From: an uncultured SAR86 cluster bacterium
GTDB taxonomy: Bacteria > Pseudomonadota > Gammaproteobacteria > Magnimaribacterales > TMED112
Direction of reading: 5' to 3'
Assembly (NCBI GenBank): GCA_902610995.1
Contig: CACLXU010000001.1
Coordinates: forward strand, 111,207 to 144,421
DNA length: 33,215 nt
Shown here: piece after piece, positions 1-33,215 of the stretch
Layout: each line of letters starts with the position of its first letter
How positions within the stretch are numbered: position 1 is the first letter of the stretch
Translations under genes and position numbers: made by a program
Notes under the pieces: model-generated
What the model was told of the DNA's origin: nothing
What the model saw: only the letters and a program-made list of their open reading frames with translations
The model's database searches: none

Positions 1-2
1 TA

Positions 3-1520
3 ATACCAATCGGAATTGTGGGGAACTTTGGAAAAGGCTTTGTCTATTTTCCTTCGATTGATCCATGGATTATAAATGTAAATTTACAGGCAAGAGGCAA
101 TATTTCTCCATTTGAAGCAAAAGATATGGCTGTTGAAGTTGAGGAAAAACTTATTGGGTTGAAAGGTGTAGATGACTTACTTATTACTGTGCAAAACTCC
201 GGATGGGGTGGAGGTGATGGTGTTGCTCGTGGATATATCCTTGTAGAAGATCCAAAAACACTTGATATTAGTGGATGGGAAGTGCTTGATAACGCAAGAA
301 GTGCGGTAACTGGATCTGCCGGCTACAAAGTAAATATAAGAGAAGTACAAGAGGGTCCCGGTCAGTGGACAGCACCTGTAGAAATCAAATTATTAAGTGA
401 AAGTAGAGAGCTTATTGATCAAAAAACTGTTCTTTTAAGAAATTATATCGAAAACAATGTTGATGGCTTAACAGGCCTTGCAGATACAATGCCCAAGTAT
501 AAAATTGAGTGGAAAATCGATGTTGATAAGGAAAGAGCCTACCAAGCAGGCATAAATTTATTTGATATAGGCTCTGCAGTTCAAATGGTAACTGGTGGAA
601 TAAAGTTAGGCGAATACAGGCCTGATGATGCTAAGGAGGAAATAGACATTAGAGCCAGATTCCCTGCCGATCAAAGAACTCTATCTAGCTTAGACCTCAT
701 AACGGTTAATACTCGAAATGGACCCGTACCTGTATCGAGCTTTGTAGAGGTAGATGCACGGCAAAATGCTGCATCGCTTAATAAGATTGATGGCAAGTTT
801 TATCATGAAATTAGCGGAATAAATAAACCTGGATATAACCTCTATGAAGAAATAGAACAAATTAAAAACTGGATGAAAGAGACTGGCTTTGAAGACCCTA
901 GAATGGAAGTAAGATTTGGCGGCTTAACGCAACAAGGTGATGAAGCCACAAGCTTTTTGGTATTAGCTTTCATTGGAGCGCTTTTCTTAATGTTTATAAT
1001 TCTTGTGACTCAATTTAATAGCATTACCCAACCTTTTATAATACTGATTTCAGTCTTGTTCTCCACAGCAGGAGTGTTTCTTGGTTTAACTATCGCTCAA
1101 GTAGAGCCCTCTACCATCATGACTGGTACTGCAATAGTTGGTCTAGCCGGGATTGTTGTTAACAATAATATCGTTCTAATTGATACCTACAATAGACTGA
1201 AAGCGGAAAAACCAAAGTCATCGATTCAAGACCTTATTACAGAAACCTGTCTCAACAGATTAAGGCCTGTCCTGTTAACAACTGTAACCACCATATTTGG
1301 ATTAATTTTCCTTGCATTTGGCTACAGCGTTGACTTGATTAATCAAGCGATTTACGAGGGCACATCAACTGTTAAATGGTACCAAGCATTTGGCATTAGT
1401 ATATGCTGGGGACTAGGCTTCAGTACAATCCTAACATTATTGGTTACTCCTGCATTTCTTACGGTATTTGAGAATATCTCTGAGAAATTAAAAACTAGAG
1501 CCACATCTAATAGTATTTAG
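3..1520 (+). CDS. RND-family efflux permease, C-terminal half (5' truncated by window edge)
   Basis: Inner-membrane proton-driven exporter of the AcrB/HAE1 type; this is only the last ~505 residues of a protein normally ~1,000 or more. The frame is open to the left edge (reads [12 protein letters not shown] from base 3), so the GTG at 18 is internal rather than a start. The N-terminal part is a periplasmic pore/docking segment ([24 protein letters not shown]). It is followed by a block of hydrophobic helices from about base 950, including the [16 protein letters not shown] helix typical of RND repeats and a final [11 protein letters not shown] helix. The stop lies 23 bases before xseB on the same strand. 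Substrate cannot be told from this half. The family assignment is firm. Confidence 0.93.
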
Positions 1521-1543
1521 GATTAATTAAGTTAAAATCAGGT

Positions 1544-1756
1544 ATGGCTAAATTTGAAGAATCAATAAAAGAACTTGAAGAAATTGTAAAACTTCTTGAA
1601 GAGGGCGAACCAAGTTTAGAGGAATCACTAAAAAAATTTGAAAAAGGAATTTCCTTGATTAAAGCATGCCAAAAGGACTTAGAATCAGCTGATGTCAAAA
1701 TTAAAGAATTAACAGAAGATGGGGCAATCAAACCATTCAACGAAGGTAATACTTAA
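1544..1756 (+). CDS. xseB: Exodeoxyribonuclease VII small subunit
   Basis: Small subunit of exonuclease VII, which degrades single-stranded DNA together with XseA (not in this window). The protein has 70 residues, slightly shorter than the usual ~80. It shows the family pattern [19 protein letters not shown], then [16 protein letters not shown] and a Lys/Glu-rich helical tail. It starts at ATG after a weak CAGG. It heads an xseB-ispA-dxs series, the same gene order as in E. coli, and its last 38 bases overlap the proposed ispA start. Confidence 0.93.
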
Positions 1757-2612
1757 TAATCAGAATTTTGAATCAATTCTTTTTGAGAGAATAAATAAAA
1801 ATATTAGAAATATCTCACTAAAGAAAGATTTAATAGATGAACCGATTAATTATTCCCTATCTAATCCAGGCAAAAGAGTTAGACCAATTTTGGCTTACCT
1901 TACTGCTGATGCAGTAGAACTTGATCTGCAAAAAATTGACTCTGTTGCTACAGCAATTGAAGTCATGCATACCTACTCTCTAGTTCATGACGATTTGCCA
2001 TGCATGGATAATGATTCATTAAGAAGAGGAAAGCCTACATTACATATTAAATACAATGAATCTTCGGCTGTATTGGCAGGCGATGCCTTGCAGTCCCTAG
2101 CAATACTTCTAATTGCAGAAGATAAATACCTCGATACATCTGAAAAAATAACTTTGATAAAATCTCTATGTGAAACTGTTGGTCATAATGGCATGATTCT
2201 AGGACAATATTTAGACTTGAAGTTTGAGGATACAGATCCATCGAATACTGAAATCATAGAAATGTATGGGCTCAAAACAAGTCTATTGATTGAATTTTCA
2301 ATTATTTCTCCGCTTATAATTTGTAACAAGCTTAACGATGATTGGAAGGATCTTGCAAGGTACATTGGCATAAGTTTCCAATTGATTGATGACTTAATTG
2401 ATGTGACTCAACCAACTGAAATAATCGGAAAAACTGCAAGCAAAGATATTGAAAGTAAAAAGAAGACTCTGCCATTAACAGAAGGTATAGAAAAATCACA
2501 AAAAATTATTGAAGAGTATAAATTAAGAGCATTTGAAAAGTTACACATCCTAGATCTTAATAACCATCCTTTGAAGAAATATGTTGATGATCTATTCAGG
2601 AGAGTAAATTGA
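1719..2612 (+). CDS. ispA: Farnesyl (geranylgeranyl-type) diphosphate synthase
   Basis: Head-to-tail prenyl diphosphate synthase that condenses IPP with DMAPP/GPP to give farnesyl diphosphate for quinones and undecaprenyl carriers. It has 297 residues, normal for IspA. The first Asp-rich motif DDLPCMD is at residues 91-97 and the second, DDLID, at 224-228. The substrate-binding GKRVRP (51-56) and the GQYLDL helix are present. The ATG at 1719 lies inside xseB (38-base overlap) and no other ATG fits the length, so translational coupling is likely. Exact chain length of the product is inferred from family size only. Confidence 0.94.
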
Positions 2613-4474
2613 TGAAAATATTTAAAGACTTTCCACAAAAACCTTCAAATTATCAATTTTTACTTGATAAACACTTTCCTGAAGACACTAAGCTTATTGA
2701 TCCTGAAAGCCTCCAAAAGCTGGCTGATGAAGTAAGAGAATTTCTCCTTTACTCAGTGAGTACAACAGGTGGTCATTTTGGAGCAGGTCTTGGAGCAATA
2801 GAGTTAACGGTTGCGCTTCATTATGTGCTAAACCTACCCTCTGACAAAGTCGTTTGGGACACTGGTCATCAAGCTTATCCTCATAAAATTTTAACTGGTA
2901 GAAAAGAACAGATGAAACATATGAGAAAACTAAACGGGCTTGCTGCTTTTCCCTCTATAAATGAATCAAAGTATGATGCAATGAGTGTGGGCCATTCAAG
3001 CACATCAATAAGTGCAGCTTTAGGCATGAATGAAGCATCAAATTTACGTGATTATAAGAATAACTCGTTTGCTGTAATTGGTGATGGAGCAATGACTGCA
3101 GGAATTGCATTTGAAGCTATGATGCACGCTGGGCATTTAAATCGAAATCTAAAAATCATTTTAAATGACAATGATATGTCTATATCAAAAAATGTAGGAG
3201 GTTTATCAAATTATCTAGCGAATGTTTGGGGATCAAAAACGTATAAAAAATTAAAATCAAGCGGAAAACGTGCATTACAAAAGATGCCTTACGCTCTTCA
3301 TCTTTCACGAAACATTAAAGATGGAATCAAAAATGCTGTCATGCCAGGAAACTTATTTGAAGATATAGGTCTGAATTATATTGGGCCTATTGATGGACAT
3401 AACATACCACTTCTTGTTAAAACCCTTAGACGAATGCTTGAAAAAAATGAGCCTTATATACTGCATGTGATAACCAAAAAGGGTGCAGGTTTTGAGCCTG
3501 CAGAAAATGAACGTATTAAATATCATGCAATCTCAAAAATCGAAAAAAATCCTAAAAAAGCTAAGCCTAAATTCCAAGATATTTTTGGAGATTGGCTTTG
3601 TTATAAGGCTAAAATTGATCCGAATCTAGTTGGAATTACGCCAGCCATGAAAGAGGGTTCGGGCATGGTTGAGTTTGAACAAAAATTTCCTGACAGGTTC
3701 TATGACGTTGCAATAGCAGAACAACACTCCGTAACCTTTGGTTCCGGTCTTTTCTTAGGGGGACTAAAACCAGTTGTGGCAATCTATTCAAGTTTTCTGC
3801 AGAGAGCATATGACCAATTTATACATGATGTGTGTCTTGAAAACTTAGATGTGACATTTGCATTAGATCGAGCTGGAGTAGTTGGTGAAGATGGGCCTAC
3901 GCATTCAGGAAATTTTGATTTAGCATTTATGAGGTGCGTTCCCAATATAATTATTTCTACTCCATCAGATGAGAGTGAATTATGGAAACTTCTAAATACC
4001 TCATATCATTACAAAGGACCAGCAGCGATAAGATATCCAAGAGGCTCAGGTGTTGGAGCTAAAGTGTCAGGCAAATCTGACTTATTAGATGTTGGTAAAG
4101 CCAATAAAATACTTGATGGATCTAAAACATGTATCCTAAATTTTGGTGTATTGCTAAGTAGAGTAATTAATCTTGCTGAAGAACAAAACTTTGGCTTATA
4201 TGACATGCGATTTGTAAAACCAATAGATACCGATGCATTGGATAGTATTTTTGAAAACTACTCCTATGTTATAACCTTAGAGGATCATTCTATAGTCGGG
4301 GGTGCAGGAAGTGCTGTAGGCGAATATCTTCACCGAAAAAAAGCCTCATGTCATTTATTGTCACTTGGGCTAAATGATGAATTTCCTGAACATGGCACAA
4401 GAGATGAAATCTTAAAAATTAATAAACTTGATGAGGATGGAATTAGAAATAGCATCTTAGAGTTTATTGACTAA
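2612..4474 (+). CDS. dxs: 1-deoxy-D-xylulose-5-phosphate synthase
   Basis: Thiamine-diphosphate enzyme joining pyruvate and glyceraldehyde 3-phosphate into DXP, the first step of the MEP isoprenoid pathway and a precursor of thiamine and PLP. The 620 residues match the family. Motifs are GGHFGAGLG with the conserved His at ~55, the ThDP signature GDGAMTAG (157-164) through NDND (185-188), and the DRAGVVGEDGPTH segment of the pyrimidine domain. The frame is open from a TTG at 2609, but the ATG at 2612 is preferred: it overlaps the ispA stop (TGATG) and has AGGAGAG about 8 bases upstream. The gene ends tail-to-tail with thiL, overlapping it by 11 bases. Confidence 0.97.
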   Translation: MKIFKDFPQKPSNYQFLLDKHFPEDTKLIDPESLQKLADEVREFLLYSVSTTGGHFGAGLGAIELTVALHYVLNLPSDKVVWDTGHQAYPHKILTGRKEQMKHMRKLNGLAAFPSINESKYDAMSVGHSSTSISAALGMNEASNLRDYKNNSFAVIGDGAMTAGIAFEAMMHAGHLNRNLKIILNDNDMSISKNVGGLSNYLANVWGSKTYKKLKSSGKRALQKMPYALHLSRNIKDGIKNAVMPGNLFEDIGLNYIGPIDGHNIPLLVKTLRRMLEKNEPYILHVITKKGAGFEPAENERIKYHAISKIEKNPKKAKPKFQDIFGDWLCYKAKIDPNLVGITPAMKEGSGMVEFEQKFPDRFYDVAIAEQHSVTFGSGLFLGGLKPVVAIYSSFLQRAYDQFIHDVCLENLDVTFALDRAGVVGEDGPTHSGNFDLAFMRCVPNIIISTPSDESELWKLLNTSYHYKGPAAIRYPRGSGVGAKVSGKSDLLDVGKANKILDGSKTCILNFGVLLSRVINLAEEQNFGLYDMRFVKPIDTDALDSIFENYSYVITLEDHSIVGGAGSAVGEYLHRKKASCHLLSLGLNDEFPEHGTRDEILKINKLDEDGIRNSILEFID

Positions 4475-5348
4475 ATGAATCCCAACCCTTTTTATTAAAT
4501 GTTACCTTTTGGTTCTCATATAAAATCTCATTTTCATTAGATGAGTTAGTTATAAAACCGACATGTGATATGTCTTCAGAAATATTTAGGACATTTTCTA
4601 AATCTGATTTACTTGCTGTGAAACAAAGTATGTAGTCATCTCCACAGTAAAGATCTTCTTTTCCTATCGAAGTGTGCTTTGAATTCAAAGCAACTTTAAA
4701 TCCTACTTTTGAGGCATCACAGATTCTCTCGAGATCTAATATAAATCCATCAGATACATCAATACATGCCGTAGCATAGGACGCAATGGCATCTATTAAA
4801 TTTTGAGGCAAGTTTGGTTTAAGGAAATGATTATTTTCCGTGTTGCTTAAATTTTTTCTTCCTGAATATCCTCTTCCAAGGGTATTGCTTATAAAAATAC
4901 AGTCATCAACTTTTGCGCTTGATCTAAGTAAAGGTTTTCCTAACAACTTGCCAAAGAATGTAGGTGTTATGCAAGTAGTTCCTTTAGTTATATCGCCTCC
5001 AATTAAATTACATTTATAATCTACGCAAAACTCTTTAACTCCATCAGAAAAAGAGGCAAACCAATCATCATTTGCATCAGTATGAGAAATTGACAATAAA
5101 AATGAGGTGGGTATGGCACCCATAGCAATTATGTCACTGCACGCAACTGCAAGACTCCGATAAGCAATATATTTTGGCTCTAGATTTGCCGGGAAATGTG
5201 TGCCCTCTCTTGAGGTATCGGTTGTGGTGACAATATCACTATTTGATGATATCACTGCACCATCATCTCCTATTCCAATGCGAATATCTGATGATGGATT
5301 TTCTAAAACTCGAAAGAATCTTTCAATTAAATCTTTTTCTTTTGACAC
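4464..5348 (-). CDS. thiL: Thiamine-monophosphate kinase
   Basis: Phosphorylates thiamine monophosphate to thiamine diphosphate, the cofactor used by the neighbouring Dxs. Recognisable ThiL motifs are GIGDDGAV near the N terminus, TTDTSREGTHF, SDIIAMGAIP, GGDITKG, CIDVSDGFILDL and a modified GDDYILCF (usually GGEDYELLF). The open frame extends to 5402 inside the thiolase gene, but that extension (RWWRPRRSR...) looks unlike ThiL. I choose the GTG at 5348, which overlaps the thiolase stop as TAGTG, giving 294 residues. The gene is therefore probably translationally coupled to the thiolase. In E. coli thiL follows nusB; here it is separated from nusB. Confidence 0.93.
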   Translation of the reverse strand: MSKEKDLIERFFRVLENPSSDIRIGIGDDGAVISSNSDIVTTTDTSREGTHFPANLEPKYIAYRSLAVACSDIIAMGAIPTSFLLSISHTDANDDWFASFSDGVKEFCVDYKCNLIGGDITKGTTCITPTFFGKLLGKPLLRSSAKVDDCIFISNTLGRGYSGRKNLSNTENNHFLKPNLPQNLIDAIASYATACIDVSDGFILDLERICDASKVGFKVALNSKHTSIGKEDLYCGDDYILCFTASKSDLENVLNISEDISHVGFITNSSNENEILYENQKVTFNKKGWDSFSQ

Positions 5349-6541
5349 TAAGAAGGATAGCGTTCTATTAAGCCTGCTGCGCCTTGGCCTCCACCAACGC
5401 ACATTGTGACTACACCATATTTTTTATCTCTATTTTCTAGTTCTCTAATCATATGGCCAACTAATCTTGAGCCAGTCATTCCGTATGGGTGACCAATTGC
5501 AATTGATCCTCCATCGACATTTAGTTTATCCATTGGAATTCCTAATTCATCTCTACAATAAACAACTTGTACAGCAAAAGCTTCATTTAACTCCCAAAGA
5601 TCAATATCCTCTATCGAGAGATTATAGTTTTGTAATAATTTTGGAATTGCAAAAACTGGCCCTATTCCCATTTCGTCCGGTTTACAGCCTACAGATGTGA
5701 AGCCTCTAAAATAGGCTTTCGGTTGTAAGCCTAAGTCTAGAGCTTTCTCTTCCGACATAACCAAGGTTACAGAAGCTCCATCGGATAGCTGTGAGGAGTT
5801 GCCTGCAGTTACACTTCCATTCTCAGGATCAAATACAGGTTTTAGTGATGAAAGTCCTTCTATAGTAGTTTCTGGTCTATTGCATTCATCTCTAGTACAT
5901 TCTGCATCTACTATTTTTTGTTCTCCTGTTTCCTTATTAGTTAATAACATTTGAGTTTTCATTGAAATAATTTCATCATCGTATCTTCCAGCTGCCTGAG
6001 CTTCTCCTGTTCTAATTTGACTTTCTAAGGCGTATTCATCTTGAAGTTCTCTTGCAACTTTATATCTCTTTGCAACAACTTCTGCTGTTTGGCCCATAGG
6101 AAAATATATGCCAGGTTCATCTTGATTAATCTTATCATTCACAAATCCATTCATATTTATTACAGGCTGAACTTGGGTGATTTGCTCAACACCACCTGCC
6201 ATGATTGTATCGTAACCACCTGCCATAATTTGACCAGCTGCCATTGAAATAGTCTGGAGACCTGAAGAACAATACCTATTAACAGTTGTGCCTCCAGTAG
6301 TGATGGGAAGATTAGAAAGAACAACTGCATTCCTTCCAATATTATGTCCTGTTGGTCCCTCAGGATTACCACATCCCATAATAATATCTTCTACAGCATC
6401 TGATGATAAATTTGGATTTCGATCCAGGAGCGCATCAATGCAGTGAGCCACCATATCATCACCTCGAGTCATATTAAAGGTTCCTCGAAAAGATTTTGTC
6501 AAACCAGTTCTGACACTATCTACTAATACTACATTTTTCAT
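5348..6541 (-). CDS. Acetyl-CoA acyltransferase (thiolase, FadA/AtoB family)
   Basis: Thiolase that either cleaves 3-ketoacyl-CoA or condenses two acetyl-CoA. It has 397 residues, full length. The acylated Cys lies in NRYCSSGLQ (C91). The C-terminal catalytic pair is seen in GHPYGMTG (His) and CVGGGQG (Cys). Start ATG has a strong GGAGGAA ribosome site 4-10 bases upstream. Its stop overlaps the thiL start, and a small LETM1-like gene lies 18 bases upstream. No FadB partner is adjacent, so a beta-oxidation versus biosynthetic role cannot be decided. Confidence 0.95.
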   Translation of the reverse strand: MKNVVLVDSVRTGLTKSFRGTFNMTRGDDMVAHCIDALLDRNPNLSSDAVEDIIMGCGNPEGPTGHNIGRNAVVLSNLPITTGGTTVNRYCSSGLQTISMAAGQIMAGGYDTIMAGGVEQITQVQPVINMNGFVNDKINQDEPGIYFPMGQTAEVVAKRYKVARELQDEYALESQIRTGEAQAAGRYDDEIISMKTQMLLTNKETGEQKIVDAECTRDECNRPETTIEGLSSLKPVFDPENGSVTAGNSSQLSDGASVTLVMSEEKALDLGLQPKAYFRGFTSVGCKPDEMGIGPVFAIPKLLQNYNLSIEDIDLWELNEAFAVQVVYCRDELGIPMDKLNVDGGSIAIGHPYGMTGSRLVGHMIRELENRDKKYGVVTMCVGGGQGAAGLIERYPS

Positions 6542-6559
6542 TATTTCCTCCAGAAAAGC

Positions 6560-6871
6560 TTATTCTAACTTGTTTTCTTTATCATTTAAATCAAGTTTTT
6601 TGTACCAACCAGGTATTATATCAATCCCTAGCTTCTCGGCTCTTTTAAAAAGATAAGGTATTGTTATGGGAGAAAAAGGCAAAATGAGCAATATACCAAA
6701 ACCTGCACCTTTAAGGATCTCTCTTAGTTGTTTATTTGCTTGAGTGAGATACCTTTCATCTTCAGTCTCTAGATACTTGAAGAAATTGTCCAACATTTCT
6801 TTGTTAGCATCATTTTCCTCTTTAAGAGCTGTAATGAGATTGTCTAAATATTTGTTAATGTTTTTAAGCAT
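6560..6871 (-). CDS. Small LETM1-like hydrophobic-helix protein, function unknown
   Basis: A 103-residue protein. The first ~50 residues are charged and helical (NKYLDNLITALKEEND...). Then comes a hydrophobic stretch, GAGFGILLILPFSPITIP (about 55-72), leading into FKRAEKLGIDIIPGWYKK. The pattern of a single membrane-like helix followed by a Lys-rich 'LGI.IIP.W' segment resembles the core of LETM1 (a mitochondrial cation-exchange/ribosome-binding family), but the likeness is from memory and short. The gene starts 7 bases after GGAGG, which is itself the 3' arm of a terminator hairpin. It is followed after 18 bases by the thiolase gene, so co-expression is likely. It could be an inner-membrane-associated protein; no enzyme motif is visible. 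Confidence 0.82.
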   Translation of the reverse strand: MLKNINKYLDNLITALKEENDANKEMLDNFFKYLETEDERYLTQANKQLREILKGAGFGILLILPFSPITIPYLFKRAEKLGIDIIPGWYKKLDLNDKENKLE

Positions 6872-6899
6872 AAAAAAACCTCCGCTATGCGGAGGTTTT
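6872..6899 (-). terminator. Rho-independent terminator after the TonB receptor; 3' arm doubles as a ribosome binding site
   Basis: A perfect 11-bp stem (6875-6885 paired with 6889-6899, core CCTCCGC/GCGGAGG) with a 3-base loop is followed on the minus strand by seven T residues (6872-6878). It lies about 22 bases after the receptor stop, as expected for a terminator of that gene. The GGAGG in the 3' arm (complement of 6879-6883) is 7 bases before the ATG at 6871 and is the only Shine-Dalgarno for the next gene. Confidence 0.85.
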
Positions 6900-6921
6900 A
6901 TTTTAATGAATTTCTTATGGT

Positions 6922-9894
6922 TTAGAAATTATATATTAACGAAATGCCTCCAGTCATTGGCTCTTGGAAATAGAGGTTATACCCTCCTCCATTACCTGAA
7001 GCACCAACGAATCCTCCAGTAACAACATCTTTATCTTCTAAGTTATGAATATAAAAATCCAGACCCCAGTTACCACTAGGAGGATTGTAACTCAAATCAA
7101 AGTTAACAAAGCTGAAGGAATCAACTCTAGCATGTGAATTTTGGAACACATCTAAATACATGCCATCACGATAATTATAATCAACTCTTGCTGTAATCAG
7201 CCCATTGTCGTTATTCATGAGATCGAATTCTGCTCCTGCAGAATAAGTAACCTCAGGAACCCCAGGCAATGGCTTCCCTGCAAGATCTACAAGTGCTGGA
7301 GTTGTTGAACATGGGATATTTAAAAGAGCATTAAAATATGCAGCACATGTTCCACCAAATGATCTAAAGATTGGACCCACGTCTGTCATACCCATAACTG
7401 TTCCACCAGCAACAACTTGTGACCCCATAGTAGCGCTTACTCCGTATGGGTTTCTTGGATCGAAGTCAAGATAACCAACAATCTCTGAATTATTGATAGC
7501 TCCTACAAAATTCAATCTTGTGAATGCATTAGGTATAAATAAGACCTCAAGTTCAATACCATTTAAATCAACATCTGTATTAAATGTTTCTGAAGCAAGG
7601 CCAATAATTTTATTCAATTGCATCCCTTCGACTTGGTTAAAGTATGCTGAAGCATTTACTGTCAATGCTCCACCCAAATATCTGCCCTTAGTACCAACCT
7701 CGAATACGTTGTGGATTTCAGCGTCTACAACCGTTATTGCACCGCCAGTTTCGCTAGCAGCACCTGATGTTGTTGTAGGATTGAATCCACCAGATTTAAT
7801 ACCTCTATCATATTTAACATAAACAAGGGTACCATCATCAAATTTTCTATCCAATATAACTCTACCCGTAAGCTCATCAAACTCAGTAGAGTATTCTGGT
7901 AAAATTGGGAATCCATTCACAGTACCGTTGTAACCTGCAAGTGTACCTGATGCATCTCCAACACCATCCATTACATAGTCACTTACCTGGATGAAGTTAG
8001 CTCTAGCGCCAGCAGTTAGAGTAGTTCTGTCATCTATTTCATGAGTAAACTCAGCAAATATACCCCAGGTGTCTCTAAATGTCTTATTCCATGTTTGGAA
8101 TTGTTGCTGCCAAACAGGCAAAGCTGGCATCACAGGAAATGGTGCTCCTGCTAACGCAAAATTTGGACCTAATGCAGCTATTTGTCGAACAATGTTTGCT
8201 GCACCTTGGTGAGTGGCCTCAACTCCAGCAGTTGTGCCTGCAAACAATACTGAAGGTAATTGTGCTGCTTGACCAACAAGTACTTGTTGAGCTAAAGCAG
8301 TACAAGTTGCAACATCAACACATTGTCCTGAAGCAAGCAGTTGAGGAATTAATGCTGCTATTTGTGCAGGTGTAGTTGGATCTGCTCCAACGTACGCTAC
8401 TGCAGCACCAAGGATTGCTGCTGGGATTGCTTGAGCACCTACTGCTTGGTAAGCACCAAAGTAGTTTGCCCAGAAACCTAATCCACCATACTGACCTAGA
8501 TCAGGAAACTTTCTACCAATTGGCCCTTTACTTACATCAGAAAAATAACTAAATCCAGGTGATTGAACTCTGTAGTTTGTAAAACTGGTTGAAAGCTCGT
8601 GCCATAAACCAGTTACAACTTCAGTATCGCCACCAAAATTTGATGTGAATCTTAGTTCGTATTGTTGAGTATCAAAATTTGATTGTGCAGCATCCACAGG
8701 CTCATCACTTGTGTAAGTTTGAACACCCATATCAAATAATTCTGTAATCACTGGACCCATTCTGTAATCTCGGGTTGATACAGAACCATTCAAACTTTGC
8801 ATGTGATCGTAGTCTTGATGATAATTAGCTGCAATGAAATTCATTGTCCAATTATCATTTACGATATGCTCAAGATTTAAACTAGCATTATAGTTATCCG
8901 TTCTCAGTCTTGGATTAGTTCTAGTAGAGATTTTATTTAAGTCATCTGGAATAATAGCATTATCTGTGTAACTCAATGTAAGATCTGGAGCTACCAAGCC
9001 TCCAGGATAATTCAGGGTTAAAAAGTCTACAGTCCCAAAAGCAGTTACACCACTATGTGAAGTACCTTTAAGAGGTAAGCTGTCACCCCATTGAGCACAA
9101 CCCATGACTGGGTCCGGCACACATGCCGATCTTTGCGTTCTATTTCTGCTGTCATCAATGTTGTTGTTGACAAGAGTTAAAGTTGCTGAAGTTCTATCTG
9201 AAAAATCAAAAATACTTTTTACTCGAACACCTAAAAACTTCCTGTTATCAACATCGGTACCATTGAAAATATTATCAACATATCCATCTCTTCTTAGTGA
9301 TCGTAGAGAAATTCTTGTTCTGAAGTCTTCACCAGGATTTATTGTAAATGCAGCAGTGTATCTCTGCAGACCTAAATCACCATATTCAGCTCTAAAGAAA
9401 CCATCGGTTTCCTCTCCTGGATCTCTACTATTGATAATAAAAGTACCACCAGCGTTGTTACCGCCGTAAAGAGTTCCTTGTGGCCCACGCAGAACCTCAA
9501 ATGATGCAATATCAAAAAGTTCACCTACAGCCATAGAAGTGCCACCAATATTGTTATCATCCAGTCTGTAAGTAACTAGACCTGAAAATGATCCTCCAAC
9601 AGCATAGTTAGAAAGACCTCTTATTCGAACACCAGTTCCTGAAAAGTTCGTTTTTTGGAATTGAACCCCAGGCACACTGAACTGAAAGTCATAGAATTCT
9701 TTTAAATTCTTTGACTCTATATCTGTGGCCGTAATAACAGTAACGGCCAGCCCCGTATCTTGTAGTGCGGTTTCTTTTCTAAAAGCTGAAGTTACAACTT
9801 CCTCAATATTTTCTGAGTCTACAGACTCATCATTTTCTTGAGCAAAAGAAAAGGAACTACATAAAAGTATTAAAAGAAATAGTATGTATCTCAT
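6922..9894 (-). CDS. TonB-dependent outer-membrane receptor
   Basis: Outer-membrane beta-barrel for energised uptake of an unknown ligand. The ATG at 9894 is preferred over an upstream frame extension: it follows GGGAGAGAG and gives a clear signal peptide (MRYILFLLILLCSSFSFAQ, cut after ~19). The mature N terminus holds a TonB-box-like IEEVVTSA (30-37), then the plug domain (about 40-165, with RIRGL, VLRGPQGTLYG, GGTFIINSRDP). The barrel ends in ISLIYNF with terminal Phe. It has 990 residues, large for the family. Residues ~480-600 form an Ala/Gln-rich, low-charge insert, probably a surface loop. Six cysteines of the mature protein occur as three close pairs (258/266, 525/531, 850/862). It is single-gene, with its own promoter and terminator. 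Confidence 0.96.
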   Translation of the reverse strand: MRYILFLLILLCSSFSFAQENDESVDSENIEEVVTSAFRKETALQDTGLAVTVITATDIESKNLKEFYDFQFSVPGVQFQKTNFSGTGVRIRGLSNYAVGGSFSGLVTYRLDDNNIGGTSMAVGELFDIASFEVLRGPQGTLYGGNNAGGTFIINSRDPGEETDGFFRAEYGDLGLQRYTAAFTINPGEDFRTRISLRSLRRDGYVDNIFNGTDVDNRKFLGVRVKSIFDFSDRTSATLTLVNNNIDDSRNRTQRSACVPDPVMGCAQWGDSLPLKGTSHSGVTAFGTVDFLTLNYPGGLVAPDLTLSYTDNAIIPDDLNKISTRTNPRLRTDNYNASLNLEHIVNDNWTMNFIAANYHQDYDHMQSLNGSVSTRDYRMGPVITELFDMGVQTYTSDEPVDAAQSNFDTQQYELRFTSNFGGDTEVVTGLWHELSTSFTNYRVQSPGFSYFSDVSKGPIGRKFPDLGQYGGLGFWANYFGAYQAVGAQAIPAAILGAAVAYVGADPTTPAQIAALIPQLLASGQCVDVATCTALAQQVLVGQAAQLPSVLFAGTTAGVEATHQGAANIVRQIAALGPNFALAGAPFPVMPALPVWQQQFQTWNKTFRDTWGIFAEFTHEIDDRTTLTAGARANFIQVSDYVMDGVGDASGTLAGYNGTVNGFPILPEYSTEFDELTGRVILDRKFDDGTLVYVKYDRGIKSGGFNPTTTSGAASETGGAITVVDAEIHNVFEVGTKGRYLGGALTVNASAYFNQVEGMQLNKIIGLASETFNTDVDLNGIELEVLFIPNAFTRLNFVGAINNSEIVGYLDFDPRNPYGVSATMGSQVVAGGTVMGMTDVGPIFRSFGGTCAAYFNALLNIPCSTTPALVDLAGKPLPGVPEVTYSAGAEFDLMNNDNGLITARVDYNYRDGMYLDVFQNSHARVDSFSFVNFDLSYNPPSGNWGLDFYIHNLEDKDVVTGGFVGASGNGGGYNLYFQEPMTGGISLIYNF
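6928..6957 (-). promoter_or_regulatory. Possible sigma-70 promoter inside the receptor 3' end, driving the small gene-thiolase-thiL unit
   Basis: On the minus strand, a perfect TATAAT (complement of 6928-6933) overlaps the last codons of the TonB receptor. An ATGACT (complement of 6952-6957) lies 18 bases upstream, a 4 of 6 match to TTGACA. Transcription would begin near 6921, just past the receptor stop, giving a ~50-base leader that contains the whole terminator hairpin. TATAAT is common in AT-rich DNA, so this is a candidate only. Confidence 0.35.
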
Positions 9895-9923
9895 ATCTCT
9901 CTCCCATAAGTCATTAATAGCAA

Positions 9924-9929
9924 TATAAT
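9924..9929 (+). promoter_or_regulatory. Possible -10 box for the nth operon, overlapping the receptor -10
   Basis: A perfect TATAAT lies 36 bases before the TTG start of nth. No convincing -35 hexamer is seen 16-18 bases upstream. It overlaps the opposite-strand -10 by five bases, so only one of the two promoters could be occupied at a time. Confidence 0.35.
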
Positions 9930-9952
9930 ATAACAAATATCATGGTTGGCAA
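9925..9952 (-). promoter_or_regulatory. Sigma-70-like promoter for the TonB receptor
   Basis: On the minus strand, TTGCCA (complement of 9947-9952, 5 of 6 to consensus) and TATTAT (complement of 9925-9930, 5 of 6) are 16 bases apart. A start near 9918 would give a ~24-base leader with the GGGAGAGAG ribosome site. This is the best-looking promoter in the window. Confidence 0.6.
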
Positions 9953-9964
9953 ACTTTTAAAACA

Positions 9965-10618
9965 TTGAAAAAAAGCGAAAAAGTAAAGAAAATATCAAAT
10001 ATTCTAAATATTTTTTTCCCGAAACCTCCAGTGCCCCTAGATCATACTGATGCCTACACCTTACTTGTAGCAGTCTTGCTCTCAGCTCAGTGTACCGATG
10101 AGCGAGTTAATCAGGTAACTCCAAAGCTTTTTAAAAGAGCAAAAAATCCATTAGAAATGTCTAAATTAAGTGCAGAAACAATCTACAGAATTATTAAACC
10201 TTGTGGATTAGGTCCCCAAAAATCAAAGGCTATAAAAAAATTATCACAAATTCTTGTCGAAAAATATAAAGGCAAAGTACCAAAAGATTTAGAACTTCTT
10301 GAACAATTACCTGGAGTTGGCCATAAAACTGCATCAGTTGTGGTTTCGCAAGCCTTTGATATTCCTGCTTTTCCGGTTGATACACACATACATAGATGTG
10401 CTCAAAGGTGGGGGCTTACCTCTGGTAAAAATGTTAAAACTACCGAAAGAGATTTAAAGAAAATTTTTCCTGAAGAAGAATGGAATAAACTTCATATTCA
10501 AATTATTATGTATGCTAGAAAATTTTGTACAGCACGTAATTGCTTCGGATTAGATTGCGAAATTTGCAAAACATGCTACCCAAAAAGAATTAGAAAATTT
10601 AAACACAAAAAACCTTAG
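9965..10618 (+). CDS. nth: Endonuclease III (DNA glycosylase/AP lyase)
   Basis: Removes oxidised pyrimidines from DNA and nicks the abasic site. It has 217 residues; the helix-hairpin-helix [12 protein letters not shown] carries the catalytic Lys (K121), and D139 in VDTHIHR is the catalytic Asp. The C terminus has five cysteines at 188, 193, 198, 201 and 204. Their spacing differs from the classical C-x6-C-x2-C-x5-C cluster of E. coli Nth. The sequence style ([33 protein letters not shown]) recalls the enzyme of Bacteroidetes-type bacteria more than E. coli Nth. The start is TTG with no obvious Shine-Dalgarno, chosen because it gives an N terminus equal in length to E. coli Nth. The next gene, glyA, follows after 2 bases. 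Confidence 0.93.
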
Positions 10619-10620
10619 AT

Positions 10621-11886
10621 ATGGACTTTTTTAGAGACAAGTTAGATGTGAGTATTGATGAATATGATAAAGAGCTCAGTGTCTTTATTAATGCTGAAAA
10701 AGAGCGACAAGAAAAACATATTGAACTGATTGCCTCTGAAAACTATGCATCCAAACGAATTCTTGAAGCTCAAGGGAGCGTTTTAACCAATAAGTATGCC
10801 GAAGGCTATCCTGCTAAAAGATATTATGGTGGATGTGAATTTGTGGATGGTGCTGAAAATTTAGCCATTGAAAGAGCAAAATCTTTATTTAAAGCAAAGT
10901 TTGCTAATGTTCAACCACACTCTGGGGCCTCTGCAAATGCAGCTGTATTCTTGGCTCTACTTGAACCTGGCGATACTGTGCTCGGAATGGCATTAGATCA
11001 AGGAGGTCATCTTACACATGGATCGAAGGTGAACTTTTCTGGAAGAAATTATAATTCAGTACAATATGGACTTGATAACGTTTCAAAAGAAATTGATTAT
11101 GACCAAGTTCAGTCTTTAGCTGAAGAACATAAACCAAAGTTGATTATCGCTGGGTTTTCTGCATATATGGGAATTGTCGATTGGAGAAGATTTAGAGAAA
11201 TTGCTGATAGCGTAAGTGCTTATTTACTTGTAGATATGGCTCATGTTTCTGGACTAGTTGCTGCAGAGGAATATCCAAGTCCAATACCTCATGCGCACGT
11301 TGTGACCAGCACAACTCATAAGTCATTACGAGGGCCTAGGTCGGGAATCATACTTTCAAATGAGGATGAAGATTTTCAAAAAAAACTAAACTTTGGTGTT
11401 TTTCCAGGCACTCAGGGTGGGCCGCTTATGCATGTAATTGCGGCAAAAGCCATATGCTTTATGGAAGCAATGACAAAAGAATTTAAAGATTATCAAAAAG
11501 AAATTAAGGCAAATGCCTCTGTTATGTGTTCCACTTTTCAAGATCGTGGATTTTTGACGGTAAGCAGAAAGACAGAAAACCATTTGGTGCTGCTTGATCT
11601 AACAAATAAAAGTATAACCGGAAAGGATGCTGAAGATTTATTAGGATCACTGAACATTACCGTAAATAAAAACTCAATTCCCAATGATCCACAATCTCCT
11701 TTTGTTACCTCAGGTATAAGAATTGGTACCCCAGCAATTACTACAAGAGGATTCAAGAATAAGGAAGCTATATTGGTTGCAAATCTTATATGTGATGCAA
11801 TTGAGGGGAAAGATCGAACATCAGAACTTGATAATATCAAAAAACAGGTTGATCAATTGTGTAAAAATTTCCCGGTCTATAGATAG
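10621..11886 (+). CDS. glyA: Serine hydroxymethyltransferase
   Basis: PLP enzyme interconverting serine and glycine with transfer of a one-carbon unit to tetrahydrofolate; cytosolic. It has 421 residues (E. coli 417). The PLP lysine is K234 in [14 protein letters not shown]205 and H208 in VDMAHVSG contact the cofactor. The N-terminal IASENYAS and [15 protein letters not shown] segments are family signatures. It starts at ATG 2 bases after the nth stop and is followed 2 bases later by nrdR, an adjacency seen in many proteobacteria. Confidence 0.97.
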
Positions 11887-11888
11887 CA

Positions 11889-12341
11889 ATGTATTGTCCA
11901 TTTTGTAGTAGCAAAGAAACCAAGGTTGTTGATTCCAGACTGGTAGCAGGTGGCTCACAAATTAAAAGACGAAGAGAATGTACAACATGTGGCGAAAGAT
12001 TTTCAACCTATGAAGAAGCCGAACTTGTAATGCCAAGAATAATAAAATCAAATGATAGAAGGGAGCCTTTTGATGAAGAAAAATTACGTGCAGGATTTCA
12101 TAAGGCTCTTGAAAAAAGACCAGTATCATCCGAGAAGATAGAAAACTCCATTCAAATAATTAAAGACAGTATTCGAAAGATTGGTGAAAGAGAGGTGGGC
12201 TCTCAAGTTTTAGGTAAACAAGTAATGAATCAACTGAAAGAGTTAGACGAAGTTGCATACGTGAGATTTGCTTCTGTTTATCAAAATTTTCAAGACGTTA
12301 AAGATTTCACCGATGAGATTTCAGAACTTTCAAAGAAATAA
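11889..12341 (+). CDS. nrdR: Transcriptional repressor NrdR
   Basis: Zinc-ribbon/ATP-cone repressor that binds NrdR boxes upstream of ribonucleotide reductase genes in response to (d)ATP. The 150 residues are the normal size. Zinc ligands are C3, C6, C31 and C34 (CPFC, CTTC). The ATP-cone starts at about residue 48 ([18 protein letters not shown]). No ribonucleotide reductase gene is in this window. It overlaps the ribD start as TAATG. Confidence 0.97.
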
Positions 12342-13342
12342 TGGATTACAAAAAACAAATGAGGTATGCCATAAATATGGCAGCAAATTTCAAATATACT
12401 GCTAAACCGAATCCAGTGGTCGGCGCATTAATTTTGGAAAGAGATCAAATCATCTGTGAGGGTTTTCATGAAAGATATGGCGGCCCCCATGCTGAGGTAA
12501 ACTGCTTAGAACAACTAGAGAAACTTAGAAACAAGCAGAGAGAGAATCTAACTTTACTTTGCACTCTTGAGCCATGTAATCATTTTGGTAAAACACCTCC
12601 TTGTGCTGATGGAATCATTAAATCTGGAGTAAAGAACGTTGTGATTGGCTCTGTGGACCCTAATCCCAAAGTATCAGGTTCTGGTATAAAAAAGATGCAG
12701 GAAAATGGAATCAAGGTAACGCAAGGTGTGCTTGATGAAGAGGCAAGAAAAATTAATGAATATTTTTTCTTTAAGCATACTAATAATAGACCATTTATAA
12801 CAATAAAAATTGCAAGTTCAAAAGATGGAAAATCTCATGATGCTAAAGGAAGTACAACTTGGATAACCTCTGAGGATTCAAGAAATGATGTGCAATTACT
12901 TCGTGCAGAGCATGACGTTATATTAACTGGTGGAAATACGGTCCGAAATGATAATCCTAGAATGAACGCTAGAGTAAATTTTCCCGTTAACCAGCCAAAG
13001 AAAATTCTTCTTTCCTCACAGAAAATCTGGGATATGAATTTTCACTTTTTTAAAAACGCTGATTTTGAAATAACAAATGAAACTGACTTATCCAAAATAA
13101 TGAGATCAAGCTTTTTAAAGGATTCAAGCTCAATTATGGTTGAGGCTGGTCCAAAGCTTGTAAATGCATTTTTGAAGAATGGGCTTTGTGATAGGCTCGT
13201 AATTTATAAATCTCAGGTTGAAATTGGCAATGATGGGGTTAATTGGTTTGAAAATGATAATGTCCTTGATAAATATGGTTTTAAAATTAAATCAAACTAT
13301 ACTATTGGGCCGGATATAAAGATGGTTTTAGAAAATGGATAA
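12341..13342 (+). CDS. ribD: Riboflavin biosynthesis deaminase/reductase RibD
   Basis: Bifunctional second and third steps of riboflavin synthesis: deaminates the pyrimidine produced from GTP and then reduces its ribosyl side chain. The N-terminal deaminase domain has zinc ligands H50, C79 and C88 and catalytic E52 in HAEVNC and [15 protein letters not shown]. The reductase domain starts near residue 148 ([25 protein letters not shown]). It has 333 residues, somewhat shorter than E. coli (367). The start codon overlaps the nrdR stop, and the last 8 bases overlap ribBX. The ribE gene that often follows ribD is absent here. Confidence 0.95.
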
Positions 13343-14414
13343 AAATAACATCTCAGAGTTATTGGGTGATCTGAAAAAGGGCAAGATGGTCATAATTCTT
13401 GATGATGAGGATCGAGAAAATGAAGGTGATCTAGTATGTGCTGCTGAGGCCGTGACACCTGAAATAATTAATTTTATGGCCAAATATGGACGAGGCTTAA
13501 TCTGCTTAACTCTTGATTCTGAAAAATGCGAGAAGCTTCAACTAAAACCCATGACACCGAATAATAAAACCAGCAATAAGACTGCTTTTACTGTTTCAAT
13601 TGAAGCCAAAACGGGAGTCACAACTGGTATATCAGCAAAAGATAGAGCACATACTATCCTGACTGCAGTCAATAAGAGCTCGACAGCAGATGATATTGTT
13701 CAACCGGGCCATATCTTTCCACTAAAAGCAATGAATGGTGGGGTTCTTGCAAGAGCAGGACATACTGAGGCTGCATGCGATCTTTCCTCGTTGGCAGGCT
13801 TCACACCCGCAGGAGTTATCTGCGAAATTATGAATGACGATGGGAGTATGGCAAGAAGAGACGATTTGGTAAAATTTGCTCAAAAATTTGATTTAAAAAT
13901 TGGGACAATTGCAGATTTAATCGATTTTAGACTTTCGAAGGAATCTACAGTTGAGCGTGTTTTAGAAAAAGATGTTACAACTGATTATGGTGTTTTTAAA
14001 TTAGGTGTCTGGAGAGATATTATTTTTGACGAGCATCACTTTTCGCTCACCAAAGGAGAAATAAGTAAAAATTCATCGCCCCTTGTCCGCGTGCAAACTC
14101 AAAGTGTTTTGCAAGATGTTTTAAGCATTGATGAAATTGGGAAAAAATGGTCAACAAGACGATCTCTTGAAAGATTATCAAAGGAAGAAGCAGGGATATT
14201 TGTATTGATAAACCATAGAGATGCAAAATCATACTGGCTAAATATGTTATTGGATAAACCAGTGGAGATAAAAAGAAACAGAAGAGTAATTGGGGTTGGG
14301 TCCCAAATATTACGAGCCCTAGGATTAAATAAAATTAAATTTTTGGGTACGCCTACTAAATATAGCGGCTTATCTGGTTTTGATATTCAAATTGAGGAGT
14401 TTATAGATGAATAG
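13335..14414 (+). CDS. ribB: 3,4-dihydroxy-2-butanone-4-phosphate synthase with degenerate GTP cyclohydrolase II domain (RibBX type)
   Basis: Forms the four-carbon unit of riboflavin from ribulose 5-phosphate. Residues 1-200 are an intact DHBP synthase: acidic motif [10 protein letters not shown] (23-32), [17 protein letters not shown] with H143, and E164 in ICEIMNDDG. Residues ~208-359 align with GTP cyclohydrolase II but contain no cysteine at all; the zinc-binding segment of true RibA (consensus SECLTGD...RCDCG) is replaced by [18 protein letters not shown]. This matches the described proteobacterial RibBX variant, in which the second domain is not a cyclohydrolase. A separate ribA should exist elsewhere in the genome. 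It overlaps ribD and ribH by 8 bases each. Confidence 0.9.
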
Positions 14415-14820
14415 AGTTCAAAAATTTTCAGTTGGCATCATAAGAACAAGTTGGTACGAAGAAAAAATTGAAATAATAGTTAATGAGATTACAAAACACC
14501 AATATCTTAACTGCGAAATTATTCAAGTTCCAGGATCTCTTGAGCTTGCTCAGGCGGGAAAACGTTTACTTCAATCAAAAAAATCGTCCATAGATGCACT
14601 AATTTTTTGTGGAATAGTAGTTAGAGGGCAAACATCTCATTATGAGCTTGTAACAACTGAAACTTTTAGATCCATAGGAAGCCTTGCCCTAGAATACCCT
14701 GAGGTAATGATGATAAACAATGTCTTCTGTGTAGAAAACAAAAGACAGCTTGAAAATAGAATTCAAAAAAATACCTCAAATAATGTTGAAGCATTAATCA
14801 GTTCACTTGTGAACGCATGA
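14407..14820 (+). CDS. ribH: 6,7-dimethyl-8-ribityllumazine synthase (divergent)
   Basis: Condenses the RibB and RibD-pathway products into the direct precursor of riboflavin. At 137 residues it is short (usual ~155). The substrate-binding VPGSLELAQAGKRL and the catalytic loop VVRGQTSHYELV with H78 are kept. The C-terminal third (NNVFCVENKRQLENR) is diverged from the usual GVLT.N..QA..R pattern. Its place right after ribBX and before nusB supports the call. ATG 14407 is preceded by GAGGAG about 7 bases away. Confidence 0.88.
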   Translation: MNRVQKFSVGIIRTSWYEEKIEIIVNEITKHQYLNCEIIQVPGSLELAQAGKRLLQSKKSSIDALIFCGIVVRGQTSHYELVTTETFRSIGSLALEYPEVMMINNVFCVENKRQLENRIQKNTSNNVEALISSLVNA

Positions 14821-15242
14821 AAAATCTTTCTAAATTTAAAGATAAGGTAAATGCAAGGAATCTTCTTGTTCAGGCAATGTATGAATTTTCTTTCGGCCAC
14901 AATTCAGCCCAAGAGATTGAAAAATCTTTTATTAAAAATTTTACCAAAACAAAGGTTGACTACATTTTTTTTAAAAATATTTTTAGATACTTGACCAAAT
15001 CATATGCTCAGCTCAAAGAGAATATTTATGAGTCAGCAGAATTTGAGCTGTTTGGTATTAAAACTATTGAAATCATGGAAGAGAATATTATGTTAATTGC
15101 TTTGGCAGAATCTAAGTTTGAGGAAACACCAAAAACAATAATTATTGATGAATCTGTTCGTCTTGCTAAAAAGTTTGGTGGGGACAATTCATATAAATTT
15201 GTTAATGCTAGCCTTGAAAAAATATTAGAATCATACAAATGA
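14817..15242 (+). CDS. nusB: Transcription antitermination factor NusB
   Basis: All-helical RNA-binding factor that works with NusE (S10) on boxA of rRNA operons. It has 141 residues. It shows the N-terminal ARNLLVQAMYEFSF helix and the C-terminal IIIDESVRLAKKFGGDNSYKFVNASLEKIL signature helices. It starts with ATGA overlapping the ribH stop; its own stop overlaps proC in the same way. The ribH-nusB pairing is widespread in bacteria. Confidence 0.94.
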   Translation: MKNLSKFKDKVNARNLLVQAMYEFSFGHNSAQEIEKSFIKNFTKTKVDYIFFKNIFRYLTKSYAQLKENIYESAEFELFGIKTIEIMEENIMLIALAESKFEETPKTIIIDESVRLAKKFGGDNSYKFVNASLEKILESYK

Positions 15243-16012
15243 AAAATCTTAGTTTTATTGGTTGTGGTCATTTAGCAAAGTGCCTCATCCAAGGTTTATC
15301 AAAAAATACTGAGTTTCAAATTAGTGGATTTGACCTCTTTCAAGGCAGTCTTGAATGGCTTGAAAGCAATGGACACGAAATCTTAAGCCTTCAGGATTGT
15401 TGCCAACAATCAGATATTATTTTTTTATGTGTTAAGCCTCAAGATATGCCAACACTCTGTAATGATTTAAAGCAATACCTTAAGGAAGGTCAGGAGGTAG
15501 TTAGCGTTGCAGCTGGAATTAAACTTGAGAAGCTCAAAGAATTACTTCCAGGAGCAAATATTACAAGAGTTATGACTAATGTTGGGACACGCGATAACTT
15601 GGGAGTAACCGCGATATTTTCTCAAAAGATAAATGAAGACATAGTTTCGCTGTTCAATTTTCTGGGTAAAGCTTTTTTGGTTGATAATGAAGATCAGATT
15701 GATCTACACACTGTATTAATTGGCAGTGGTCCAGCATTTTTTTACGATCTGCTAAATGAGTTTGAGGACAAAATGGAAGATATAATTGATGACAAAGATA
15801 CGAAACGTGAAATTACAATTCTCTTCTTAACAAGTATTATTAGCGCAATAAAAAATGGAGAAAATTTAGACACTTTAGTGGATTCAGTTGCATCCAAAGG
15901 GGGAACAACTGAAGCAGGCTTAAAATTCCTCCGAGAGAAAAACTTTAATTCAATATTTTCTGAAGCGGTTGATAAGGGTGTAGAAAGAGCAAAAAAGCTA
16001 TCTATGGATTAA
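15239..16012 (+). CDS. proC: Pyrroline-5-carboxylate reductase
   Basis: Last step of proline synthesis (NAD(P)H-dependent). It has 257 residues. The N-terminal Rossmann motif IGCGHLAKCLIQGL is a variant of the usual G.GNMA.A...G. Also present are LCVKPQD, SVAAGI, RVMTNVG (usually RVMPNTP) and GSGPAFFYDLL. The most diagnostic segment is the C-terminal VASKGGTTEAGLKFL. Substitutions are numerous, but the order of motifs is that of ProC. It overlaps nusB by 4 bases and the end of purA (opposite strand) by 15 bases. Confidence 0.88.
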   Translation: MKNLSFIGCGHLAKCLIQGLSKNTEFQISGFDLFQGSLEWLESNGHEILSLQDCCQQSDIIFLCVKPQDMPTLCNDLKQYLKEGQEVVSVAAGIKLEKLKELLPGANITRVMTNVGTRDNLGVTAIFSQKINEDIVSLFNFLGKAFLVDNEDQIDLHTVLIGSGPAFFYDLLNEFEDKMEDIIDDKDTKREITILFLTSIISAIKNGENLDTLVDSVASKGGTTEAGLKFLREKNFNSIFSEAVDKGVERAKKLSMD

Positions 16013-17260
16013 GTCATCTCTATTAGGGCCGTTTGAAATTAAAGATACTGGAACATTTGTGAATTGTTCAATCACCTCTATTAACTTTTTAGCCTCTTTA
16101 GGCAGATCATTAAAGTTCTTAGCCTCCTTTATAGAAGATGACCATCCATTTAATGTTTTGTATTTAGGTTTTGCTTGATGCAGCAACCTTGATTTAAATG
16201 GTACCTCTTTTCCATCTATCTCATAACCGACACATACTTTAAGTTTTTTAAATGAGTCCAGAACATCAAGTTTAGTTATGCAAAGACTTGTTAGATTATT
16301 TAACTTTGCGGAGTACTTTAATGCTACTAAATCAAGCCATCCACATCTTCTTGGCCTGCCGGTTGTAGCTCCATATTCATTGCCTATATCAGCAATTTTT
16401 GATCCATCCTGACAAAAAAGCTCTGTCGGAAATGGACCCTCCCCGACTCTAGTGGTATATGCTTTTGCAACTCCGAGCACATCAGAAAAAATGCTTTTGG
16501 GAAATCCAGAGCCAATTCCAACAGAAGTTGCTAATGTATTTGAGGATGTAACATATGGATATGTTCCATAATCAACATCTAATAAGGTTCCTTGTGCACC
16601 CTCATAGAGAATTGCTTCACCACTTTCGTAAATGTCTTCAAGAGAATCGGTTACATCACCAAAATATTTGGATGCTTTCTCATAGTTGCTTAATAATTCT
16701 GTGAAGACTAAATCAGCATCAAATTCTTCTGCTTTATGAATCGTATTTATTTGATAGTTGTAGTAATCCACAAGATCGATAACTTTTTTCTTTAATACCT
16801 CTTCATTTTCAAGGTCAAAAGCTTTTATGCTTCTTCTCGCTGTCTTGTCCTCATATGCTGGACCAATACCTCTTCTGGTTGTTCCAATGGCATTTTTGTT
16901 ATCTTCTCTGAGCTGGTCTATTTTTGCATGAATAGGCAACAGTAAGCTGCAGTACCTGCTTATTTTAAGTTTCCCGTGCAGGCTTATTCCCTTTTCTTCT
17001 ATTTCTTGAATTTCTTTAAGCAATGAATCAAGTGAAAGAATTACCCCTTGGCCAATAAAACACTGCACATGATCATAAAAGATTCCAGAGGGTATTAAAT
17101 GTAGTACAAACTTTTTTTTGTCTTGATAAATTGTGTGACCTGCATTATGACCACCTTGAAATCTACAAACCGCATTATATTTTGAGGAGAAATAGTCAAC
17201 GATTTTTCCTTTACCCTCGTCACCCCACTGAGTGCCCACAAGGATAAGGGATTTTTTCAT
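15998..17260 (-). CDS. purA: Adenylosuccinate synthetase
   Basis: Joins IMP and aspartate using GTP, the first committed step to AMP. It has 420 residues (E. coli 432). The N-terminal GTQWGDEGKGK P-loop-like motif carries the catalytic D14, and GGHNAGHTI carries H42. GTTRRGIGPAYEDK, EGAQGTLLDVDYGTYPYVTSS and TTGRPRRCGWLD are further signatures. The ATG directly abuts the hflC stop (TAGATG), so it is the last gene of the waaA-miaA-hflK-hflC-purA run. Confidence 0.97.
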   Translation of the reverse strand: MKKSLILVGTQWGDEGKGKIVDYFSSKYNAVCRFQGGHNAGHTIYQDKKKFVLHLIPSGIFYDHVQCFIGQGVILSLDSLLKEIQEIEEKGISLHGKLKISRYCSLLLPIHAKIDQLREDNKNAIGTTRRGIGPAYEDKTARRSIKAFDLENEEVLKKKVIDLVDYYNYQINTIHKAEEFDADLVFTELLSNYEKASKYFGDVTDSLEDIYESGEAILYEGAQGTLLDVDYGTYPYVTSSNTLATSVGIGSGFPKSIFSDVLGVAKAYTTRVGEGPFPTELFCQDGSKIADIGNEYGATTGRPRRCGWLDLVALKYSAKLNNLTSLCITKLDVLDSFKKLKVCVGYEIDGKEVPFKSRLLHQAKPKYKTLNGWSSSIKEAKNFNDLPKEAKKLIEVIEQFTNVPVSLISNGPNRDDLIHR

Positions 17261-18130
17261 CTACGGCCTTGGTTCAGATTTATTTAGATACTTGAAATAA
17301 TCACTATCTGGATCAAGAAGCAAAACGTCGCCCTTATTATTAAAGGTCTCTCGGTAAGCTTTCAAGCTCCTTGTAAAATCATAGAATTCTGGATCTTTGT
17401 TAAAGGCTTCAGCATATGTTGAAGTTGCAGTAGCATCACCTTCTCCTCTAATTTTTTCAGATTCCTTCGTAGCGTTTGCAAGAATTATAGTTCTTTGTTT
17501 ATCTGCATCAGCTCTTATTTTTTCTGCAAGCTCTCTACCCTCCGCACGTAACTCCTCAGCAATCCTATTTCTCTCTGTTTTCATTCTTTCAAAAACAGAT
17601 GTCCTTATCTCTCTTTCAAAGTCAATTCGTTTCACTCTGAAATCAACAATCTCAACTCCCAACTCATTTGAATCTTCACCCAATGAGTCTTTCAAAGAAG
17701 ACATTAATCCATCTCTATCTCCAGAAACAACTTCTTGTAGGGTTCTCTTACCAAATTCGTTTCTCAATTTGTCCCTGACTCGTCTCTGTAGAGTATCTTC
17801 GGCAACCCTGTCTTGCCCTCCATTAGTTGATGTATAAAATGTTTCAGCGTCAACAATTTTGTATTTAACAAAAGAATCAACGAGAAGTGGTTTAGATTCA
17901 CTCGACAAAACTCTATCAGGTTGAGTATCAAGCGTTCTCAATCTTCCTTCAAACTTTATTGCTGTATCCATAAAAGGAATCTTAAAATTCAAACCTGGTT
18001 CTAGCGTTCTCTCAAATGCGCCAAGTTTCAAAAGAATTGCTTTTTCTGTATCTTTAACAATTACAACTGATTGTGCCAGTACAACTATTAGAATTAAGCT
18101 AATAATTCCAATTAAACTATTACTATTCAT
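17261..18130 (-). CDS. hflC: HflC, FtsH-associated SPFH-domain membrane protein
   Basis: Partner of HflK in the large periplasm-exposed complex that encloses and modulates the FtsH protease. One N-terminal transmembrane helix (LIGIISLILIVVLAQSVVIV) is followed by the SPFH/PHB domain (KDTEKAILLKLGAFERTLEPG...). A long charged helix follows (RTSVFERMKTERNRIAEELR, DADKQRTIILANATKESEKI). Two ATGs lie in tandem at 18133 and 18130; the second is placed 6 bases from the GGAGG in the hflK end and is preferred, giving 289 residues. It overlaps hflK by 8 bases. Confidence 0.94.
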   Translation of the reverse strand: MNSNSLIGIISLILIVVLAQSVVIVKDTEKAILLKLGAFERTLEPGLNFKIPFMDTAIKFEGRLRTLDTQPDRVLSSESKPLLVDSFVKYKIVDAETFYTSTNGGQDRVAEDTLQRRVRDKLRNEFGKRTLQEVVSGDRDGLMSSLKDSLGEDSNELGVEIVDFRVKRIDFEREIRTSVFERMKTERNRIAEELRAEGRELAEKIRADADKQRTIILANATKESEKIRGEGDATATSTYAEAFNKDPEFYDFTRSLKAYRETFNNKGDVLLLDPDSDYFKYLNKSEPRP

Positions 18131-19157
18131 CATCTTCCTCCGCTTTCTTCATTATTTGATCTATTGGTAGGTACAAAAGATTATTACCTCCTTCAACATC
18201 AATCATCACTTTTGTGCTTGATGAAAAAACTTCTTCAAGAGCATCGAGATATAATCTTTCCCTTGTTACTTCTGGTGCTTTCTGGTACTCAATAAGCAAT
18301 GCTTCAAATCTGTCAGCTTCTCCCTCTGCAATTGCAATCACCTTTTCTTTATAAGCTTCAGCATCTTGTATTTGTCTTTGTGCATCACCTCGAGCTACAG
18401 GGACTATAGAAAGAGCATATTTTTCGGCATCATTTCTCAGACGCTCTTTATCTTCTCTTGCTGCAACTACGTCTCTAAATGAGTCAATAACCTCAGCAGG
18501 TGGTTGTCTCTGCTCGATATTTACTTGTTGAACAGAAATACCTGCTTCATAAATTGCAAGATATTCATCAAGTCTTAGTAAAATTCCAGAACTAATCGCT
18601 GCGGCACCAGAGGTCAATAAATCGTCCATGATGTTCTCTCCAACAACATGTCTAAGAGCGCTTTCAGCTGCCTGTCTAATTGTAATCTCTGGATCCTCAA
18701 CGTTTAGAGAGTAATTTTTTAAATCTGAAATTGTATATTGAACGTTCAGTTCGACATCAACAATATTTTCGTCTTTTGTAAGCATATTTGTTGGTAAAAC
18801 AAATGTTCTAATCCTTGAGATGTTTTCTGATGCATATATTTCTTCAACCACCGGAAAATGAAATTGCAAGCCAGGACCTAAGACTCTGTTGTATTTACCA
18901 AGTGTAAACACTACCTCTCTATCCGCTTCATTGACTATCCTAATACCTAAGAAAATATAGAGCGTCAGTGCTCCAAGCAATAGGTAAGAAAAGAATTTAA
19001 AACCAAATTTAAATGGGGTTCCACCGCTACCTCCAGAACCTTTACCAGAGCCTCCTGAGAAAAACATTTTTCTTAATTGTTCTATAGCATCATCTAAATC
19101 TGGGGGATTATTATTTTTTCTGCCCCACGGGTCTTTTTCATTTGGATTCCAATTCAT
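18123..19157 (-). CDS. hflK: HflK, FtsH-associated SPFH-domain membrane protein
   Basis: Partner of HflC. The 344 residues begin with the typical MNWNPNEKDPWGRKNNNPPDLDD, then a Gly/Ser-rich linker (34-47), one transmembrane helix (about 50-72) and the SPFH domain (NEADREVVFTLGKYNRVLGPG). A coiled-coil region (IQDAEAYKEKVIAIAEGEADRF) and an acidic tail follow. The ATG overlaps the miaA stop as TAATG. In most gammaproteobacteria hfq and hflX lie between miaA and hflK; there is no room for them here. Confidence 0.95.
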   Translation of the reverse strand: MNWNPNEKDPWGRKNNNPPDLDDAIEQLRKMFFSGGSGKGSGGSGGTPFKFGFKFFSYLLLGALTLYIFLGIRIVNEADREVVFTLGKYNRVLGPGLQFHFPVVEEIYASENISRIRTFVLPTNMLTKDENIVDVELNVQYTISDLKNYSLNVEDPEITIRQAAESALRHVVGENIMDDLLTSGAAAISSGILLRLDEYLAIYEAGISVQQVNIEQRQPPAEVIDSFRDVVAAREDKERLRNDAEKYALSIVPVARGDAQRQIQDAEAYKEKVIAIAEGEADRFEALLIEYQKAPEVTRERLYLDALEEVFSSSTKVMIDVEGGNNLLYLPIDQIMKKAEEDDE

Positions 19158-20104
19158 TACGTTACTCTCCTTTGGTAATTGGTTATTGTATCAGATATTT
19201 CCTTAGACATTTTTAAGTTTTTACAATCAATTAATGTGTCTAAGTCTAATTTTTTCAACCATGTCTGCTGAGATTTGATTAAGTAGTTTGTTGCTTTAAT
19301 AGATTCATCATAGGCTTCGCTTAATGGCTTTGATCCAGCTATACAATCAAAAAACTGCTTGTAATTGATAGATTGCATGCTTTGATCTTTATGTTTAAGT
19401 TGGTATTTGTTAATGATTGCCTCCAATTCTTCCTTAAATCCTGCTTCAAGCATCTCATCAAGTCTTTTGGTTGCAGAACTAGTTAATTCTTTCTTTTCAG
19501 TGTTGATTCCAATCTTGAGGCAACTACTTTTATCAAAAAATTGAATTTTTTCTTTACGCTTTAGCGTAGACATTTTTTTTCCTGTAATTTCAATTATTTC
19601 CAATGCTCTGATCAAACGTCGTGGATTTGTAATGTCAATTTGGTTAAATAAATCAGGGTCTAAAGATTCAAGTTTTTTTTGTAGAAACTCTATTCCAGAA
19701 TCCTCGTATTCCTTATCGATATTCTTTCTTATTTTTGGATCATTTGGAAAGTCATGAAATCCATTTAATAAAATGTTGTGATACATCATAGATCCACCAA
19801 CAAATAATGGGATTTTTTCTTTAGATATTATTTCTTCGATTGATAATTCTAGGTATTTTAAAAAAATACCTAAATCAAAATGTTGCTTTGGAGTAATTAA
19901 GTTAACCAAGTGGTGTTTGGTTTTGATAAGTATATCCTTGTGCGGCTTACAAGTGCCTATATCCATATCTTTATAAACCATTGCTGAGTCAATGCTGATA
20001 ATTTCAAAAGGGAATTTGTCTGTAAGTTCTATTGCTGTTTCTGTTTTTCCAGAGGCTGTAGGTCCAATCAAGAAAACAGCAGGAATTGCATATTTAAACC
20101 TCAT
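19157..20104 (-). CDS. miaA: tRNA dimethylallyltransferase
   Basis: Adds a dimethylallyl group to A37 of tRNAs reading UNN codons. It uses DMAPP, a product of the MEP pathway that starts with the Dxs encoded in this window. It has 315 residues. The P-loop GPTASGKT is at 14-21, followed by SIDSAMVYKDMDIGT, the LVGG-like VGGSMMYHNILL motif and NPRRLIRALEI. The C-terminal part has INYKQFFDCI in place of the common GYRQ. It overlaps the end of waaA by 11 bases. Confidence 0.95.
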   Translation of the reverse strand: MRFKYAIPAVFLIGPTASGKTETAIELTDKFPFEIISIDSAMVYKDMDIGTCKPHKDILIKTKHHLVNLITPKQHFDLGIFLKYLELSIEEIISKEKIPLFVGGSMMYHNILLNGFHDFPNDPKIRKNIDKEYEDSGIEFLQKKLESLDPDLFNQIDITNPRRLIRALEIIEITGKKMSTLKRKEKIQFFDKSSCLKIGINTEKKELTSSATKRLDEMLEAGFKEELEAIINKYQLKHKDQSMQSINYKQFFDCIAGSKPLSEAYDESIKATNYLIKSQQTWLKKLDLDTLIDCKNLKMSKEISDTITNYQRRVT

Positions 20105-21320
20105 CTATTTCTTGGATAATTTTCTCATATCCATCACCATATTTATTCAACTCCTTAACTTGCAGGTCAAGTCTTTTGAGCTGAAGTTCATTTTTTTCAT
20201 AGTAATCTATTAGCTCTCCTAACTCTGATTGAGTTTTAAAGGTTTCTATTATTTTTGAATCGCAAAATGCTGACTTAATTTCTCTATAATTTTCTAGCTT
20301 ATTTCCTGTTATTGCAGGAGTTCCTGCAAATATTGGTTCTAAAATATTATGGCCTTTTTCATAACAAATGCTGCCTGCTACGATTGCAAGGTTAGAATTT
20401 AAATATAATTCAAAAAGAGAACCAACCTCATCATAAAGAATTACTTCCTCATTTGTAACTTCATTGATTTTTGAGAACTTTGACCATTTCAGACCGCTTC
20501 TGCTAAGAACATTGCTTACTTCATTAAATCTTTCTGGATGTCTTGGTGCTAAAAATATCAGTCTATTATCGCTTTTATTGATACTGGAGATAATAAATTC
20601 TTCTTCCCCTTTGTGCGTACTCCCTGCTGTCACAATATATCCAGAAAAATTTCTTATTTTTTTCTGAATTTTATTTTTGGCATCAATATTAGTTTTATAG
20701 GTCTCCTTATATAGCTTAATGTTTCCAATGACCTGTATTTGATCAATTTCAAAATGTGCGAGTTTATTTTTCATCTCTTGGGATTGAACAAAGAATTTAT
20801 CAATTAAGGATAATATTTTTCTAGTGAAGCTTTTGAGCAACAAATATTTTGAAAAAGTCTTTTTTGACAATGTGGTATTGAATGAAATAATTTTCATTTT
20901 TTTTGATTTTTGAAGTATTAGATTTGGCCAAAATTCACTTTCGAAAAGAATAATTTTATTTACCTTAAAGCTCTTTATAAAGCGCCTATGAACTGGGACA
21001 ATGTCATAGGGGAATGGCAAAATTTTTACATTTTTGTTGTTGTTGAATGATCTTAACAATTCTTGATATCCAGTGTTGGTCGTCGTTGTTAAGAGAATAT
21101 TTTTGTTTTTGTTTAGAAGTGATCTTGCTATCGGGGTAAGTGTTTTTACTTCCCCAAGACTTACGCCATGCAACCATAGGTGAGGCTCATCAGTTGCTTC
21201 CAAACCAAGACCAAATTTTTTTGAAAAAAACCCTATATCTCCAATACCGTTTCTAAAGAAATCTCTTAGAATAAAAATCGGTAAGACAACAATATAAATT
21301 AAGTTATATACAATAAACAT
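20094..21320 (-). CDS. waaA: 3-deoxy-D-manno-octulosonic acid (Kdo) transferase
   Basis: Membrane-anchored GT30 enzyme that adds Kdo to the lipid A precursor. It has 408 residues. An N-terminal membrane anchor (YNLIYIVVLPIFIL) is followed by WLHGVSLGEVKT with the catalytic Glu at 57. ILFESEFWPNL, GSTHKGEEE, LAPRHPERF and GHNILEPIFAGTPAI are the family motifs. Its ATG is only two bases from the start codon of the divergent lpxL-like gene and has no close Shine-Dalgarno (GGGAG is ~17 bases away). Pairing with an LpxL-type acyltransferase supports a lipid A role for both. Confidence 0.95.
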   Translation of the reverse strand: MFIVYNLIYIVVLPIFILRDFFRNGIGDIGFFSKKFGLGLEATDEPHLWLHGVSLGEVKTLTPIARSLLNKNKNILLTTTTNTGYQELLRSFNNNKNVKILPFPYDIVPVHRRFIKSFKVNKIILFESEFWPNLILQKSKKMKIISFNTTLSKKTFSKYLLLKSFTRKILSLIDKFFVQSQEMKNKLAHFEIDQIQVIGNIKLYKETYKTNIDAKNKIQKKIRNFSGYIVTAGSTHKGEEEFIISSINKSDNRLIFLAPRHPERFNEVSNVLSRSGLKWSKFSKINEVTNEEVILYDEVGSLFELYLNSNLAIVAGSICYEKGHNILEPIFAGTPAITGNKLENYREIKSAFCDSKIIETFKTQSELGELIDYYEKNELQLKRLDLQVKELNKYGDGYEKIIQEIDEV

Positions 21321-21322
21321 TT

Positions 21323-22186
21323 ATGAATAACATTATTCTCCCATTAATACTTATTTTGACAAGATTTATTTCTCTTTTACCTCGATCATGGTTTAATGGC
21401 AAAAATTCATATCTCTGGAAATTTTTAGGTGGATTCTTAAAAAGAAGGAAATCAATCATTAATGCAAACATAGATCATTGTTTTGGAGATCTAAGTGAAT
21501 TCGAGAAGTCACAACTGAAAGATAATATTTGGAATGAAACATACAGAGCTCTTTATGAGAATAATTTTGCTTGGAATGCTTCAAATAAACAGATTGATAA
21601 ATTAAAAATAGAATTCATTGGTAAAGACATTTTAGAAAATGCTATGAAAGCAAAAAGGGGTGTTCTTATACTATTTAGACATACCCTTTACTTAGAGCTT
21701 TCAGCGAGGTTGCTTGGGAGGTTTTTTGATATCTTTGGTTTAGAAAGGCCAAATAATAACTCATTAGTTCAGAAAATTCAGACAAATGGAAGAATGAAAT
21801 CAGTGAAAGGAATAATTTCAAATTCTGATATAAAAAAGTGCCTAAATCTTCTTAGGGATGGTCACATGGTGATGTATGGGCCAGATCAAGATTATAGAAA
21901 TAAACATTCTGTAGTTTCAGAGTTTTACGGTAAAAAGTGTTTAACAACAACAGTACCAATTAAATTGAAAAAGATGTCTGGATGTCATGTAATTTATTTT
22001 GACTTTTTTAGAGTTAAAGAAAAATTTCAAATGGTAGTGAAGGAATTAAATAATCAATTAAATTCAGAAGAAGAGTTTGCAAAATCATTAAATAAGGAAA
22101 TAGAAGCCAGTATTTCTAAAGCACCTGAACAATACCTTTGGCATCACAGAAGATTTAAATCACAATATCCAGAGATATATGAGTAA
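21323..22186 (+). CDS. Lipid A late acyltransferase, LpxL/HtrB family
   Basis: Transfers a secondary acyl chain to Kdo-lipid A at the inner membrane. It has 287 residues, slightly short. An N-terminal hydrophobic anchor (LPLILILTRFISLLP) precedes the catalytic H-x4-E motif H120-TLYL-E125 in LILFRHTLYLE. Further LpxL signatures are GPDQDY (186-191) and the C-terminal LWHHRRFKS. Head-to-head with waaA, whose product makes its substrate. LpxL and LpxM cannot be told apart by eye. The stop overlaps the next methyltransferase by 8 bases. No Shine-Dalgarno is visible upstream. Confidence 0.9.
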   Translation: MNNIILPLILILTRFISLLPRSWFNGKNSYLWKFLGGFLKRRKSIINANIDHCFGDLSEFEKSQLKDNIWNETYRALYENNFAWNASNKQIDKLKIEFIGKDILENAMKAKRGVLILFRHTLYLELSARLLGRFFDIFGLERPNNNSLVQKIQTNGRMKSVKGIISNSDIKKCLNLLRDGHMVMYGPDQDYRNKHSVVSEFYGKKCLTTTVPIKLKKMSGCHVIYFDFFRVKEKFQMVVKELNNQLNSEEEFAKSLNKEIEASISKAPEQYLWHHRRFKSQYPEIYE

Positions 22187-22787
22187 TAGAGATTTTGACC
22201 ATGTTAAAGGTTTTCTTCACAAAGATGAGGGAAACTTTCTCTGCGCTCTAGTAGAAGAATACTGTCGAAATGGCTTGGTTATTGAAATTGGATCCTATTG
22301 CGGAAAGTCTGCATGCTACTTAGCAGATGCTGCTAAAGTATCATCAGCTGTTTTTGTATCTATAGACCATCATAGAGGGTCAGAGGAACATCAACCAGGA
22401 GAGTTATACCATGACGTGGAAGAGTATGATCATGACCTGGATAGAATTAATACCCTTCCCTCTCTAATAAAAAACTTAACTCAAGCAAGATTAGATAAAT
22501 ATGTCATTCCAATAGTTGGAGATTCTGTTACTGCTTCAAAAATTATCAAAGATAACGTTTCAATGGTTTTCATAGATGGAAGTCATACATTTGAGTCAGC
22601 AAGAAATGATTTTAATTCTTGGCACAAAAAAATTAAGTCTGGGGGTATTCTTGCTATACATGATATTTATGATTCTATTGAGGAAGGTGGACAAGCACCG
22701 AAAGAGATTATGGAAATGGCACTCGGTAATAATTTTAAGGTTCTTGATAGAAAAAAAAGCCTAGTTGCCTTAATTAAGCAAGAATAG
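22179..22787 (+). CDS. Class I SAM-dependent methyltransferase, substrate unknown
   Basis: A 202-residue protein with a Rossmann methyltransferase fold. SAM motif I is VIEIGSYCGKSACYL (34-48), the acidic SIDHH follows at 61-65, and VFIDGSHTFESARNDF (130-145) and GGILAIHDIYD are typical of the Methyltransf_24 group. The start overlaps the lpxL-like gene by 8 bases, so it is probably translated from the same mRNA. It may act on lipid A, core sugar or another envelope substrate; this is inferred from position only. It ends tail-to-tail with the opposite-strand toroid-like gene, overlapping by 14 bases. Confidence 0.85.
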   Translation: MSNRDFDHVKGFLHKDEGNFLCALVEEYCRNGLVIEIGSYCGKSACYLADAAKVSSAVFVSIDHHRGSEEHQPGELYHDVEEYDHDLDRINTLPSLIKNLTQARLDKYVIPIVGDSVTASKIIKDNVSMVFIDGSHTFESARNDFNSWHKKIKSGGILAIHDIYDSIEEGGQAPKEIMEMALGNNFKVLDRKKSLVALIKQE

Positions 22788-23748
22788 CTTTAGGCTTATC
22801 CGTAATGTTATAGAGTGCATCTGCAGCAATAATAACTGCTGCATTTGTCCAGGTTGATCTCTCGTCAGGCCAGTAAATATTTTCTGAAAATTGGTACCCA
22901 GTTGAAAAAATTCCGTCATCACCTCTAAATTTCATGATCTCATTAAAAATTTGCTCTGCAAATTTTTTTTCGTCAGACCTGACTAAGGCAATTATCGCCT
23001 CAGAACTCTCTGCAAACGTTACCCATGGTTCCTCAATTACACACTTTATGCCTATTCCGTCAACATAAAAATTTTGTAGACTTTTAACTAAGTTTCCATC
23101 CTTTAGTAGCCCTGAAAGGTAAGGATAATAACAATCCATAGAAAATCTTGATCTATCAATTTTATCTCTATTGAATCTAACTGAATTAAGATCAAATATT
23201 TTTTTTATTTCTGCTATCTCATTCTCTAATTTTAATGATCGTATTCCTAAAATTTTATAGATTGATGAGGTACATTTAAGTGAAAGAAAAATTGAGCTAG
23301 TAGCTGTAATTAACGAGTTATCGGATAGCCCCTTTTTGTCTGTTGCCCAGTAAAAATAGCCAAATTTATCTCTTGCCTCTAAAGTTTTGTTAGTTATTCC
23401 TCTTAATACTTCAAGGTTATCTAATAGAAACTTTTTATTATTGGTTGAATAATAATACTGCAACAAAGCAACAGCCAGATATGGTGCATGATGAAATTCA
23501 AAATGATCATGTACTATCTGTTGATTCTGGAAAAGTGGAGGGATCAAAAATTGATCATTGAGGTTTTGAAGGAACCATTCAATGCCTGCATGAAATGGTT
23601 CATGTTCTTCGTAGATTGCAAGTGAAATTAAGCATTCAAGATGATCCCAAGGGTCACACTTACCTTTGTCATCCCAGACAATAGATCCATCGCTCATTTG
23701 GTTGTCCTTTATCCAAGATATGTTGTTTTTAAAATCTACTTTTTTCAT
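22774..23748 (-). CDS. Unrecognised protein, predicted alpha/alpha-toroid (prenyltransferase/terpene cyclase-like fold)
   Basis: I do not recognise this 324-residue protein with certainty. It has no signal peptide or membrane helix. It appears to consist of repeated helical hairpins, each bringing aromatic/acidic turns: MSDGSIVWDDKGKCDPWDH, HFEFHHAPYLAVALLQYYY, YFYWATDKKGLSDNSLITA, EEPWVTFAESSEAIIAL and NIYWPDERSTWTNAAVIIA. That pattern is typical of alpha/alpha toroids such as prenyltransferase/squalene-cyclase relatives or six-hairpin glycosidases. The ATG at 23748 overlaps the upstream methyltransferase stop as ATGA and is preferred to a GTG at 23766. Position after a GT4 enzyme and a methyltransferase suggests a role in an envelope glycan or glycolipid. 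Confidence 0.75.
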   Translation of the reverse strand: MKKVDFKNNISWIKDNQMSDGSIVWDDKGKCDPWDHLECLISLAIYEEHEPFHAGIEWFLQNLNDQFLIPPLFQNQQIVHDHFEFHHAPYLAVALLQYYYSTNNKKFLLDNLEVLRGITNKTLEARDKFGYFYWATDKKGLSDNSLITATSSIFLSLKCTSSIYKILGIRSLKLENEIAEIKKIFDLNSVRFNRDKIDRSRFSMDCYYPYLSGLLKDGNLVKSLQNFYVDGIGIKCVIEEPWVTFAESSEAIIALVRSDEKKFAEQIFNEIMKFRGDDGIFSTGYQFSENIYWPDERSTWTNAAVIIAADALYNITDKPKAILA

Positions 23749-24440
23749 TTTTTTAGGTAAAAACACTCGCTCTTTCCAAAAAGAGGATTAATTAATTTCT
23801 CAAGATTTGCGCTAAAAATTGCTTGGCCAAACATTTGTTTAACGAGTAATTCATGAAATGATTTTAAAAACTTTGAGTCATTCATTTTATTTCTGGATCT
23901 GATTATCCAGTATAAAGAGTGAAATGCATGTTGCTTATGTTTTTTAAATACTTTAAGTTCTTGTTTTCTAAAGGCTTCCTGTAGAAAACTTTTTGTAAAA
24001 ATCCTAATGTGTCCTCCAGGAGTTTGTTGGTATTCTTTTGAGAATAACCAGCAAATCCTCTCTGGCAAATAACTGGGTACACTTATAAGAAGCACGCCAT
24101 TAGGCTTAAGAATTCTTTTGCACTCTTGAAGTACTTTTTCAAAATTTGGGATATGTTCTAAAACCTCGGAGCAGATAACTAAATCTTGAGATGAACTGTC
24201 TATATTTAAGTCTCTAATATCGCCTTCAACAAACTTATAGCTATTCTGATTTTTACAAATATGATTTGTGAATTCTGAGTTCAGTTTACTAATTTCTTCA
24301 CAGGAATGATCAACACCAATTAGATTGCAAGTATGGAGCTTTGAGCTTAGTGATTTGAGGTGCCTACCGTTACCACAACCTATGTCTGCAAAAGACTTAA
24401 CTTTTTTGAGATTTAGCAAGTTGAAATTAAATGTGTCCAT
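23745..24440 (-). CDS. Class I SAM-dependent methyltransferase (Methyltransf_11 type), substrate unknown
   Basis: A 231-residue methyltransferase. Motif I is FADIGCGNGRHLKSL (17-31), the acidic GVDHS follows, then VEGDIRDL, VICSEVLEHI and LKPNGVLLISVPSYLP. The C-terminal half (HIRIFTKSFLQEAF..., then a basic stretch KHKQHAFHSLYWIIRSR) resembles methyltransferases acting on sugars or isoprenoid-linked substrates, but this is weak. It overlaps the GT4 gene by 14 bases upstream and the toroid-like gene by 4 bases downstream, so the three are likely translated together. Confidence 0.88.
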   Translation of the reverse strand: MDTFNFNLLNLKKVKSFADIGCGNGRHLKSLSSKLHTCNLIGVDHSCEEISKLNSEFTNHICKNQNSYKFVEGDIRDLNIDSSSQDLVICSEVLEHIPNFEKVLQECKRILKPNGVLLISVPSYLPERICWLFSKEYQQTPGGHIRIFTKSFLQEAFRKQELKVFKKHKQHAFHSLYWIIRSRNKMNDSKFLKSFHELLVKQMFGQAIFSANLEKLINPLFGKSECFYLKK

Positions 24441-25659
24441 TGATTATTTTTTGGTACAGAAATTCAAGTTTTCTAGCATACTCGTCCCAACCAAAAAAAT
24501 CATCCCTTCTTTCTTTGCAATTTTTTGAAATTTTAGCTCTCATGTCTTTATTTAAAACAAGTTTCTCAATACATTGTGCAAGCTCATGAGAATCTTTTGG
24601 ATTGAATGATATTCCTGCATGGCCCATTAGCTCTGGAAGAGAGCCTCTATTAGATGATATGATAGGCAACCCTATTGCTATCATTTCAATAAGTGGAAAT
24701 CCAAACCCCTCATATAATGATCCACTTATTCCAATATCACATTCAGATAAAGTACTAATTAGTTTCTCTCTAGAAAGCTTTCTCTTAATAAAAACTTTTT
24801 TCTTAATTCCAAGCTGATCAATTAAGTTAATGTTCTGATCTCTAATATCACCAATAATTGTCAAAGTTAACTCATTTATATTTTTTTGTGCTTCATGAAA
24901 TCCTTTCAAAATATTTGCTAAATTTTTCATGGGGACATCGGAACTAATTATCGTTACAAGATTATTTTGGAAATTTTCTTTTTCTCTAAATTTATAATCC
25001 TCCAAATTGATCCCATTCCACAAAACTTCAATATTTGTCTCAGGAAAATCATAATATTTGTAGATATCCTTTTTTGAATTCTGAGATGGAGTGACTACCA
25101 TCCGAGATTGTTGTAAATTTTTCTTTTGGAAATTTAAAAATGAATACCATCGTCTAATTGAAAGCTTTTTCAATATACTTTCTTCATTATCTAAATCTAT
25201 CATCCTATCCACCTGTATAGGATGATGTAAGGTGGTGACAAGTCGATTAGAAATAATGTCTGGGAATAAACTTAATGATTGGTTGTCATGAAAAATATCA
25301 TAATTTTCTTTATTTTTTATGAAGTGTTTATTTCTTCGGAGTCGCTCCCCGAAGAAAATCGGCTCTGAAAAAGTTCCTGTTATAGCTTCAAAAAAATCTT
25401 GAAATTCAAATAGGTCTTTTTTCCTAGTTCTGAAGAGTTCGATTCTTTTTCCAAAATCGAATGTATCGAAGTACTGAGGAGTTTCTACTTCAATGACTGA
25501 AATATTATCTGCAACTCTTGGTAATGGATTTCCTGAATAGATAGTAATTTCATGGCCAAATTTAGCAAGAGCTTCACAAACATTCTTTAAATATACACCC
25601 TGACCTCCTGAATAGGGATCACTTCTATAGCTTAAAAAAGCAATTTTATGTTTGGTCAT
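24427..25659 (-). CDS. GT4-family glycosyltransferase
   Basis: GT-B fold retaining glycosyltransferase of 410 residues. The N-terminal acceptor domain opens with KIAFLSYRSDPYSGGQGVYL, the usual Gly-rich loop. The donor domain has LWNGINLEDY, and the E-x7-E motif is E317...E325 in SLYEGFGFPLIEM, which binds the nucleotide sugar. No membrane helix is evident. It is coupled to ilvE by a TAATG overlap and to the two genes after it. In Pseudomonas ilvE also flanks the LPS core cluster, so a role in LPS core or another envelope glycan is plausible; donor and acceptor are unknown. Confidence 0.92.
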   Translation of the reverse strand: MTKHKIAFLSYRSDPYSGGQGVYLKNVCEALAKFGHEITIYSGNPLPRVADNISVIEVETPQYFDTFDFGKRIELFRTRKKDLFEFQDFFEAITGTFSEPIFFGERLRRNKHFIKNKENYDIFHDNQSLSLFPDIISNRLVTTLHHPIQVDRMIDLDNEESILKKLSIRRWYSFLNFQKKNLQQSRMVVTPSQNSKKDIYKYYDFPETNIEVLWNGINLEDYKFREKENFQNNLVTIISSDVPMKNLANILKGFHEAQKNINELTLTIIGDIRDQNINLIDQLGIKKKVFIKRKLSREKLISTLSECDIGISGSLYEGFGFPLIEMIAIGLPIISSNRGSLPELMGHAGISFNPKDSHELAQCIEKLVLNKDMRAKISKNCKERRDDFFGWDEYARKLEFLYQKIINGHI

Positions 25660-26567
25660 TAAACTCTAGTGAGCCAATCTTGATAACTTTCTGATTTACC
25701 TCTTACAACATCGAGATATTTTGTTTGAATGAGAGTTGTCATTTCGCCTCTCTTTCCATTGCAAATTTCTTTCTTATCAATTGACCTAATTGGTGTTATC
25801 TCTACTGCGGTGCCACAGAAAAATATCTCATCTGCAGTATATAATTCATCCCTTGTTATATTTCTTTCCACAACCTCTATTCCCTCATCATTCGCAAACT
25901 GAATAACTGATCTTCTTGTTATTCCATTTAGACAGCAATTCAATGAAGGTGTTAAAAGGACATTATCTTTTACTATAAAAATATTTTGTCCACTGCCCTC
26001 AGCTATGAATCCATTTGTGTCTAAAAGAATAGCCTCCTGGTATCCGTTTTTCTTTGCTTGATCATGAGCCATGATCCCATTTACATAGCCTCCACTGATC
26101 TTAGATTTAGTCATTAGACTGTTTGGAAACTGTCTAGTAAAAGAAGATACCATTACATCAATTCCTTTCTCAAGGGCATCTTCACCAAAATATGATGGCC
26201 ACTCCCAACAAGTAACCATGGCGTGAGAATCAATTCCCTCAATATCAAGACCTAATCTTTCACTGCCTATATAAAGAAGTGGCCTAATATATGCATTTTT
26301 AAGATTAGACTTTTTAACTACCTGAATTTGGGCGTCAAATAAATCTGCATAATCATATTCAACTTCTATCCCTGTGATGTTTGCAGATTCAAGCAGTCTT
26401 TCAGTATGTTCTTTTAATCGAAATATATTTACTGATCCATCCTTGGCCTCATAGGATCTAACTCCTTCAAAAACTCCGAGGCCGTAGTGAAAGGTATGTG
26501 TTAAAGGGCTTATTGACACATCATCCTTTGGAAGATATTTTCCGTCGACCCAATACGTATCTGACAT
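25659..26567 (-). CDS. ilvE: Branched-chain amino acid aminotransferase
   Basis: PLP class IV transaminase making leucine, isoleucine and valine from their 2-oxo acids. Motifs are HYGLGVFEGVRSY, RPLLYIG, the PLP lysine in KSKISGGYVNG and LDTNGFIAEGSGQNIF; FFCGTAVEITPI is the C-terminal signature. The open frame begins with a TTG at 26594, but the ATG at 26567 (MSDTYWVDGKY) matches the normal family N terminus and is chosen, giving 302 residues. First gene of the ilvE-GT4-methyltransferase-toroid series. Confidence 0.95.
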   Translation of the reverse strand: MSDTYWVDGKYLPKDDVSISPLTHTFHYGLGVFEGVRSYEAKDGSVNIFRLKEHTERLLESANITGIEVEYDYADLFDAQIQVVKKSNLKNAYIRPLLYIGSERLGLDIEGIDSHAMVTCWEWPSYFGEDALEKGIDVMVSSFTRQFPNSLMTKSKISGGYVNGIMAHDQAKKNGYQEAILLDTNGFIAEGSGQNIFIVKDNVLLTPSLNCCLNGITRRSVIQFANDEGIEVVERNITRDELYTADEIFFCGTAVEITPIRSIDKKEICNGKRGEMTTLIQTKYLDVVRGKSESYQDWLTRV

Positions 26568-26607
26568 AGAGGTAGTATAATTATTTGAAACCAATTTTGG
26601 AAACCAA

Positions 26608-27969
26608 ATGAATGAAAATATTTTTAGAGCCTATGACGTTAGAGGAAATTCATCGCATGATTTAACAGACGATGTTGTAAAAATAATAGGCTCTGTATTA
26701 GGTGAATGTGTAAGAGAGTTCGGGGATAATTCGATTTACCTTGGCCATGATAGCAGGCTATCAAAAGATAGAATTAAAAAGAGTTTAATTTTGGGGATCC
26801 ATTCTGCTGGAGTGGATGTAAATTATCTTGGGCTCGTTCCAACACCTATGGTGTACTACGCAACAAAAAAAGGGATTTCGAATCATGGAGTAATGATTAC
26901 CGGAAGCCATAATCCCAAAGAGGATAATGGTTTAAAAATTGTCATAGATGGAAATTCTATTTCTGGTCTAGAAATTAAAAAAAGAGTTAAAAATTATAAA
27001 TATGATAAGGATTTGACTGCTCAAACTTTTAGCCAAGACTTAACTAATGATTATTTAAATGAGATTAAAAGAAATGCCCCTATAGGAAAACCAATGAAAG
27101 TCATACTTGATGCAGGCAACGGAGCTGCAGGGCCGCTAGCAAAAAGAGTTTTTGAGAATATTGGAATAGATATAATTTCTATAAATGAAGAGCCAGATGG
27201 TAATTTTCCAAATCATCATCCAGATCCTGGAAAAGAAAAGAATTTAGTCCAATTAAAGGAGGAAATTATAAGGAATGATGCAGACATTGGTTTTGCTTTT
27301 GATGGTGATGGTGACAGAGTAGGTTTAGTGGCAAAGAGTGGAAATCAAGTTCTTTCGGACCACATTATCATGCTTCTAAGTCAATACTTTTTGAAATTAA
27401 AAAAAGGGTCAATTGTTTATGATGTTAAATGCTCGAATGAATTACCAAAACTCATATTAGAGCATGGCGGTAAGCCAGTCATGGAAAAAACAGGACACTT
27501 TAACATTAAAAATCGGATTAAGGAGACCTCGGCTATTTTGGGAGGTGAAATGTCAGGTCACATATTTATCAATCATAACTGGTATGGATTTGATGATGCT
27601 ATTTATACTGCTGCAATAATTACCAGCATACTTTCAAATGATAAACACACTTTAGATGAAATGGTTTCAAAATTTCCTAAAACGTATTCGACTGAGGAGC
27701 TCAACTTAAATGTTAAAGATGAACAAAAATTTGGTTATGTTAAAACATTTATTGAAAAAATGAATTTTCCAAATGCAGATGTCAATCTTTTGGATGGTGT
27801 AAGAGTTAGTTATGAAAATTCATGGGGACTTCTAAGAGCATCGAACACCTCGCCAAAATTAGTATTAAGGTTTGAAGGCAACAGTCAGGATGATTTGGAA
27901 GATATAAAAGAAAAATTTGAAACAAACTTAAAAATGATCTTTCCAGATCTTGAATTAATTTACTCTTAG
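26608..27969 (+). CDS. Phosphomannomutase/phosphoglucomutase (AlgC-like)
   Basis: Interconverts hexose 6- and 1-phosphates, supplying nucleotide sugars for LPS and other envelope glycans. It has 453 residues (AlgC about 463). The phosphoserine is S100 in TGSHNP (98-103). The metal loop is DGDGDR (232-237), the sugar-specificity loop GEMSGH (313-318), and the phosphate-binding loop is RASNTSPKLVLRFEG near the C terminus. The starts of ilvE and this gene are divergent, 40 bases apart. It meets mrcA tail-to-tail with one base between the stops. Confidence 0.94.
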   Translation: MNENIFRAYDVRGNSSHDLTDDVVKIIGSVLGECVREFGDNSIYLGHDSRLSKDRIKKSLILGIHSAGVDVNYLGLVPTPMVYYATKKGISNHGVMITGSHNPKEDNGLKIVIDGNSISGLEIKKRVKNYKYDKDLTAQTFSQDLTNDYLNEIKRNAPIGKPMKVILDAGNGAAGPLAKRVFENIGIDIISINEEPDGNFPNHHPDPGKEKNLVQLKEEIIRNDADIGFAFDGDGDRVGLVAKSGNQVLSDHIIMLLSQYFLKLKKGSIVYDVKCSNELPKLILEHGGKPVMEKTGHFNIKNRIKETSAILGGEMSGHIFINHNWYGFDDAIYTAAIITSILSNDKHTLDEMVSKFPKTYSTEELNLNVKDEQKFGYVKTFIEKMNFPNADVNLLDGVRVSYENSWGLLRASNTSPKLVLRFEGNSQDDLEDIKEKFETNLKMIFPDLELIYS

Positions 27970-27970
27970 A

Positions 27971-30313
27971 TCAATCAAAAACTCTTATAAGATTGCTATC
28001 TGATATTTCATCAATTAATTGATCTAAATTTTCTTCTAAAAAATACTCAAAAACACTGTCTTCAAATGTGTCTGATATATTGCCTGTGCTTTTGTTAATT
28101 CGAGCTACAGATATACCCTCTGGCAAATCTAACCAGTCATCTTTTATAAGGTCTTTTGAGGATCTAATAAAATCAAGCCATATCGGAAGTGCAATGGTTC
28201 CTCCATATTCATTGTCCCCCAGAGAACTAAAGTTATCTTTCCCAACCCAAACAGCAATTATCATATCTCCAGCAAATCCAGAATACCAAGTGCTGGTTGA
28301 ATTATTTGTTGTGCCTGATTTGCCTCCTAGATTATTTATTGGAAGATCAAAAGATTTAGCAAGAGATGTCCTATAAAGTGTATCTTTTAGAATATCAGCT
28401 ATTATAAAGGCAACTCTTTCATCTAAAACTTTATTTGGTTCTGCATTCTTTGATATAGAGTAATTATTATTGGGATCATAGATAATTGTTCCATTTATAT
28501 CTTCAACCCTGTCAATAATATGTGCTTTAACAATATTCCCTTGATTCATAAATATTGAATAATTTTCAACAAAATCAAGTGGGCTAATGGTCCCTGTTCC
28601 AAGCGCAACTGATAAGTTATCGGGTAATGCAGATTCAGAAAAATTATATTTTTTTAAGCACTCTAAAATTTGTTCAAGCCCGATGTGCTTTACAATCTTA
28701 ATTGACACTAGATTTAGAGAATCAACAAGGGATTCTCTTAGCCGCACAGGCCCTAAGAATTGACCAGAATTATTTTTTGGTCTCCAAGCTTCTTCAAGTA
28801 AATCATCCTGAAGAGTGACTGGACCATCTAGAAAGATTGAAGATGGGTTTACTCCATTTTCAAATGCACAAGCATATATAAATGGTTTTATACTTGATCC
28901 AACCATAAGTTTTGATTTTTTAGCACGATCAAACTTTGATCTCTTAAAATCAAAACCGCCAATATAGGCCTCAACCTCTCCTGTTTGAGCATTCATTGCT
29001 ACAAAAGCTGCTTCTGCTTCAGGAACTTGCACAATGGAATAACCATCTTCTTCGCCTTTGAAATTGATGAGACTACCCTCCTCCAAAAAATCGTTGAAAG
29101 ATGTAAAAGCATTTGAAACGAAATCCTTTGGATTAAAGGATATCTTTATGGGATTTAAATCTTCATCCAAAACATGGATTAATTTTTTTTCAACGTTGAA
29201 AACTATGGCATTTTTAGCATCATCAAGACTCGTAATCTCTGATAATATTAATTTAACTTTTTCTAAGTTCTTAAATTTTATTTCTTCAAAATCTATCTGT
29301 TTTGGCAATAAAAATAATTGATCTTTGAGATAAATCATTTTGAGAATTTTGAAGTTTATATCTTTAATGACCTGTTCATTCTCCCAGCCAGCTCTTCTTT
29401 GGTACTCATAAAGATTATCTCTCAAAGATTTGAGTGCATTTCTCTGCTTGCTAGAATCAATTGTTGTATAGACACTTAGTCCATCCTCATATGCAGAGAC
29501 TCCAAATTTTTGGATTAACTCTTCTCTTATTGATTCTGATACATACTTAGCATCAACATCAATTTGTGGACCATAACTTCGTGCAATAACGGCATCTTTC
29601 TTTGCGAGACTAAGTTCTTGCTCAGAAATGTATCCATTTTTAAACATTAAATTCAATATTCTATTTCTTCTTAATTCTGATGCTTGAGGGTTTCTTATTG
29701 GATTAATTTTTGAGGGTCTCTGTAGAATAGCTGCTAAAAGAGCAGCTTCGGAATTAGTAGCATTCCTAAAGTCACCCCCAAAGTAATATTCATAAGCAGC
29801 AGCAAATCCATAATTTTGATTCCCTAGATAAGCTTTATTGAAATAAAGTTCAAAAATTTTCTCCTTTGAAAAGTTATCTTCTAACTTGAAGGCTAAAATT
29901 ATTTCTCTGATTTTTCTTTCAGCTGTTCTTTCAAATGAAAGCACATAATTTCTTACCACTTGCATTGTAATTGTGCCTCCACCACCCAATGATTGACCAG
30001 TAAGTTGTCCATACATTGCTCTCATAAGGCTAGTTACCTTTACACCAGAGTGGTGAAAAAAATCTGAGTCTTCAGCAGAAATAATTGCATTTTTCATCGT
30101 AAGAGGAATATCCGTATAAGAAATAATCTGTCTTTTCTCCGATCCAAAAATTCCAATCAACTTCTCATCTTTGGTATAGATTCTCATAGGATCTGTTAGT
30201 TTAATTTCCGTGATGGTTTGTATGCTTGGTAAATCTCGTGAGAAAATTAGAAAAATAGTGCCAACCAAAATTAAGGAGGCTTGAATAAAGATTAATAAAG
30301 GTCTCAGGTTCAT
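27971..30313 (-). CDS. mrcA: Class A penicillin-binding protein (PBP1a-like)
   Basis: Bifunctional peptidoglycan glycosyltransferase/transpeptidase anchored in the inner membrane. It has 780 residues (E. coli PBP1a 850). N-terminal helix LLIFIQASLILVGTIFLIF is followed by the GT51 domain with catalytic E81 in ISAEDSDFFHHSG and GGGTITMQVVRNY. The transpeptidase has S473-x-x-K476 (GSSIKP), S532-L-N and K665-SGTT. A spacer domain of about 120 residues lies between. The start faces aroK; in Pseudomonas and E. coli pil/hof genes lie between these two, here they are missing. Confidence 0.96.
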   Translation of the reverse strand: MNLRPLLIFIQASLILVGTIFLIFSRDLPSIQTITEIKLTDPMRIYTKDEKLIGIFGSEKRQIISYTDIPLTMKNAIISAEDSDFFHHSGVKVTSLMRAMYGQLTGQSLGGGGTITMQVVRNYVLSFERTAERKIREIILAFKLEDNFSKEKIFELYFNKAYLGNQNYGFAAAYEYYFGGDFRNATNSEAALLAAILQRPSKINPIRNPQASELRRNRILNLMFKNGYISEQELSLAKKDAVIARSYGPQIDVDAKYVSESIREELIQKFGVSAYEDGLSVYTTIDSSKQRNALKSLRDNLYEYQRRAGWENEQVIKDINFKILKMIYLKDQLFLLPKQIDFEEIKFKNLEKVKLILSEITSLDDAKNAIVFNVEKKLIHVLDEDLNPIKISFNPKDFVSNAFTSFNDFLEEGSLINFKGEEDGYSIVQVPEAEAAFVAMNAQTGEVEAYIGGFDFKRSKFDRAKKSKLMVGSSIKPFIYACAFENGVNPSSIFLDGPVTLQDDLLEEAWRPKNNSGQFLGPVRLRESLVDSLNLVSIKIVKHIGLEQILECLKKYNFSESALPDNLSVALGTGTISPLDFVENYSIFMNQGNIVKAHIIDRVEDINGTIIYDPNNNYSISKNAEPNKVLDERVAFIIADILKDTLYRTSLAKSFDLPINNLGGKSGTTNNSTSTWYSGFAGDMIIAVWVGKDNFSSLGDNEYGGTIALPIWLDFIRSSKDLIKDDWLDLPEGISVARINKSTGNISDTFEDSVFEYFLEENLDQLIDEISDSNLIRVFD

Positions 30314-30326
30314 TTGCTATATTATT

Positions 30327-30339
30327 ATGCAATTTGCAT
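30327..30339. promoter_or_regulatory. 13-base palindrome in the mrcA-aroK divergent gap
   Basis: ATGCAA-T-TTGCAT is a perfect inverted repeat centred on 30333. It sits in the only 39 bases between the two divergent starts, 14 bases from each start codon, so it overlaps where promoters must lie. It could be a regulator binding site or chance in AT-rich DNA. Confidence 0.3.
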
Positions 30340-30352
30340 TACATTTTACATT

Positions 30353-30853
30353 ATGAAAATAATTTTAATTGGAATGATGGGGGCAGGTAAATCCTCAATT
30401 GGAAAAAACCTTGCAGAGAAGATCTCAGCAAGGTTTATTGACGTAGACGAATATATTCAACATAAATATAACTCAACAATTTCTCAAATCTTTGAAAACC
30501 AAGGTGAAGATTTTTTTCGCCAAATAGAAGCAAAGACTTTTTCTGAAATTATCAACAGCGAAAACGTAATAATATCAACAGGGGGCGGAACTCCGCTTAA
30601 TAATAACTGTCATCATATTTTTACGGAAAATGAAGTCATATTTTTAGATGCCTTCCCAGATATTTTATTTGAGAGAGCAACTAGAAGAAAAAATGATAGG
30701 CCTCTTATGAAAACACTTGATTATAAAAAGTTTGAGCAACTTTACATTGATCGTAGAAAAATTTATTCTTCCTTTTCAAACTTAACAGTAGACACATCGA
30801 ATATTGAGATCAGAGATGTTGTGAAAAAAATTATGGTCCACTATGAACTTTAA
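30353..30853 (+). CDS. aroK: Shikimate kinase
   Basis: Phosphorylates shikimate with ATP in the aromatic amino acid pathway. The open frame runs from 30314, but the upstream residues (MLYYYAICITFYI) do not belong to the family. The ATG at 30353 puts MKIILIGMMGAGKSSIGK at the N terminus, as in known AroK, and gives 166 residues. The P-loop is GMMGAGKSS, followed by DVDEYI, the FFRQIEAKTF helix with its shikimate-binding Arg, and the STGGGTPL loop. NDRPLM holds the lid Arg. It overlaps aroB by 11 bases. Confidence 0.95.
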   Translation: MKIILIGMMGAGKSSIGKNLAEKISARFIDVDEYIQHKYNSTISQIFENQGEDFFRQIEAKTFSEIINSENVIISTGGGTPLNNNCHHIFTENEVIFLDAFPDILFERATRRKNDRPLMKTLDYKKFEQLYIDRRKIYSSFSNLTVDTSNIEIRDVVKKIMVHYEL

Positions 30854-31916
30854 AATTAAAACTAATGATTCAAATATTTGTATCAAAACAATTAGAGAGA
30901 CTAAGGACCTGCTTGAAGAAATAAAGGTTCTAGACCCAAAGGTAGCCTTAGTTGATAAATCAATTTCAGAAAATTACCCGTTTATTTTTGATGAATTCAA
31001 GAATTTAGACATAGATATATTTGCAATAACAGATCCAGAGACTGAAAAAAATTTGGAAACGTTAGAAAAGGGATACTATTTTCTACAAAAAAATAATGTG
31101 CAAAGGACAGACTTCATTTTAGCCATCGGCGGAGGTGCCACTACCGATTTTGCAGGATTCCTCGCATCAACATTTAAACGTGGAATCAAATTATGTTTAA
31201 TGCCAACCACACTTCTAGGACAAGTCGATGCATGTATCGGTGGGAAAACTGCAATAAACTTTGGAAATATCAAAAATCTTGTTGGTTCTTTTTACAATCC
31301 CAGTGAAATAATTATTTGTACAGAATTTCTTAATACACTTGGAGAACAAGAATATTTGACCGGAATATCAGAAATAATTAAACATGCATTAATTACTTCT
31401 GATGATGAGATAAGTTTTGTGCTTGAAAACATCGAAAATATTAAAATGAGAGATCAAATAGTACTTGAGGAGATTATTTCTAGATCTATTTCAATAAAAC
31501 ATAATGTGGTTAATGAAGATTTTACAGAGAAAGGTAGGAGGAAGTTTTTAAACTTTGGTCATACCTTTGGGCACGGCATTGAGTCAAGTAACTTGAAAAA
31601 ACCAATGCTTCATGGTCATGCTGTTGCAATCGGAATGATGATGGCTCTGAAATATTCCTCTGAACTTAACTTCATTGAGGCAAGCAACTATGAAATGGTT
31701 TCAAATCTTATTAAAAGATTGGGTTATGACTTTTCTGAAGTTTCATTAAATTCTAATGCTATATATGCTTCGATGAAATCTGATAAGAAAAATACAGAGA
31801 AAGATAGCATTTCATTAATACTTCTAAAAAATGTAGGTGAGCCTTTTATATACAATGAAAATGATGGCTCAAAACTCCTAGAATTCTTGGAGAGATTTAT
31901 AAAAGACTTTGAATAA
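30843..31916 (+). CDS. aroB: 3-dehydroquinate synthase
   Basis: NAD- and zinc-dependent second step of the shikimate pathway. It has 357 residues (E. coli 362). Motifs are the NAD-binding AIGGGATTDFAGFLA, PTTLLGQVDACIGGKTAINFGNIKNLVGSFYNP, and the zinc/substrate residues in GISEIIKHALI and NFGHTFGHGIE, then LHGHAVAIGM. The aroK-aroB pair is nearly universal in gammaproteobacteria. The stop lies inside the start of hemE. Confidence 0.96.
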   Translation: MNFKIKTNDSNICIKTIRETKDLLEEIKVLDPKVALVDKSISENYPFIFDEFKNLDIDIFAITDPETEKNLETLEKGYYFLQKNNVQRTDFILAIGGGATTDFAGFLASTFKRGIKLCLMPTTLLGQVDACIGGKTAINFGNIKNLVGSFYNPSEIIICTEFLNTLGEQEYLTGISEIIKHALITSDDEISFVLENIENIKMRDQIVLEEIISRSISIKHNVVNEDFTEKGRRKFLNFGHTFGHGIESSNLKKPMLHGHAVAIGMMMALKYSSELNFIEASNYEMVSNLIKRLGYDFSEVSLNSNAIYASMKSDKKNTEKDSISLILLKNVGEPFIYNENDGSKLLEFLERFIKDFE

Positions 31917-32916
31917 TAAAATTTTTTTAAAAGCACTCAACAGAGACAATACAGAATCATATGTACCTGTATGGTTTTTAAGGCAAGCAGGAAGATATAT
32001 GCCTGAGTATCGTGCTGTAAGATCACAGTATTCAGATTTTTTTAAGATGATTAAAAATCCTGACGTATGCACTGAATTAACTCTCCAGCCCTTAAACCAA
32101 TTTCCTCTTGATGCAGCAATAACATTTTCTGACATTCTTACCATTCCTGAAGCATTAGGTGCCAAAATAGAGTTTGTTAGTGGCAGAGGGCCAATATTTA
32201 AGGAAAGTTTCAAGACAACACCTATGATGGAATTAGATCTAAACTCTGAAACTAAATTAAGTTACGTATACGAGGCTACAGAAAAAATCAAAGCCAAAAT
32301 CGATGTTCCATTAATTGGTTTTTGTGGCAGCCCTTGGACGATATTTACATATATGTTTTACGGAAAATCTCCCAAAGATAAAAGTGAGGTGGGAAATTTT
32401 GCTAGAAATAACAGAGCCTATGTACATGAAAAACTAGAAATAATTTCAAATCTTACTATTGAATACATGAAAAATCAGAAAAAGTCCGGTGCTGATTGTC
32501 TCCAGATTTTTGATTCTTGGGGTGGACTAATAAAAGAAGATTACAATGAATTTTCTTTGCAATATGTAAATAAACTTACAGATGCTTTCGAAAAAGAATT
32601 TCCGATAATCCTATACGCAAGAGGTATGAAAATTAAACCATACATCAATGAATCAAGTGCAAAAATTTTTAACTTGAATACTGAAGATAAAATCTCGGAA
32701 TATATAGATGAAAATATATCTATTCAGGGCAATCTTAATCCCACTATTTTTCATGAAGATGAAAGTTATCTCAAAGATTTAGCGGCAGATATATATATGA
32801 AATATGCAGATAAAAAAAATTACATTTGCAATCTAGGTTCAGGCCTTACACCCGATATAGATCCAGCCAAAGTAGCTTTATTTCTTAACGAATTAAGATT
32901 TCTTAACTCTAAATAA
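31909..32916 (+). CDS. hemE: Uroporphyrinogen decarboxylase
   Basis: Cytosolic decarboxylation of uroporphyrinogen III to coproporphyrinogen III in haem synthesis. It has 335 residues. Signature PVWFLRQAGRYMPEYR and LDAAITFSDILTIPEALG (catalytic Asp) are near the N terminus; GFCGSPWTIFTYM and the C-terminal GNLNPTIF and CNLGSGLTPDIDP follow. The start is TTG at 31909, overlapping the aroB stop by 8 bases; no ATG upstream fits and the N-terminal length agrees with E. coli HemE. The nearest GGAGAG is about 14 bases upstream, so re-initiation after aroB is likely. It overlaps the end of tesB (opposite strand) by 24 bases. Confidence 0.95.
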   Translation: MNNKIFLKALNRDNTESYVPVWFLRQAGRYMPEYRAVRSQYSDFFKMIKNPDVCTELTLQPLNQFPLDAAITFSDILTIPEALGAKIEFVSGRGPIFKESFKTTPMMELDLNSETKLSYVYEATEKIKAKIDVPLIGFCGSPWTIFTYMFYGKSPKDKSEVGNFARNNRAYVHEKLEIISNLTIEYMKNQKKSGADCLQIFDSWGGLIKEDYNEFSLQYVNKLTDAFEKEFPIILYARGMKIKPYINESSAKIFNLNTEDKISEYIDENISIQGNLNPTIFHEDESYLKDLAADIYMKYADKKNYICNLGSGLTPDIDPAKVALFLNELRFLNSK

Positions 32917-33215
32917 TCCTTCCTGAGTAACGGAGGCTATGACTTCTCCTTGTCGAGTGAAGAAGGTTCCTCTTCCTAACCCTCTTGAGCCCCCAGTATA
33001 AGGGCTATCTGTTGAGTACAAAATCCAATCTTCCCACATGAAATCACGCTTATGAAACCACATAGCATGATCAAGACTTGCCATCATAATGTTTGGCGAC
33101 ATATAGCTCAACCCGTGTGGATATAAGCAAGGAGCCAATAATCCAGCATCTGATATATAAGCGAGAAATGCATGATGAACGTATCTTTTATTTGGAATTT
33201 TCCCGTTGGGTTTTA
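32893..33215 (-). CDS. tesB: Acyl-CoA thioesterase II, C-terminal part (5' truncated by window edge)
   Basis: Double-hotdog thioesterase hydrolysing medium- and long-chain acyl-CoA. The frame is open to the right edge, reading KPNGKIPNKRYVHHAFLAYI before the rest; 106 residues of a protein usually ~285. YISDAG and SVTQEGLFR correspond to the active-site Asp and Gln segments of E. coli TesB. The third active-site position, normally Thr in ATIDHSMWFH, reads Ser in ASLDHAMWFH. The ending VKKS is the natural C terminus. Confidence 0.92.
   Translation of the reverse strand, partial: KPNGKIPNKRYVHHAFLAYISDAGLLAPCLYPHGLSYMSPNIMMASLDHAMWFHKRDFMWEDWILYSTDSPYTGGSRGLGRGTFFTRQGEVIASVTQEGLFRVKKS

Follow-up and report, generated by a model that had tools for sequence, protein, structure and literature searches.

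A gene cluster of the marine SAR86 order homologous to the actinobacterial genes for 3-O-methylmannose polysaccharide

What is made by a compact group of genes that follows ilvE in a Gram-negative marine bacterium? The question is raised by the window, a stretch of 33,215 nucleotides from an uncultured SAR86 cluster bacterium, in which a GT4 glycosyltransferase gene, a methyltransferase gene and a gene for a protein with a suspected alpha/alpha-toroid fold lie with overlapping ends. A preliminary description regarded this trio as the least explained genes of the window; they are now accounted for as homologues of the genes of an MMP-type cluster. The trio itself is confirmed, with overlaps of 14 and 4 bases, and the start of the GT4 gene overlaps ilvE by 1 base. 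The group, however, has four members: a convergent gene on the plus strand had been missed. The features concerned are:

24427-25659, minus strand: GT4 gene, manT homologue (410 aa; ORF call)
23745-24440, minus strand: methyltransferase gene, pmeT3 homologue (231 aa; ORF call)
22774-23748, minus strand: mmpH homologue, the "toroid" gene (324 aa with ATG as start, 330 aa with a GTG further upstream)
22179-22787, plus strand: meT1 homologue, convergent with mmpH (14-base overlap)
26608-27969, plus strand: phosphomannomutase/phosphoglucomutase (Pfam PGM_PMM domains)

The 324-residue protein matches no Pfam family at E 1 and no NCBIfam family at E 0.1. Among the sequences of solved structures it has a sole strong match (phmmer, E 1e-37), PDB 7QSJ: this is MmpH, the endo-mannosidase of the mycobacterial 3-O-methylmannose polysaccharide (MMP). 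Its AF2 model (mean pLDDT 77.8, pTM 0.84) is mostly helical and finds its best solved fold matches among (alpha/alpha)6-type glycosidases, with MmpH at Z 33.5 and the next at 26.6 (VIA-align); at the level of a predicted structure, the toroid suspected earlier is thereby borne out. The cluster of catalytic Asp and Glu residues that was to be looked for in it is also present: Asp32/Asp35 and Glu247 of the window protein are equivalent to Asp47/Asp50 and Glu262 of MmpH, and are identical in 47/47 SAR86 rows. It is an mmpH homologue, a predicted (alpha/alpha)6 endo-alpha-glycosidase. Counting against an MMP assignment, the window protein has His in place of both Asn101 and Phe102, residues of a putative MmpH subsite. 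An exo-glycosidase of GH125/GH15 type, serving catabolism and functionally unrelated to its neighbours, would have the same general (alpha/alpha)6 toroid, and a comparison of MmpH with GH125/GH15 glycosidases is indeed made in PMC9883506. We consider this identity very improbable: the window protein has no sequence match to either family but has the MmpH-type DPWD and AExxE motifs, its only strong match among solved structures is MmpH, and the trio is fixed in all 55 proteobacterial loci examined.

The remaining members of the group point in the same direction. The GT4 protein matches 7QSG (ManT) at E 6.7e-49, the next chain being at 3.6e-11, and the equivalents of ManT His142, Lys240, Glu313 and Glu321 are conserved in 57/57 rows; we propose it as a predicted alpha-(1->4)-mannosyltransferase with GDP-mannose as the candidate donor. 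The protein encoded at 22179-22787 matches 6G7D, which we take to be the structure of MeT1, at E 1.1e-40 (next 0.2), and is proposed to be a reducing-end 1-O-methyltransferase. The product of the middle gene (Pfam Methyltransf_11, E 8.1e-22) is a class I SAM methyltransferase, and is predicted to act on O-3. Solved-structure searches with it returned general methyltransferases only, with no specific match, and its AF2 model is poor (pLDDT 41); its gene lies between manT and mmpH in 47/47 SAR86 loci, and it is 32% identical (E 4.9e-45) to the product of the gene in that position in the actinomycete Nonomuraea, which fits pMeT3. Three of the four proteins, then, match solved enzymes (7QSJ, 7QSG, 6G7D) strongly and far above any other solved protein. 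Hence, manT-pmeT3-mmpH with its convergent meT1 is homologous to the actinobacterial MMP cluster, and it probably specifies a self-recycled cytosolic methylated polysaccharide.

The mmpH gene is near-universal in the SAR86 order, being present in 176 of 203 genomes and in 39 of the 40 high-quality ones. From the 176 matching genomes 45 SAR86 loci were retrieved; they cover all 21 matching genera, with long contigs favoured, and are not a random sample. One locus, L045, represents the same contig region as L051 and was left out of the trees, the ManT and MmpH residue rows and the 47-locus survey, although an early MmpH residue count still took it in. The order manT-pmeT3-mmpH is found in every one of the 47 SAR86 loci examined, and the trio recurs in 8/8 other proteobacterial loci. 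The association is therefore not due to chance, and the earlier coupling of a GT4 enzyme to a sugar-type methyltransferase holds good as part of a conserved trio. The meT1 gene is present in 46/47 SAR86 and 6/8 other proteobacterial loci; it is convergent and within 1.2 kb in 45/47 SAR86 loci, as it is in the window. The carriers surveyed comprise Pseudomonadota and the one actinomycete, Nonomuraea, whose locus has manT-pmeT3-mmpH with meT1 convergent further on. A pattern scan of contigs yielded only two named loci, because the patterns reach close relatives only, and no relative of the cluster was found in the viral contigs scanned.

The closeness of waaA, lpxL and phosphomannomutase had earlier been taken as a clue to an envelope glycolipid modification, with the enzymes building or trimming a methylated glycan on the LPS core or another envelope lipid. 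The SAR86 loci do lend this some colour and here tell against the MMP reading: lpxL is a neighbour in 46/47 and waaA in 45/47, some loci of family f4 lie among LPS core genes (heptosyltransferase, WaaP-like kinase, HldE), and one locus from outside SAR86 has waaA nearby and, within the cluster, a gene resembling those of ABC exporters. Such neighbours are, however, a feature of SAR86: among eight loci beyond it waaA occurs in one, and lpxL, ilvE and the mutase in none. Furthermore, the four homologues work on soluble cytosolic oligosaccharides, and three of the four proteins match cytosolic MMP pathway enzymes far better than they match any other solved protein. Hydropathy reveals no membrane segment or signal; in the 324-residue protein the highest 19-residue mean is 1.12, with no strongly hydrophobic stretch. 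The occurrence of the cluster in a Gram-positive actinomycete also argues against an envelope role, which we judge unlikely.

By analogy with the MMP enzymes we infer the following reactions, sugar, polymer and role for the cluster. ManT would add an alpha-(1->4)-linked hexose, which in mycobacteria is mannose according to the account in PMC9883506, from a nucleotide sugar onto short methylated oligosaccharides, and pMeT3 would methylate O-3 of the newly added unit. MmpH, as an endo-hydrolase, would cut mature chains into short primers and MeT1 would cap the free reducing ends of the fragments with a 1-O-methyl group; through this cutting and capping each polymer would seed its daughters, which is the self-recycling that PMC9883506 outlines for MMP. 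The expected product is a helical and lipophilic methylated polysaccharide, located in the cytosol of a Gram-negative marine organism, where it would bind long acyl chains.

The one misfit with the MMP reading lies in the sugar donor. A GMP domain, that of the usual GDP-mannose pyrophosphorylase, is present in only 6 of the 40 high-quality SAR86 genomes and was not found in the window's own genome (80% complete); it is missing from 34/40, against 1/8 other carriers. In addition ManT Asp293, the proposed guanine contact, is changed in 47/47 SAR86 rows. The same machinery might therefore use another sugar, with ManT taking UDP-glucose (from GalU) or another NDP-hexose and the product being a new polymethylated polysaccharide, not MMP. 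In two genomes (G010 and G014) the PF00483 matches are GalU and a MurU-like protein, G014 having also a frame of GlmU length, and in locus L096 galU directly adjoins manT. However, neither MmpH nor ManT has changed in its catalytic residues, the loss of Asp293 extends to 6/8 other carriers although 7/8 have the GMP domain, and an unrecognised guanylyltransferase (MurU-like, or a cytidylyltransferase-cupin fusion where present) could supply GDP-mannose. On balance we hold a different sugar to be possible but doubtful. As a general answer to the missing mannose-1-phosphate nucleotidyltransferase, a cytidylyltransferase-PMI-cupin fusion encoded elsewhere in the genome was rejected, because G010 and G014 lack it and yet keep mmpH. 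The phosphomannomutase/phosphoglucomutase (46/47 SAR86 loci, 0/8 others) could feed the sugar nucleotide; that it belongs to the system is only a guess.

The trees, which are quick ones with groups named only once a tree had been inspected, add a further aspect to the question of specificity. In that of MmpH the seven f1 rows and 6/20 f3 rows form one clade ('type A'); the MmpH data reject a single f3 clade (p 2e-71), and those of ManT the type-A clade (p 0.003). MeT1 shows an f1/f3 grouping like that of MmpH, but since f3 as a single clade is not rejected here (p 0.13), joint transfer of mmpH and meT1 is no more than a suggestion. As a tentative conjecture, which we would not favour at present, SAR86, an order among the most abundant in the ocean, might use a sugar donor different from GDP-mannose to make a new polymethylated polysaccharide that serves nearly all its members as an acyl-chain carrier. 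The MmpH-MeT1 pair of the window (type A, with His/His in the subsite) would then represent a second specificity that SAR86 families have passed between them as half a cluster.

Mycobacteria and a small number of further actinomycetes are the organisms from which MMP is described, and the function proposed for it is linked to their fatty acid synthase and lipid-rich envelope; our literature search found no report of the MMP cluster outside Actinobacteria. A whole cluster that is near-core in a streamlined Gram-negative marine order would detach MMP from this mycobacterial setting. An isolate of SAR86 is in culture and the metabolism of the group centres on the degradation of fatty acids, so that the purpose of such polymers is directly testable there. 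According to a passage in PMC11582366, SAR86 accounts for up to 6% of the microbial community at the ocean surface. A function in the membrane or in the cold is suggested by the link, made in PMC9883506, between MMP and growth of M. smegmatis at 15 C. Family f1, to which the window belongs, probably corresponds to CHAB-I-7, which is noted in PMC11582366 as being without fadB; its keeping the cluster would thus indicate that beta-oxidation alone is not the reason.

Among known systems the closest is the MMP cluster of M. hassiacum, meT1-mmpH-pmeT3-manT: it has all four genes in common with the window, the locus tags given in PMC9883506 (MHAS_04402 to 04405) place them in the same order, and it shares the conserved catalytic residues and the MmpH fold. 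The window's set differs from its mycobacterial counterpart in residing in Gram-negative Gammaproteobacteria, with proteins about 28-40% identical, in the mostly missing usual GDP-mannose pyrophosphorylase of SAR86, in the changes at ManT Asp293 and MmpH Asn101/Phe102, and in having lipid A/Kdo genes as neighbours. The mycobacterial methylglucose lipopolysaccharide (MGLP) is likewise a polymethylated polysaccharide of the cytosol with alpha-(1->4) linkages and a proposed acyl-CoA binder, as summarized in PMC4555173; it is set apart from the window's system in being glucose based and made by other enzymes.

Downstream of ilvE the window carries three minus-strand genes, as first described, with overlaps of 14 and 4 bases; a fourth, plus-strand gene overlaps the last of them by 14 bases.

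24427-25659, minus strand: GT4 glycosyltransferase, manT homologue, first gene of the trio after ilvE
23745-24440, minus strand: methyltransferase, pmeT3 homologue, second gene of the trio
22774-23748, minus strand: 324-residue protein, mmpH homologue, third gene of the trio
22179-22787, plus strand: meT1 homologue, convergent with the gene for the 324-residue protein

The 324-residue protein matched no family in Pfam or NCBIfam. Against sequences of solved structures, its 330-aa form matches 7QSJ at E 1e-37 across residues 17-322; 7QSJ is entitled 'Methylmannose polysaccharide hydrolase (MmpH)', an enzyme of the 3-O-methylmannose polysaccharide (MMP) of mycobacteria. The fourth gene matches 6G7D, which we take to be MeT1 (E 1.1e-40; second best 0.2), and the GT4 matches 7QSG almost over its full length (E 6.7e-49; second chain 3.6e-11). 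The depositors of 7QSG named it 'D-inositol 3-phosphate glycosyltransferase'; it is probably ManT, as the residue numbers in the available text of PMC9883506 fit it. The middle gene shows only general class I methyltransferase matches in the databases, and shares 32% identity (E 4.9e-45) with the Nonomuraea gerenzanensis gene lying between manT and mmpH. The structure prediction and fold search proposed in the preliminary description placed 7QSJ first both in Foldseek (E 1.3e-14, TM 0.79) and in VIA-align (Z 33.5, rmsd 3.1, 307 aligned; second Z 26.6), with an AF2 model built from three sequences (mean pLDDT 77.8, pTM 0.84) in which residues 72-83, 133-145 and 190-196 are unreliable.

All 47 SAR86 rows of a MAFFT alignment (13 of type A, a clade that includes the window, and 34 others) carry identical residues at the positions of MmpH Asp47, Trp49, Asp50, Met215, Tyr219, Glu262, Glu265 and Trp315; non-SAR86 Proteobacteria retain Asp47 in 7/8 and Asp50 in 4/8. 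At the neighbouring subsite the window has His in place of both Asn101 and Phe102; across the 47 SAR86 rows, position 101 is His in 20 and position 102 in 16. Equivalents of ManT His142, Lys240, Glu313 and Glu321 are identical in 57/57 rows.

The expected co-occurrence of the trio in other genomes is borne out: manT-pmeT3-mmpH, in that order and strand, is present in all 47 distinct SAR86 loci compared (the window, L046 and L051-L095) and the trio in 8/8 other proteobacterial loci. A meT1 gene accompanies it in 46/47 SAR86 loci (convergent within 1.2 kb in 45/47), L088 being the only one without it in the stretch examined, and in 6/8 of the others; in the remaining two, L097 and L098, mmpH lies about 2 kb or less from the contig end. 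The trio had been read as a possible envelope glycolipid modification system from its coupling of a glycosyltransferase with a methyltransferase and its closeness to waaA, lpxL and phosphomannomutase. The lipid A/Kdo genes are constant neighbours in SAR86 (lpxL in 46/47 loci, waaA in 45/47) but not elsewhere (waaA nearby in 1/8, lpxL in 0/8), and because this association is largely confined to SAR86 in the loci compared, we set the envelope reading aside. Individual neighbourhoods vary. A locus of SAR86 family f4 (L093:2369-13024) has the cluster amid LPS core genes (GT9 heptosyltransferase, GT4, WaaP-like kinase, HldE, epimerase); a non-SAR86 gammaproteobacterium has an ABC-transporter gene with exporter-like domains between manT and pmeT3 (L099:9614-11515, minus strand) and waaA on the far side of meT1; a locus of SAR86 family f2 has panB and panC (pantothenate, towards CoA) between meT1 and lpxL (L057:11109-12835, plus strand).

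The order comprises four families and 22 genera among the genomes surveyed, as in the available text of a SAR86 study (PMC11582366). The mmpH gene occurs in 176/203 genomes of the order (21/22 genera), in 39/40 with completeness of at least 90%, and in 20/21 of the window's family, f1, the window's source assembly being 861 kb and 80% complete. An even sample of the class yielded it in 9/369 genomes, four from this order, and a sample of the phylum in 5/398, one being the window's own genome. By these counts mmpH belongs to the near-core gene set of SAR86 but is rare in the rest of Pseudomonadota.

Trees of ManT and pMeT3 agree with the SAR86 families, and SAR86 forms a single branch with support 98 for ManT and 100 for MmpH; MmpH and ManT of L046 group within f3. 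In the MmpH tree the seven f1 rows and 6/20 f3 rows form a separate clade (support 100), which recurs in the MeT1 tree (support 99); f3 monophyly is rejected for MmpH and is not rejected for MeT1. As a lead, this clade could be accounted for by an exchange of half the cluster or by an ancient duplication within SAR86.

The sugar donor is the misfit. MMP requires GDP-mannose. The TIGR01479 GMP domain is found in 7/8 non-SAR86 carriers and in 6/40 high-quality SAR86 genomes (G054, G113, G129, G183, G191, G197), a count that leaves out matches to the PMI cupin end only or very weak ones. In the SAR86 genome G010, PF00483 matches GalU and a MurU-like protein; in G014 it matches these two types and also a 455-aa GlmU-length frame. 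PF12804 additionally matches three frames in G010 (455, 390 and 243 aa) and one in G014 (242 aa). ManT Asp293, a suggested guanine contact in the available text of PMC9883506, is replaced in 47/47 SAR86 rows, but also in 6/8 others. From the scarce GMP domain and the altered Asp293 it follows that SAR86 may use either an unrecognised guanylyltransferase or a different sugar nucleotide as donor. A 260-aa fusion protein (L104:1474-2256, minus strand; in the window's own genome, C1:82710-83489) joins a cytidylyltransferase-like domain to a mannose-6-phosphate-isomerase-type cupin, and NCBIfam has no fitting name for it; it has matches in 153/203 SAR86 genomes, some being only the cytidylyltransferase or cupin domain of other proteins. 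Another gammaproteobacterium has a GalU gene (L096:10930-11826, minus strand) immediately upstream of manT. In an f1 genome a CBS-domain nucleotidyltransferase gene (L113:1135-2175, plus strand) lies next to a UDP-GlcNAc 2-epimerase-like gene, a pair that may belong to a surface sugar locus for nonulosonic acid.

By analogy, the likeliest scheme for the window cluster is the one modelled for mycobacteria, as given in the available text of PMC9883506: ManT would extend the chain, pMeT3 would methylate O-3, MmpH would cleave mature chains to primers and MeT1 would cap free reducing ends. In vitro, polysaccharides of this kind bind long acyl chains in 1:1 complexes (PMC4555173, available text), and an acyl-CoA buffer would make sense because SAR86 invests heavily in beta-oxidation; the CHAB-I-7 family, however, lacks fadB (both from the available text of PMC11582366). 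Small genomes, a single genus and a long branch suggest that f1 is CHAB-I-7, yet f1 retains the cluster, which disfavours beta-oxidation as its sole role. SAR86 probably synthesizes fatty acids by FAS-II and is not known to use FAS-I. Slower growth at 15 C of an MMP-negative M. smegmatis mutant (PMC9883506, available text) points, by analogy, to a membrane or cold role.

We found no report of an MMP cluster outside Actinobacteria in the open-licence literature, though one may exist elsewhere, and 'methylmannose' is absent from the main text of the SAR86 study (PMC11582366). The actinobacterial MMP cluster, in the available text of PMC9883506, comprises meT1, mmpH, pmeT3 and manT, exactly the window's set, and the M. 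hassiacum cluster (tags MHAS_04402 to 04405) has the same gene order as the window.
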